Source: Chloroflexota bacterium
Lineage (GTDB): Bacteria > Chloroflexota > UBA11872
DNA length: 64,000 nt
NCBI GenBank assembly: GCA_022826485.1
Contig: JAJDUU010000006.1
Coordinates: 62,001-126,000, forward strand
Reading direction: 5' to 3'
Shown here in pieces: positions 1 to 64,000 of the stretch. A program made the translations under genes and the position numbers. A model generated the notes under the pieces. The model saw only the letters and a list, made by a program, of their open reading frames with translations, had not been told where the DNA came from and did not search any database. How positions within the stretch are numbered: position 1 is the first letter of the stretch; each line of letters begins with the position of its first letter.

Positions 1-1
1 G

Positions 2-124
2 GTCACCGGAATGGCCTACTTGGCGGACGGCCTGTACTTCCTGGATTTCGGCCCCGAGCACCCGGAGGACACGAGTCCGGGCGCCACTGGGCTTCTTTGG
101 CGCGTGGTGCCTGACGCCGGCTGA
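2..124 (+). CDS. C-terminal end of a probable sorbosone/glucose dehydrogenase-like beta-propeller (partial)
   Basis: The open frame enters from the left edge and ends with TGA at 122-124, leaving only 40 residues. The tail contains GLYFLDFGPEH and ends in a GLLWRVVP-type strand, which resembles the last blade of PQQ-dependent sugar dehydrogenase-like beta-propellers. Too little remains to see metal or PQQ ligands, so the family assignment is tentative; the existence of a coding end is more secure than its function. Confidence 0.4.
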   Translation, partial: VTGMAYLADGLYFLDFGPEHPEDTSPGATGLLWRVVPDAG

Positions 125-153
125 GTTCCCCCGGCGGGCCGGACACCCGCGAG

Positions 154-1665
154 ATGAGCGACCCCTCCGGATGGAGCGGCGCGAGCGCCGGATACTCTGA
201 CGCGGACGCCGTGCCGGTTGGGAATGCGCTGCACGCCATGGCCACCATCATTCACGACAACGTGCTCGGGCCGATTGAGCTCGAGGCGCCCTTGCTGGCG
301 CTGGTGGATCACGCCGCCGTGCAGCGCCTCCGGCGGCTGGAGCAACTTGGCACGGCCTCGCTGGTCTTCCCCGGCGCGCGCCATACGCGCTTCGCCCATT
401 CCATCGGCGCGCAGGAAATCATGCGCCGCGTGTGGCGGCGGCTGGAAGAGACCGATCCGCCGCCGGGAATTGATCTCGCCGCCGAGGGGCGGCTGCTCCG
501 AGCGGCGGCGTTGCTGCACGATCTGGGGCACTATCCGCTGTCGCACGTCGTCGAGCCCATCGCCGCGCGGCTGCACCAGTCCGCCGTTCCCGCCGCCGAT
601 TCCGAATTGGACCCGGCCTGCGAGTCGGACTGGCTGCAACTGGCGGCGACGGCCGCCTCACGCCCGCCCCCGCCGTCGGACGTGCATCACGAGCGCCTGG
701 CCGCCGAGATCATCAAACGCGATTCCGCCCTGCAGCGCGGCATCGACGCCTATGTCGGGCGACCCGGCGCCGCCGCCGAAATTCAGGCGCTGCTGAAGCA
801 CCACGGCGGCCCGCGGTATCGCCGCCAGCTCATCGCCTCGCACCTCGACGTCGACCGCCTCGACTATCTGCTGCGCGACGCGCACAACGCCGGCGTGCGC
901 TACGGCGGGGTCGAGCTCGAGCATCTCATTCGCCGCATGCGGCTCGGGAGCGACGGCGCGGGTGAGCATGCGGTGTACGTCGAGTCACGTGGCCAGCCGG
1001 CGCTGGAACACTACCTGCTGGCTCGGCGCTTCATGTACAGCCAGGTCATCTTTCACAAGACTGTCACCGCGTTCTCGGTGCTCGTGGCGGCATTCTGGAT
1101 ATCGCTGGCGCTTCGCGACCGATCGCCCCTGACATCGCTGGTCGGCCTGCACCAGGCCCTGGACGACGGCACGTTCCGACGCTTCGACGATCACTGGCTC
1201 TGGAACGAGGCCGCGCGCCGCGCCGATCCGGCCGGCCGCGGCATGACCGCGCGCATCGCCTCGGCCCTGATCGATCGACGCCCGCCGCTGCTGGCGTGGG
1301 AGCACCGCGCGCGCGGGCCACAGGCGCCGGCCGACGTGCTGGAGCAGTTCAATTCGGCCAGGCGAGCGATCGCCGACGCCGCACGCGTGGAGGCCTCGGA
1401 CATCTTCTTCACCGACCAGGTCGTCGCCGGTCTGGCGGGCGACGACGGGGACTCGACCGCCGGCGAACCGCCGCTCGTGGGTGATCCGGGCGGGGAGCTT
1501 CGTCCGATTGCCGAGGCCCCGGATTCGGCGCTCCAGGGCGCCGCCGGGCAGCCCCAGCGCCTGGCTCGGCTCTACGTCATGCGAACCGGTGTCCGGGACG
1601 CCGATGCGAAGCGCCGGGACCAGGTGCGTCAGGCATTCCTCGCGCACCTGGACGCGCCGGAGTGA
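154..1665 (+). CDS. HD-domain phosphohydrolase (dNTPase/SAMHD1-like, COG1078 type)
   Basis: The 503-residue protein has the metal-binding pattern of HD phosphohydrolases related to dGTPases and SAMHD1: the first His in RFAHSIGAQE (about residue 80), the HD pair in LLHDLGHYPLSH (about residue 120), and the later Asp in SHLDVDRLDYLLRDA (about residue 230). Family members probably hydrolyse deoxynucleoside triphosphates in the cytosol; the substrate cannot be read here. The family normally begins near MATIIHDNVLGPIEL, so the ATG at 238 is a serious alternative start; the 28 residues before it look uninformative. The last 100 residues are variable and rich in Gly, Asp and Pro. It runs convergent to the NUDIX gene. 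Confidence 0.85.
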   Translation: MSDPSGWSGASAGYSDADAVPVGNALHAMATIIHDNVLGPIELEAPLLALVDHAAVQRLRRLEQLGTASLVFPGARHTRFAHSIGAQEIMRRVWRRLEETDPPPGIDLAAEGRLLRAAALLHDLGHYPLSHVVEPIAARLHQSAVPAADSELDPACESDWLQLAATAASRPPPPSDVHHERLAAEIIKRDSALQRGIDAYVGRPGAAAEIQALLKHHGGPRYRRQLIASHLDVDRLDYLLRDAHNAGVRYGGVELEHLIRRMRLGSDGAGEHAVYVESRGQPALEHYLLARRFMYSQVIFHKTVTAFSVLVAAFWISLALRDRSPLTSLVGLHQALDDGTFRRFDDHWLWNEAARRADPAGRGMTARIASALIDRRPPLLAWEHRARGPQAPADVLEQFNSARRAIADAARVEASDIFFTDQVVAGLAGDDGDSTAGEPPLVGDPGGELRPIAEAPDSALQGAAGQPQRLARLYVMRTGVRDADAKRRDQVRQAFLAHLDAPE

Positions 1666-1675
1666 TGTCGACGGA

Positions 1676-2152
1676 CTAAGGGTCGCAGCAGCCGCAGCAG
1701 AGCTGCTCGATCGCGTCCAGCAGCGCGTCGCGATGGTCGAACGCAATCTCGTCGGGCAACTCGTTGATCGGAAACCAGCGCGCATCGGCGGCGTCGTCGC
1801 CGGCGGTGACCGCGGGCGGCGCGGACAGCCGGGCGCCGAAGACGATGCCGATGATGCGTCCGCGGGGATCCCGGTCCGGATGACCGTAGGCGCCGATGTG
1901 CTCCAGCGAATCGATGGCGATGCCGGTCTCCTCGCGCAGCTCACGTTTGGCCGCGTCCGGCAGGTCCTCGTGCGGCTCCACGAACCCGCCTGGAATGGCC
2001 CAACCCGGCGGCGGGGCGCCTCGCCGAACCAGGAGCACGCGATCGCCGTCAGGAAACGGCGCAATGATCACCGCGTCGGCGCCAACCGGATAGCGGGGCG
2101 GCGGCACGGCGCTACTCGGCGGCGCCGGAAGCCGGGCGGCTGCGCCGCGCAA
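1676..2152 (-). CDS. NUDIX hydrolase
   Basis: The complete Nudix box GX5EX7REUXEEXGU is present, starting at GFVEPHEDLPDAAKRELREE, so a Mg-dependent pyrophosphohydrolase fold is secure. VLLVRRG before the box and PGGF at its start are typical of ADP-ribose or NTP-type members; the substrate is unknown. The longest frame begins at a TTG at 2152 and overlaps the upstream membrane-protein gene by about 40 nt. The conserved fold begins near RYPVGADAVIIAP, so the true start may lie slightly downstream. Probably co-transcribed with the VTT-domain gene upstream. Confidence 0.85.
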   Translation of the reverse strand: MRGAAARLPAPPSSAVPPPRYPVGADAVIIAPFPDGDRVLLVRRGAPPPGWAIPGGFVEPHEDLPDAAKRELREETGIAIDSLEHIGAYGHPDRDPRGRIIGIVFGARLSAPPAVTAGDDAADARWFPINELPDEIAFDHRDALLDAIEQLCCGCCDP

Positions 2153-2720
2153 CCAGGCGCAGCACGATGATTCCGACGATCAGCATCACCACGAAGGCCA
2201 GGGCCAGGACGTCGAAATATTCATCGATCGCGGCCTCGATGGGGTCGCCGAAGAGGGTGATCAGACCGCCGACGAGAAAGAACCGACCCGCGCGTCCGAT
2301 CAGCGAAGCGAGCAGAAACCGCTTGAAGTCCAGCCGGAACGCCCCGGCCCCAATGGCAAAGACCTTGTAGGGGATGGGCGTGAAGGCGGCGATGGAGACC
2401 GCCCACACGTCGCGTCGCTGGAACTGGCGCTCGACGTAGAGGATGCGGTCCTGCGCGAACAGCCGATTCAGAATTGGCCGCCCGCCCCGCAGTCCGATCC
2501 AATAGCCCAACATCGCGCCGGTCAGCGAGCCGACCGTGGCGAGCGCGGCAAAGCCGAAGGTAAACGGCAGATTGCCCACCATGAGGGCGATCATCAGCCC
2601 GTCGGGCGGAATGGGAAAGAAGCTCGACTCCCAGAACGCCAGCACCAGGAGCGCCAGCGCGCCCCAGGGCGTATCGGCCCAATCCAGCACCCAGTGGCCG
2701 AGGTCGGAAATCAGCTGCAT
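2112..2720 (-). CDS. VTT/DedA-family membrane protein (YqaA-like)
   Basis: A 202-residue integral membrane protein. FWESSFFPIPPDGLMIALMVG is the VTT (SNARE-associated/DedA) signature near the first membrane segment, followed by a G-rich segment with GYWIGLRGG and later FTPIPYKVFAIGAG, typical of the YqaA subgroup. Relatives act as lipid or ion transporters at the cytoplasmic membrane. The ATG at 2720 is chosen because it gives a family-like N terminus (MQLISDLGHWVLDW); the longer frame would run into the CAP gene upstream. The gap to the CAP gene is about 50 nt on the same strand. Confidence 0.85.
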   Translation of the reverse strand: MQLISDLGHWVLDWADTPWGALALLVLAFWESSFFPIPPDGLMIALMVGNLPFTFGFAALATVGSLTGAMLGYWIGLRGGRPILNRLFAQDRILYVERQFQRRDVWAVSIAAFTPIPYKVFAIGAGAFRLDFKRFLLASLIGRAGRFFLVGGLITLFGDPIEAAIDEYFDVLALAFVVMLIVGIIVLRLVARRSRPASGAAE

Positions 2721-2769
2721 CAGCGAGTGGCTTGGCGGAAGCGGGGCATTCTCAAGCTGGGCGCAATCC

Positions 2770-4362
2770 TCACGACGCGGTGGTGAATTGGGTCGCAACG
2801 ACAAAGGACTCGCCGTTGCGCAGGCCGGTGACCCGCACATGATAGAGCGTGTTCGGAGCCAGCGGGTCGTTCGGGATGAGGGCCAAGGCGCGCCGCCACT
2901 CGCTGATCGAGCGCGTGACCGCGACCGGTGCGCCGCCGTCCGGCGTCACGGTGGCCTCGCCCCACTCGATAGGTTCGCGGAGGCCGAAAATCAGCGTGAT
3001 CGGCGGCCCAACCGGTCGGGGCACGCCGGGCGCGGGATCCGGCCATTCGGCGCCGTCCCAGGTGTGCGGCACGCCCACGGCGGCGTTGCGCGGCATCACC
3101 GAGGGCAGCGGAACGTCCGCCGTGTGGCGAGGCGAGAGCCCCACGTTGAACACCGCGGCGCGGGTGCCCTCTGCCGAGGCCCAGCCGTAGCCGACATGGA
3201 CCGCCGACGGGTGCACGAACATGTAGCGGTGGAACACGGTCCCGAGGGCCCATTCCAGCGTGCGCCCGGGCGGCAGGAAGCCGAAGGTCTCGTCCACCCA
3301 GCCCAGCGGATATCCGGCGGCGTCCGCCCGGTCGCCGATGGTGCGTCCGGTGAATCCGGGTTTTCCAGCCACCTCCGTGTGCAGGCCGCCGGACGTGGGG
3401 TCGTTGCGGTTGATCACGTAGTAGTCGGCGTGGGCCTGGGCGGCCTGCATCAGCGCCGGGTGCGCCGATAGCGGCGGCAACCCCAGGTCGGCGCGCACCT
3501 CGTTCATGCGGTCCACGACCGCGTCGCCGCTGACGCTGACGGTCGGGGTTGGAGTGGGAGTCGGAGCGGGAGTGGGGGTCGGGGTCTGGGTCGGAGTCGG
3601 GGTTGGAGTCGATGTCGGAGTCGGCTCAGCACTCCCCTCGTGGCGCGGCTGCAAGACCGATTCCGGGAACAGCCCCAGTTGCTTTGCCAAGTCGCCGCCG
3701 TTGGCGATGGTCACCTCACCGGCGCGCGCCCAGGGAGTGTCGATGTGCCAGAGCTGGATCACCGCCCGCTGGGCGCGGATGGCGCTCATGCCGTCGTAAT
3801 GCACGATCTTGGACGTCGGCAGCCCAAACCAGCGCAAGGGGTCGTCGGGCCCGAAATAGGCGTCCCGGATCGGCGGGCTCTCGTCCATGAAGGACCAGCG
3901 GCGGCCGATGACCTCGTTCCAGGAGAACCCTGCCTCTTCCGGGAAGGTCTGATGCCGCGGAACCAGCAGCCGAGCCAGCTCATCGTCCAGACCCGACCGG
4001 TAGAGCTCATCGAAGATGTTGATGAACATCACCTCGGAGGTGCCCGGATGCCACTGGAACACCAGCTTCTGCATCACCTGGACGGTGAAGCCGAGCCACT
4101 CGAAGCGATGGCTCACGGGAAAGCCGACGACATGCGGCCCGCCTAGGTGCTGGAAGACCGTCCAGAAGGGAATGCCGTCGGCGTCGCTGACGAGGTAGCC
4201 GGCGCCCGGCGCGGCGTCTCCCGCGGCCTGGGTGTAGACATGCCCGCCGGGCACCGCGTAGTCCGCATCTTGCGCCAGCGCCGGCCCGGCCGTGGCCCAG
4301 ACCGCAAGGCCCAGGATCACGGCCCCGAGCCACAACCAACGCGAAACGCTCGCCCGGACCAT
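2770..4362 (-). CDS. secreted CAP (SCP/PR-1) domain protein
   Basis: A 530-residue secreted protein. The ATG at 4362 gives a clean signal peptide (SVSRWLWLGAVILGLAVWA, cleavage near ALAQD). The N-terminal 220 residues form a domain with a GGPHVVGFPVSHRF and VFQWHPGT motif. This is followed by a Thr-Pro repeat linker encoded by a low-complexity tract at about 3540-3625. The CAP domain follows, beginning VVDRMNEVRADLGLPPLS with HADYY, HTEV and FHRYMFVHPS. The end resembles an Ig-like/SbsA strand (NTLYHVRVTGL). The CAP cavity residues are only partly recognisable. Role unknown; likely outside the cell or wall-bound. Confidence 0.8.
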   Translation of the reverse strand: MVRASVSRWLWLGAVILGLAVWATAGPALAQDADYAVPGGHVYTQAAGDAAPGAGYLVSDADGIPFWTVFQHLGGPHVVGFPVSHRFEWLGFTVQVMQKLVFQWHPGTSEVMFINIFDELYRSGLDDELARLLVPRHQTFPEEAGFSWNEVIGRRWSFMDESPPIRDAYFGPDDPLRWFGLPTSKIVHYDGMSAIRAQRAVIQLWHIDTPWARAGEVTIANGGDLAKQLGLFPESVLQPRHEGSAEPTPTSTPTPTPTQTPTPTPAPTPTPTPTVSVSGDAVVDRMNEVRADLGLPPLSAHPALMQAAQAHADYYVINRNDPTSGGLHTEVAGKPGFTGRTIGDRADAAGYPLGWVDETFGFLPPGRTLEWALGTVFHRYMFVHPSAVHVGYGWASAEGTRAAVFNVGLSPRHTADVPLPSVMPRNAAVGVPHTWDGAEWPDPAPGVPRPVGPPITLIFGLREPIEWGEATVTPDGGAPVAVTRSISEWRRALALIPNDPLAPNTLYHVRVTGLRNGESFVVATQFTTAS

Positions 4363-4502
4363 GCCGCGATGGTAACGACTGGGACGTAAACGAATCGTAG
4401 ACAACCGCAGCGGGTTGCCAGCGGACGGGCGAGTTTTTTGGCGTGTTCGGCGTTTAACTTCGACGACGAAGTTTAGTCCGATCTCAATCTGAGCGGCGGG
4501 CT

Positions 4503-4961
4503 CTAGTCGGCGACGGCGTTTTCGATGACGTCGACCGTGTAGCTGCCGTCCGCCGCGACGTCGATGGCGACAACGTCAATGCGCCAGTCGGTGGCGCCGG
4601 ACGCCTGGGCATAGCGGCGACCCAGGGCCACGAGGCGCCTCGCCTTTGTAGTCGAGATGGCCTCCCGCGCCTCGCCGAAGGCGCCGCTGCGGCGCGTCTT
4701 GACTTCGACGAGGACCACGGTGCGTCCCTGGCGCGCCACCAGGTCCACCTCGCCGCGGCCGACGCGTTGGTTGCGCTCGATCACCTCGTATCCGCGGCGG
4801 CGCAACTCACGCGCGGCTAGGTCTTCACCCCATTGGCCCAGCGCGGCGCGGTCCTCCACGGGCGCCCGACCCGCCGCGCTGGATCGGCGCAGTTTGGCGA
4901 AGACCTGGGTGAGGAAGCCTCTCACGGGTCCAAGGTTGGATGGCGGGTTGTTCTGGTCCAC
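4503..4961 (-). CDS. YraN family protein (UPF0102, endonuclease-like fold)
   Basis: A 152-residue protein with the UPF0102 pattern: GEDLAARELRRRGYEVIERN, then RGEVDLVARQGRTVVLVEVK (the D...EVK of a PD-(D/E)xK-like core), then ARRLVALGRRYAQ. Its biochemical role is unproven in the family. The start is a GTG at 4961. In many bacteria yraN sits beside rnhB and rplS, as it does here, about 330 nt downstream of rnhB on the same strand. Confidence 0.9.
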   Translation of the reverse strand: MDQNNPPSNLGPVRGFLTQVFAKLRRSSAAGRAPVEDRAALGQWGEDLAARELRRRGYEVIERNQRVGRGEVDLVARQGRTVVLVEVKTRRSGAFGEAREAISTTKARRLVALGRRYAQASGATDWRIDVVAIDVAADGSYTVDVIENAVAD

Positions 4962-4982
4962 ACGACACGCGGTCGCCAGGGA

Positions 4983-5287
4983 AACTCCCTCACCCTAACC
5001 CTCTCCCAGAGGGAGAGGGAACCGGACCGGACCCTCTCCCTCTGGGAGAGGGAACTGGACTGCCTAACCCTCGCCCGCTGGGAGAGGAAACCGGACCGCC
5101 GTTGCCGGCTCGCGTGGGTGGCGACCGGAGAGGTTCGGCGGCGGCATCGCTGACGCGGCAAGTCGTCCGGCTCCTTCTCCCTTGGGGAGAAGGATGGGAT
5201 GAGGGGACGAAATCGCCGAGACGCGCGGTATCTCCGCACCCCCGTATCGTGGTCCGGGGCAGGCTCCAGGAAACCTCTGAGAAAAGG
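4983..5287. repeat. intergenic block of CTCTCCC/GGGAGAG palindromic repeats
   Basis: No gene is seen between yraN and rnhB. The segment holds three tandem imperfect units (about 4983-5095), each with a pyrimidine-rich arm CCCTCTCCC and its complement GGGAGAGGG followed by a variant of AACCGGAC. A fourth related hairpin (CTTCTCCC/GGGAGAAGG) lies at about 5171-5193, and a degenerate copy of the CCCCGTATCG..GGGG hairpin at 5240-5259. The same motifs recur at 6.5, 29.5 and 63.7 kb. Confidence 0.85.
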
Positions 5288-5902
5288 CTACGCAGCCGGT
5301 GCGACGCGCCGGGACTCGGCCACCGGGCGGAAGCTAGCGCGGTGCAGCGGGGATGGCCCCTCGGCGTTGAGCGCTTGGCGATGCGCCGGCGTGCCGTAGC
5401 CCTTGTGGCGACCGAAGCCGTAGACCGGGTGTTGAACGCACAGGCGCTGCATCAGCTCGTCGCGGGCGACCTTGGCGCACACCGAGGCGGCGGCGACGGC
5501 CAGGCAGCTGGCGTCGGCGCGCACGATGGCGTCTTGCGCGTTCGCATAGCGGCAATCGGCGGGGAGGGGAAAGGCGTCCACGATCACGTGGTCGGGCGCC
5601 ACCGGCAGCGCGTCCAGCGCGCGCAGCATGGCCAGGCGCGAGGCCGCGGCGATGCCGAGGCGGTCGATCAGCCGCGGCGAGGCGTAGGCCACGCGGGCGG
5701 CGATGGCGGTGGCGTGCACGCGGGCGCTCCAGTGGCGGCGATCGGCGGCGCTGAGCTGCTTGGAGTCGGTCAAGCCCCAGAGCAGGCGGCGATCCTCGTA
5801 GGCCGTTCGCGGAAGGATCACCGCGGCCGCCGTCACCGGCCCCGCCCAGGCCCCGCGACCGGCCTCGTCGACTCCGGCGATGCGCCGCAGGCCGCGATGC
5901 AA
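5288..5902 (-). CDS. rnhB: ribonuclease HII
   Basis: RNase HII cleaves the RNA strand of RNA-DNA hybrids and misincorporated ribonucleotides. The first catalytic Asp-Glu lies in AGVDEAGRGAWAGPV, the third acidic residue in HVIVDAF, and the last in ADASCLAVAAASVCAKVARDE. Length (204 aa) fits. The only usable start is the TTG at 5902. Family-like sequence (RIRELPHELALL) continues upstream in frame to a TAG at the rplS stop without ATG or GTG, so the annotated N terminus may be short by some residues. Downstream of rplS on the same strand. Confidence 0.93.
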   Translation of the reverse strand: MHRGLRRIAGVDEAGRGAWAGPVTAAAVILPRTAYEDRRLLWGLTDSKQLSAADRRHWSARVHATAIAARVAYASPRLIDRLGIAAASRLAMLRALDALPVAPDHVIVDAFPLPADCRYANAQDAIVRADASCLAVAAASVCAKVARDELMQRLCVQHPVYGFGRHKGYGTPAHRQALNAEGPSPLHRASFRPVAESRRVAPAA

Positions 5903-5977
5903 TAGCGCAAGCTCGTGGGGGAGTTCGCGGATTCGAGGCTGGGAGGTGGCGGGAACCCCACACCCCCTCGGACGCTC

Positions 5978-6325
5978 CTAGGCGCGCCGCTCCTTGACCC
6001 GGGCGGCGCGACCGATGCGGTCGCGCAGATAGTACAGCTTGGCCCGGCGGACCTTGCCGCGGCGCGTCACCTCGATGTCTCGCACGATTGGCGAGTGCAG
6101 CAGGAACGAGCGCTCCACGCCGAGGCCATGCGTCACGCGCCGCACGGTGAAGTTCTCGTTCACCCCGCCGCCACGACGACGTATCACCGTGCCTTCGAAA
6201 ACCTGCACGCGCTCGTTGTCGCCTTCGCGCACCGTCACGTGCACGCGCACCGTGTCCCCGACCTGGAATTCGGGAACCTCGTCCCGCAGTTGGGCGCGCT
6301 CGAACTCGTCGATCAGGCTTGCCAT
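5978..6325 (-). CDS. rplS: 50S ribosomal protein L19
   Basis: A 115-residue L19 with [36 protein letters not shown] and [19 protein letters not shown], ending in [11 protein letters not shown]. The ATG at 6325 ([14 protein letters not shown]) matches the usual N terminus; the longer open frame adds an atypical leader. It heads rplS-rnhB-yraN on the minus strand, whereas rplS normally follows trmD on the same strand. Confidence 0.96.
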
Positions 6326-6679
6326 GCGATTGCTGCTTGTCGGGACGCCATCTGCCCACTGGGGAGATAGCACAGGAATCCCCTGCGCCCGTTGCAGGCG
6401 CGGGACGCCACCCTACCACAAGGCGGGCGCGCGGCGGTGGAGGGGGCGACGCATGCGTCGCCCGTGCCGGATCGTCACCCCGGCGGAACCCACGCTGCAC
6501 GCAGCGCGGGCCACCGGGCGGAGCCCCCTCATCCCAGCCCTCTCCCTCGAGGGAGAGCGGGCCGGACCGGGCGATGTGGGCGCGCATTGAACAGGAAGCT
6601 CCACCACCTGAATCACGCCGCAATCGCCGGCGGCGTTTCTATACTGATTCATCCATGGCGCTGTGAGCCCGCCTGCTCA
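6326..6679. repeat. gene-free spacer between rplS and vanW-like gene with palindromic repeats
   Basis: This divergent spacer must hold promoters for both flanking operons; I cannot place them confidently. It contains a perfect 20-nt palindrome GGGCGACGCATGCGTCGCCC at 6444-6463, shared with 29.78 kb, and a CTCTCCC/GGGAGAG hairpin at about 6540-6558. No credible small gene is seen. Confidence 0.75.
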
Positions 6680-8569
6680 ATGACCCGTCGCCAGATGCTC
6701 ATCACCACTGCTGCCGGCGGCATCGGCGCGGCCGCTGCCGTCGCCGCGGGTTGGACTTCGTTCGTGGCCGTGCGCGAGGCCAAGCTCGTCAACCAGTTTC
6801 GCCAGGGTGCGGTCGTCGACGGGGAGCCGCTGGCCGGTCTGACGTTCGACGAGGCCGTGGCCCGCGCGCGGGCTCGGTGGGGTCCCTACATCGAGAACCC
6901 CATCGTCCTGCGGCTTGGCGGGCGCGCCTGGACGCCGACCGCCGACGAGATCGGCATTTCGGTGGACTTCATGACGCCCCTGCGCGAAGCCTACGCCTGG
7001 CGTCGCGATGCGGCGCTGAGCGATCAGGTGCTCGGCCGCGCGGCCGGCGGGCCGGGCGCTTACGACGGACACACGGTGGTCGACTTCGATCCCGCGCTGT
7101 TTCAGGCCTACCTGGATCGCATCGCCGCCTCGGTGCATCTCGACCCCGTGGACAGCGTGCTGCGGATCGAGGAGCAGGCCGGCCGCCGCCGACTGGTCGT
7201 CGATCCATCGCGCGAGGGCCGACAGCTCGCACCCGCCGGCTACGCCGAGAGCGTGGCCGGCAATCTGCGGCCGCCGACGCGGCTGGTGGTGGACCTGGCG
7301 TCCGAGGTCATCGCTCCCGCCGTCGTCGAAGATCAGCTCGATCCAATCGCCGCCGATGCCGCCCGCTTGCTCGATGGGGACATCGGGCTAAACACGCCGT
7401 GGGCGAGCTGGAAGGTGGCGCGGGACTCGCTGGTTGCCAATGTCGCGGTCAGCGGGCCTGCCAACGATCCGGACGTCGACATATCGCTGGACTATGCGTC
7501 CTTCGAGTCCCTCGCACGGCAGATCGCGGACCGTCTCCGGGTCGCTCCGGCCGATCCGCGCATCCGCATGAGCGCGTCGGGCGAAGTCGTCCCCCTCGAC
7601 GAGGGCCGCGCGGGCCGGCAGGTCGACGTCGAGCAGCTCTGGTCGCTCGTGCAGGCGGCGTTCGCCAGCGGCGATTCCGCGGTCCAGGTGCCGATCGTCG
7701 TCGTCCGGCCCGACGTCAGCCGCCTCACCGCCAAGGAGTTGCAGTTCGACAACGTCATCGCCGTCGGCGAGTCGATCTTCTGGGGCTCCGAGGACAACCG
7801 GATCCACAACATCGACCATGGCTCGCGGCTCATCGATGGCGCCATCATCCCGCCGGGCGAATCGTTCTCCCTCAACGAGACGGTCGGACCGATCACCGTC
7901 GACAACGGCTTCGTGGAAGGGCTGGTCATCGCGCCCACGCGCACCGAGCCCGGCGTGGGCGGCGGCATCTGCCAGGTTTCAACCACCCTGTTTCGGGCGC
8001 TGTTTTGGGCCGGGCTGCCGATCGATGAGCGCTGGCAGCATGTCTATCGCGTCGGGTACTACGAGCTGGGCGAGGACAGCCCGCCGGGATTCGATGCCGC
8101 GATCTGGCAGCCGCGGCAGGACCTGCGGGCGACGAACGATTCCCCCAACTACCTGCTGATCCGGCGCGAGTTCGATGCGCTGAACCAGATTCTGCGCTTC
8201 AAGATCCTCGGCGCGCCCATCGGGCGGAAGGTCACGCTCGATTCCTCGCGCGGCGACATCGCCGAGCCGCCGCCCCCGGTGGTCGTGGCGAATCCGGAGT
8301 TGGAACCGGGCGAGACGAAGCAAACGGACTCGGCCCGCGTAGGCATGAAGACCGTCATCTACCGCCACGTGGCGATCGGCGATCAAGTGCTGTTCAGGGA
8401 CCAGTTCGCGTCGTTGTTCAGGGCCTGGCCCGAGCGCTGGGAAGTGGGGCCGAACGAGGACGGCTCGCTGGACCTGAGCCAGATTCCGGACCTCGAGGCG
8501 CCGGAGGGCGAGACACCCGACGACGGTGAAGCTCCGGCCGAAAACGGGGATTCGTCCGCCCAGTCCTAG
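6680..8569 (+). CDS. VanW family protein with YoaR-like N-terminal region
   Basis: A 629-residue exported or membrane-anchored protein. The ATG at 6680 gives a short basic head and hydrophobic segment (MLITTAAGGIGAAAAVAAGW). The middle has two peptidoglycan-binding_4/YoaR-like stretches. The VanW core runs from about residue 370: GAIIPPGESFSLNETVGP, then GGGICQVSTTLFRALFWAGL (about residue 427), then the NYLLIRREFD region. The C terminus resembles a G5-like strand domain followed by an acidic tail. VanW proteins are linked to cell-wall functions but have no settled reaction. It lies just upstream of rpsP. Confidence 0.88.
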   Translation: MTRRQMLITTAAGGIGAAAAVAAGWTSFVAVREAKLVNQFRQGAVVDGEPLAGLTFDEAVARARARWGPYIENPIVLRLGGRAWTPTADEIGISVDFMTPLREAYAWRRDAALSDQVLGRAAGGPGAYDGHTVVDFDPALFQAYLDRIAASVHLDPVDSVLRIEEQAGRRRLVVDPSREGRQLAPAGYAESVAGNLRPPTRLVVDLASEVIAPAVVEDQLDPIAADAARLLDGDIGLNTPWASWKVARDSLVANVAVSGPANDPDVDISLDYASFESLARQIADRLRVAPADPRIRMSASGEVVPLDEGRAGRQVDVEQLWSLVQAAFASGDSAVQVPIVVVRPDVSRLTAKELQFDNVIAVGESIFWGSEDNRIHNIDHGSRLIDGAIIPPGESFSLNETVGPITVDNGFVEGLVIAPTRTEPGVGGGICQVSTTLFRALFWAGLPIDERWQHVYRVGYYELGEDSPPGFDAAIWQPRQDLRATNDSPNYLLIRREFDALNQILRFKILGAPIGRKVTLDSSRGDIAEPPPPVVVANPELEPGETKQTDSARVGMKTVIYRHVAIGDQVLFRDQFASLFRAWPERWEVGPNEDGSLDLSQIPDLEAPEGETPDDGEAPAENGDSSAQS

Positions 8570-8650
8570 GCGCCGTGTAGCATAATGGCGGCCGAGGGCA
8601 GCCTTGCGGCTGCTCGATTTGTCTCGCCCCCACGTTTGGAGCACCGTCGT

Positions 8651-8920
8651 ATGTTGCGAATCCGCCTGGCGCGGCTTGGTCGAAGGAACCGCCCGCACTA
8701 TCGCGTGGTGGTCGCCGAACGCCGCTCGGGCCGTGACGGCCGCCGCATCGACGAGCTCGGCCACTACGATCCCCTCACCGAGCCTTCCACCGTTGTGCTG
8801 GACGTTCCTCGCACCGAGGAGTGGATCCGCAAGGGCGCCCAGCCGACCGAGCGCGTGAGCAAGCTGCTGGCGATTGCGCGCGAGGCCGCGGCCGCCGCCC
8901 CGGTCGCCGACGGCGAGTAG
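8651..8920 (+). CDS. rpsP: 30S ribosomal protein S16
   Basis: An 89-residue S16 beginning MLRIRLARLGRRNRPHYRVVVAERRSGRDGR, with ELGHYDPL and TEEWIRKGAQPTERVSKLL. The ATG at 8651 gives the standard N terminus. It leads the plus-strand group rpsP-khpA-trmD-groEL-like, with 6 nt to the next gene. Confidence 0.96.
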   Translation: MLRIRLARLGRRNRPHYRVVVAERRSGRDGRRIDELGHYDPLTEPSTVVLDVPRTEEWIRKGAQPTERVSKLLAIAREAAAAAPVADGE

Positions 8921-8926
8921 GCCCCG

Positions 8927-9163
8927 GTGGACGAGCTGATTGAGTTCATCGGCAGAAATCTGGCCACGGTGCCGGACGAGGTTCGCGTGGAGCGCTTTCG
9001 GCGTCACCACCTGCACGTCTACAAGCTGTTCGTGGACCCGCAGGACATGGGCCGGGTGATCGGGCGACAGGGCCGCGTGGCGATCGCGATCCGGGCGGTG
9101 ATGCAGGCGGCGCCCATCAGCCAGGGCCGCCGGCTGGCGCTCGACATCCAGGAGGCCAGCTAG
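8927..9163 (+). CDS. khpA: KH-domain RNA-binding protein (KhpA/YlqC)
   Basis: A 78-residue single KH domain with the GxxG loop in RVIGRQGRVAIAIRAVM. KhpA proteins bind RNA and, in Firmicutes, affect cell elongation and division. Starts at a GTG 6 nt after rpsP. In most genomes rimM follows; here the next 124 nt before trmD contain no rimM. Confidence 0.92.
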   Translation: MDELIEFIGRNLATVPDEVRVERFRRHHLHVYKLFVDPQDMGRVIGRQGRVAIAIRAVMQAAPISQGRRLALDIQEAS

Positions 9164-9287
9164 GCGTCAGCGTCCGGAGCGGCCGCGACGCCGGACGGTG
9201 AGGGCCACGGTAGGCTCGTCGCGGCGCACCTGGTTCCCGGCGTACGCTTGACCGGCCGCGACTTAGCCGCAGAGTCGGAGGGCGCGC

Positions 9288-10040
9288 GTGCGCGTTGACG
9301 TCGTCACCATCTTTCCCGGCATGGTCGAACCCGTCCTGGCGCAAAGCCTGCTGGGCAAGGCGCGCGAGCGCGGGCTGATCGACGTGCAGGTGCACGACCT
9401 GCGGCGCTGGGCGGACCCGCCGCAGCGACAGGTGGACGACTACTCCTATGGCGGCGGGCCCGGCATGCTGATGAAGCCCGAGCCGATCGTGCGCGCCGTC
9501 GAGGAGCTGCGCACGGCGGATTCCTGGACCGTGCTGCTCTCGCCGCAGGCCCGGCCCCTCACGCAGCCGGGCGTGCGGCGACTGGCCGAGCGGCCACACC
9601 TCATCCTCGTCTGCGGACGCTACGAGGGCGTCGACGACAGGGTGCGCGACCTGGTCGTCGATGAGGAAGTCAGCATCGGCGACTACGTCGTTGCCGGCGG
9701 CGAGGTGCCGGCCCTGGTGCTCATCGAGGCAACCTCGCGGCTGATTCCGGGCGTCGTCGGGTGCGATGACTCGGTACGGGACGAGTCGCACGCCGCGGGT
9801 CTGCTCGAGTACCCGCAATACACCCGGCCGGAGGAGTTCCGCGGACGGCGCGTGCCGGCGACGCTGCTGAGCGGCGACCACGGACGCGTGGCGGACTGGC
9901 GGCGAGCGCAGGCGCTGCGGCGCACCCTCGACCGGCGGCCCGATCTGCTCTCCGAGCGCGGCCTCACGGACGCGCAGCGGTTACTGCTGGCGGAGTTCGA
10001 TCTCGACGGTCCCGACACCGCGAATGAGGCGCGCCCATGA
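9288..10040 (+). CDS. trmD: tRNA (guanine-N1-)-methyltransferase
   Basis: TrmD forms m1G37 in tRNAs. The 250-residue protein has DVVTIFPGMVEPVL, the SPOUT knot residues in LILVCGRYEGVDDRV and SIGDYVVAGGEVPALVLIEA, and the C-terminal ESHAAGLLEYPQYTRPEEFRG. GTG start at 9288. Its TGA overlaps the ATG of the GroEL-like gene (ATGA at 10037-10040), implying translational coupling. Confidence 0.95.
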   Translation: MRVDVVTIFPGMVEPVLAQSLLGKARERGLIDVQVHDLRRWADPPQRQVDDYSYGGGPGMLMKPEPIVRAVEELRTADSWTVLLSPQARPLTQPGVRRLAERPHLILVCGRYEGVDDRVRDLVVDEEVSIGDYVVAGGEVPALVLIEATSRLIPGVVGCDDSVRDESHAAGLLEYPQYTRPEEFRGRRVPATLLSGDHGRVADWRRAQALRRTLDRRPDLLSERGLTDAQRLLLAEFDLDGPDTANEARP

Positions 10041-11683
10041 GCGACGTCGCGATCCTGCACGACATCGAGGCGCGGCTGGCGCTCACGGCTGGGGTCGACA
10101 TCGTCGCCAACGCCGTCAAGTGCACCATGGGTCCGAGCGGGCGCAACGTGGCCTACCGGGGGCAGCTTGGCCCGCCCAAGATCACGCATGACGGGGTGTC
10201 CGTGGCGCGGGACATCCAGCTGCGCAACGGGTTTCTGCAAACGGGCGCGGCGATCGTGACGGAGGCTTGCCGCCTCACCAACACCGCCGCCGGCGACGGC
10301 ACCACGACGGCCGCCGTGCTGACGCAAGCGCTCACGCACGAAGCCCAGCGGCTGGTGGCCGCGGGCGCGGACCCGATGCGCCTGCGGCGCGGCCTGGCGG
10401 CTGCCGTCCTGCGCGTCGACCGGGCCGTGCGCGAGCAGGCCAGGCCCATCACCACTCTGCGCGAGACGGCTTGGGTGGCCGGGCTCGCGGCCCACGATGC
10501 GGGCCTTGGGGAGATCATTGCCGGCATCTTCGACCGCTATGGGCCGGAGGCGGCGGTGACCGTCGAGCTGGGCCGAGGGCTCAGCACCGAGGCGCGCACC
10601 GTGGAGGGGATGCGCCTGGAGCGCGGGCTTGCGTCGCTCCAACTGGCGACGGCGGCCACCGGCAGGCGCGCCGAGCTGGAAGACTGCGACGTGCTCGTCA
10701 CCGACCGCGAGCTCGAGGGCGTGGGGCCGCTCCTGCCGTTTCTGGAGGCCTATGTCTCTGGTGGCGGGCAGCGCCTGCTCGTGGTGGCCAAAACCGTCGG
10801 CGGCGAGGCCCTGGCCACGCTCGTGGAAAACCACCGTCTCGGGCGAATGTCGGTCATCGCCGTGCGCGCGCCGGTGTTTGGCGAGCGCCAGCGCGCCATG
10901 CTCGAAGACCTTGCGATCTTCACCGGCGCCTCGCTGGTCGCGCACGAGTCGGGGGATCCCTGGGGATCGGTGCCCGTGAGCGTCCTCGGGCGGGCCGCCC
11001 GGGTTCGCAGCGATGCCCGTGAAACCCTGGTCATGGGAGGCGCGGGCGAGCCGGCGGCCATTGCCGAGCGCACCGAGTTGCTGTGGGTCTACCGCGACCG
11101 CGCCAAGAACCAGTTCGACCGGGAAAAGCTGGAAGAACGCATTCGCAACCTCTCCGGCGCGGTTTCGGAGATTCACGTGGCGGCGCCGACGGATGCCGAG
11201 CGCGAGGAAGCGCGGCAGCGTGTCGAGGATGCCGTGGCCGCGACCCGCGCGGCGCTGGATGAAGGGATCGTGGCCGGCGGCGGCGTGGCGCTGGCCCGCG
11301 CCGCGGTTGGCCTGACCGCACCGCCCGACGCGCACCGGGATGAGGCCGACGGTTGGCGAGTGGTCCAGCGCGCCCTGGCGGCTCCCGTGGCGACGATCGC
11401 CCGCAACGCGGGCTACGACGGCGCGGTCGTGGCCGACGCCGTGGCAACCGGCGATCCACCGCGGGCCTTCGACGTCACCTCCGGCGCCTACGTCGATCCG
11501 CTGGACGCCGGCATCGTCGATCCCGTCGCGGTGGTGCGCGCCGCGCTGCGCTATGCGGCGAGCGCGGCGATCATGATCATCACCTCGAACACGGTCGTGG
11601 CCGACGCCGAGTCCTACGGTCCGTGGGTGCGCGGGCTGCGACGCCGGCTCGCGCGCGACGCCGGCATCATGCTGGACGGCTGA
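10037..11683 (+). CDS. divergent GroEL-like chaperonin (HSP60 paralogue)
   Basis: A 548-residue type I chaperonin. ATP-site landmarks are kept: TMGPSGRNV, HDGVSVARDI (Asp52 equivalent), AGDGTTTAAVL (Asp87) and RVEDAVAATRAALDEGIVAGGG (Asp398). The apical substrate-binding segment is altered: the usual GYxSPYF reads GLASLQLATA, so its aromatic residues are gone. The Gly-Met tail is absent and no groES adjoins. It overlaps trmD by 4 nt. It may be a specialised paralogue rather than the housekeeping GroEL, which should be elsewhere. It converges with panB. Confidence 0.88.
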   Translation: MSDVAILHDIEARLALTAGVDIVANAVKCTMGPSGRNVAYRGQLGPPKITHDGVSVARDIQLRNGFLQTGAAIVTEACRLTNTAAGDGTTTAAVLTQALTHEAQRLVAAGADPMRLRRGLAAAVLRVDRAVREQARPITTLRETAWVAGLAAHDAGLGEIIAGIFDRYGPEAAVTVELGRGLSTEARTVEGMRLERGLASLQLATAATGRRAELEDCDVLVTDRELEGVGPLLPFLEAYVSGGGQRLLVVAKTVGGEALATLVENHRLGRMSVIAVRAPVFGERQRAMLEDLAIFTGASLVAHESGDPWGSVPVSVLGRAARVRSDARETLVMGGAGEPAAIAERTELLWVYRDRAKNQFDREKLEERIRNLSGAVSEIHVAAPTDAEREEARQRVEDAVAATRAALDEGIVAGGGVALARAAVGLTAPPDAHRDEADGWRVVQRALAAPVATIARNAGYDGAVVADAVATGDPPRAFDVTSGAYVDPLDAGIVDPVAVVRAALRYAASAAIMIITSNTVVADAESYGPWVRGLRRRLARDAGIMLDG

Positions 11684-11689
11684 TCCGGC

Positions 11690-12544
11690 CTAATCGAACG
11701 ACAGGCGGTCGATCACCCCGCGGCGGATCTTGAACCCGTGCTCGGCGCTCGGGAACGTCCCCTCGGTGACCTCGTCGCGGTACTGCGTCAGCGCGTCCCG
11801 CGTGGCGCCGGCCAGGTCGGCGTAGCGGTGCGTGTGGCGCGGCGGCGGTCGGAAGGCAAGCCCCAGCAGATCGTGCAGCACCTGAATCTGACCGTCGCAG
11901 TTCGGTCCGGCGCCTATGCCGATGGTCGGAATCGCGAGGTGCTCGGTCACCACCGACGCCAGCCGCGCCGGCACGGCCTCCAGCACCACGGCGAACGCGC
12001 CGGCGGCCTCCTGGGCGCGGGCGCCGTCCACCACGCGCTGCGCACTCTCGAGATTGACGCCCTGCGCCACGTAGCCGCCCGTGGCGAGCACGGACTGCGG
12101 GGTGAGCCCCACGTGCGCCATCACCGGGATACCCCGGGACGTCAACCCCTCCGTGATGGCGGCGACCTCGGCCCCGCCCTCGATCTTGACGGCGGCCACG
12201 CCCCCATCGCGCACCAGCCGGGCGGCATTGTGCAGCGCATCGTCCAGCGTGGCGTAGGACATGAACGGCAGATCGCCGATCACAAGCGGTGCGGCAATGG
12301 CGCGGGTGACTGCGGCGGCGTGGTGCACGATATCGTCGACGGTCACGTGCAATTCACGCGAGTGGCCCAATACGTTCGGTCCCAGGCTGTCGCCGACCAG
12401 AATGCCGTCGACCCCGGCGGCTTCGGCGAGCCGCGCAAAGGGGGCGTCGTATGCCGTCACGCACACGAGCGGCACGCCGCCCTTGCGCGCTCGGAAGCCG
12501 CTGGCGGTCAGCGGCGCGTCACTCGAATCTGCCTGGTGCGCCAT
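11690..12544 (-). CDS. panB: 3-methyl-2-oxobutanoate hydroxymethyltransferase
   Basis: PanB adds a hydroxymethyl group from methylene-THF to alpha-ketoisovalerate in pantothenate synthesis. The 284-residue TIM-barrel protein shows VCVTAYDAPFARLAEAAGVDGILVGDS, GDLPFMSYAT, AVKIEGG, MAHVGLTPQSV and TIGIGAGPNCDGQ. The ATG at 12544 is chosen because the longer frame adds 75 atypical residues and overlaps the next gene. Pantothenate feeds the phosphopantetheine arm needed by the PKS, but the distance makes a direct link speculative. Confidence 0.94.
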   Translation of the reverse strand: MAHQADSSDAPLTASGFRARKGGVPLVCVTAYDAPFARLAEAAGVDGILVGDSLGPNVLGHSRELHVTVDDIVHHAAAVTRAIAAPLVIGDLPFMSYATLDDALHNAARLVRDGGVAAVKIEGGAEVAAITEGLTSRGIPVMAHVGLTPQSVLATGGYVAQGVNLESAQRVVDGARAQEAAGAFAVVLEAVPARLASVVTEHLAIPTIGIGAGPNCDGQIQVLHDLLGLAFRPPPRHTHRYADLAGATRDALTQYRDEVTEGTFPSAEHGFKIRRGVIDRLSFD

Positions 12545-12579
12545 GTGGCGATGGTACGCCCTCGGCAGGGCCGCGGTCG

Positions 12580-12990
12580 CTAGTAGGCGTACCGCTCCTC
12601 GCGCGACCAGTCCACCGGCGCGAAGCTTGGCCTGGTCGGCATGCGCGTCAGAAGCTCGGGGTCGAGGTCGGATTCGTCGTAGAGGCCGCGGATCTGATTG
12701 GAGGGCAGGTTGAACTCGCGCGTCATTTCCTCGTAGAACGACTCGATGGCCTTGTAGCGATGGAACCACTCCACCGGGTCGTCGAACGCGTCGCAGTTGT
12801 CGGCGAAGTAGAGGACGATGTCCCGCACGCTCACGTCGACGGGAGTGGTGCGCCGGGGCAGACAGGTGCGGAAGTCGTCAATCCACCGGATCTGGCGTCG
12901 CACGTCGCGCGCGGGCAGGCGTCGCCGGCGGCTGAGCTGCTCCGCATACCATGTGAGGGCGGTCCTAAAACTCGTGCACTCCGCTGCCAT
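12580..12990 (-). CDS. hypothetical protein, resembles a recombinase N-terminal SAM-like domain
   Basis: A 136-residue protein from ATG 12990. The helical pattern (FRTALTWYAEQLSRRRRL, VRRQIRWIDDFRTCLP, SVRDIVLYFADN) loosely recalls the core-binding SAM-like domain of tyrosine recombinases, but the catalytic domain (R..HxxR..Y) is missing. It could be a decayed integrase fragment or an unrelated small helical protein. The gap to panB is about 35 nt on the same strand. Confidence 0.5.
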   Translation of the reverse strand: MAAECTSFRTALTWYAEQLSRRRRLPARDVRRQIRWIDDFRTCLPRRTTPVDVSVRDIVLYFADNCDAFDDPVEWFHRYKAIESFYEEMTREFNLPSNQIRGLYDESDLDPELLTRMPTRPSFAPVDWSREERYAY

Positions 12991-13447
12991 CGACTGCCTC
13001 CCCCTGACAACTTGTGCCCGTGTACCCTGTCCGGCCCGACTGCCCACATAAAGACAATCGCCCATCCACAATGGATGGGCGACGGCGGTGCCTTATTCGT
13101 AGCGGTCGGAGTGACGGACCACGAGCGAGCCTCCCCAAGCCCGAAAATGCAGCAACGTTACGGCCGAGGCCGTACGCTCGTCTCACTGTAAGACTTGATA
13201 CGTGAATGTCAATAGTTCACCTTAGAGAAACGTCTTGGATGGCGACATCCTGTGGCTGGTATCGGATCGGCTGGAGAATTATGCAGGCTCAAAAGCTGAC
13301 AAACCGTTCGACCGATGTCCGCCGTCGAGCCAATCGGTCCCGTGTGTTTCAGATAGGCGTCGCGCGACTTGTCATAAGCATTTGTCGTGACAGCCCGGTC
13401 GAGTTGCCCGCGCCGGGCGGTCTTCCGCGGTCGGTGGGCGCCGCGCC
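12991..13447. other. gene-free spacer with a strong hairpin, divergent promoter region of murD
   Basis: About 450 nt separate the hypothetical gene from murD; GC content drops in the middle. A 10-bp stem TCGCCCATCC/GGATGGGCGA with a 5-nt loop sits at 13058-13082, without a T-run. A second short hairpin, TACGGCC/GGCCGTA, follows at about 13159-13174. No credible coding frame is seen. Confidence 0.6.
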
Positions 13448-14818
13448 ATGACCGACCGGCCGATCGCGCCCGCGATCGACAGCCCGCGCGCGCTGGCCGG
13501 GCGCCGCGTGGTGGTGATGGGGTTGGGGCTGCACGGCGGAGGGCTGGGCGTGGCCCAGTTTCTGCGGCGCCATGGCGCCTCGCTCGTGGTGACGGATCTG
13601 CGTGACGCCTCCCAGCTGGCCCCGAGCCTGGAGCGCCTCGGATCGCAGGGTGTGCGCTACGTCCTCGGGCGCCACGACCTCCAGGACTTTCGCGACGCCG
13701 AGATCGTGGTGCGCAACCCGGCGGTTCCGTTGGATGCACCGGCACTGGCCGTGGCGCGCGAGGCCGGCGCGCGCATCGAGATGGAGCTCACTATGTTCCT
13801 GCGCTGGTGCGCCGCGACGCGGATCGTGGCCGTCACTGGCACCCGCGGCAAAACCACCACGGCGGCCGCGCTGCACGCCATGGTGCGCGCCGGCGGACAG
13901 CCCACGCGGCTGGCTGGAAACATGGGCGTCTCGGCGCTGACTCAGCTTGACGACATCCAGCCCGACGAGGTGGTGGTGCTCGAGATGTCGAGCTGGCAGA
14001 CCGAGGGTCTCGCGGGGACCGGCGTCCGCACGTCCGGCGCCGTCGTCACCAACCTGCTCCCCGATCATCTGAACCGCTACGACTCGATGGAGGCCTACGC
14101 CGGCGCCAAGGCCGAACTGCTGCGCGCACAGCAGGCGGGCGATTGGGCGGTCCTGCCTGCGGGTCCGGGCTGGGGCGATTGGTTCGCGTCGCGGGCGCGA
14201 GGTCGCGTCGTCCGGGTGCCGCCGGACGCCCGTCCGCCCGGGTGGAGCGACGCCGTTCTGCGGGGGGCTCACAATCGGTCGAACCTGGCGGCGGCCGCGC
14301 TGGCCGCTCGTCAGCTCGGCGTGTCCGAGGCGGCGGTGCGGCGCGCCGTGGCGAGCTTCGCCGGCGTGGCGCAGCGGCAGGAGTTCCTCGGAACCATCGG
14401 CTCCGTCCGCGTATTCAACGACACCACGGCCACCATTCCCGATGCCACGTTGGCGGCCCTGGACACCATTCCGGGGCCGTGGGTCCTCATCGCCGGCGGG
14501 TCGGACAAACGGCTCGACTTCAGCGGGTTGTCCCAGCGTTTGCGGAGCGACGGCCAGGTGCGGGGCGTGGTGCTGCTTCCGGGCGCCGGCACCGATCGCC
14601 TGAGCGTTCAGCTCGGGTCGCTCGCGCCGGCGGCGGTTGACAGCATGGATGCCGCCGTGGCCGCCGCGCTCGACATGGCCCAGCCCGGCGATGCGTTGCT
14701 GCTCTCACCGGCCTGCGCGTCGTTCGGACTCTTCGCCCATGAGTTTGACCGCGGGGCCCAGTTCATCGCGGCGGCTGAGGCGCGCGGACTCACGCCTCCG
14801 ACTCGGAGCGAGGGCTAG
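13448..14818 (+). CDS. murD: UDP-N-acetylmuramoylalanine--D-glutamate ligase
   Basis: MurD adds D-Glu to UDP-MurNAc-L-Ala in peptidoglycan synthesis. The 456-residue protein has an N-terminal Rossmann motif (VVVMGLGLHGGG), the ATP loop GTRGKTTT at residues 131-138, LEMSSWQTEGL, NLLPDHLNRYDSMEAYAGAKA, FNDTTATIPDAT and the C-terminal SPACASFGLFAHEFDRG. It stands alone rather than in a mur/fts cluster. ATG start at 13448. Confidence 0.93.
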   Translation: MTDRPIAPAIDSPRALAGRRVVVMGLGLHGGGLGVAQFLRRHGASLVVTDLRDASQLAPSLERLGSQGVRYVLGRHDLQDFRDAEIVVRNPAVPLDAPALAVAREAGARIEMELTMFLRWCAATRIVAVTGTRGKTTTAAALHAMVRAGGQPTRLAGNMGVSALTQLDDIQPDEVVVLEMSSWQTEGLAGTGVRTSGAVVTNLLPDHLNRYDSMEAYAGAKAELLRAQQAGDWAVLPAGPGWGDWFASRARGRVVRVPPDARPPGWSDAVLRGAHNRSNLAAAALAARQLGVSEAAVRRAVASFAGVAQRQEFLGTIGSVRVFNDTTATIPDATLAALDTIPGPWVLIAGGSDKRLDFSGLSQRLRSDGQVRGVVLLPGAGTDRLSVQLGSLAPAAVDSMDAAVAAALDMAQPGDALLLSPACASFGLFAHEFDRGAQFIAAAEARGLTPPTRSEG

Positions 14819-14834
14819 TCCAGGCGGCTGGTGA

Positions 14835-15551
14835 TTAGTCCAGTATCCGCAGCCCGCCGAAAATCGCGGCCCCGCGCAGGTTGATCGTTACGGCATCGGC
14901 GGTGCCGGCCCGACGCTGATCCTCGACGCCGCCAAATAGCGCTAGCACGTCGTTCTGCACGGCGGCATCCGGCGGCAGGCGGATTTCGATGCCGCCAAAG
15001 AGGCACGAGACGTCAATGTTCGCTGGCGGGTCATCGATGCGGGCCTCGCGCAGGTCGAGCTCTACGCTGCCAAAAGCCGCCGTAGCCTGAAGCTGCCCGA
15101 GGGGACCGTTCACCCGGTCTTGCACTCCGTGGAAGATGGCGACATAGCTCCCGCTACTACCGTCCCCGGTGACGGCACGTCTGCGCGACGAGTGCCAGAA
15201 GATGAGCAGCAGACCGAAGAGGATGACCAGGACCGGCCAAATCGCCGATCGCACCCCGTCCGGCACTTCGTCCAGAATCGAAAGCTGCACGGTCACGCCG
15301 ACCGCGATCAGCAACAGCGGGGCGACGGGCTGGCGAAATCCCGTGCGCGCCAGCGCCCAGACGCCGATCACCGTGATGACCGAGGGAAAGAACCGCCAGG
15401 GACTGCCGCCGATATCGAGATTGTCCAGCAGCAGGGCCAGCCCAACCGCGATGATGATCAGCCCGATGAGGACTTGCCCCGAATTGCGTCGCACGGCTCC
15501 ACCTCCACGCGCGCTGTCGCGCGTGGCGACAGCGTCATTAGTATCGGCCAT
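14835..15551 (-). CDS. LiaF-like membrane protein (cell-envelope response family)
   Basis: A 238-residue protein. After a Ser/Arg-rich head there are about four membrane helices (VLIGLIIIAVGLALLLDNLDI onward to WPVLVILFGLLLIFW), as in LiaF transmembrane/DUF5668 proteins. The cytosolic or surface beta domain carries three repeats of the FGSVELDL / FGGIEIRLP / FGGVED type, as in the DUF2154 antibiotic-response domain. The ATG at 15551 avoids overlap with the phosphoesterase upstream. Family members modulate envelope-stress signalling; no sensor kinase lies nearby. Confidence 0.8.
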   Translation of the reverse strand: MADTNDAVATRDSARGGGAVRRNSGQVLIGLIIIAVGLALLLDNLDIGGSPWRFFPSVITVIGVWALARTGFRQPVAPLLLIAVGVTVQLSILDEVPDGVRSAIWPVLVILFGLLLIFWHSSRRRAVTGDGSSGSYVAIFHGVQDRVNGPLGQLQATAAFGSVELDLREARIDDPPANIDVSCLFGGIEIRLPPDAAVQNDVLALFGGVEDQRRAGTADAVTINLRGAAIFGGLRILD

Positions 15552-15635
15552 CGGCGGCATGCGGTGCATATCGGGAGGTCGCGCGCATAATGGCTCCAGC
15601 GCCGCTTGGGGCGCACGGAATGACGGAGCGCGCTC

Positions 15636-16373
15636 CTGACGATCCTGGTCATCGCCGACGTGCACGGCAATGTGACGGCGCTCGACGCCGTGCTGCGGGC
15701 CGCCGGCAGCGTCGACGAGGTCTGGTGTCTGGGCGATCTGGTCGGCTATGGGCCGGCGCCCAACGAGGTCGTCGAGCGCCTGCGCGAGCTGCCCCTGCGG
15801 TCGCTGGTAGGGAATCATGACTGGGGGTCGATCGGCAAAGCCGACCTGGCGGCATTCAACGCGGACGCGCGCACGGCCTGCGAGTGGACCGCCGGCGTGC
15901 TCACGCCGGTCAATCGTCAGTTTCTATCCGAGCTCGAACCCGCGGGAGTGTTTGGCGACGTCGCGGTCGCCCACGGCAGCCCGCAGGATCCCGTGTGGGA
16001 GTACATCACCAACGCCCGCGTCGCGGTCGCGAACTTTGGCTATTTCGCCTCCGATATCTGCCTCGTGGGCCACACGCACGTGCCGCTGGTGTTCCGCTGG
16101 CGCAGCGGGGCCACCGGCAGCGAGGCGTTTATCACCGAGGTGCCGGAACCGGGTCAACGAATCGTGGTCGATGACGATCGCCTGATCTTCAATCCCGGCA
16201 GCGTGGGTCAGCCGCGGGACGGCGACCCGCGCGCAGCCTTTGCCCTTTTCGATCCCGAGGCCCGTACGCTCCAGATCGAGCGCGCGACCTATGACGTCGC
16301 CCAGGTGCAGCGCCGCATGGAGGCCGTTGGCCTCCCGGAGCGGCTGTCCATTCGCCTGCAATACGGATGGTAG
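15636..16373 (+). CDS. calcineurin-like metallophosphoesterase (probable CTG start)
   Basis: A 245-residue YfcE/MJ0936-like phosphodiesterase. Metal-binding motifs are ADVHGN, LGDLVGYGP, GNHDW, VAHGSP and LVGHTHVP, with IFNPGSVGQPRDGDP near the end. The first canonical start (GTG 15660) would remove the Asp of DVHGN. The frame is open upstream only to a TGA at 15621-15623 and contains no ATG or GTG, but CTG at 15636 gives MTILVIADVHGN and has GGAG at 15625-15628, 7 nt upstream. CTG initiation is therefore the best reading. Confidence 0.85.
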   Translation: MTILVIADVHGNVTALDAVLRAAGSVDEVWCLGDLVGYGPAPNEVVERLRELPLRSLVGNHDWGSIGKADLAAFNADARTACEWTAGVLTPVNRQFLSELEPAGVFGDVAVAHGSPQDPVWEYITNARVAVANFGYFASDICLVGHTHVPLVFRWRSGATGSEAFITEVPEPGQRIVVDDDRLIFNPGSVGQPRDGDPRAAFALFDPEARTLQIERATYDVAQVQRRMEAVGLPERLSIRLQYGW

Positions 16374-16499
16374 AGCGGAGGACTGTATGGGCAGCCCTTG
16401 TCCATAGGCAAGTCTCAGCTGCTACACGAGTATCCCGGCGGCCTGAGGGTGTCGGAATGGCGACCGTTTTCGAGGGTGTGGCGTGCTACCGTGCAAGCC

Positions 16500-16847
16500 A
16501 TGACGCCGGAGTTGATCGGCATCCTGAGCGTAGGCGCCGTCTTGTTGGTCGGGCTTGGCAGTCTGACTCTCGGCATCGCGGCTTGGCTGCGCGCCGACAT
16601 TCGCCAGATGCGCGCCGAGATCCACCAGGTGCGCACCGAGGTCCACCAGGTGCGCGCCGAACTCGGCGCCGAGATTCACCAGGTGCGCGCCGAACTCGGC
16701 GCCGAGATTCGCCAGGTGCATACCCTCATCGACGGCCTGCGCACGGACGTGCGCGACTTGGATAGGCGCCTGGCGCGCGTGGAAGGTGTGATCGAGGGCA
16801 TGGCCTACGCCAACGGACGCGACCGCGGTGAAGGACAGGCCGCATGA
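16500..16847 (+). CDS. small membrane-anchored coiled-coil protein
   Basis: A 115-residue protein from ATG 16500. One N-terminal membrane helix (IGILSVGAVLLVGLGSLTLGIAAWL) is followed by a long amphipathic coiled coil of 11-residue units (IHQVRAELGAE). A 33-nt unit is perfectly duplicated at 16644-16676 and 16677-16709, adding one 11-residue turn. Such proteins are common orphans with no set function. No clear operon partner. Confidence 0.7.
   Translation: MTPELIGILSVGAVLLVGLGSLTLGIAAWLRADIRQMRAEIHQVRTEVHQVRAELGAEIHQVRAELGAEIRQVHTLIDGLRTDVRDLDRRLARVEGVIEGMAYANGRDRGEGQAA
16644..16709 (+). repeat. perfect 33-nt tandem duplication inside the coiled-coil gene
   Basis: Two identical adjacent 33-nt copies beginning CACCAGGTGCGCGCC encode HQVRAELGAEI twice. 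The unit length of 11 codons keeps the heptad/hendecad register, so copy number could change without loss of the coiled coil. Confidence 0.9.
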
Positions 16848-16943
16848 GCAGGCACCTAGCCCCGCGCATCGTCGCTCGCAAACGGTGATTGGTGCGCGGG
16901 AGCCTGTGGGCAGCCTGCGCGTCACGCATAAAGGAGGTTTCGC

Positions 16944-17195
16944 GTGCAGTCGAGTCTGATCAGCAAGGTCCAGAAAGCCCAGAAATACGCCCAGGAACCG
17001 CATCGCATTCACTTCGAAGCGTTGACCGTGCGGTTCGACGGCGACAACAACGATCATGTGATCAGGCTGGCCGACGGTGCGTGGAGTTGTGACTGCGAGT
17101 TTTTCATGGTTTGGCAGACGTGCAGCCACACCATGGCGCTCGAGAAACTGCTCGAGGGCATGGTCCCGGTCGGAAGCGCCGCGGCCGCCGGCTAA
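16944..17195 (+). CDS. stand-alone SWIM zinc-finger protein
   Basis: An 83-residue protein carrying the SWIM pattern CxCx(n)CxH as CDCEFFMVWQTCSH (about residues 49-62), preceded by strands FEALTVRFDGDNNDHVIRLADG. SWIM domains bind zinc and mediate DNA or protein contacts. The GTG at 16944 has a strong AAGGAGGT site at 16931-16938, so translation is well supported. It is followed closely by smpB. Confidence 0.8.
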   Translation: MQSSLISKVQKAQKYAQEPHRIHFEALTVRFDGDNNDHVIRLADGAWSCDCEFFMVWQTCSHTMALEKLLEGMVPVGSAAAAG

Positions 17196-17251
17196 CCCGG
17201 CGTCCAGCCCGCCGAGGGCCAGGGTCCACGCGCGGTCCGCGAGCGGCTGAC

Positions 17252-17740
17252 ATGGCGCGCAAACGCCGCCGCCGGCAGGCGCCGCCGCCGCCGCCCAGCC
17301 GCAATCGCACCCTCGCCGTCAATCGGCGGGCCCGGTACGACTATGTGGTGCTCGACACGTTTGACGCGGGCCTGGAGCTACGCGGCACCGAGATCAAGAG
17401 CCTGCGCACCGGGTCGGTTTCGCTGCGCGAGGGTTACGTCGCGGTGCAGGATGGCGAGGCGTTTCTGCGTGACGTGCACATTGCGCGCTACAAGCCGGCC
17501 GCCGACGCTAATCACGACCCCGACCGTCCCCGCAAGCTGCTGCTCCACCGGGCGGAGATCGACGAGCTCGCGCGCCACGCCAACCAGGCTGGGCACACCG
17601 CCGTGCCGCTGCGGCTGTATCTCGAGAAGGGGTGGGCCAAGATCGAGATCGGTCTGGTGCGGGGACGGCGCGCCTATGACAAGCGCGAGAAGATCCGCGC
17701 CCGCGACGATGCGCGTGAGATTGCGCGGCGCATGCGCTAG
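17252..17740 (+). CDS. smpB: SsrA-binding protein
   Basis: SmpB binds tmRNA and delivers it to stalled ribosomes. The 162-residue protein has NRTLAVNRRARYDYVVLDTFDAG, LRGTEIKSLRTGSVSLREGYV, PLRLYLEKGWAKIEIGLVRG and YDKREKIRARDD. The ATG at 17252 opens with a basic MARKRRRRQ stretch. Its partner RNA, the ssrA gene, starts 12 nt after the stop codon. Confidence 0.95.
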   Translation: MARKRRRRQAPPPPPSRNRTLAVNRRARYDYVVLDTFDAGLELRGTEIKSLRTGSVSLREGYVAVQDGEAFLRDVHIARYKPAADANHDPDRPRKLLLHRAEIDELARHANQAGHTAVPLRLYLEKGWAKIEIGLVRGRRAYDKREKIRARDDAREIARRMR

Positions 17741-17752
17741 CATTGAATCGCT

Positions 17753-18108
17753 GGGGATGCCGGGTTTCGACAGAAGTCCGAGGTCCGCTGCTGCAGGTCG
17801 AGCATGCCGTCACGCTCGAAAAAAAGGCGGCAAACCTAGTAACTGGCGAGCAAGAAGCGCTCCCACTCGCGGCCTAAGCGCCGTGACGTCTGCCCGGCTC
17901 GTGCCTAGCGGGTCGGAACAGGCGCCAACACCCTAGGCTGCGCCGGCAGAGGCGTCCGCATATGCCGGCTAAGACACGCGGACTGGTCGGATTGCCCGCG
18001 GCCGAACGGTGGGCAAGCCGGCGAGAAACATAGCGATCGGCTATGCCTGTAGACGCGGCGGGGTGACGGCATCTGGACGGGGCGTTCGACTCGCCCCCAT
18101 CTCCACCA
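17753..18108 (+). ncRNA. ssrA: tmRNA (transfer-messenger RNA)
   Basis: A complete one-piece tmRNA of about 356 nt. The 5' end GGGGATGCCGGGTTTCGACAG is the classical tmRNA start. The 3' end ...GGGGCGTTCGACTCGCCCC, CATCTCCACCA closes a 7-bp acceptor stem with it (one G-U pair) and encodes CCA. The tag frame at 17827-17877 reads AANLVTGEQEALPLAA then TAA, ending in the hydrophobic A-L-x-L-A-A degron type. It rescues stalled ribosomes together with SmpB, encoded immediately upstream. Confidence 0.96.
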
Positions 18109-18138
18109 TGGCGGGCGGCGTCTGCCTACAATCGCGGC

Positions 18139-18606
18139 GTGAGCCGTCCCGCCCCGCCGGACAAGCACTTCACCGCCACCGCATTCTTGGTGCGCGACGG
18201 CAAGGTGCTGCTGGTGAACCATCGCAAGCTCAAGCGGTGGCTCCCTGTCGGCGGCCACATTGAAGCCGGCGAGGACCCGGCGCAGGCCCTGCGGCGCGAG
18301 GTGCGCGAGGAGGTCGGCCTCGACATTGCGGTCGTGGCGGATACCCTGCCCGTCCACAGCCACGACGTGCAGGGGTTGCCCCGCCCCGAGACGATTCTGC
18401 TGGAGACCATTGAACCCGGGCATTTCCACATCGACCTCATCTACTTCGGGCACGCCGTCGGCGGCGAGCCGCGCCTGGACCCGACCGAGCACAGCGAGCA
18501 GCGCTGGTTCTCGGCCCAGGACCTCGGGGCGCCCGAAATCAGCGAGGACGTGCGCCTGCTTGGACGACGCGCCATCCAGTCCCTGACGCCCGAGTCTTCG
18601 CGGTGA
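18139..18606 (+). CDS. NUDIX hydrolase
   Basis: A 155-residue protein with a full Nudix box in GGHIEAGEDPAQALRREVRE followed by EVGL. FTATAFLVRDGKVLLVNHRKLKRWLP before it and HIDLIYFGHAV after it are common in NTP-type members. Substrate unknown. GTG start at 18139; its TGA overlaps the GTG of the next gene (GTGA), suggesting coupling. Confidence 0.88.
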   Translation: MSRPAPPDKHFTATAFLVRDGKVLLVNHRKLKRWLPVGGHIEAGEDPAQALRREVREEVGLDIAVVADTLPVHSHDVQGLPRPETILLETIEPGHFHIDLIYFGHAVGGEPRLDPTEHSEQRWFSAQDLGAPEISEDVRLLGRRAIQSLTPESSR

Positions 18607-19280
18607 GACGCCGCTTCGAGTTTGCGTTTCAGGCGCCCGTGGCGCGCCCGAACGGGCTGCAGGCCACCGACGACGGCCTGTGGATCGCCGATCAGGACGA
18701 GGGGCGCGCCTTTTTGGTGGCGCCCGACGGCGGCGAAGTCCTCCGGTCGTTCCGCACCGGCGCGGGGAAGTCGAGCGGGGTGGCCTACGGCCACGGGGCG
18801 CTCTGGATGTGCTCCAACGGCCTGCCGGTCACGCGTCCGGCGACGGCGGTTGACACGGCGCACACCCGCATCGTCAAGACCGACCCGCACACGGGCGCGA
18901 TGCTGGCGCAGTTCCGCGTGCCGGGTGACAGCGACGTGCACGGTCTGGAGTGGACGGCGGAGGGCCTGTGGCTGACGACGCTCGATCAGCGCGCCCTGAC
19001 GCTGCTCGACGCCGACACCCTCGCGCCGCGCCGCACCGTCCCCGTTCCGCTGGACCGCGCCCACGGTCTGGGTTGGGATGGCAGCGCGCTGTGGTGCGCC
19101 TTCACCTCCGATCGGATCGTGCTGCGGCTCGATGCGCGGAATGGCAGCGTGCTTGAGCGCTTGGACCTTGGTGGCGAGGCGTTCGAGCCGCACGGGCTCA
19201 CCATGCGGCAGGACCGGTTATGGATCTGCGACGCGGTTACCGGCGCCGTTTGGCGGGCGCGCGCGCCTGCCGAGGGATAG
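18603..19280 (+). CDS. beta-propeller protein (SMP-30/NHL-like)
   Basis: A 225-residue protein with repeated propeller blades: GLQATDDGLWIADQDEGRAFLVAPDGG, GLEWTAEGLWLTTLDQRALTLLDADT, GLGWDGSALWCAFTSDRIVLRLDARNG and GLTMRQDRLWICDAVTGAVWR. This resembles SMP-30/gluconolactonase-like or glutamine-cyclotransferase-like propellers. No signal peptide, so cytosolic. The 3' end overlaps the convergent methyltransferase gene by about 44 nt. Activity unknown. Confidence 0.7.
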   Translation: MRRRFEFAFQAPVARPNGLQATDDGLWIADQDEGRAFLVAPDGGEVLRSFRTGAGKSSGVAYGHGALWMCSNGLPVTRPATAVDTAHTRIVKTDPHTGAMLAQFRVPGDSDVHGLEWTAEGLWLTTLDQRALTLLDADTLAPRRTVPVPLDRAHGLGWDGSALWCAFTSDRIVLRLDARNGSVLERLDLGGEAFEPHGLTMRQDRLWICDAVTGAVWRARAPAEG

Positions 19281-19854
19281 GCCGCCGCCGTGGGAGGGGC
19301 GTCGGGTCCGTGACCGGCACGGCGTGGATGTACCAGTATCGCGAGCGATTTCCCGCCGCATCGCTATCCATCAGACCGATGAGCTCGCGAATGCTGAAGG
19401 TGCCGCGCATGCATTGGGACACCTCGGCGCCCGTGAGGCTGCGAAACGGGGAGTCATGCGTCCTGAAATCCGCCAGCGTGCCCATGACCGCCACGCCGGT
19501 GGATCGCAGCATGCGCTGAAACTCCCGCAGGGCGCGGCGGATGCGCTCGTTTCCGTCGGCCCCGAGCACCTGCAGCAGCCCGAAGCTATACACGGCGTCG
19601 AACGCGTCCGTCGCGAACGGCGCCCGCTCCGGGTCGGCTCGCACGTACCAGACATTCGGGTGCCGGGGCGCGCGCGACAGGGCCTCGGCGTCGCGATCCA
19701 TGGCGATCACGCGCGCACCGGCGGCCAGTTCGACCGTGGCGCGGGCGGCGCCGCAACCCGCGTCCAGAATCAGCCGCGCGGGGCGGAGCACCGCCATCCC
19801 GCGGGCGAGCACCGACACTTGGGATTCCGAGTTAGCAGCGGGCAAGCCAGGCAT
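19237..19854 (-). CDS. class I SAM-dependent methyltransferase
   Basis: A 205-residue protein with SAM motif I LILDAGCGAARATVELA, the acidic end of strand 2 in VIAMDRD, and AFDAVYSFGLLQVLG as motif IV. The substrate is not evident. The ATG at 19854 overlaps the end of lipM by 23 nt, so the two are probably translated together. Confidence 0.82.
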   Translation of the reverse strand: MPGLPAANSESQVSVLARGMAVLRPARLILDAGCGAARATVELAAGARVIAMDRDAEALSRAPRHPNVWYVRADPERAPFATDAFDAVYSFGLLQVLGADGNERIRRALREFQRMLRSTGVAVMGTLADFRTHDSPFRSLTGAEVSQCMRGTFSIRELIGLMDSDAAGNRSRYWYIHAVPVTDPTPLPRRRPIPRQARAPAKRRR

Positions 19855-20611
19855 CGTGCCCGTACCGTACCCCGACCAGCTCGTCGCAGCGATTTCGCTC
19901 GTCGGGCGTCAGCGCACCGGGCTCGGGGGCAACCTGCAAGCGGTCCGCGAATCCCTGGGCGAGCGCCTGCACCAGCGCGCCGATGGTCATTGGCTCCGGC
20001 AAGACGTCACGTAGTCCTGGGAGTGGCGCCCTGGGCGCCGGCGTGCCGGTGAGACGGTGAATGTCGGGATCGTGCGACATCACCAGGCTGCCGTGCTGGA
20101 GCACGCCGCCGTGCACTCGGCCCTGGGCGCTCGCCACCATCTTGCGTCGCCCGACCCAGAGTTCGTGCGTGCTCGGCGAGGCAAAGCAGAGCCCTGGCAG
20201 CGTCTCCTCCGGGGCATGCGCCGCCGCGCCGGACTGCGGCGCCAACCCGAGGGCCTCCAGTCCGGCAACCAGCCCCTCGGTCATGGCGGAGTACGACGCC
20301 CGGACGCCGCCTCGCACGATCTGGTGCCGGCGCGGAACCGCGACCGCATAGGTGAGCTCGTCGCCGTGAAGCAGCGCCCCGCCGCCGGTGATCCGTCGCA
20401 CGATGTCGATGCCGAGCTGCCGCGCCAGCGGCCGGTCGACGAGTTGCAGCGGCTGGTGATAGCCGAGGGACAGGGCGCGCGGCCACCAGGTATAGAAGCG
20501 CAGCGTGGGCGGCGCCCTGCCGCTCTGCACGGCTTCGGCGATGGCCTGATCGACCGCCATATTCCGCGCCCCGGCTGCCGGCGGATCAACGAGCAGCCGC
20601 CACGTCTCCAT
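19832..20611 (-). CDS. lipM: octanoyltransferase LipM / lipoate-protein ligase family
   Basis: A 259-residue BPL/LPL-fold protein. RRITGGGALLHGDELTYAV is the acyl-binding motif; GLCFASPSTHELWVGRRKMVASAQ supplies the LipM-type catalytic Cys (Cys142) and conserved Lys. LipM transfers octanoyl from octanoyl-ACP to GcvH or E2 subunits. A lipoate ligase role is possible, but Cys142 favours LipM. ATG start at 20611. Confidence 0.85.
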   Translation of the reverse strand: METWRLLVDPPAAGARNMAVDQAIAEAVQSGRAPPTLRFYTWWPRALSLGYHQPLQLVDRPLARQLGIDIVRRITGGGALLHGDELTYAVAVPRRHQIVRGGVRASYSAMTEGLVAGLEALGLAPQSGAAAHAPEETLPGLCFASPSTHELWVGRRKMVASAQGRVHGGVLQHGSLVMSHDPDIHRLTGTPAPRAPLPGLRDVLPEPMTIGALVQALAQGFADRLQVAPEPGALTPDERNRCDELVGVRYGHDAWLARC

Positions 20612-20661
20612 GCGAGCTGGGTCCTTTCGTCGCGGGTGCCGGCGTCTAGAATGACAGCACA

Positions 20662-20733
20662 GCCCCCGTAGCTCAGTGGATAGAGCGCCGGCCTCCGGAG
20701 CCGGGCGCGCGCGTTCGAATCGCGCCGGGGGTA
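20662..20733 (+). tRNA. tRNA-Arg (anticodon CCG)
   Basis: The cloverleaf begins GCCCCCGTAGCTCAGTGGAT. The acceptor arm pairs GCCCCCG with CGGGGGT (one G-T), the D arm is GCTC..GAGC, and the anticodon stem CCGGC/GCCGG encloses loop CTCCGGA with anticodon CCG. The T arm GCGCG-TTCGAAT-CGCGC is perfect. CCA is not encoded (ACCGG follows). Confidence 0.95.
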
Positions 20734-20741
20734 CCGGCAGC

Positions 20742-21257
20742 CTAGCCCGGCGGCGTCACGCCGTCCTCGTCGGCGGACGGTCGCGGCGCCGACGGCCGGC
20801 GTTCGCGCAGACTGTCAATCACCAGCAGGATGAGCCCCGCGCCGATGGCGAGGTCCGCAAGGTTCAAGAAGCCGATGAACGGCGTGATGTTGAGGTAGTC
20901 GAACACCGCGCCCAACCGCAAGCGGTCGATGACGTTCCCAACCGCGCCGCCGAGCAGCAAGGCAAAGGCGGTCACCAGCCACCACCGTTGCGGCGGGCGG
21001 GCGGCCACGTAGACGATGAAGCCAAGCGCGATGGCCACGGTGGCCGCCAATATCGGCGCGGGATGGTCGCTGAGCCAGCCAAAGTTGATGCCAGGATTGC
21101 TCACCCGCCGCAGGGTGAATAGCGGGCCAACAGTGGCGCCGCCACGTGGAAGCACTGCGTCCACGATGAGCTTGATCGCCTGATCGAGTCCGGTAACGGT
21201 GAGGCCCAGGCCGAACGTCCACAGTCGTGCATGCCGGGCGTGGAGGCGGCTAGACAT
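20742..21257 (-). CDS. lspA: lipoprotein signal peptidase II
   Basis: LspA cleaves prolipoprotein signal peptides in the membrane. The 171-residue, four-helix protein has TGLDQAIKL, RVSNPGINFGWL, LLGGAVGNVIDRLRLGAVFDYL and FLNLADLAIGAG, placing the catalytic Asp pair at about D120 and D135. The adjacent minus-strand cyclophilin has a lipobox and is a likely substrate. ATG start at 21257. Confidence 0.94.
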   Translation of the reverse strand: MSSRLHARHARLWTFGLGLTVTGLDQAIKLIVDAVLPRGGATVGPLFTLRRVSNPGINFGWLSDHPAPILAATVAIALGFIVYVAARPPQRWWLVTAFALLLGGAVGNVIDRLRLGAVFDYLNITPFIGFLNLADLAIGAGLILLVIDSLRERRPSAPRPSADEDGVTPPG

Positions 21258-21418
21258 TGGGTCCCTCCATCGCGACGCGCCGCGTCACGCCGGATCTGCG
21301 CGCCGCGGGTCGCTCGTCACGGATCATGGGCGCCGCCGCCGGCGCTTAGCGAGAGTCCGGCCGGCGGTCCCGAATCACCAGGAGGCATGTGGCGGCAGCC
21401 CGTGCCAGCGCGCCCGCT

Positions 21419-22135
21419 TTAGCCGTCGCGGATCTCGATGGACGTGATGGTGATGGTTTCTTGCGGCTTGGACATCTCGCCGGTGCCAGACCGTCCAACG
21501 GGGACCGCCTCGATCTTGGCCAGCGTGTCCTCGCCGTCGACCATTTGCCCGAAGAGCGAATAGTCCGGCGAAAGGCGGCCGAGGGCGGTGAGGTCGTCAA
21601 ACACGATGAAGAACTGCGAGCCGTTGGAATCCGGCCGACCTGTGTTGGCCATGGCGAGGCTCCCGCGAACATAGGCGCGCCGGGGCGGCTCGATGGCGAA
21701 GCTATAGCCCGGCCCGCCGGTGCCAAGGCCCGTGGGATCCCCGCTCTGGGCCATAAACCGCGGAATCAGCCGGTGGAACACCACGCCGTCGTAGTACCGG
21801 TTGCGCGCTAGCACGACGAAGTTGTTGACGGCCAAGGGGGCCTCCGCCGGCAGCAACTCGAAGGTCATTTGGCCGAGATTCGTGGTTACGACGGCGGTAT
21901 ATGGCAACTCGGGATCGATCTGCATCTCGGGATAGGTCTCGTAGGTCAACACGCGCTCCTGAGGTTCTGCTGTCGGTTCAGACTCGCGTGCGGGCGGCGC
22001 CTCGGATTCGCCACAGGCCGCCACTGCGAGAATCCCCAGTACGAGCAAGGCTCGGACGACGGCCGCCACCGCTACACGCTGCCTCGGTGTCACACCCGCA
22101 ATTCTAACCGTTTGGGCGCGGTTGCCCCGATCCAT
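21419..22135 (-). CDS. lipoprotein peptidyl-prolyl cis-trans isomerase (cyclophilin)
   Basis: A 238-residue protein. The signal peptide ends in a lipobox (LGILAVAAC, Cys41), followed by an acidic/Pro linker and a compact bacterial cyclophilin domain: YTAVVTTNLGQMTFELLPAEAP, YYDGVVFHRLIPRFMAQSGDP, GYSFAIEPP, GSLAMANTGRPDSNGSQFFIV and FGQMVDGEDTL. The catalytic Arg is in FHRLIPRFM. Predicted to fold proteins outside the membrane. The ATG at 22135 is chosen because the frame upstream lacks family features. Confidence 0.92.
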   Translation of the reverse strand: MDRGNRAQTVRIAGVTPRQRVAVAAVVRALLVLGILAVAACGESEAPPARESEPTAEPQERVLTYETYPEMQIDPELPYTAVVTTNLGQMTFELLPAEAPLAVNNFVVLARNRYYDGVVFHRLIPRFMAQSGDPTGLGTGGPGYSFAIEPPRRAYVRGSLAMANTGRPDSNGSQFFIVFDDLTALGRLSPDYSLFGQMVDGEDTLAKIEAVPVGRSGTGEMSKPQETITITSIEIRDG

Positions 22136-22355
22136 CAAACCGTCGCGTCGAGGGAATCCAATGTCACCGGTGTGGTAGCTTGACTGCCGCATACACTGGT
22201 GAGTGGCAGCGTTACAGTTGGGCGTCGCGTTTGCGCAGGCAATCGAGTCGCAATTCGGTGGAAAATTGGAAGGCGTAGAGCAGGCGCCCGACGCGCTCGG
22301 TCGTACGACGCGGCGTCGCTCGGCTCCTGCGGAAGCGGGCGCAAAGGAGATTCGA

Positions 22356-23915
22356 ATGCGGAAGCCAAGGTGGTGGCGCCGGAGCCTCGTCGTCCTGGCA
22401 ATCGCGGTCGGCGCCTTCATGGCGCTGCCGGTCGCACACGCGCAGCAGGTCTTTGTGCCCGGTGCGGTCGTGGCGCTGGAGGGCACGCCGCATCTTTGGA
22501 TTGCCGACGACCAGGGCGTCCTGCACTGGGGCGGCGATACCCGCGCGCTGTCCGGCCGGAACATCAACTGGAACGCTCGCACCGAGGTCAGCTTGGAAGG
22601 CTTGCGCGCGCTGCCCAAGGGCGATCCGTGGCTTTCGGCGGGGCTGCTGAAACAGGGTGATCCGATCTATCTGGTCAAGTGGGAAACCAATTGGCCGCAG
22701 CCGCGTTTGTTCCACATTCAATCCATCCCTGACGTGGAGATCTTCGGCATCAACGAAACCAACTACGGCAAATTCGTGCTGGACGTCGCCACCTGGGAGG
22801 CGCGCTACGGTATGTCCGTGGCCGGTCTCCAGCGAGCGGAGCTGCCACCCGCCGTGCCGTCGGCGGGCATGGCGCCCGTGGCGCCACCGACCCCAGGGGT
22901 CGCGGCCTCGGCCGATATCCCCTTCCAGAGCATTTCCGGGTATGACGGCGGCGGTGGAATCCTCAACCTGCCGCGCGGCCCGGTCAGGCTGAAGCTCGAA
23001 TTCGGCGGCTGGGGCAGCGCGCCCGTGACGGTTATCTACCGGTTCGGCGCCGAGGCGCCGGTCCGATTGATTGACAACCAGCGGGTACCGTTCTACCAGG
23101 AGATTGACCTGAACATTTCGCATGCCGGGCCGTACACGTTCAACGTTGACTCGGTCCGAGATTGGCGCATCTGGATTGGCCTCGAGCCGGGGCTGCCATC
23201 CGTGCCGCAGCCGCTCGTTGACTGCCGGACCAATATTCGGTGGCACAAGGCGGAGGAAGGCGTCCTTCGCGCACGCTACGACTGCGGCGGCACTCTGTTG
23301 GACGGTACCTCCTATTCGAAAGTCAACACCGACGAGAAGCATTGGGTCGTTTGGCACGTCGAAAGCAGATTTCTTGCAGTGACCGCGACGGGTTCCCCGG
23401 TCAAGGCCGGCGACCCGGACGTCACCTACCAGGTCATCAGGGGCTTCAACAGTCGTACCGGACAGTTGACCTTGCCGGCGGGTCGGGTCACGCTCATGCT
23501 TGAGTACGGCAACTGGGGCCGGGCGCCCATCTCGGTGACCTATCGAACGCCGGGCGGCCAGCACGTCCGCTTGCTCGATTCCGTGCGAGTTCCCTTCAAT
23601 AGCAGTTGGACGATCGACGTTCCGCAGGCTGGCGCACACTCGTTCCAGGTTGACGCACAGGGCTCCTGGCGCCTGTGGGTGGGCGTTGATGTCGGGTCGG
23701 CAACCACACAACTCAGGGCTGTCGAGGAGCCTGTGTCCGGTTGCAGCGCGACTCAGGACTGGAAGCTGACTGACGGCGTATATCGGGCGCGATTCAAGTG
23801 TCCGGACTTCATTCTGTACGGTGCGCACTATCCGGGGCTGTCCACCCCAACGGGGATTTGGGTGGTCTGGATGGAAGAGTCCGACTTCCACTCCGTCACA
23901 TTCCACGCGAAGTAG
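22356..23915 (+). CDS. secreted protein with two tandem ~160-residue repeats, function unknown
   Basis: A 519-residue exported protein. The ATG at 22356 has AAAGGAGA just upstream and begins a signal peptide (WWRRSLVVLAIAVGAFMALPVAHA|Q region). Residues 30-160 form a domain with LFHIQSIPDVEIFGINETNYGKF. Two repeats follow (about 188-345 and 355-519), each with LxLPxGxVxLxLEYGxWGxAPxxVxYR, a VPF/DV core, WRLWVGVD-type ends, and a Cys-containing strand block (VLRARYDC / VYRARFKC) ending in WVVW. I do not recognise the family; the beta-rich layout suggests a surface binding or sensing role. Confidence 0.75.
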   Translation: MRKPRWWRRSLVVLAIAVGAFMALPVAHAQQVFVPGAVVALEGTPHLWIADDQGVLHWGGDTRALSGRNINWNARTEVSLEGLRALPKGDPWLSAGLLKQGDPIYLVKWETNWPQPRLFHIQSIPDVEIFGINETNYGKFVLDVATWEARYGMSVAGLQRAELPPAVPSAGMAPVAPPTPGVAASADIPFQSISGYDGGGGILNLPRGPVRLKLEFGGWGSAPVTVIYRFGAEAPVRLIDNQRVPFYQEIDLNISHAGPYTFNVDSVRDWRIWIGLEPGLPSVPQPLVDCRTNIRWHKAEEGVLRARYDCGGTLLDGTSYSKVNTDEKHWVVWHVESRFLAVTATGSPVKAGDPDVTYQVIRGFNSRTGQLTLPAGRVTLMLEYGNWGRAPISVTYRTPGGQHVRLLDSVRVPFNSSWTIDVPQAGAHSFQVDAQGSWRLWVGVDVGSATTQLRAVEEPVSGCSATQDWKLTDGVYRARFKCPDFILYGAHYPGLSTPTGIWVVWMEESDFHSVTFHAK

Positions 23916-23938
23916 CTCGCCCGCAGCCGTGAGCGATG

Positions 23939-23970
23939 TCAGGCCCGGCGCCCGAGGGGGCCGGGCCTGA
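23939..23970. terminator. bidirectional hairpin terminator between convergent genes
   Basis: An 11-bp perfect stem, TCAGGCCCGGC pairing with GCCGGGCCTGA around a 10-nt loop, lies in the 62-nt gap between the secreted-protein gene and the convergent M20D gene. It has no clear T-run, but its position fits a shared terminator. Confidence 0.65.
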
Positions 23971-23977
23971 CCGTCGG

Positions 23978-25315
23978 CTAGTCCTGGTTCGCCCAGCGCT
24001 CCTCGCACATCACGCCGCGCTGGTAGGCCAGGTATTCCTCCCGCGTCATCAGCGGCTCGAACTCATCCACGATGCGCCGCGCGGCGCTCCCGCCGTCGCC
24101 CAGCAGGTCCACGGCCATCCAGGCCAGCGCCTTCGCCGGCTCCACATAGGCCATCTGCGCATCGACGATGTCCCAGTCGGTGGCGTGATTGACGCCCGTG
24201 GCCCCCGCCATGCTGGGGTGCAGGGCTGGCATGATGTGGGACACGTCGCCCATGTCCGTCGATCCGGTGCGGTGGCCCAGCCGCCTGATGCCATCCTCGC
24301 CGTGCGTATCTCGCTGATTGGCGAGGAACAGCTCGGCCATGGCGCCGTTGTTGACCAGCGGCAGATAGCCCGGCAACGTGAGAATCTCGACTTGGGCGTC
24401 CAGGGCCATGGCGCCCGCTCGCAGGGCGCGATCGACCGTGGCCGATGCTGCGTCGATGACGTCGGTCGTCTTGCCTCGCACGTAGGTCTCTAGCCGAACG
24501 TCGGCGGGAATCACGTTCACCAGGTCGCCGCCGTGGGTGATGATCGGGTGCACGCGCACGGCGTCCTCGTCCCGAAACGTCTCGCGCAGCGCGTTGATAC
24601 CGGCCATGCCGAGTTGCGCGGCGTAGAGCGCGTTCACGCCCCGCTCGGGCGCCGCGCCCGCGTGCGACGCCACGCCGACATAGCGGATCTGCTTGACCAC
24701 GCAGCCGTTGTTCGAGGCGGTGACGGCCGCCATGCCATTGTCGTCCGGCTGGGCGTGGGTATGGATCATCATGGCCAGATCGACGTCGTCGAACTCGCCG
24801 CGGGCGATCAGCTCGGGCTTGCCGCCCAAGAACTCGAGCTCACCCGCAAGCTGCAGACCGTGACGGTATTCGACCTCGACATATTCCTCCGCCGGCACCG
24901 CCATCAGCACAATCGTGCCGCTCAGCTCTCGGTGCACCCGTGGATCGCTGAGCGCCGCGGCGGCGCCCATGAGGCCCGCGATTTGCGCGTTGTGCCCGCA
25001 GGCGTGCGCGGCATGGGTGGCCGGGTCTTCGCGTGGATGCCCCGGCACCGTCAGGGCGTCAAGCTCGCCGATGAGCGCCAACGTGGGACCCGGACGTCCA
25101 GTCTCGATGCGTGCCGAGACGCCGGTGATCGCCAGGCCCGTGCGGTGGTCCAACTCGAGTTCGCCAAAGGTCTGCGCCACCAGCGCGGCGGTCTCGAACT
25201 CCTTAAAGCCCAGCTCGGGTCGGTCCATGATGGTTTCGCCGATCCCGATGATCTCGTCCCGCCGATCGTCGATCGCGTCCGCCACGCGCTGTTTCAGGTC
25301 TGCGATAGTGGTCAT
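23978..25315 (-). CDS. M20D-type amidohydrolase (AbgB/aminobenzoyl-glutamate or N-acyl amino acid hydrolase-like)
   Basis: A 445-residue metallopeptidase-fold protein. Zinc-ligand landmarks are GELDAL, HACGHNAQIAGLMGAA, VPAEEYVE, MIHTHAQ and a late GSTDMGDVSHIMPALHP. The dimerisation domain has GVASHAGAAPERGVNALYAAQL. This matches the AbgB-like branch of M20D, which removes acyl or aminobenzoyl groups. The ATG at 25315 opens MTTIADLKQRV. It lies downstream of an MFS gene by about 40 nt, so the pair may import and hydrolyse one substrate. Confidence 0.87.
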   Translation of the reverse strand: MTTIADLKQRVADAIDDRRDEIIGIGETIMDRPELGFKEFETAALVAQTFGELELDHRTGLAITGVSARIETGRPGPTLALIGELDALTVPGHPREDPATHAAHACGHNAQIAGLMGAAAALSDPRVHRELSGTIVLMAVPAEEYVEVEYRHGLQLAGELEFLGGKPELIARGEFDDVDLAMMIHTHAQPDDNGMAAVTASNNGCVVKQIRYVGVASHAGAAPERGVNALYAAQLGMAGINALRETFRDEDAVRVHPIITHGGDLVNVIPADVRLETYVRGKTTDVIDAASATVDRALRAGAMALDAQVEILTLPGYLPLVNNGAMAELFLANQRDTHGEDGIRRLGHRTGSTDMGDVSHIMPALHPSMAGATGVNHATDWDIVDAQMAYVEPAKALAWMAVDLLGDGGSAARRIVDEFEPLMTREEYLAYQRGVMCEERWANQD

Positions 25316-25358
25316 GGCGCCTCCGGGGCTTGGCCGTTGGGCTGAACGGCGGACCGAT

Positions 25359-26711
25359 TCAGTGTGCCAGCCGCGGGTCCTCGGCGCTGGCCGCGCCCTC
25401 GCGCTGCGGATCTTCGGCGGGGACAAAGCCCTGTGCCACCCGGGCCATCAGCACGCTGCCCACCGCGGCCAAACCGAGCGCCGAGGCGAAGGCCGCCAGC
25501 GGTCCGCCGGCCACGAGCACCACGGCGCCGAGCAGAGGTCCGGCGATGCCCAGAACCCCCAGGATGAGCCAAAAGCTGCTGGCGAACGCATCCACGTCCT
25601 CGGGTCGCGCCAGTGAGGCCAGCGAGGTCTGCCAGCCCACATCGCCGGCCGCGAAATTCAGCCCGATGGCCGCGTACGCCGGCACCAGGAGCCACAGGTT
25701 GTCCACCTGGATGGCCACGATGAAAAGCGCGGCGACTACCAGCTTGAGCAGCGTGGACATCCACACCACGAATGGCCCCGAACGCCGATCGCTCACGGCG
25801 CCCCAGAGCAGATAGCCCGCTGCCCAGGTGACGCCCTGGACGAGCGCCAGCACGCCGACGATCGTGAAGGACGCGTCAAACGTGTCCACCAGCACCACGG
25901 CGATGGTCGGCTGGATCAGCAAGTCGCCGAACAACGCCACGTTCGAGCTGGCCGTGTAGCTGCGAAACCGGCGATTCGCCAGCGTCTGCCGAAACATGCG
26001 CCATGGGGGTGGACGGACCGTCGGAGTGCGGGGCCGTGCGCGGATGCGAAACAGGGCAAGTGCCCCCGCGGCGCCGACGATTGCGCCGCCGGCGAACACC
26101 GGGCCGTAGCCCACCGCGTCCATCAGCCTCCCTGCCACGGGCGACACCAGCAGGACCACCACCGCCATGGCGGCCTGCCCCGCGCCGATGAACCGACCGC
26201 GCAGACGGGCGGGAAACGCAGCCTGCGTCACGCCCACGTAGAGCGGGACGCCCATCATCGCGATGATCGACCAGATCAGGAGCATGAGGAGAAACGGCCC
26301 CGCGTCGTCGATGAACAGCGCGGCGACTAGCACCAGGCGCCCGATGGTCCAGAGCACCGCGACCGCGCGAGCCGGCTGGACGCCGCGAAGAAGATAGGGG
26401 CCGGCGATTGCCAGGATCCCGCCGATGAACTGCACCGCAACGGTCAGCGCCACGGTGAACTCGTCGCCGCCGATCCGGCGAACCACGACCGCCATGTAGC
26501 TCCCGACGCTGCCGACGAAGACCCCCGCCAGAATCCAGTGGGTCAGGGTGGCGCGGAAGTTGCGGCGGACATCCGGGGCGAGCCCCGCGTTCAGGTCGGC
26601 GATGCCCGGCAAACGCAGCGGCATGCGCCTGACCGTGGCGGCCACACGATCCAGAGGCGCAGACGGCGCGCGACGTGCTTTCACCGGCCCCGCAGGAGGC
26701 ATCACCCGCAC
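25359..26711 (-). CDS. MFS transporter
   Basis: A 450-residue protein with about twelve membrane helices starting at ATLTHWILAGVFVGSVGSYMAVV and an intracellular FPARLRGRFIGAGQAA loop typical of MFS exporters and permeases. Substrate unknown. The longest frame starts at GTG 26711; ATG 26624 (MPLRLPG) is equally plausible and loses no membrane segment. Same strand and close to the M20D gene. Confidence 0.82.
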   Translation of the reverse strand: MRVMPPAGPVKARRAPSAPLDRVAATVRRMPLRLPGIADLNAGLAPDVRRNFRATLTHWILAGVFVGSVGSYMAVVVRRIGGDEFTVALTVAVQFIGGILAIAGPYLLRGVQPARAVAVLWTIGRLVLVAALFIDDAGPFLLMLLIWSIIAMMGVPLYVGVTQAAFPARLRGRFIGAGQAAMAVVVLLVSPVAGRLMDAVGYGPVFAGGAIVGAAGALALFRIRARPRTPTVRPPPWRMFRQTLANRRFRSYTASSNVALFGDLLIQPTIAVVLVDTFDASFTIVGVLALVQGVTWAAGYLLWGAVSDRRSGPFVVWMSTLLKLVVAALFIVAIQVDNLWLLVPAYAAIGLNFAAGDVGWQTSLASLARPEDVDAFASSFWLILGVLGIAGPLLGAVVLVAGGPLAAFASALGLAAVGSVLMARVAQGFVPAEDPQREGAASAEDPRLAH

Positions 26712-26851
26712 CGTGCGGGCGATGGCATCGTACTCGGTCCGACGCCAACCTAGGCGGCGGCTTCTTGCCTAATCGCGGGCCCGGGTGGTCGGCGCTCGTC
26801 GCCGGATCTGACCGTTTGACCCCGCCGCCGGCGGCGCGCCAAGGGGCGGGC

Positions 26852-27247
26852 TTAGCCGCCGACGCGCCAGTTGAACTCCTCCGTGCGATTGCCGTCGGAA
26901 AAGATCACGCGGAATCTCCACGGGTGGTCCAGCAGCACGCCGCCCAAGGCGTGCACCAATCGCTCGAAGTCCTGGCAGACGTCCGCCGGCGTGGCATCGC
27001 CCGCCTCGAAAGAGATAATCGTCATCCCGTCCGGCGCTACGCTGGGCAGGTCCACCTCGACGTCGAGCACGCCAATGCGGACGGCGAATCGTCGGATACG
27101 CCACGACCAAAAGTGCTGCTTGATGGCCACAATGAAGGGCATCGCCGCGGTGTCATACCGTTCCGGGTCCCAGGCAATGGGCGTGCCGTTATACGCGCCG
27201 GGACAATCGTCGACGTTCCAATGGGGTCCGAGATCGGGAGCTGCCAT
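26852..27247 (-). CDS. hypothetical protein, 131 aa
   Basis: ATG 27247 begins MAAPDLGPHWNVDDCPGAYNGTPIAWDPERYDT. The protein is a mixed alpha/beta soluble chain with strands FAVRIGVLDVEVDLPSV and RFRVIFSDGNRTEEFNWRV; no motif I recognise. It is divergent from the PHP gene, with 47 nt between starts. Confidence 0.6.
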   Translation of the reverse strand: MAAPDLGPHWNVDDCPGAYNGTPIAWDPERYDTAAMPFIVAIKQHFWSWRIRRFAVRIGVLDVEVDLPSVAPDGMTIISFEAGDATPADVCQDFERLVHALGGVLLDHPWRFRVIFSDGNRTEEFNWRVGG

Positions 27248-27294
27248 GACCGGGCACCGACGGAGGTGAGACGCGCGATTCGGATCGTACTGTA

Positions 27295-28101
27295 GTGGCG
27301 CCCCCGCGCCTGGATCCCCGTTCGCGGCCAATCTTTCCGCCTGATGCGCCACCGGCCCCGCCGCAGGGATGGGGACTGGCCGAGCTGCACGCCCACACCT
27401 CCGCTAGCGACGGCGTGCCGTCTCCGGGAGACCTTGTCCACCGGGCCGATGCGTTGGGCTTGGACGTGCTGGCCGTCACGGATCACGACACCATCGACGG
27501 TGCGCTCCGAGCTCGCGACATAGCGGCCGCGACCAACGCCCGGGTCGAGGTGATCGTCGGCATGGAGATCACGACGCGGCGGCAGGACCACGTGGTCGGG
27601 CTGTTTCTGGAACACCCCGTCCCCATCTTCCGTCCGCTGGTCGAGACCGTGGCGGCCATTCAGGCGCAGGGCGGGTTGGCAATCGTGGCGCACCCGTTTC
27701 TGGGAGTGCCCACGTCCATTTCCGCCAAGCGCCTCCTGCGCGCGCTCGAGCACGTCCGGTTTGACGGGATCGAGGCGGAGAACCAGTACCTGCGGGAGCG
27801 CACCCGCGCCCGCGTGCGCCGGTTTCAGGAAGCGCACGCCGATCGGGTGGGCGCGGCGGTGGGCGCCACCGATGCTCATTTCGGCGATCTGGGCCGGGCG
27901 CTCACCTTGTTTCCCGGCCACACGGCGGCCGACCTGCGCGCGGCGATCGGCGCCCGCGCCACCCTGCCCGCGCGCGGCGGCCTGCGGCACGCGCGCCCGC
28001 CGCTGGCCGACCACGCCCGCAATCAATTCCGGAGTCTGGTGAAGCTGCCGGTCATGCGCGTCCGCACGCTATGGCGCCAGCGCCGCACGACGACTCTCTA
28101 G
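27295..28101 (+). CDS. PHP-domain phosphoesterase
   Basis: A 268-residue protein with the PHP metal motifs: AELHAHTSASDG (motif I), AVTDHDTIDG (II), VIVGMEITT (III), IVAHPFLG, and GATDAHFGDLG (IV). Relatives hydrolyse phosphoesters such as 3',5'-nucleoside bisphosphates or histidinol phosphate. The GTG at 27295 precedes a Pro-rich head. It overlaps the following MFS gene by 31 nt. Confidence 0.87.
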   Translation: MAPPRLDPRSRPIFPPDAPPAPPQGWGLAELHAHTSASDGVPSPGDLVHRADALGLDVLAVTDHDTIDGALRARDIAAATNARVEVIVGMEITTRRQDHVVGLFLEHPVPIFRPLVETVAAIQAQGGLAIVAHPFLGVPTSISAKRLLRALEHVRFDGIEAENQYLRERTRARVRRFQEAHADRVGAAVGATDAHFGDLGRALTLFPGHTAADLRAAIGARATLPARGGLRHARPPLADHARNQFRSLVKLPVMRVRTLWRQRRTTTL

Positions 28102-29372
28102 CCCCAGCGCCGTCGCCGCCGCGGCTCGCGATGCAGGCCCGGCGCGCCTGGCAAGCCGTGTCCGCTGACGCTGCGGTCTATGCGCGGCAGATGCGCCGCT
28201 TCTCCCGCAACGCGCGTCTCTTGCTGCTCAGCACCCTGCTCGGGGCGTTCAGCGCGGGCGTCTTTCGCGTGGCCTACAACCTCTATGTGCTGGAGCTGGG
28301 CTTCACGGCCGGGGACGCCGGTCGCCTCGTCACGAGCGCCAGCCTGGCCGCCGGGCTGGCGGCGATCCCAGCCGGTCTGGTGGCGCTCCGGGTGGGGGCC
28401 AAGCCGGTGATCCTGGCTGGCGCCGTGCTCCTCGGGGTGGGGACGGCGCTGCAGGTGACGCCCTTCGGCTACGGCTACCTGGTGGCGGGCGCCGCCCTTG
28501 GTGGCCTGGGCGGCGCGCTGTGGAACGTCGTCATCGCCCCGCTGTACGCGGGCAGCGCCGACGACGCCGGCCGCAGCTATCTCTTCACCGTGGCGGCCAT
28601 CGTGTTCCTGGGCATGAGCTTTGCCGGGAACGCCGTGGGCGGATGGGCGCCGCGCGCGTTGGCGGATGCGACGGGCTGGCCGGTGTGGGTGGGATTCTTT
28701 GCGGTGCTCAGCGGGGCGGCGCTCTACGGCGGGCTAGGGTTCTTTCCGCTGCTGGCGCTGCGCGCGCCCGCGGCTCGGATCGATCGATCGGCGTTCGGCG
28801 CGCTGCGCGGCCAGCTCAACGCGATCGCGCGCCTCCTCATCGTGCACGTCGTCATCGCCGTCGGGGCCGGGCTTACGATTCCGTTTCTCAACGTCTACTT
28901 CACCCGGCAATTGGGCTTGAGCGAGGCCCAATTTGGACTGCTCGCCGGCGCCGGTCTCATGACGCGGCTTGCCGCGTCGGTGTTTGGCCCGATCGCGTCA
29001 CGGCGCCTGGGCAAGGTCACGGCCATCGTGGCGGCGCAATCGGCTTCCATTCCCTTGCTGTTGGCCATGGGTCTGCTGCCGTGGCCCCTGGGAAGCTCTC
29101 TCGCGTTTCTCGCCCGCGGAGCGCTCATGAACATGACTGCTCCGGTGCGCGGCGCCCTCTACATGGAGCGGGTCACCGAGGCCGCGCGTCCGGCCACCAA
29201 CGCCTGCTTGCTGCTGGCGTGGAACCTCGCCTGGGCTGGCGCCGCCGCGATCGGGGGCATGCTGGCCGAGCAGCGCGCGCTTGCCGGCGCCGTGGTGGCC
29301 ACCGCGGTCTGCTACGCGCTGGCCAACGGGTTGATGTGGCTGCTCTGGCGCCGTCGATCCACCGCGGCGTGA
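28071..29372 (+). CDS. MFS transporter
   Basis: A 433-residue protein with about twelve membrane helices beginning at ARLLLLSTLLGAFSAGVFRVAYNLYVLELG. The G-rich helices and the RRLGKVTAIVAAQ loop fit an MFS exporter. Overlap with the PHP gene suggests co-expression. Substrate unknown. Confidence 0.82.
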   Translation: MAPAPHDDSLAPAPSPPRLAMQARRAWQAVSADAAVYARQMRRFSRNARLLLLSTLLGAFSAGVFRVAYNLYVLELGFTAGDAGRLVTSASLAAGLAAIPAGLVALRVGAKPVILAGAVLLGVGTALQVTPFGYGYLVAGAALGGLGGALWNVVIAPLYAGSADDAGRSYLFTVAAIVFLGMSFAGNAVGGWAPRALADATGWPVWVGFFAVLSGAALYGGLGFFPLLALRAPAARIDRSAFGALRGQLNAIARLLIVHVVIAVGAGLTIPFLNVYFTRQLGLSEAQFGLLAGAGLMTRLAASVFGPIASRRLGKVTAIVAAQSASIPLLLAMGLLPWPLGSSLAFLARGALMNMTAPVRGALYMERVTEAARPATNACLLLAWNLAWAGAAAIGGMLAEQRALAGAVVATAVCYALANGLMWLLWRRRSTAA

Positions 29373-29407
29373 GTAGGCGCGGGTCGCCTGCGCGCGCCCC
29401 ACCACCG

Positions 29408-29736
29408 CGGAGACCCTTGCGTAATTCCTCCGTCATTCCCGCGAAGGGAGACCTTTGCATAAAGGGGCGATATCCCACGCCCCGGACCCTCACCCTGCCC
29501 TCTCCCTGGGGGAGAGGGAACCGGATTGCCCCTCACCCTGCCCTCTCCCTGGGGGAGAGGGAACCGGATTGCCCCTCACCCAACCCTCTCCCTGGGGGAG
29601 AGGGAATCGGATCGCCCTCACCCCCGTATCGAGTACGGGGCGAGCTCTACGCCGAGCGTCAGGTGCGGGGCTAGGCTCAACCGGAATGGACTACCGCCTT
29701 CGCGGGAATGACGGTGGGATTACGCAAAGGTCTCCG
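29408..29736. repeat. ~330-bp repeat block bounded by 40-nt inverted repeats
   Basis: The arms 29408-29447 and 29697-29736 are inverted copies of each other with only a few mismatches (left arm begins CGGAGACCCTTGCGTAATTC; the complement of the right arm reads CGGAGACCTTTGCGTAATCC). Inside are three direct copies of a unit with CCCTCTCCCTGGGGGAGAGG (about 29495-29610, period about 45 nt) and the hairpin CCCCGTATCGAGTACGGGG at 29622-29640. No gene. It resembles a composite REP/MITE-like element. Confidence 0.75.
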
Positions 29737-29778
29737 AAGGCGGGAATCTAGCAGCCGCTCAACCTGCTAACCCACGCA

Positions 29779-29804
29779 TAGGGGCGACGCATGCGTCGCC
29801 CCTA
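29779..29804. repeat. 26-nt perfect palindrome (REP-like)
   Basis: The palindrome has half-site TAGGGGCGACGCA joined to its exact complement. Its central 20 nt, GGGCGACGCATGCGTCGCCC, also occur at 6444-6463. It sits 30 nt beyond the ftsH stop codon and could act as a transcript-end hairpin. Confidence 0.85.
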
Positions 29805-29835
29805 CCTCTTTATTCAAACGTCTCCCACCGGGCGG

Positions 29836-31806
29836 TTAGCCGGCGGCGCCCTCAGCCGGCCGCTGCTTGGGCGCGGGCGTGCGTTCCGCCGGTGGATCCG
29901 GGGGAGATGCGGGCGCTGCCGGCGCCGGCGTCGGACCTGGCGGTGCGGGTTGCGGGTCGCTCGTCGACGCGGGCGTGCGCCCCTGGTACTCGTCGACATA
30001 GCGCTCGAAGGCCTCGGCGTCGAGCGTCTCGACCTCGATCAGGGTCTCCGACAGCTTTTCGAGCAGGCCGCGATTTCGCGCCAGCATGTCCTGGGCGCGG
30101 TGGTGGGCGTCATCGATCAGCTGGGAGACCTCACGGTCGATGGTTTCGGCAATGGCCTCGCTGTAGTTGCGCTGCTCCGCGATGTCGCGGCCCAGGAACA
30201 CCAATTCTTCGCGGCGACCAAACGCCCGCGGACCCAGCTTGGTGCTCATGCCGTACTGCGTGACCATGCGTCGGGCGATCTCGGTCGCCATCTGAATGTC
30301 GTTGCTGGGCCCCGTGGTCATCTCGCCAAAGACCAGCACTTCGGCGGCGTGGCCGCCCATGGCCACCGCCAACTGGTCCTCGAACTCTGACTTCGTCAGG
30401 AGGTGTCGGTCCTGGGAGGGCAGGAATCGCGTATAGCCCCCCATCTGCCCGCGGGGCAGGATCGTGACCTTGTAGACCGGGTCGGCGCGCCGCAGCAGGT
30501 GAGCCACCAGCGCGTGCCCGATCTCATGGAAGGCCGTGACGCGCTTCTCGTGCTCGCTCATCACCCGGCTCTTGCGCTGGGGCCCGGCGATCACGCGGTC
30601 GATGGCCTCCTCGAGCTCGAACATGCCCACCGTCGTGCGGTTGCGGCGGGCGGCCAGAATCGCCGCCTCGTTGAGCAGGTTTTTCAGGTCGGCGCCCGAG
30701 AATCCGGGCGTCTGCCGCGCGATGGTGCCCAGGTCCACGTCCTCCTGGATGGGCTTCTCGCGCGCGTGGACGCGCAAGATGGCCTCGCGCCCGCGAATAT
30801 CCGGCAGATCGAGCACCACGCGACGGTCGAACCGTCCGGGCCGCAGGAGCGCCGGGTCCAGCACGTCGGGGCGGTTGGTCGCGGCCAGCACGATCACTGT
30901 TTGATCGGTGTCGAAGCCGTCCATCTCGACCAGGATTTGATTCAGTGTCTGCTCGCGCTCGTCGTGACTCCCGCCCAGGCCCGCGCCGCGCTGCCGGCCC
31001 ACGGCGTCGATTTCGTCCACGAACACCAGGCTCGGCGAGTTCTGCTTCGCCTTCTCGAACAGATCGCGGACGCGCGAGGCGCCCACGCCCACGAACATCT
31101 CCACGAACTCGGAGCCGCTGATGTTGAAGAACGGCACTCCGGCCTCCCCGGCAACCGCTTTCGACAGGTGGGTCTTGCCGGTGCCCGGCGGGCCGACCAG
31201 CAGCACGCCGCGCGGGATCTCCGCGCCGATCTTGGTGAACTTCTCGGGGTACTTGAGGAACTCGACCACCTCGGCCAGCTCCTGCTTGGCCTCGTCCACG
31301 CCCTGTACGTCCTTGAACGTCACGCGCGGGCGGTTGCCGGTCACCATGCGCGGCCGGCTCTTGCCAAAGCTCAACGCCTGCGAGTTCGAGCCCTGGGCCT
31401 GCCGCATCATGAACACCAGCAGCCCGACAAAGATCAGCAGCGGAAGGATCGACGTCAGGATGCTGATGATGGTTGGAGCCGGACTGGGCGCCTCAAACTG
31501 AACGGCGACCTGCTGGCCGTTGACGTTGAGGCCCCGGTTGGCGAGCGCCTGGTCGATGTCAAAGCGATCGTTGACCACCGCGCTTATGGCGCCGCCGCCG
31601 ACTCTGGCCACGATGCGGTTGGCGCTCACCAGGATCTCGGGCTGAGAGCCACTGTCAGCCGCGGCTTCCACCCGGCTCATCAACTCGCTGATCGGCACGG
31701 TCTGCTGGTTCGGCTGTCCCGGATTGAACATGACGAACAGCACAACCAAAATCGCCACGGCCAGCACGAGATACATGAACCCGTTGCGCACGAGTCGGTT
31801 ATTCAT
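29836..31806 (-). CDS. ftsH: ATP-dependent zinc metalloprotease FtsH
   Basis: A 656-residue membrane AAA+ protease. Two membrane helices (residues about 11-28 and 111-133) flank a short extracytoplasmic domain. The AAA module has GPPGTGKT (205-212), LVFVDEID and the SRH region [21 protein letters not shown]. The zinc motif reads HEIGH (427-431) rather than the usual HEAGH; both fit HExxH. The Pro/Ala-rich C-terminal tail of about 45 residues is extended. It degrades membrane and regulatory proteins. Last gene of the minus-strand run glmS-ftsB-dut-tilS-ftsH. Confidence 0.96.
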
Positions 31807-31966
31807 GAATCCAGAATCTTTCGTGCGGGAATGCGACGGGCCGCGGCGCGAACGCGGGTACTCGGCCCAGCCTACTGTATATCAAGGCAGCGGCTCGCAA
31901 TGTTACGCCCGACGCAGTCAATCACTGCCTAAGTCTGGCGCAATTCGCGACCGTCATCGGTAGGAT

Positions 31967-33409
31967 TCACGCCCGTGCGCCGGGTGTGGGAATCGCGTCC
32001 CAGCAGGCCTCCAGCGCCACGACTCGCACGGCGTTTGGGCCGGGCGCGAAGTCAACGTGACGCCATACGCCGGGCACGCACGCGGACGAGCCGTCGACAT
32101 CGAGCACCGGCATGCCCGCCACGATGTCCGCGGCCACCCCGCGGCTGCGGAGCAGCCGCGACAGATCGCGCGGCGGTTGGCCGCTCTCCCCGGGCACGCG
32201 CTCGTGCGGCGCCGGCGCGCGCAGCGTGAGGGTGCGGCCCCGCAGCCGGTCATGGTCGAGTGTGAATCCGTCCATCGCACGTCCGCCGGGCGGCCCGCCC
32301 TCGATCAGCTTGGCGCTGACTGATCCGCCGGGCACCCGCGCCTCGCCGGGCACGGCGAGCGGCGCCGGCGGCCGCCAGGCCGCGTCGCGGACGCGCTCGG
32401 GATACACCACCACCGCCCCCTCGCGGACAAAGGCGTGCGCGCCGTCGGTCAGCTCGACCCAGCGCCCGTGCGTGTCCTCGCGCAGCGCGCGGGCCACGGC
32501 GCCGAGCTGCGCCGCCCCAAGCTGTCGCCTGGCGCCCGTCGCACGGACGGCGGCGACGAACGTCGCGGGGAACAGTCCCTCCGGCACCGCCGCACGCTCC
32601 GGATGCAGCGGCATGCGCAGGCCGTCGGCGGGCTGCACGTAGAGCGGCAGACCGTCGAGCTCGCCGGCCAGAATTTCGGCGCTGCGCGCGATGGCGTTCA
32701 CCGCCCCCGGGTAGATGTCGTCGAGCAGGGGCAACGCTTCGTGCCGAATGCGATTGCGGCGGAATCGCGGCGTGGCGTTCAGGGGGTCGGCGTCGACCGG
32801 CAGCCCGCGCGCCTGCACGTAGGCGGCGACGTCGTCGCGCGAGACCGTGAGCAATGGGCGAAGAATCTCGCCATCGTCGGCCCGCATGCCCGAAATCCCG
32901 CGCGGCCCGGCCCCCCGGGCCAGGTTCATGATGACCGTCTCGGCCTGGTCATTGCGGGTGTGGCCGGTGGCGATGCGGGCGGCTCCCGCGCGCCGCGCCA
33001 CGTCCCTGAGAAAGGTCCAGCGGGCTCGCCGAGCGGCGTCTTCCGACGCTTCGCTCGCCGACCCGCCGATCGGATAGTCGTGAGGCGCGCCCACCGTGAC
33101 CGGCAATCCCGCGTCGCGCGCCAGACCGACCACGGCCTCCGCAACTTCCGCGGCGTCGGCGCGCAGCCCGTGATTCAGGTGCGCCACGTGCACGGCCGGC
33201 CCGCCGCGACGCCGAGCGGCCACGAGGCTGTCGAGGAGCACCGTCGAGTCCGGCCCGCCGGAAACTGCGGCGACGATCGTGTCGTCCGCGCGAAGACCGG
33301 CGCTCACCAATGCCCGAAACACGCCATCCTGCACGCGGCGAACGAGACGACGATCGGGCGGCGCGGGATTCGGGGACTCGCTATTCGCCCGTGCTGCCGA
33401 ATCCTCCAC
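31967..33409 (-). CDS. tilS: tRNA(Ile)-lysidine synthase
   Basis: TilS modifies C34 of tRNA-Ile(CAU) to lysidine. The 480-residue protein has the PP-loop AAVSGGPDSTVLLDSL, HLNHGLR, ATGHTRNDQAETVIMNLARG and FRRNRIRHEALPLL. The start is ambiguous: GTG 33409 overlaps dut by about 29 nt and has GGAG a few nt upstream; GTG 33334 is an alternative. The C-terminal domain keeps RGTLTLR-type strands and SRLLRSRGVAADI. It lies directly upstream of ftsH, a common arrangement. Confidence 0.9.
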   Translation of the reverse strand: MEDSAARANSESPNPAPPDRRLVRRVQDGVFRALVSAGLRADDTIVAAVSGGPDSTVLLDSLVAARRRGGPAVHVAHLNHGLRADAAEVAEAVVGLARDAGLPVTVGAPHDYPIGGSASEASEDAARRARWTFLRDVARRAGAARIATGHTRNDQAETVIMNLARGAGPRGISGMRADDGEILRPLLTVSRDDVAAYVQARGLPVDADPLNATPRFRRNRIRHEALPLLDDIYPGAVNAIARSAEILAGELDGLPLYVQPADGLRMPLHPERAAVPEGLFPATFVAAVRATGARRQLGAAQLGAVARALREDTHGRWVELTDGAHAFVREGAVVVYPERVRDAAWRPPAPLAVPGEARVPGGSVSAKLIEGGPPGGRAMDGFTLDHDRLRGRTLTLRAPAPHERVPGESGQPPRDLSRLLRSRGVAADIVAGMPVLDVDGSSACVPGVWRHVDFAPGPNAVRVVALEACWDAIPTPGARA

Positions 33410-33812
33410 GGCTCTCCGCACCCTCCGGTTGGCCTTCGACCCACTCCGCCGTCTCCACCCGAACCAGTATGGCCTGGGCGATGCGGGCGCCCCGTTCCAC
33501 CTCGATTGGGTGGTCGGTCGGATTCCAGAATTGGACGTGAATCTCGTCCTCGGGACCGCAATAGTCGCGGTCGATGATGCCGACGCCATGGGCCGCGACG
33601 AGACCGGTGCGCCGGGGCGTGCTGCTGCGGGCGGCGATCAGGATCATGTAGCCCGGCGGCGCGGCGATGATGACGTTGCCGGGCACGAGGCCGATCGCGC
33701 CGGGCTCAATGCGCGTGGTTTCGCGGGTGATCAGGTCGAAGCCGACGGAGCCCTCCGTGGCATAGCGTGGCAGGGGAAGCGTCGGATCGACCCGCGCAAT
33801 GGGCACGCGCAT
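33381..33812 (-). CDS. dut: deoxyuridine 5'-triphosphate nucleotidohydrolase
   Basis: dUTPase hydrolyses dUTP to dUMP and keeps uracil out of DNA. All five motifs of the trimeric family are visible in 143 residues: EGSVGFDL (1), ARSSTPRRTG (2), GVGIIDRDYCGPEDEIHV (3), RGARIAQAIL (4) and RGGFGSTGE (5) at the extreme C terminus. Motif 3 has Cys in place of the usual Arg or similar residue after Asp-Tyr. ATG start at 33812. Confidence 0.93.
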   Translation of the reverse strand: MRVPIARVDPTLPLPRYATEGSVGFDLITRETTRIEPGAIGLVPGNVIIAAPPGYMILIAARSSTPRRTGLVAAHGVGIIDRDYCGPEDEIHVQFWNPTDHPIEVERGARIAQAILVRVETAEWVEGQPEGAESRGGFGSTGE

Positions 33813-33842
33813 ATTCGGTGAGTCTAGCGGGTGCGGCGTCGC

Positions 33843-34244
33843 TCAATCGCCGCCGAACAGCAGCGAAATCCAGCCTCCGAGATACCCGATTTCGATGGGC
33901 TCGGGCTCCGGCGGCGGCACCGTGGGAATCGGCAGTGGCGCCGGCCGAGGGCGGTCCTGGACCTGGTCCAGCAGCACCACGGCCTGGTCGCCGGGGTTCA
34001 CCAGCCCGAGCTCGCGTTTGGCCATCTCCCGCAGGGCCGGCAGCGAGCGGGCGTAGTGCAGCTGCTCTTCGAGCCGTTGGTTGTCGAGCTCAGCGGCGCT
34101 GATCCGCCGATGCAGCTCCTCCACGCGTTGCTGGGCCACCTGCTGCGTGGACGATCCGCTGGCCTCCTGAATGATCACCACCAGGACGGCGATCAGCGCC
34201 AGCATCGCCAGCGACCGGAGCAGAAACTGCGTCCGCGAGGCCAC
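33843..34244 (-). CDS. septum formation initiator family protein (FtsB/DivIC-like)
   Basis: A 133-residue bitopic protein. One membrane helix (LAMLALIAVLVVIIQEA) is followed by a coiled coil (QQRVEELHRRISAAELDNQRLEEQL) and the family signature REMAKRELGLVNPGDQAVVLL. The Pro-rich C-terminal tail is longer than usual. FtsB/DivIC acts in the divisome with FtsL and FtsQ/DivIB. GTG start at 34244. Located between glmS and dut, near tilS and ftsH as in Firmicutes. Confidence 0.85.
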   Translation of the reverse strand: MASRTQFLLRSLAMLALIAVLVVIIQEASGSSTQQVAQQRVEELHRRISAAELDNQRLEEQLHYARSLPALREMAKRELGLVNPGDQAVVLLDQVQDRPRPAPLPIPTVPPPEPEPIEIGYLGGWISLLFGGD

Positions 34245-34297
34245 TTAGCCGCACCGCTCCGGCGGTCGGGTCCACAGGTCTCGCGTGCGCACCGGGG

Positions 34298-36139
<1,842 letters not shown>

Positions 36140-36256
36140 CCGCTTACTCCAGGGAATACGCGCCTGGCGGCGCGGTTATGTCAACTATACCGCCCAACGA
36201 CCCGCTTAAACAACGTCTGCGGACTCCGAAGCCGTGACTATTCCGCGAGGTGGGAC

Positions 36257-36457
36257 CTACGGCCAGGCCACGCGCCCCGTGCCGTAGCAGAGGGGACAGC
36301 GGTGGGGACGCCCGCTGGGGAGCGGGCCGCTATGGCCGGCCGCGAGACCTCTGCCGTCGCAGGCCGGGCAGCGCCGCGAGAGCACCCGGCGCCACACGGC
36401 CCACCACAGTCGCATGAACCAGCCGCCGCCCGTGTAGCCCGGCGCGGAGTCGTTCAC
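36257..36457 (-). CDS. small protein with paired CxxCxGxG zinc motifs
   Basis: A 66-residue protein containing CPACDGRG and CPLCYGTGRV, the DnaJ-type cysteine-rich pair, expected to bind one zinc ion. The GTG at 36457 overlaps the TGA of the D-aminoacylase gene (GTGA), arguing for translation by coupling. Function unknown; relatives occur as tiny stand-alone zinc ribbons. Confidence 0.65.
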   Translation of the reverse strand: MNDSAPGYTGGGWFMRLWWAVWRRVLSRRCPACDGRGLAAGHSGPLPSGRPHRCPLCYGTGRVAWP

Positions 36458-38022
36458 TCGGCGGGTCGGCCCCGGCGCAGGGCCCGGCCCGGCGTCGCGC
36501 CCGTATGCCGGCCCTCGTCGATCACCGACGTGCCGTTCACGATCACGTGGTCGATGCCGGTCGGCAATTGCCGCGGCGCCTCGAACGTGGCGTTGTCGAT
36601 GACGGTGTCCGCATCGAACACCACCACGTCGGCCGCCATGCCGGGCGCAAGCACGCCACGATCCACCAGCCCAAAGCGCGCCGCCGGCATGCCCGTCATG
36701 CGCCGCACCATCGCTTCCAACGGAACCACCCCGAGCTCACGCACCCAGCGGCCCAGAAAGCGTGGATAGGTGCCGTAGGTGCGCGGGTGCGGCGCGTCGC
36801 CCAGCAGGATGGCGTCGCTGCCCACCATGTGGCTCGGATGGCGCATGATCTGGGCGAAGTCGTCGTCCGTCTGGTCGTTGAAGAACACCGACGCGGCGCG
36901 CCCGCGCTCTTCCCGCACCAGGTCGACCAGGAACGCATGCGGCTCCAGGTCCCGCTCGTCGGCCACCTCGCCAAGCATGCGGCCCTCCAGGTGGCGGTTG
37001 GGACCGGCCGGCATGCTCGATAGCAGCGCGCGGTCGACTTCCAGCGCGTTGTCGCCGGCGCGATTGGCCATCGCCGTCGCGATCCGCGCCCGCAGGTCCG
37101 CGTCCTCCAGGCGGCGCAGCATCTCCTGCGGTCCGCCTTCGAGCGCCCAGTCGGGGAAGGAGAAGTGCAGCAGCGAGCTGCCCGCGGGATAGGCGTAGGT
37201 GTCGAAGGACAGCGACACGCCCGCGCGGATGCCCCGGTCCGCCTCGTCCAGGTTCTCCCACCAGAGCTTGCCACTGCTGATGTAGTGCGAGATGTGGACC
37301 GGACATCCGGCCCGCCGACCGATGGCCATGGTCTCCCGGATGGCGTCGCGCATGCCAAGGATGTAGCGCATGTGCGGCACGTACGGCGCGCCGAACTCGG
37401 CCGCCACCTCGCTCAGCGCCACGAGCTCATCGGTGTCGGCAAAAGCGCATGGCTTGTAGTCGAGGCCGGTCGAGAGCGCGACGGCGCCGTCCTGGAAGGC
37501 TTCGTGCGTGATCTGCTGCATCGCCCGCAGCTCTTCGGGCGTCGCTTGTCGGTCGTCCCACCCCACCAGCGCCGCCCGCACGCAGCCGTGCGGCACGTGG
37601 TGCGCCGCGTTGCAGGCGGCTGCGCCTTCGAACGTGTCGAGCCAGCCGGCGACGGTTGACCAGTCGCCGCCGATGGGCGGGTCGCCGTTGAGCGCGGCGA
37701 AGTAGTCGCGGAAGGCCGGCTGCAACTCGTCGGCCAGCGGCGCGTAGCCGATCCCGTCGAGTCCCAGCAGATCCGTCGTCACGCCCTGGCGCACCTTGGG
37801 TTCGTGCGCCGGCTCGGCCAAAAGCATCAGGTCCGAGTGCGTGTGCACGTCGATGAATCCGGGACAGACCACGCGTCCGCCGGCCTCGATTTCGCGCGCG
37901 CCCTGGTCCGGGACCAGACCCACGGCGGCAATCCGGGTGCCGTCGATGGCGACGCTGCCGCGGAAGCCGGGCGCCCCCGTGCCGTCCACGATGTTCGCGT
38001 TGCGGATCACCACGTCATGCAC
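36454..38022 (-). CDS. N-acyl-D-amino-acid deacylase family amidohydrolase
   Basis: A 522-residue amidohydrolase. The N-terminal beta-sandwich DVVIRNANIVDGTGAPGFRGSVAIDGTRIAAVG leads to the metal site FIDVHTHSDLMLL; later VHISHYISSGKLWWENL and VGSDAILLGDAPHPRTYGTYPRFLGRWVRE match the D-aminoacylase branch. It removes acyl groups from D-amino acids or a related substrate. GTG start at 38022, overlapping the upstream gene by 8 nt, so an operon is likely. Confidence 0.87.
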   Translation of the reverse strand: MHDVVIRNANIVDGTGAPGFRGSVAIDGTRIAAVGLVPDQGAREIEAGGRVVCPGFIDVHTHSDLMLLAEPAHEPKVRQGVTTDLLGLDGIGYAPLADELQPAFRDYFAALNGDPPIGGDWSTVAGWLDTFEGAAACNAAHHVPHGCVRAALVGWDDRQATPEELRAMQQITHEAFQDGAVALSTGLDYKPCAFADTDELVALSEVAAEFGAPYVPHMRYILGMRDAIRETMAIGRRAGCPVHISHYISSGKLWWENLDEADRGIRAGVSLSFDTYAYPAGSSLLHFSFPDWALEGGPQEMLRRLEDADLRARIATAMANRAGDNALEVDRALLSSMPAGPNRHLEGRMLGEVADERDLEPHAFLVDLVREERGRAASVFFNDQTDDDFAQIMRHPSHMVGSDAILLGDAPHPRTYGTYPRFLGRWVRELGVVPLEAMVRRMTGMPAARFGLVDRGVLAPGMAADVVVFDADTVIDNATFEAPRQLPTGIDHVIVNGTSVIDEGRHTGATPGRALRRGRPAE

Positions 38023-38818
38023 GGACGTCTCCGGAAGTGGCTGGTGGCGCGGCGTCGAGGCCGGCCCGTAGCGATGGCGAATCGTAGCGCGCGCCGTCGC
38101 CGCGCTCGTAGGCCGCCAGGCGGCGGTCGATCTCCTCGGCGGCAAGCGCCGCAAAGCGCTCGGCCACGTCCTCGCCGAACAGCTTTCGCCCGGCGGCCAC
38201 CCGCTCCGCGGCGATGCGATCGGCCTCAGCCGGATCGTCCGGTCGTCCGTCGGCCCGGGCGAACACCCGCACGATGTCCGCCGGGCTCTTTGCCAGCGCC
38301 AGCGAGTGCGCCCACCGCGTCAGGTTCGATAGGGGCTCCGCCTGGACGATCAGGTCGATCCCGCTGGAATCGAATGGATGCACCGCGGCCGCCGCCCGCG
38401 CCAGCGACTCCACCGGTACGTTCCAGTCGCGCTCCAGGGCGTAGGTGAGTCCAATCGAGACGGTGCGCTCGGTACTCCGCGCATGCACCTGGCAGAAGTG
38501 GACGAAGACTTCATCCACGGCAAGGTGCGCCACGTAGCCGGCCACATAGGCGGCTTGGGCCGCGGACACGGATTCCGGGTCCGCCAGGGCGGGCCGGGCG
38601 GCAAACAGCTCCGCCGTCGCGCGTCCCCAGGTGCACGGCTCGAGAAACTCGAAGAAATGGGTGGCCGCGCGGCCGGTCTCGGTGCGAATGCGCGCGTCGG
38701 GCGCCACGGCGCCGACGCAATAGTGGCTGAAATGCGCGTCGATGACCCTGCGCAGGCGGCCGCTCGCACGATCCGCCGCCTCGACGGCAAGCTGCAAGTG
38801 CGCGCGCGACAGGGCCAT
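38015..38818 (-). CDS. zinc-dependent phospholipase C-like protein
   Basis: A 267-residue protein from ATG 38818. HFSHYCVGAVAPDAR, THFFEF and AAYVAGYVAHLAVDEVFVHFCQVH recall the His/Asp ligands of the zinc-dependent PLC/S1-P1 nuclease fold, though several family residues are not certain. No signal peptide is seen, unlike secreted relatives. The longer TTG start at 38887 would overlap the divergent VOC gene. Confidence 0.6.
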   Translation of the reverse strand: MALSRAHLQLAVEAADRASGRLRRVIDAHFSHYCVGAVAPDARIRTETGRAATHFFEFLEPCTWGRATAELFAARPALADPESVSAAQAAYVAGYVAHLAVDEVFVHFCQVHARSTERTVSIGLTYALERDWNVPVESLARAAAAVHPFDSSGIDLIVQAEPLSNLTRWAHSLALAKSPADIVRVFARADGRPDDPAEADRIAAERVAAGRKLFGEDVAERFAALAAEEIDRRLAAYERGDGARYDSPSLRAGLDAAPPATSGDVRA

Positions 38819-38880
38819 CAGGCAAGCCAATCCGACCCGCGTGCGCCACAATGGCGGCAGACGGGCGCAGGAGGAACGCT

Positions 38881-39318
38881 GTGGCAATCACGATAGGGCA
38901 TACGGGAGTCGTCGTGCGCGATCTGGCGCTCATGGAGCGGTTTTACGGCGAGATCTTGGGACTAAGGGAGACGCGGCGCGTGGTGCGCGAGGGACCGTTC
39001 ATCGACGGCATCACGGGCCTGACCGGAGTTGTGTTGCAGGCCGTGATCCTGGGCACGCCCGAGCACCCCAACGGCGTGGAGCTGATCAAGTACCCGAATC
39101 ACCCGTCGGCCATGGTGCCCAAGGGCCCCAACGGCCACGGCATGAACCACATTCACTTCATCGTCGACGACCTGGACCCGATCCTGGCCGCGCTCGAGGG
39201 TCTGGGTTTGGACTACTGGGGATCGCCGCAGGACTGGCCGGACACCTGGAAGCGCGTCGTCTACGCCAAGGACCCCGAGCACAACGTCATCGAGTTCACC
39301 GAGCGCCTGCCGAGCTGA
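38881..39318 (+). CDS. VOC family (glyoxalase/dioxygenase-like) protein
   Basis: A 145-residue single vicinal-oxygen-chelate protein: ITIGHTGVVVRDLALMERFYGEILGL, MNHIHFIVDDLDPILAALEGLGL and KDPEHNVIEFTE. His, His and Glu are placed as metal ligands. The GTG at 38881 is preferred because GCAGGAGG lies at 38866-38873; the longer ATG at 38851 lies before that site. Substrate unknown; sits in a catabolic neighbourhood. Confidence 0.85.
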   Translation: MAITIGHTGVVVRDLALMERFYGEILGLRETRRVVREGPFIDGITGLTGVVLQAVILGTPEHPNGVELIKYPNHPSAMVPKGPNGHGMNHIHFIVDDLDPILAALEGLGLDYWGSPQDWPDTWKRVVYAKDPEHNVIEFTERLPS

Positions 39319-39649
39319 ACGGGCGGCGCCCGAGACGGTGCTGGGACGCGGGCCAATTTGGGTCCGTCATTCCCGCGCAGCCAATCCCCGCGAAGGCGGC
39401 ACGTGGGAATCCATCCGGCGCAGAGTCTCTGCGCGACGAGTGGGGACGACGCCCGGTTCTCGCCGGCGCGGTGGTGACGGTGGGGTAGGTTCCCGCCTTC
39501 GCGGGAACGACGTCCCCCATGACGCCCAATCCGTCATTCCCGCGGAGGCGGGAATCCACCCCCAACTCGCCTGCAGCCGTACCAATGGTCTGCGCGTCTT
39601 CATCCTGGAGACGGGCCGCCAAGCCGCAGCCGAATGACAAAGCGACCGA
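39319..39649. repeat. gene-free spacer with GTCATTCCCGCG repeats
   Basis: The space between the convergent VOC and PLP-enzyme genes holds several copies of the dispersed repeat CGTCATTCCCGCG and its complement CGCGGGAA(T/C)GACG (about 39365-39377, 39491-39511 and 39533-39553), forming possible hairpins with GGCGGGAATCCA. No coding signal is seen. Confidence 0.75.
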
Positions 39650-40681
39650 CTAGCCGGCGCTGAGCTCCTCGGCGTAAGCAAAGATCAGCGGCGTGCCGCC
39701 GGTGTGCATGAAGGCGACGGCATCCTCCTCGCTCAGCGCGCCGCTGCGCATGTCGTCCAGCAGCGCCGCGAACGCCTTGCCCGTGTAGACCGGCTCCAGA
39801 AAGACGCCCTCGGTGCGCGCGAGCAGCTTGATGGCCTCGATGCCGGCGGGCGTCGGGCCCGCATAGACCGGACCCATGTAGGCGTCGGAGTTGGAAATGT
39901 CGGCGGGATCGAGCGTCAGGTCCAGCCCCAAGAGCTCCGCCGTCATGTTTGCCATACGGGCCTGCTCGGGCGCGCGGCCGCCGGGCACCCGCAGCGGCGT
40001 GAATCCCCGGATCTGGAGGTCCAGGCCGAGTGCCCGCACTCCAAGCTCCAAGCCCGCCTGCGTGCCCCCGCCGGACGCGACGTAGACGTGGCTGAGCGAG
40101 ATGCCGCGCTCAGCCGCCTGCTCCACGGTTTCAATCAGGCACTCGACATATCCGACTGCGGTGAGCGGCCCGTAGCCGACGATGTAGGGTCGGCGGCCTT
40201 GGTCTCGCAGCTCGCGCTCGACCTGGTCCATCTGCTCCTCGACGCCGAACATCTCGTCGCTGTCCACCTGCCGCACGTCGGCGCCCAGCAGCTCGGTGAG
40301 CAGGCGGTTGCCCTGCCGGTCGTCGCCGTGGATGCCGCGGTTCAGCACCAGCACGACGTCCAGCCCGGCCTTGCGCGCCGCCGCCGCGCACTGGCGCGCA
40401 TGGTTGGACTGCCGCACGCCGCCGCCCCACACGATCACGTCGCAGCCCTGCTGCAGGGCGTCGGCCACCTCGAACTCGAACTTGCGGTTCTTGTTGCCGC
40501 CCAGGGCGCTGTGCGTCAGGTCGTCACGCTTGATGAAGACGCGCGGCCCGCCGATGGCCGCCCGCAGATTGGTCAGCTCCTCGAACGGCGTGGGCAGGTC
40601 GGTGAGGTGAAAGCGCGGCAGCGCCGCAATCCGCCGCCGCAGATCAGCCACCGACACCGGCACCGGGTCGCGGGTGTTCAT
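39650..40681 (-). CDS. PLP-dependent D-cysteine desulfhydrase / ACC deaminase family
   Basis: A 343-residue fold-type II PLP enzyme. The PLP Lys64 lies in LGGNKNRKFEFEVADAL; KRDDLTHSALGG, GGGVRQSNHARQCAAAARKAG and YVASGGGTQAGLELG complete the cofactor site. Members deaminate ACC or desulfhydrate D-cysteine, and the two cannot be separated from motifs alone. ATG start at 40681. Confidence 0.85.
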   Translation of the reverse strand: MNTRDPVPVSVADLRRRIAALPRFHLTDLPTPFEELTNLRAAIGGPRVFIKRDDLTHSALGGNKNRKFEFEVADALQQGCDVIVWGGGVRQSNHARQCAAAARKAGLDVVLVLNRGIHGDDRQGNRLLTELLGADVRQVDSDEMFGVEEQMDQVERELRDQGRRPYIVGYGPLTAVGYVECLIETVEQAAERGISLSHVYVASGGGTQAGLELGVRALGLDLQIRGFTPLRVPGGRAPEQARMANMTAELLGLDLTLDPADISNSDAYMGPVYAGPTPAGIEAIKLLARTEGVFLEPVYTGKAFAALLDDMRSGALSEEDAVAFMHTGGTPLIFAYAEELSAG

Positions 40682-40814
40682 GCGTGGAGTCCCCCGTTCA
40701 CGGACGCCCCAAGTATGCGCCGCGCGCTGGAGGGAGGTGAATCACTGCGTCAGGGGTCATTCTCCCCCGGCCAGACTTGGGCGCATCTCCTCCGTCATTC
40801 CGGCGAAGAGCCTG

Positions 40815-40833
40815 CCCCGTACTCGATACGGGG
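40815..40833. repeat. 19-nt hairpin repeat CCCCGTACTCGATACGGGG
   Basis: A 7-bp stem (CCCCGTA/TACGGGG) with a 5-nt loop, preceded by CCGTCATTCCGGCGAAGAG. The exact reverse complement occurs at 29622-29640 and 63653-63671; degenerate copies lie at 5240-5259 and 53123-53141. Confidence 0.85.
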
Positions 40834-40970
40834 CCGGAATCCAGTCCGGTCGAGCTTGAACGCCCTCGCGATGCTTCGGGCGGCGCGGGACTTAGGCCCC
40901 GGGTCCGGCAGCCGGGCCGCCGCGAACCGATGGAGTATGCTACGCGCACCCGCCGGGCCGGTTGCGCCGC

Positions 40971-41047
40971 GGGCGCGTAGCTCAGCTGGTTAGAGCGCCA
41001 CGTTGACATCGTGGAGGTCAGAGGTTCGAGTCCCCTCGCGCCCACCA
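40971..41047 (+). tRNA. tRNA-Val (anticodon GAC)
   Basis: The cloverleaf begins GGGCGCGTAGCTCAGCTGGT. The acceptor GGGCGCG pairs with CGCGCCC, the anticodon stem CCACG/CGTGG encloses TTGACAT (anticodon GAC), and the T loop is TTCGAGT. CCA is encoded at 41045-41047. The T stem has one A-C mismatch. A decayed copy of this gene lies 1.3 kb downstream. Confidence 0.95.
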
Positions 41048-41145
41048 CCTTTGACAGATCCAACAGCCTGAAAACGTCGGCTATGCAGGCGGTATTTCGC
41101 GCCGGCTTCGCGAAGTTCGCGGGCACATAGCGGAGGCGTGCAGAT

Positions 41146-42210
41146 ATGGCCAATGCCTCACGAGTCGGAAGAGTCCAGACTGTCCTGGGCTTGATTTGCG
41201 GCGACGAGCTGGGCATTACCTTGCCTCACGAACACCTGCTCGTCGATCTGTCCTGCGCCTTTGCGCTGCCCGCCGCGGCGAGCCAGCGGGGGCGGGCCTA
41301 CGAGCCGGTCGGGATCGAGAATCTGAGCTGGTTGCGTTACCACTCCTTCGAGAACCTGGACAACCTGCGCCTGCTGGACGAGCGCGAAGCCATAGACGAA
41401 GCCCTGCTCTTTAGGGTGGCGGGCGGTAAGAGCATCGTCGACTGCACCATCAACGGCGTCGGCCGCGACCCGGAAGGCCTGGCGCGGATCGCCCGCTCCA
41501 CTGGGCTCAACATCATCATGGGATCCGGCTATTACACCGCCCCGAGTCATCCCCCCGAGCTTGCCGCGAAGAGCGAGGAGGAGGTCGCTGCGGAGATCGT
41601 TCGGGACATCGAAATCGGCGTCGGCGACAGCGGCGTCAAGGCCGGCATCGTCGGCGAGATCGGCTGCTCCTGGCCGCTGGAGGACAACGAGCGCAAGGTG
41701 CTGCGCGCCGCCGCCCGGGCGCAGCAGCACACCGGCGCGTGCCTCAGCATTCATCCGGGCCGCAACCGCGCCGCACCCTTCGAAATAGTGGATATCATCT
41801 CCGCCGCCGGCGCCGACCTGAGCCGCGTCATCATGTGCCATATCGATGTCCGCCTGCGCACTCCCGAGGAGCGCCTGCGACTGGCGCGGACCGGCTGCTA
41901 CCTCGAGTACGACGTCTTCGGTTGGGAGGGCCACTTCCCCTCCTACTGGACCGCCGACGACTTCATGGATATCCCCAACGACACCCAGCGCATCTACGAG
42001 ATCCTGGCGCTGATGGAGGCGGGCCACCTCGAGCAGATCCTGGTCTCACAGGACATCTGCCGCAAGTCGACGCGGGTTCGCTACGGTGGCTGGGGCTTTC
42101 CCCACATCTTGAACTATGTGGTGCCGATGATGCGGCAACGAGGCTTCGACCAAGAGCAGATCGACACCATCCTGATCGAGAATCCGAAGCGCATTCTCGG
42201 CTTTGCTTGA
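41146..42210 (+). CDS. phosphotriesterase-family hydrolase (lactonase/Php-like)
   Basis: A 354-residue TIM-barrel hydrolase. Metal ligands: HEH (28-30) in LPHEHLLVDLS, a Glu in GIVGEIGCSWPL where classical phosphotriesterases have carboxylated Lys, His in LSIHPGRN, His in VIMCHIDVR, and Asp in LVSQDICRKS. The Glu variant is typical of the E. coli Php/resiniferatoxin-binding-like branch rather than pesticide-degrading enzymes; a lactone or ester is a likely substrate. It is bracketed by tRNA-Val and its decayed copy. Confidence 0.87.
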   Translation: MANASRVGRVQTVLGLICGDELGITLPHEHLLVDLSCAFALPAAASQRGRAYEPVGIENLSWLRYHSFENLDNLRLLDEREAIDEALLFRVAGGKSIVDCTINGVGRDPEGLARIARSTGLNIIMGSGYYTAPSHPPELAAKSEEEVAAEIVRDIEIGVGDSGVKAGIVGEIGCSWPLEDNERKVLRAAARAQQHTGACLSIHPGRNRAAPFEIVDIISAAGADLSRVIMCHIDVRLRTPEERLRLARTGCYLEYDVFGWEGHFPSYWTADDFMDIPNDTQRIYEILALMEAGHLEQILVSQDICRKSTRVRYGGWGFPHILNYVVPMMRQRGFDQEQIDTILIENPKRILGFA

Positions 42211-42285
42211 AGGCGGGATGAGCGCCCTCGCCCGGCCGAAACGCCCGGCGCTATCGCAACCGAAGCGGCGGACGGGTTGCGCCGC

Positions 42286-42361
42286 GGGAGCGTACCTCGA
42301 TTAGTTGGAGCGCCACGTTGAAATCGTGGAGGCCAGAGGTTCAAGTCACCTCGCGCCCACC
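42286..42361 (+). pseudogene. degenerate tRNA-Val copy
   Basis: This 74-nt body matches the tRNA-Val at 40971 at all but about 11 positions, plus 11 identical nt just upstream. Damage includes a broken acceptor pair (position 4 A opposite G), a lost D-stem pair (GCTC to CCTC), an extra T-stem mismatch, and CCT instead of CCA. The anticodon has become GAA, but stem damage argues against a working tRNA-Phe. Confidence 0.82.
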
Positions 42362-42471
42362 CTGACGAATTGAACGGCGAACCCCCGCCGCTCAAGGCGA
42401 CCGCGGCGGCGTCCAGGGCGTTTATCCAAGAGAGGGCATGATGTCCCAAGCGGCGACGGAGGCAACGCGGC

Positions 42472-42633
42472 ATGCGCGCAGGTAGGCACGTCGGCTTAGG
42501 CATCGCACTCGGAGCCGGTGCAGGCGTAGGCATAGGCGCGGCACTCGGCAACATCGGCGTCGGCGTGGCAATCGGAGTTGCGGTGGGCATCGCGCTCGCT
42601 GCCGGTTGGGCCCGGCGTCGGCACGAGGGCTAG
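42472..42633 (+). CDS. 53-aa glycine-zipper membrane protein
   Basis: A short ORF, ATG 42472 to TAG 42631-42633, with GGAGG at about 42459-42463. After a basic head (MRAGRHV) the chain is one long Gly/Ala/Val hydrophobic stretch with G-x-G-x repeats (GLGIALGAGAGVGIGAALG, then GVGVAIGVAVGIALAAGW), ending in RRRHEG. This looks like the small glycine-zipper proteins found in many bacteria, probably one membrane hairpin. Its codon pattern and start site support a real gene. Confidence 0.65.
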   Translation: MRAGRHVGLGIALGAGAGVGIGAALGNIGVGVAIGVAVGIALAAGWARRRHEG

Positions 42634-42810
42634 TGCGAACACCCGCTGGTCCAAGGCGTCCTCACTGAAGCCCCATGGCCGGACCTCCCACCGGAAGGGT
42701 CACCGTTCAATACACTTTGGCCCACGAGCCTCGACGACGCCGTTGGGGAGCCGACGTGCGAGGGAGCTATGAACCGGCATCGCGGTGGTAGCGGCGCCTG
42801 AGGAAAGCAC

Positions 42811-53115
<10,305 letters not shown>

Positions 53116-53122
53116 TTTTCGG

Positions 53123-53141
53123 CCCCGTATCGCGTACAGGG
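53123..53141. repeat. degenerate copy of the CCCCGTATCG hairpin repeat
   Basis: CCCCGTATCGCGTACAGGG lies just after the PKS stop codon and is followed by GCAGGCTCTTCGCCGGAACGACGG. It matches the dispersed 19-nt hairpin with two or three changes; the stem is weakened. Confidence 0.7.
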
Positions 53142-53266
53142 CAGGCTCTTCGCCGGAACGACGGACTCCACCTGACCCACCGCCCACCAGATTGATCGCC
53201 TTCCGCTCGCTCATTACACTGACAGCCTCTTTGCCCAGGTGGTTTCTCCAGGACAGGACTCCTCGC

Positions 53267-53512
53267 ATGGCTAGCACCGCAGAACGCGTCCGACAGCTCG
53301 TTGCAGAGAACCTCGAGGTCGACGGTGAGGCAGTGGCCGTTCCAGCCGATTTGAGCGTTAGCCTCACCGACGTGGGCGTCTCCTCGATGGAATTCGTCGC
53401 GTTTGCCAAAGTCATCGTCGCCGAGTTCGACGTCCCGCTCACGCCCGACGACTGCGCGGGCTTCAGCACGCTGAAGGACCTGGCCGCGCACATCGACGCG
53501 CAAGCCGCCTAA
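53267..53512 (+). CDS. free-standing acyl carrier protein
   Basis: An 81-residue carrier protein from ATG 53267. VSLTDVGVSSMEFVAFAKVI holds the phosphopantetheine Ser (Ser40; the usual DSL/DSM is VSSM here), and the helical pattern VRQLVAENLEV...LKDLAAHIDA fits an ACP. It lies 151 nt after the PKS, whose terminal KS-AT* lacks an ACP, and just before a PPTase. It is a candidate substrate carrier for KS2. Confidence 0.87.
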   Translation: MASTAERVRQLVAENLEVDGEAVAVPADLSVSLTDVGVSSMEFVAFAKVIVAEFDVPLTPDDCAGFSTLKDLAAHIDAQAA

Positions 53513-53579
53513 GCTCGCGCTCCCGCTGGGGGCCATACTGTTGTCCATGGGGAGCCGACGCGAAACGCCCGCCTAGAGG

Positions 53580-54341
53580 ATGGGTGCCTCGCGTGCCGGG
53601 GATTGGTGGCGCCCGTTTAGCCTGGTTGGCGTGGCGACGGTCGTCCACGTTGACCTGACGCCTCATGCCGACCACGAGGCGGCGGCGTTTGGGTGGTTGG
53701 ATGAGTCCGAGCAAACCCGATGGCGACGCTTTCACTATCCCGGGCCCCGGCGACGCTACGCCTTGTGCCGCGCCGCCCTGCGGGTCCTCCTCTGTCGCCG
53801 GCTCGGGTGCGAGAACCGCCGGTTGGCGTTTGCGTCCGCCCCACACGGCAAGCCGTCCGCCACGGTTGACGGGTCGCCCGTCCCCGTCAGCTTCAACGTC
53901 AGCCACAGCGGCTGCCACGGGTTGATCGCATTCGCGCCGGCCGGGAGGCTGGGTGTGGATGTTGAGGAGCGCGTCACCCACCGCAATCTCGACCTGCTGG
54001 TGGAGACCGTGCTTGGCGAGCACGAGCAAGCGCAGCTTGCCCGCACGCGCGGCGATGCGCGGACGCACTTGTTCTTCAAGCTCTGGACGATGAAGGAAGC
54101 GCTGATCAAAGCCCACGGCATGGGCATGGCCCTGGATCCATCCCGCGTGGAGATTCCACCGGTCATGCTCCGCGGCACGACCCAATCGACGTTGGAATCG
54201 CCTGAGATGCCGGGCGTCCGGTGGCGGCTGGATGACCTGGGCAACGAGCAATTCGCCGCCGCCGTCGCCCACGAGCTAGGCACGGACTCCGGCTCCAGCG
54301 GCGGCAACGGGCGCGCGCCGGAAACGCCGGCGATCTCGTGA
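53580..54341 (+). CDS. 4'-phosphopantetheinyl transferase (Sfp/Gsp type)
   Basis: Transfers phosphopantetheine from CoA to carrier-protein Ser. The 253-residue two-lobed protein has PVSFNVSHSGCHGLIAFA, GVDVEERVTHRNLDLL and FFKLWTMKEALIKAHGMGM, which contain the Mg-binding Asp/Glu and the W..KEA motif. It should activate the PKS ACP and the free ACP next door. The ATG at 53580 or a GTG about 17 codons later could start it. Its TGA overlaps the GTG of the next gene. Confidence 0.93.
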   Translation: MGASRAGDWWRPFSLVGVATVVHVDLTPHADHEAAAFGWLDESEQTRWRRFHYPGPRRRYALCRAALRVLLCRRLGCENRRLAFASAPHGKPSATVDGSPVPVSFNVSHSGCHGLIAFAPAGRLGVDVEERVTHRNLDLLVETVLGEHEQAQLARTRGDARTHLFFKLWTMKEALIKAHGMGMALDPSRVEIPPVMLRGTTQSTLESPEMPGVRWRLDDLGNEQFAAAVAHELGTDSGSSGGNGRAPETPAIS

Positions 54342-55246
54342 CGACCGAGGAAACCGTGTGGGAGGTGCCAGAGCCGCTCTCCATTCACGAAGTACGCGTG
54401 GACGACAACACGGTGGTCACGCTGCGTCGTCATGGGAATCCGGCGGGCCCGCGACTCGTCCTGAGCCACGGCAACGGCCTGGCCATCGACCTCTACTACC
54501 CGTTTTGGTCGCTCCTGGCGGTTGATTTCGATCTGATCGTCTACGACCTGCGTAACCACGGCTGGAACGCCGTCACCGCGCTGGCGGACCACAACCTGCC
54601 GACCCTGGTTCTCGATCACGACCGAATCATGCAAGCGATAGATCGGCACTTTGGAAGCAAGCCGAAGGTCGGCGTCTTTCACTCGGTGTCGTCGTTGACG
54701 ACGCTGCTGTCGCCGACCAGGGGCGCCGAGTTCGACGCGCTGGTGCTCTTTGATCCGCCGCTCTGCAAGCCCGGCCGAAGCTATGAGGACTTTGACGCCG
54801 CGGCCATGCGAACGGCCGCCGCGGCCCGTCGCCGCACCGAGCGATTTCAAAACACGGAACAGCTCGCGGATCTTTTGAGCTTTGTTCCGACCTATTACCG
54901 CAGCGTCCCCGGCGTGTTCGATCTGGTGGCGCGCGCCACGCTGCGGAAGTCCGCCGACGGCGAGGGCTTCGAGCTGCGCTGCCCGCGCGAATATGAGGCG
55001 CAGATCATCGACTACGCCAGCGCGTTTGCCGTGCTGGTGGACTTCGAAACGCTGCAGTGCCCCGTCAAGGTCGTTGGCGCCGACCCAACCTTGCCCTACT
55101 CCTATCTGCCGACCTTCGATCTCAGCCACGTGCTTACGGTCGACTACGACTTCCTGCCCGAGACGACGCACTTCCTGCTGCTGGAACAACCGCAAGCCTG
55201 CGCCGAGGTGGTGCGTGGCTTTCTATCGGGACTAGACGCCGGCTGA
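54338..55246 (+). CDS. alpha/beta hydrolase (possible PKS chain-release or transfer enzyme)
   Basis: A 302-residue alpha/beta-hydrolase: oxyanion motif LVLSHGNGLAIDLYYPFW, IVYDLRNHGWN, a nucleophile elbow that reads GVFHSVSSL (Ser in HSV rather than the strict GxSxG), and the catalytic His in ETTHFLLLEQP. Coupled to the PPTase by GTGA overlap, so probably part of the PKS locus. It could act as a thioesterase, ester-forming transferase or tailoring hydrolase; I cannot choose. Confidence 0.82.
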   Translation: MTTEETVWEVPEPLSIHEVRVDDNTVVTLRRHGNPAGPRLVLSHGNGLAIDLYYPFWSLLAVDFDLIVYDLRNHGWNAVTALADHNLPTLVLDHDRIMQAIDRHFGSKPKVGVFHSVSSLTTLLSPTRGAEFDALVLFDPPLCKPGRSYEDFDAAAMRTAAAARRRTERFQNTEQLADLLSFVPTYYRSVPGVFDLVARATLRKSADGEGFELRCPREYEAQIIDYASAFAVLVDFETLQCPVKVVGADPTLPYSYLPTFDLSHVLTVDYDFLPETTHFLLLEQPQACAEVVRGFLSGLDAG

Positions 55247-55274
55247 CGGCCAGCACCGATCGCGCCGGCCGGCG

Positions 55275-57014
55275 TCAGGGCGATTCGTCGACCCGCACGG
55301 TCACGATGTCGATGCCGTGGTACTTCTGGTGCCGGACGGAGGACGCGTAGTGTCGGAGCAGGCGAAACGAGACGTCCCATGCAGCCGGTGATTCGTCGTG
55401 GTCGGAGAGATAGGCCAGGCGATCGGCCAGGTTTTCCTCGTCGACCGCCGCCACGAACTCCAGATCGACGGCCCCGTCATCGGGACTTGTCGTAACGACC
55501 AGGCGCTTCGGCTTGCCCTCGCCGTGGTCGTCGGCAGGCTGTATCAGGCTCGAGAGCGTCTCCTCGCCGGCGGAACGCAGCCGCTCGGTTGATGCGGCGT
55601 TCCACCGCATCGCCGCGGCCGTCTCCTGCAGATAGGCGTCGAGTCGCGGCAGATCGGCCATGTCGAGTCGTCCCTCGAAGCGCCAGCGTTTGGGCATCGT
55701 GAATTCGAGAAAGAGCGTGAGTCCAATTGCGGTTGCGGCGCCAACCGTGATGCCGTTGCCGAGCAGCGAGCTCCACGGGCTGGGAACCACGCCCTCGAAC
55801 ACGTTGTGCTGCTCGAAGCCCACGCCCAGCGCAAACGCCAGGCTCACCACCAGCGTGGTCTGCGCGTCCAGCCCGCCCCGCGCAACCGTCCGCACGCCTT
55901 CGACGAAGAGCATGCCAATGGCCGTCAGCAGGAACGCGCCCATCACCGGATTGGGAATGGTGAGCATCAGGCCCGTCAGCTTGGGCAAGAGGGCCAGCAC
56001 CACGAGGCCGACCCCCATGACATAGGCGACGCGGCGCGCGGCGACCCCGGTGAAGTTGATCAGCGAGACCGTCGACGCCGAAAATGCGGTGGCGGGCGGC
56101 GTGCCGGCCAGACCCGACATGAGCATGCCCAGCGCGCTGGCGTAGATCGTTCCCTGAATCAGACGGAAGTCGGTGGCCCGTGGGCGTCGCCAGGCGACCT
56201 GTTGCACGACCACCCCGTCGCCGACGGCCTTGATCGCTTGGACGACGGTCACCACCAGGAACATCGGCAACAGCGCCCAGAACCCCGCCGTCGGCGTGAG
56301 GTCCAGGCCGGGAAACCCGCCCTCGGGAAGCCCGAACCAGGGGGCATCGACCACGCGCCCGAAGTCATAGAGGCCAATCACGATCGCCGCGACGCAACCG
56401 GCCGCAATACCCGCCAACGGCGACCAGATGCGCCATTTTCGAGGCGCGCGCAGGGCCAGGATCGTGGTGGCGATCAACGCGACGGCCGCGACGCCCGGCC
56501 CCGCGATCGCTTCGGCGCCGTCCGGAACTTCCCGCAGCCGATCCCAGGCGACCGGGAGCAGGGTGACGGCGATGAGCATGAGCACGGTGCCGGTCACGGC
56601 GGGTGTAATGACGCGCCGCAACTGCGGGAGCCAGGCGGCCACGGCGAAGTAGAACACCGACGAAACCACGATCAGGCTCGCCAGCGTGGACGGCCCGCCC
56701 TCCGCCAGCGCCAGCACGGAGACTGCAATGTAGTTGGGCGTGACCCCCATGATCATCACGTGCCCCAGGCCCACGCGACCGATCCGAACTGCCTGGAGGA
56801 TGGTGATGAGTCCGCCGACGATCAGGGCCGCGACCAGGGTCCACGTCAGCTGATCCTCGTCCTGGCCGGCCGCCACGCCGCTGATGGCGGCAATGACCAC
56901 CAGCGGCCCCAGCGCCAGCAACACCCCCTGAATCCCAACGCCAAGCGCCACCAACGGCGGACACCGCTCGTCGGGCTCGTACCGAATGCGTTCGTCGGCG
57001 CCGGCGGATGCCAA
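55275..57014 (-). CDS. NCS2 (uracil/xanthine-type) permease with extra C-terminal cytosolic domain
   Basis: A 579-residue protein. Residues about 20-430 form a nucleobase-ascorbate/NCS2-type transporter with GHVMIMGVTPNYIAVSV, FSASTVSLINFTGVAARRVAYVMG and NPVMGAFLLTAIGMLFVEGVR. The last 150 residues (ERLRSAGEETLSSLIQ onward to WDVSFRLLRHYASSVRHQKYHGIDI) are soluble and faintly resemble a GHKL ATPase-like fold, without a clear ATP lid. Start is a TTG at 57014; no ATG or GTG lies in the open frame upstream. It converges with the alpha/beta hydrolase gene. Confidence 0.83.
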   Translation of the reverse strand: MASAGADERIRYEPDERCPPLVALGVGIQGVLLALGPLVVIAAISGVAAGQDEDQLTWTLVAALIVGGLITILQAVRIGRVGLGHVMIMGVTPNYIAVSVLALAEGGPSTLASLIVVSSVFYFAVAAWLPQLRRVITPAVTGTVLMLIAVTLLPVAWDRLREVPDGAEAIAGPGVAAVALIATTILALRAPRKWRIWSPLAGIAAGCVAAIVIGLYDFGRVVDAPWFGLPEGGFPGLDLTPTAGFWALLPMFLVVTVVQAIKAVGDGVVVQQVAWRRPRATDFRLIQGTIYASALGMLMSGLAGTPPATAFSASTVSLINFTGVAARRVAYVMGVGLVVLALLPKLTGLMLTIPNPVMGAFLLTAIGMLFVEGVRTVARGGLDAQTTLVVSLAFALGVGFEQHNVFEGVVPSPWSSLLGNGITVGAATAIGLTLFLEFTMPKRWRFEGRLDMADLPRLDAYLQETAAAMRWNAASTERLRSAGEETLSSLIQPADDHGEGKPKRLVVTTSPDDGAVDLEFVAAVDEENLADRLAYLSDHDESPAAWDVSFRLLRHYASSVRHQKYHGIDIVTVRVDESP

Positions 57015-57333
57015 AGGAGCCCCCGCCTCAGCCGCGCGTTCGGCGCACGCCGGCCACCGATTTCGGCATCGGGTCAGGAATTGTCATGGGGCGGACCCTC
57101 GTTCGGGCGCGCTCCAAGTATGCGCCGTGTGCAATCGTGGCGTCACAGGCCGCTGAAGTATGCTGGTGCTGTCTCGCGGATCGAGCCGAGCCGCACGCGC
57201 GTAGCTAGGAAATTGTGAGCGCCTTTAGCACTTTCAATTCTACGACTGTCAAAGTGCAAAGGTCTGCCCAGTTGATAGAGATCGCAAATCGGATAGAGTC
57301 CCCTGGGATAGAATGGCATAATATCGAGGCCAA
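57015..57333. other. gene-free spacer marking the edge of an AT-richer island
   Basis: Composition changes within this spacer: GC-rich up to about 57200, then AT-richer with phrases such as TTGATAGAGATCGCAAATCG and ATAGAATGGCATAATATCG just before the next gene, which could be promoter elements. No repeat or tRNA boundary is visible here. Confidence 0.5.
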
Positions 57334-58458
57334 ATGGCTACACAGCGAATAGTACTGGCGACTACAAAGGTCACCAACAATATAGCATTCACACGGCAGT
57401 CTTTAGTTGATTCAGCCGCGAGTATCAACGGGTCTAAAGCTATGCGTCAAGGCCTCGAGCATGACCCTCATTATGTACCATTGGGCAAGATACACTCGGC
57501 AGAGGTCATAGACCTTGATGACGAAACTGTATTGGCGGCCATTGCCGATGATACCCACTCGGTCACCACCACGGTGCACGAGCCAACGGCGAAAAGAATT
57601 GTAGAACTCTCTTTCCCAACCGACGAACGACCATTCATCCTACAAAAGAAACACACTTCTTCAGATAATCTCACAGTAACTGTGGACAGTGAGAATTTTG
57701 AGAATATGAATAGCTACAAATCATTCCTCGATATAGCGGCCAAACAGAACGATGTAGTCACCACTCCATCAATGGTTCGTAGGAGTCTGACTCCAGAACC
57801 GCTGATTCAGTTTGTGGAATCCAACCCGGAGCTCAGTGCCGTATTGGCTTGGCTAGCCTTCAGGGGTGAGAAGTTCCTTCGATACACCATTGACGAGACT
57901 GCGCGCAAGACCGGAGATGCGATATCCGACAAGATCAGTGAGCGATTGAAGAGATTGCTGGGCATCTATGACGAACTCAGATCTCCCGATGATCGGGAAG
58001 TGACGGCCCATGTCATTATTCATGTCCAACCACAGATTCACCTCCTGACGAAAGGCAGGGGCGTAGCAGAACACACGGAAATTGGTATCGAATCCCTATG
58101 CCGGCAGCTCGAACTTCATAAAGACTTGTTGGAGAACGCAGACAGTGTGACTTTTGAGAGGCGCAGGAGGGATGATGAATGGACATTCTCATACGCTACT
58201 ACAAAATCAGGAAAGGTCATTTCATCTGAAGACTGCTATGGGGCTACTCTAAGGCGACGCGATGAGATGTCAAGGACAATCGCCGTATGTCTTTGTCTTG
58301 AGCATAAGGTGACAAGGGAGGAGCGTCACTACGAGACTACTGCGGTGGTGATGGCGGTCGAGGAGGATGGGAGATTTGAGTTGAAATTCAACTCGGTCCC
58401 CGCAGACTTGGAGGATTATGAAATAATGCAGGTATCGCTACAAACCGGCTTGACGTGA
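57334..58458 (+). CDS. unknown AT-rich protein, 374 aa, likely horizontally acquired
   Basis: I do not recognise the family. ATG 57334 opens MATQRIVLATTKVTNNIAFTRQ. The chain is soluble and Thr/Glu/Arg-rich, with a short helical hydrophobic patch (ELSAVLAWLAFRGEKFLRY) around residue 175, then helix SDKISERLKRLLGIYDELRS, and a beta-rich C terminus (AHVIIHVQPQIHLLTKG, WTFSYATTKSGKV). Base composition and codon use (many AGA, ATA, TTA-type codons) differ sharply from its neighbours. Its position before a DNA methyltransferase suggests a defence-related or mobile origin. Confidence 0.8.
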   Translation: MATQRIVLATTKVTNNIAFTRQSLVDSAASINGSKAMRQGLEHDPHYVPLGKIHSAEVIDLDDETVLAAIADDTHSVTTTVHEPTAKRIVELSFPTDERPFILQKKHTSSDNLTVTVDSENFENMNSYKSFLDIAAKQNDVVTTPSMVRRSLTPEPLIQFVESNPELSAVLAWLAFRGEKFLRYTIDETARKTGDAISDKISERLKRLLGIYDELRSPDDREVTAHVIIHVQPQIHLLTKGRGVAEHTEIGIESLCRQLELHKDLLENADSVTFERRRRDDEWTFSYATTKSGKVISSEDCYGATLRRRDEMSRTIAVCLCLEHKVTREERHYETTAVVMAVEEDGRFELKFNSVPADLEDYEIMQVSLQTGLT

Positions 58459-58644
58459 TAAACGTGTGGATTAGTCGGGCTTATAGGTACAGCATTCCAA
58501 CCGTCGATGCCGAGTTGTCCGACTGCTATCGCTTTGTCCGCGCCGCGCTTGCTGTTTCCAAGTAGTGCCACCTTCGGATGGGCGGTCCGCGCATGATCGC
58601 GTGGGCGGCTACGTTGGCGCTTATTGGGATCGACTGATTCTGCG

Positions 58645-60279
58645 TCATACAAGTCGCATCTGCAATGGCTTGCCCGTGTAGGGGTCGGCCATGTGCGGGA
58701 GCACTGCCAGCCGCTGGCTAAAGTAGTCGGCGACTGACCAGAGTTGAAGTCGCGGATATGACACTCCGTCTACCGTAACGTGCCCTCGGTTGGCCGCCTC
58801 CGCTCGCGCAGCTGGCGTAGTGACAGGGTCAAGTGTGATGTAGCAGCCCAGGGCCGCATCCTCGCGATCCAAGACGCCAGCGAAGTCGCGCAGGTCGCTT
58901 AGGTTGAATCGGCCGCCCTTCACTTGTGCAAGCGCCAGGCGTGAGTCCATGCTGTCGGGGGGCTCCCACAGCGTCGCTCGTCCGTCCACACCCCCATCGG
59001 CAACCTGCCGCGTATTTGGCACGAAGCCGGGCAGACGCGTCACCGCCCAGGCCTCAAAGTCGAAGGGGCGCTCGGTGGCCAGCTTCTCAGCACCCGCGAG
59101 GTCCGCCGGGATGCCGTGTGCAGGAACAGCCGGATCGCGCAAGCGCTCGCGGATGACGTCGATGGCGAAGGCCGAGATGTCCACTCCCGCCCAACGCCGA
59201 TTGAGATTGCGTGCTGCGGCCACGGTTGTACCACAGCCGCAAAACGGGTCGAGGACTAGGTCGTCCGGGTTCGAGCTAGCTTCGATGATTCGTTCCAGAA
59301 GCGCGACGGGTTTCTGCGTCGGGTAGCCCAAGTACTCTTCGGCAAGATTCGAGACGGGCCGAATGTCGTCAAACACATCGTTAACCCGCTGGCCTTCGAC
59401 GGCATCCAAGTACCGCTTGAGCATAGGCATTCCAGACCCTTGCTTCGGCCAGTGAATGAGTCCCGCGGCGTCCAGCATGTCTAAGCGGTCGTGGATACCC
59501 ATGATCTGGCGGTAACCGGGAATGAACTCCCGCTCGATGTGGGCTGCATACGGGCTGGTCTTAGGAACGGCCCAATGCCGGCCGCGCGCTGACACTTCAT
59601 AGCCCCGCCACGGCTCCCCGGATTCCCCACTTCGTCGCCCCGCCGCCGTGAGATTCTCGCGTTTGTACCGGCCGCGGGCATCCTGCTCGCGGTAGAAGCG
59701 CGCGACATACTCGGGTCGATACGGGACGCGGATGTCATTCCAGGTCGCAGTTTCCCGGCCGTATGCCAAAAGGGTGTCGTGGGTCCGCCCGAACTTGCGC
59801 CCGTCGCTCCGAGTTGACCGTTTCCATATGATCGCGTTTCTGAATCCTCGCGCCCCAAAGATCGTGTCCAACAGCACACGCAAGTACGCATCTGCCGTGT
59901 CGTCGCAGTGGAGGTAAAGAGTGCCCGTCGGTTTCAAGAGCCGTTGGCAGTGCTCCAAGCGCTCGGCCATATATGACAAATAGGCCAGCATCCCCGACGG
60001 ACCGAGGGTGCGCCCTAGCCCCTGAATGGCAGCGTGCGACGGTCGGCCGACGGCAGCCTCGAACATGGCACAGCGGCCCGCTGCAGCGTGGTCCCACGCC
60101 CAGGTGTCGGCGAAGGCGCGATACTGCGCCCCGCCAGGCGCCGTGCCATAGAGCATGTTGTAGTCGGCCTGCGAGTTGAACGGCGGGTCCAGATAGATCA
60201 GGTCAACCGTCTGGTCGTCCCACTGACTCATCCAGTCGAGACAGTCGCCGTAGTACAGCGCATTGGCCGTCGGTTGCAT
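58645..60279 (-). CDS. beta-class DNA methyltransferase fused to an Mrr-like nuclease domain
   Basis: A 544-residue protein. Motif IV IYLDPPFNSQADYNMLYG lies at about 28-45 and the SAM motif VLDPFCGCGTTVAAARNLNRRWAGVDIS at about 338-365, the order of beta-class N6-adenine or N4-cytosine methyltransferases. Residues about 405-500 contain FEAWAVTRLPGFVPN, GGVDGRATLW and LALAQVKGGRF, a D...QxK core as in Mrr-type PD-(D/E)xK endonucleases, then LGCYITLDPVT. It may be a single-chain modification-restriction enzyme. ATG start at 60279; a small membrane protein gene ends 5 nt upstream. Confidence 0.87.
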   Translation of the reverse strand: MQPTANALYYGDCLDWMSQWDDQTVDLIYLDPPFNSQADYNMLYGTAPGGAQYRAFADTWAWDHAAAGRCAMFEAAVGRPSHAAIQGLGRTLGPSGMLAYLSYMAERLEHCQRLLKPTGTLYLHCDDTADAYLRVLLDTIFGARGFRNAIIWKRSTRSDGRKFGRTHDTLLAYGRETATWNDIRVPYRPEYVARFYREQDARGRYKRENLTAAGRRSGESGEPWRGYEVSARGRHWAVPKTSPYAAHIEREFIPGYRQIMGIHDRLDMLDAAGLIHWPKQGSGMPMLKRYLDAVEGQRVNDVFDDIRPVSNLAEEYLGYPTQKPVALLERIIEASSNPDDLVLDPFCGCGTTVAAARNLNRRWAGVDISAFAIDVIRERLRDPAVPAHGIPADLAGAEKLATERPFDFEAWAVTRLPGFVPNTRQVADGGVDGRATLWEPPDSMDSRLALAQVKGGRFNLSDLRDFAGVLDREDAALGCYITLDPVTTPAARAEAANRGHVTVDGVSYPRLQLWSVADYFSQRLAVLPHMADPYTGKPLQMRLV

Positions 60280-60283
60280 CGCG

Positions 60284-60970
60284 CTAAGAAAGCTCTGAAT
60301 AACCGGTTGCTAGAGCGCCCGGATGGCGGCCGGGGGGATGAATGATCTGGATTGTTGACTGCCCCTGATAGGCGGCGTACGTCTCGCGTACGCGAAACCG
60401 CACACACAGTGTGTGGAGATTGCTCAGCCGAATCGTAAATCGGAAATGCCGTAGCGCATCGACCTCGAAGTCGCCGCGCAGGTGGAAATGTGCCCAGCCA
60501 TCAAATACCCCATTCGGCGGAACAGTGGCCAGTGACGCAAGTGCACGCTGTCGCTGGGAGAGAAGCTTGCCGCCCAATTGCAGGCACTCGAAATCAAGGG
60601 GCTGACGACGCTTAGTCAATCCCCGTCGCAGGATGGCGTCTAGGTGTACCGACCGGATGTGGAGTGGCGTGTCGGAGCCGTTGACGACGCGCACTTCCAC
60701 CGCGACACGCAGGAATGGCAAGAAGGAAACCTCAGAGGTCTCTTGCACGTCGATCTGATACGGCGCGTGCCGGTTGCCAGCGGCCCCGCCCCGGATCTGC
60801 CAGTAAATCCGTTGGTCAAGCTTGGCACCTACGAAGATCAGGAGAACCACCGATCCCGCGAGGACGCCAACCCAAATCCAGAGGCCCCACTCCGGGCTCA
60901 CTGCATTCACGACAGCACCCGACGCCAAAAGGACAGCTTCGGATACGCCAGCCAACACCACTCGCCGCAT
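60284..60970 (-). CDS. hypothetical membrane protein, 228 aa
   Basis: ATG 60970. Two N-terminal membrane helices (VVLAGVSEAVLLASGAVVNAV and LWIWVGVLAGSVVLLIFVGA) are followed by a beta-rich soluble domain (FLRVAVEVRVVNGSDTPLHIRSVHLDAIL, FDGWAHFHLRGDFEVDALRHFRF). This looks like an immunoglobulin-like fold on a membrane anchor; family unknown. It is 4 nt upstream of the methyltransferase on the same strand, so it may be part of the same accessory operon. Confidence 0.65.
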   Translation of the reverse strand: MRRVVLAGVSEAVLLASGAVVNAVSPEWGLWIWVGVLAGSVVLLIFVGAKLDQRIYWQIRGGAAGNRHAPYQIDVQETSEVSFLPFLRVAVEVRVVNGSDTPLHIRSVHLDAILRRGLTKRRQPLDFECLQLGGKLLSQRQRALASLATVPPNGVFDGWAHFHLRGDFEVDALRHFRFTIRLSNLHTLCVRFRVRETYAAYQGQSTIQIIHPPGRHPGALATGYSELS

Positions 60971-61234
60971 CCGCCTACGCTACCGTGCCCGTGCAATTGC
61001 GTCACGTGACCAGCTAGGAGTATGAGCCCCTTGCCGAGCTCGGGTGCATCAAGGTCAACCTTCAGATCGTGGCAGGCAACGAGGCTGCGGAGCGGTTAGC
61101 GGGGGGACGGACCCAGCTTGGGTCTGATCGGCCCACCACTGCCATGTCGCCGTGCTGGTGCGTGAGATACTAACTAACTATAGTAGTACCGCGAGTTCGT
61201 CTGCCCGACACTTCGCGAAGATCTGAGGCCCGGC

Positions 61235-61639
61235 ATGGCAATCGACCGCGACCAGAGATATCGGGCGATGGCGATCCGGGGCAAGTACCAGCGGTTGTAT
61301 CGGCATCTGCGCGGGCTGCAGGGCCAGGAGTGGCGGACGTCCTTCGGCGAGATCGAGGCGATCATTGGCTTTGCGTTGCCTGCATCCGCGCGTCTCCATC
61401 GGCCGTGGTGGGCGAATCAGCGCAGCGGCGCTGGCCACAGTCAGGCGCTGGCCTGGCGCGTCGCCGGCTGGGAGACGGCTGAAGTGGACATGGATGCCGA
61501 GACGCTGTTGCTCAAGCGGAAGCGCCCCGAGCCCGTCCCCAGGCCTTCGCTCGACGACGCCTGGCCCGTCCATCCCACCGCCGTCTGGCCGGACGGCCTG
61601 AGTCTCAGGCGCGAGGACCTCTACGAGGAGAGGCTCTGA
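61235..61639 (+). CDS. DUF7662-like protein, putative antitoxin partner
   Basis: A 134-residue protein with KYQRLYRHLRG, WRTSFGEIEAIIGFALPASARLHRPWWANQ and HSQALAWRVAGWETAEVDMDAETLLLKRK. I recall this layout from small DUF7662-type proteins; this is from memory. It ends 7 nt before a PIN-domain gene, the spacing of toxin-antitoxin pairs. ATG 61268 (MAIRGKYQRL) is an alternative start. An AT-rich stretch with ACTATAGT at 61177-61184 lies upstream. Confidence 0.65.
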   Translation: MAIDRDQRYRAMAIRGKYQRLYRHLRGLQGQEWRTSFGEIEAIIGFALPASARLHRPWWANQRSGAGHSQALAWRVAGWETAEVDMDAETLLLKRKRPEPVPRPSLDDAWPVHPTAVWPDGLSLRREDLYEERL

Positions 61640-61646
61640 TTCCGCC

Positions 61647-62069
61647 GTGTTTATCGACACGAACGTGCTGGTGATGTCCCGCTTCCCCGGCGCGCCGGAC
61701 CACGACGCGGCGCGGGAGAGCCTGGAACGCGCCTTTCGAACCCCTGAACCGCTGCGGATCAGCCGTCAGGTCCTCCGCGAGTATCTTTCGGTGGTGACTC
61801 GACCGCAGCTGTGGCCGACGGCAATGACGCGGGAGGAGGCGCTCGCGGACGTGACGAGGCTCATTGATGGATTCGAGGTGCTCGAGGACGGCCCCGTGGT
61901 CACCGAGTCGTTGATCGCGCTGTGTCGAGACGTTGCCGTGGGCGGACGGCAGATTCACGACGCCAACATCGTCGCCACCATGTTGACCCACGGGGAGCGC
62001 CGGCTGCTGACGTTCAACACGGCCGACTTTCGCCGTTATGGCGACCGCATCGAGTTGCTGGGCCGTTAG
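61647..62069 (+). CDS. PIN-domain ribonuclease (VapC-like toxin)
   Basis: A 140-residue PIN protein. Acidic cluster: Asp4 in MFIDTNVLV, Glu in VLREYLSVV, Asp in RQIHDANIVATML, Asp in TFNTADFRRYG. PIN toxins cleave tRNA or rRNA and are neutralised by a partner encoded next to them; the gene just upstream is the natural candidate. GTG start at 61647. Confidence 0.85.
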   Translation: MFIDTNVLVMSRFPGAPDHDAARESLERAFRTPEPLRISRQVLREYLSVVTRPQLWPTAMTREEALADVTRLIDGFEVLEDGPVVTESLIALCRDVAVGGRQIHDANIVATMLTHGERRLLTFNTADFRRYGDRIELLGR

Positions 62070-62147
62070 CAGCCCCGGCATCGGCGGACCGCCCGTCGCG
62101 TCGCGCTAAGGTACGTCTCGCGTCAGCCAGGGCGAACCGGAGGCGTC

Positions 62148-62936
62148 TTGACGTCAACCACCCCCCTGCTTCAGGTCCGCGAAGTCGTAAAGGACTTTGG
62201 CGGCGTGCGGGCCGTCGATCACTGCTCGTTCGACGTGATGCCGGGCACCGTCACCGGGCTCATCGGACCCAATGGCGCGGGCAAGACCACGCTCTTCAAT
62301 CTCATCTCCGGGGCGCTGCCGCTCACGAGCGGACGGATTCTCTGCGACGGTCGCGACATCACCGGCCTGCGGCTGCATCAGACCTTTGCCCTGGGCATCG
62401 TGCGGACGTTTCAGATCCCGCGAGAGTTCCAGCGGTTGACCGTGCTCGAAAACCTGGCGGTGGTGCCGGCGAATCAGCGCGGCGAGCGTATGTGGGCCGC
62501 CTGGCTCACGCCCTGGACCGTGGCCCACGAGGAGCGCCGCATCGAGGCCAAGGCCCTGGAGGTGCTGGAGTTCGTCAATCTGGCGCACCTGGCCGACGAA
62601 TACGCCGGCAATCTCTCGACCGGCCAGAAGAAGCTGTTGGAGCTGGCGCGCACGCTCATGGCCGAGCCGCGGCTGGTGCTGCTGGACGAACCGGGCGCCG
62701 GCGTCAACCGCACCTTGCTCAACTCGCTGGCCGACAACATCCAACGGGCCAGCGCCGAGCGAGGGGTCACCTTTCTGCTCATCGAGCACGACATGGATCT
62801 CGTCACGCGCCTCTGCAATCCGGTAATCGTCATGGCTGACGGCGTGGTCATCGCCGAGGGTTCGCCGCGGCAAATCCAGCGCGATCCGGGGGTGCTGGAG
62901 GCATATCTGGGAGGCATGGTCGGTGGCGCTGCTTGA
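62148..62936 (+). CDS. livG: branched-chain amino acid-type ABC transporter ATP-binding protein
   Basis: A 262-residue ATPase with Walker A GPNGAGKTT, Q-loop TFQIPREF, signature LSTGQKKLLELARTLM, Walker B LVLLDEPGAGVN and switch His in LLIEHDMDLV. GAGVNRT and the BCA_ABC-type C terminus fit LivG. TTG start at 62148 with GGAGG at 62139-62143. It overlaps livF by 14 nt. Substrate unproven: amino acids, amides or urea are possible. Confidence 0.92.
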   Translation: MTSTTPLLQVREVVKDFGGVRAVDHCSFDVMPGTVTGLIGPNGAGKTTLFNLISGALPLTSGRILCDGRDITGLRLHQTFALGIVRTFQIPREFQRLTVLENLAVVPANQRGERMWAAWLTPWTVAHEERRIEAKALEVLEFVNLAHLADEYAGNLSTGQKKLLELARTLMAEPRLVLLDEPGAGVNRTLLNSLADNIQRASAERGVTFLLIEHDMDLVTRLCNPVIVMADGVVIAEGSPRQIQRDPGVLEAYLGGMVGGAA

Positions 62937-63627
62937 GGCCCGCGACATCGTGGCGGGCTACGGCGAAACCCAGATCCTGCACGGCGTCTCCCTGGTCGTG
63001 AACGAAGGCGAAATCGTGACCATCATCGGCCCCAACGGCTGCGGCAAATCCACGTTCATGAAGGCCGTGGTGGGTCTGGTCCGGGTGCGAACCGGCAGCG
63101 TCACCTTCCGCGGCACCGACATCACTGACTACCCGCCGGAGCGGGTCGTGCGGACGGGACTGTGCTACGTCCCGCAGTCCGCCAATGTCTTTCCGTCGCT
63201 CAGCATTCGCGAGAACCTGGAGATGGGCGCGTTCATTCGCGGCGACGACGCTCGGGCGCGGATCGACGAGATGTTCGGTCTGTTCCCCGACCTGGCGCGG
63301 CGCCCCACGGCTCGGGCCGGAAGCCTGTCAGGCGGCCAGCGCCAGATGCTGGCGCTGGCTCGCGCCCTCATGCTGGATCCGGTGCTCCTGCTGCTCGATG
63401 AGCCGTCGGCGGGGCTGTCGCCCGCGATCATGGGCATGGTGTTCGAGCGTATTCGCGAAATCAATGCCACCGGCGTGGCCTTGCTCCTGGTCGAGCAGCA
63501 AGCCCGCGAGGCATTGCAGGTGTCCGACAGAGGCTACGTGCTATCCGGCGGCGAAAACCGGCTGGAGGACGGCGGACCGGCGCTCCTGGACAATCCCGAA
63601 GTGGCCCGCCTGTACCTGGGTGGGTGA
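62923..63627 (+). CDS. livF: branched-chain amino acid-type ABC transporter ATP-binding protein
   Basis: A 234-residue ATPase: Walker A GPNGCGKST, YVPQSANVFPSLSIRENLEMGA, signature LSGGQRQMLALARALM, Walker B VLLLLDEPSAGLSP. This is the LivF pattern. GTG start at 62923 inside the end of livG, so the two are coupled and should form the heteromeric ATPase of the transporter whose permease begins at the window edge. Confidence 0.93.
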   Translation: MALLEARDIVAGYGETQILHGVSLVVNEGEIVTIIGPNGCGKSTFMKAVVGLVRVRTGSVTFRGTDITDYPPERVVRTGLCYVPQSANVFPSLSIRENLEMGAFIRGDDARARIDEMFGLFPDLARRPTARAGSLSGGQRQMLALARALMLDPVLLLLDEPSAGLSPAIMGMVFERIREINATGVALLLVEQQAREALQVSDRGYVLSGGENRLEDGGPALLDNPEVARLYLGG

Positions 63628-63841
63628 GCGCGTGCGCGATGGGTCCCCTCACCCCCGTATCGAGTACGGGGCAGGCTCCGCCCCTCTCCCCAAGGGAGAG
63701 GGAATCTAACGTGGGCCCTGACGGACGTGGCCGAGGGTGGACGTGTGAGATTGCTCGCCGGGCTCAAATGACGCGGGGGTGGCGGGTGACTTCGTGGCGG
63801 GGCGGGAGGTGACGCAGGGGTGGATTCCCGCCTTCGCGGGA
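63628..63841. repeat. intergenic repeat cluster between livF and a permease gene
   Basis: This spacer contains the exact 19-nt hairpin CCCCGTATCGAGTACGGGG at 63653-63671, followed by CTCTCCC/GGGAGAG arms (63683-63704) and GGATTCCCGCCTTCGCGGGA (63822-63841). All three dispersed repeat types of the window meet here, inside what is otherwise a liv operon. Confidence 0.85.
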
Positions 63842-64000
63842 ATGACGCGCAGGTTTGGCAAGGGCCTCCCCAAGGGGGACGGAGTCGGACGCGGACTAAC
63901 GGCCTGGCGCGCCGCTGCCGAGAGACTTCGTGGGGCGTGGTCGCCGGGATACTCCGTGGCCGCCGCCGTTGCGGTGCTGCTCATCCTCGGGTTTCTGCCG
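63842..64000 (+). CDS. N-terminal end of a probable ABC transporter permease (partial, LivM/LivH-like)
   Basis: From ATG 63842 an open frame runs to the edge: a basic head (MTRRFGKGLPKGDG), then GYSVAAAVAVLLILGFLP, the beginning of a first membrane helix. After livG and livF a permease is expected, and LivM N termini look like this. The ATG lies inside a repeat (GGGAATGACG), so a later start is possible. Only 53 residues are visible. Confidence 0.5.
   Translation, partial: MTRRFGKGLPKGDGVGRGLTAWRAAAERLRGAWSPGYSVAAAVAVLLILGFLP

Follow-up and report, generated by a model that had tools for sequence, protein, structure and literature searches.

The groEL-A gene, which overlaps the end of trmD in the window (the whole stretch of Chloroflexota DNA that was analysed, 64,000 nucleotides), encodes an old GroEL paralogue under purifying selection, probably an additional, lineage-specific chaperonin with a more limited range of client proteins than the housekeeping copy has. 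Stand-alone groEL paralogues are already known; what is less usual is the place of this one beside trmD, together with the order-wide occurrence of divergent copies alongside one groES.

The groEL-A gene and its product

The features of the locus are as follows.

8651..8920, forward strand: rpsP, ribosomal protein S16 (TIGR00002, 104.8 bits)
8927..9163, forward strand: gene of a small KH-type protein, read as an ORF and kept beside rpsP and trmD in relatives; we take it to be YlqC-like
9288..10040, forward strand: trmD (NCBIfam PRK00026.1, 298.3 bits, cut-off 220; TIGR00088.1, 276.7 bits, cut-off 195)
10026..10029, forward strand: GAGG, Shine-Dalgarno-like, inside trmD and 7 nt before the groEL-A start; the same GAGG in 6/6 genus genomes
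10037..10040, forward strand: ATGA, the groEL-A start overlapping the trmD stop, read directly; (A/G)TGA in 6/6 genus genomes
10037..11683, forward strand: groEL-A (GroEL paralogue A), 548 aa (Cpn60_TCP1, 183 bits; own clade, 100/99)
10628..10645, forward strand: remodelled underlying segment LASLQL, aligned with E. coli YLSPYF (199-204)
10826..10828, forward strand: Glu at the V264 position, helix I; E in 6/6 of the genus
11690..12769, reverse strand: panB, convergent neighbour of groEL-A (PF02548, 317 bits)

The groEL-A reading frame runs from an ATG start to a TGA stop. Its product matches the Pfam family Cpn60_TCP1 well beyond the cut-off of 34.3 bits and solved GroELs far above chance (phmmer E ~1e-115). 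It resembles E. coli GroEL in fold, domain order and ATP-site residues, at ~41% identity, and differs from it in lacking a groES neighbour and a GGM tail and in the replacement of Y199, Y203, F204, V264, M267, R268 and R452. The ATP-site residues T30, G32, D52, D87, T89-T91, D398 and D495 (E. coli numbering throughout) are kept in 6/6 genus copies, as are G414-G416 in the window's product; the earlier note, which had called the ATPase aspartates intact, was correct for D52, D87 and D398. It was equally correct that the Gly-Met tail is missing, no Gly-Met repeat following the last strand. A Pfam scan found no added domain. By domain, fold and ATP-site residues the product belongs to the type I chaperonins, its ring, ATPase and folding activity being predicted. 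A structure model built on six sequences (mean pLDDT 78) has the GroEL fold, with GroEL 1mnf as the top Foldseek match (E 1e-45), and is of low confidence at 197-209 and 264-267, that is, at the altered segments, so the shape of the groove cannot be read from it; the structure prediction proposed earlier supports the fold and is unsure exactly where the apical domain has changed. The R452 site is A, E or M in the alignment of the clade, a hint that the protein might be single-ringed, though inter-ring contacts vary.

Against the canonical-GroEL equivalog model TIGR02348 (cut-off 582.1) the window copy scores 486.4 and a sister-genus copy (L066) 560.9, both below it, and a sister-family copy (L088) 634.8, above it. 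The closest relatives in named records are three MAGs labelled Chloroflexota or Chloroflexi, at 89-93% identity; isolate names of the RHO3_bin_74 and COS3_bin_17 type among the relatives would, at a guess, denote sponge hosts.

Linkage to trmD and regulation

The linkage of groEL-A to trmD is as old as the groEL-A clade and predates the family. In the window's genus the two genes overlap by 4 nt in 6/6 genomes. Among the 13 genomes of the sister genus the gap is ~100 nt in one and ~1.6-1.75 kb in 11, with a divergent NfeD gene inside the gap in the loci inspected (L066, L067, L073, L077); in the remaining genome (G018) the stretch examined around groEL-A contains no trmD, which is found on that contig at a distance of ~0.83 Mb. 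The sister family has trmD and groEL-A collinear and 125-192 nt apart in three genomes (G019, G020, G023); in a fourth (G021) trmD is followed by a groEL where the contig stops, and neither trmD nor an A-type copy was found in G022. Three further families of the class were represented by six trmD loci; none of these has a groEL within 1.5 kb, and the ORF after trmD is, by eye, rplS in four of them (L159, L164, L175, L176); in the window rplS lies apart from trmD, at 5978-6373 on the reverse strand. Thus the conserved linkage that the earlier note asked to be checked does exist and predates the family, whereas the 4-nt overlap belongs to one genus. Part of the linkage is plain shared gene order, since an ORF for a 163-aa protein (12583-13071, reverse strand, no Pfam match) is conserved near groEL-A in 21/22 loci of both families.

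The cluster around groEL-A, rpsP-KH-trmD, is a ribosomal-protein/tRNA-methyltransferase operon; it had been described as an RNA-modification operon, which holds for trmD and omits its ribosomal side. There is no rimM between the KH gene and trmD (9164-9287), and PF01782 detects none in 6/6 genus genomes or in G023, the gene being present in 7/14 genomes searched. Loss of rimM was rejected as the cause of the trmD-groEL-A linkage, since rimM is present in G019 and G020, where the two genes are linked. Elsewhere in the window, Rfam matches mark a tmRNA (144 bits, 17753-18108) and a weak tRNA (35 bits, 42286-42359), both missed by ARAGORN.

The overlap and the GAGG ahead of it suggest that groEL-A would be translationally coupled to trmD in the window's genus. 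Overlap and GAGG are both conserved there (6/6), and the reach of the coupling proposed earlier ends with the genus, to which the overlap is limited. Control by the trmD operon, which had been read from the overlap, is not an essential feature of the paralogue, given that most of the sister genus is gapped and one genome has no trmD nearby. All loci of the set were searched for CIRCE elements at up to 4 mismatches, with an assumed consensus; at this setting 1.07 Mb of sequence shuffled by single bases yielded 4 matches. In G018 CIRCE is found at copies C and B and at the groES-linked copy E (the copies are listed below), and none at A within 4 mismatches; in G020 it is found at C, weakly at E, and not at A. 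In the window's genus no chaperonin gene carries CIRCE, the one 4-mismatch match (L103) lying downstream of the gene, so its absence at A there is uninformative. In the last 100 bases upstream of groEL-A, two sister-genus loci (L066 and L077) have, by eye, a promoter-like TTGTCG...GACAAT, followed by a G+C-rich hairpin and T residues ahead of the start, possibly an attenuator.

Five chaperonins with one groES

The genome, 96% complete, holds five Cpn60 genes and one groES.

Copy A: groEL-A of the window
Copy B: C17:181432; TIGR02348 706, above 582.1
Copy C, canonical: contig C20, ending GGGMGGMDF; TIGR02348 779.0, above 582.1
Copy D: contig C18, with a long GM tail; TIGR02348 659, above 582.1
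Copy E: contig C6 (L010, 4540-6264, reverse strand), adjoining the sole groES; TIGR02348 484, below 582.1

The earlier note's observation that no groES lies nearby is borne out, the sole groES found being on contig C6, and the possibility that A is the only groEL in the genome is rejected by the five genes. Copy E is linked to groES and falls below the equivalog cut-off, so in this genome groES has a non-canonical chaperonin gene as its partner. Given that the canonical C also lies apart from groES, and that E is divergent and has no GGM tail here, the lack of a neighbouring groES and of the tail is weak evidence about A. The pattern is shared by relatives: groES has exactly one match in 35/35 class genomes searched, and at least three chaperonin matches (E <= 1e-70) occur in 32/35. 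In a sample of 121 genomes of the phylum, at least three matches were found in 15/15 class members vs 13/106 others (Fisher 7e-12, a value overstated because the 15 are close relatives, in counts that gene fragments can inflate). Here, then, is an order of Chloroflexota in which as many as five divergent GroELs run on a single GroES.

A first tree (FastTree) took in 111 sequences. For a more careful one (IQ-TREE) 46 were kept, the other groups being thinned to representatives and the six modules of the fused genes described below and of their single neighbours, and the four divergent copies of families f3 and f4, being omitted for their long branches. In the IQ-TREE tree the A copies of the family and of the sister family form one clade (100/99); B is its likely sister (86/70, unstarred), and A, B and E group together (88/98, unstarred). 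Membership of A in the housekeeping group was rejected, A and C as one clade failing the AU test (p = 0.011), and A and E as one clade was not rejected (p 0.27). The phylogeny and the five genes with one groES uphold the earlier description of a divergent GroEL-like paralogue. Orthologs of A occur in 19/19 family genomes; in the sister family 0/5 genomes matched at E <= 1e-125, and the three full-length copies there (G019, G020, G023) were assigned by the tree. R350W and L295F mark the clade, in 22/22 A copies vs 0/83 other sequences, a set from which the fused modules and the two single genes beside them were omitted.

A is changing more rapidly than C. Between the two genera, identity averages 0.52 for A, 0.71 for B, 0.85 for C and 0.57 for E, and dN/dS within the genus, from our own Nei-Gojobori script, is 0.125 for A, 0.048 for B, 0.056 for C, 0.085 for D and 0.145 for E. 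Part of the change in A may be relaxation, since its dN/dS is above that of B, C and D. A decaying copy is not favoured, given this dN/dS and the retention of A throughout the family.

The apical region and the function of groEL-A

In E. coli GroEL, cryo-EM shows V264, Y203 and most strongly R268 in contact with non-native Rubisco (PMC10723157; this and the papers below are cited for the excerpts on which we draw). All three are replaced in 19/19 family A copies: Y203 by Q/H, V264 by E/T/A/Q and R268 by L/V/A. At Y199, Y203, F204, V264 and R268, the canonical hydrophobic groove, the window's genus has L/F, Q, L, E and L/V. The SPYF motif (201-204) reported lost is SLQL in the window copy, and the altered client-contact residues of the apical domain are fixed in the family. 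The three sister-family copies keep Y203 and R268 and have L or I at 264; as they are trmD-linked, the apical change came after trmD linkage. This gives an ordered natural series, with the groove intact and the gene linked in the sister family, the groove changed in the family, and trmD overlapped in the genus, on which one could test what happens to the clients of a chaperonin once its gene has been duplicated, and whether such a protein can become bound up with the translation machinery.

Remodelling specific to the groove was tested and is not significant: 5/10 binding vs 39/92 other conserved apical positions are changed in the genus (p 0.45), and 7/10 vs 39/92 in the sister genus (p 0.09). 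Other copies are altered in the groove too (Y203E in D, V264Q/H in E). The genus retains hydrophobic residues at L234, L237, L259 and V263; L234 and L237 are kept in 19/19 family copies, and N265 is kept in A. L234 and L237, together with V264, touch the GroES loop (PMC3514286, in the part cited). Loss of GroES binding, once drawn from the change at V264, was dropped, since the groES-linked E has Q or H there, and GroES may still be used by a copy altered at 264.

What does groEL-A do? We think it fairly likely that it is an ATP-driven chaperonin with altered or narrower clients than the canonical C, made with rpsP and trmD and not by heat shock. Kept vertically in this order as an extra type I chaperonin, the protein would assemble into an ATP-hydrolysing ring and fold or hold a client set narrower than, or different from, that of C. 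Because it keeps L234, L237 and N265, it would probably share the single GroES, if only weakly, and in the genus it would be made in step with S16 and TrmD through translational coupling. Against this reading stand three results: change at the binding positions does not significantly exceed that at the other conserved apical positions, dN/dS is above that of B, C and D, and most sister-genus genomes have the trmD linkage disrupted or relaxed.

The first of these results is also what a redundant, housekeeping-like GroEL would give, one that drifts under relaxed selection and does the job of C less well; the spread of change across all three domains and the higher dN/dS (0.125 vs 0.056 for C) fit it as well. 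Yet A is retained in 19/19 family genomes and in the sister family, its ATP site is intact, R350W and L295F are fixed in 22/22 copies and dN/dS is far below 1, and we regard such a copy as unlikely. We give about the same small weight to A being a subunit of hetero-oligomeric rings with B, C, D or E, with mixed apical surfaces and one GroES. The presence of a single groES, both beside five chaperonin genes here and in 35/35 class genomes, would suit such rings, and chloroplast Cpn60 alpha and beta are reported to form hetero-oligomers (PMC5904260, in the part cited), but the gene of A is at a distance from those of B and C, and their rates differ greatly.

The position in the rpsP-KH-trmD cluster invites two further readings. 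A could serve specifically the freshly synthesised components of the translation apparatus: it would have taken the slot after trmD that rplS occupies elsewhere in the class, would be translated together with S16 and TrmD in a genus that has lost recognisable rimM, and would have had its apical domain remodelled for ribosomal or tRNA-modifying clients; we consider this rather improbable. Least probable is a moonlighting role, for example as an ATP-driven tRNA-modification or ribosome-maturation factor that has lost protein folding, to which the location and the replacement of several client-contact residues would lend themselves. The fold and ATP site are as in GroEL, L234, L237, L259 and V263 are still hydrophobic in the genus, the Pfam scan gave no added domain and the trmD linkage is dispensable in the sister genus; nothing was found that points to the non-chaperone role raised by the earlier note.

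A chaperonin with altered clients, the reading we prefer, has counterparts. Like groEL-A, groEL2 of Myxococcus xanthus DK1622 is a stand-alone paralogue away from a single groES, with a different tail and divergence in the apical and C-terminal regions (PMC5406781 and PMC3578752, in the parts cited), regions that set substrate preference there (PMC3578752). That groEL2 still needs GroES (PMC5406781), so a missing groES linkage should not be read as no GroES use. The excerpts describe two copies in M. xanthus, whereas here there are five, far more divergent, with A linked to rpsP-trmD. Chlamydial GroEL2 and GroEL3 are likewise fast-evolving paralogues without groES, with differences in the binding region, and are differently expressed (PMC1892554, in the part cited); unlike them, A keeps the ATP-site residues, and it is unrelated to them by family model, the NCBIfam exception models giving 130.9 and 148.7 bits vs cut-offs of 600. 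Stand-alone genes are common, making up 834 of 5,658 groEL genes, and at least two copies are present in 884 of 4,861 genomes (PMC5406781, in the part cited); many stand-alone GroELs also lack an operonic groES and the GGM tail. About 30% of genomes have several chaperonins according to a review (PMC5904260, in the part cited), and Chloroflexota is not among the five main phyla that it names. Keyword searches of an open-access library, on GroEL with trmD, on GroEL paralogues of Chloroflexota in sponges and on double-length or tandem chaperonins, returned no paper whose title or abstract deals with this arrangement.

Natural double-length groEL genes occur in two genera of the sister family and may be a stranger by-product of this work than groEL-A itself. 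Single ORFs of 1122 aa (G019, L080 1506-4874, reverse strand) and 1117 aa (G022, L079 3671-7024, reverse strand) each contain two full GroEL modules, one after the other and joined by a linker of ~25 aa, the first module having N for D398 in one and G for D87 in the other. Each is divergently paired with a further GroEL-like gene, in G019 on its own (L080 5064-6722, forward strand) and in L079 as part of a forward-strand ORF (6294-8876, GroEL part from ~7250); these neighbours have K or G at the catalytic D398 and are probably dead ATPases. A degenerate ATP site is also seen in divergent GroELs of families f3 and f4 (L122, L123, L126, L129), where position 398 is E, both 89 and 90 are A and, in some, 87 is N.
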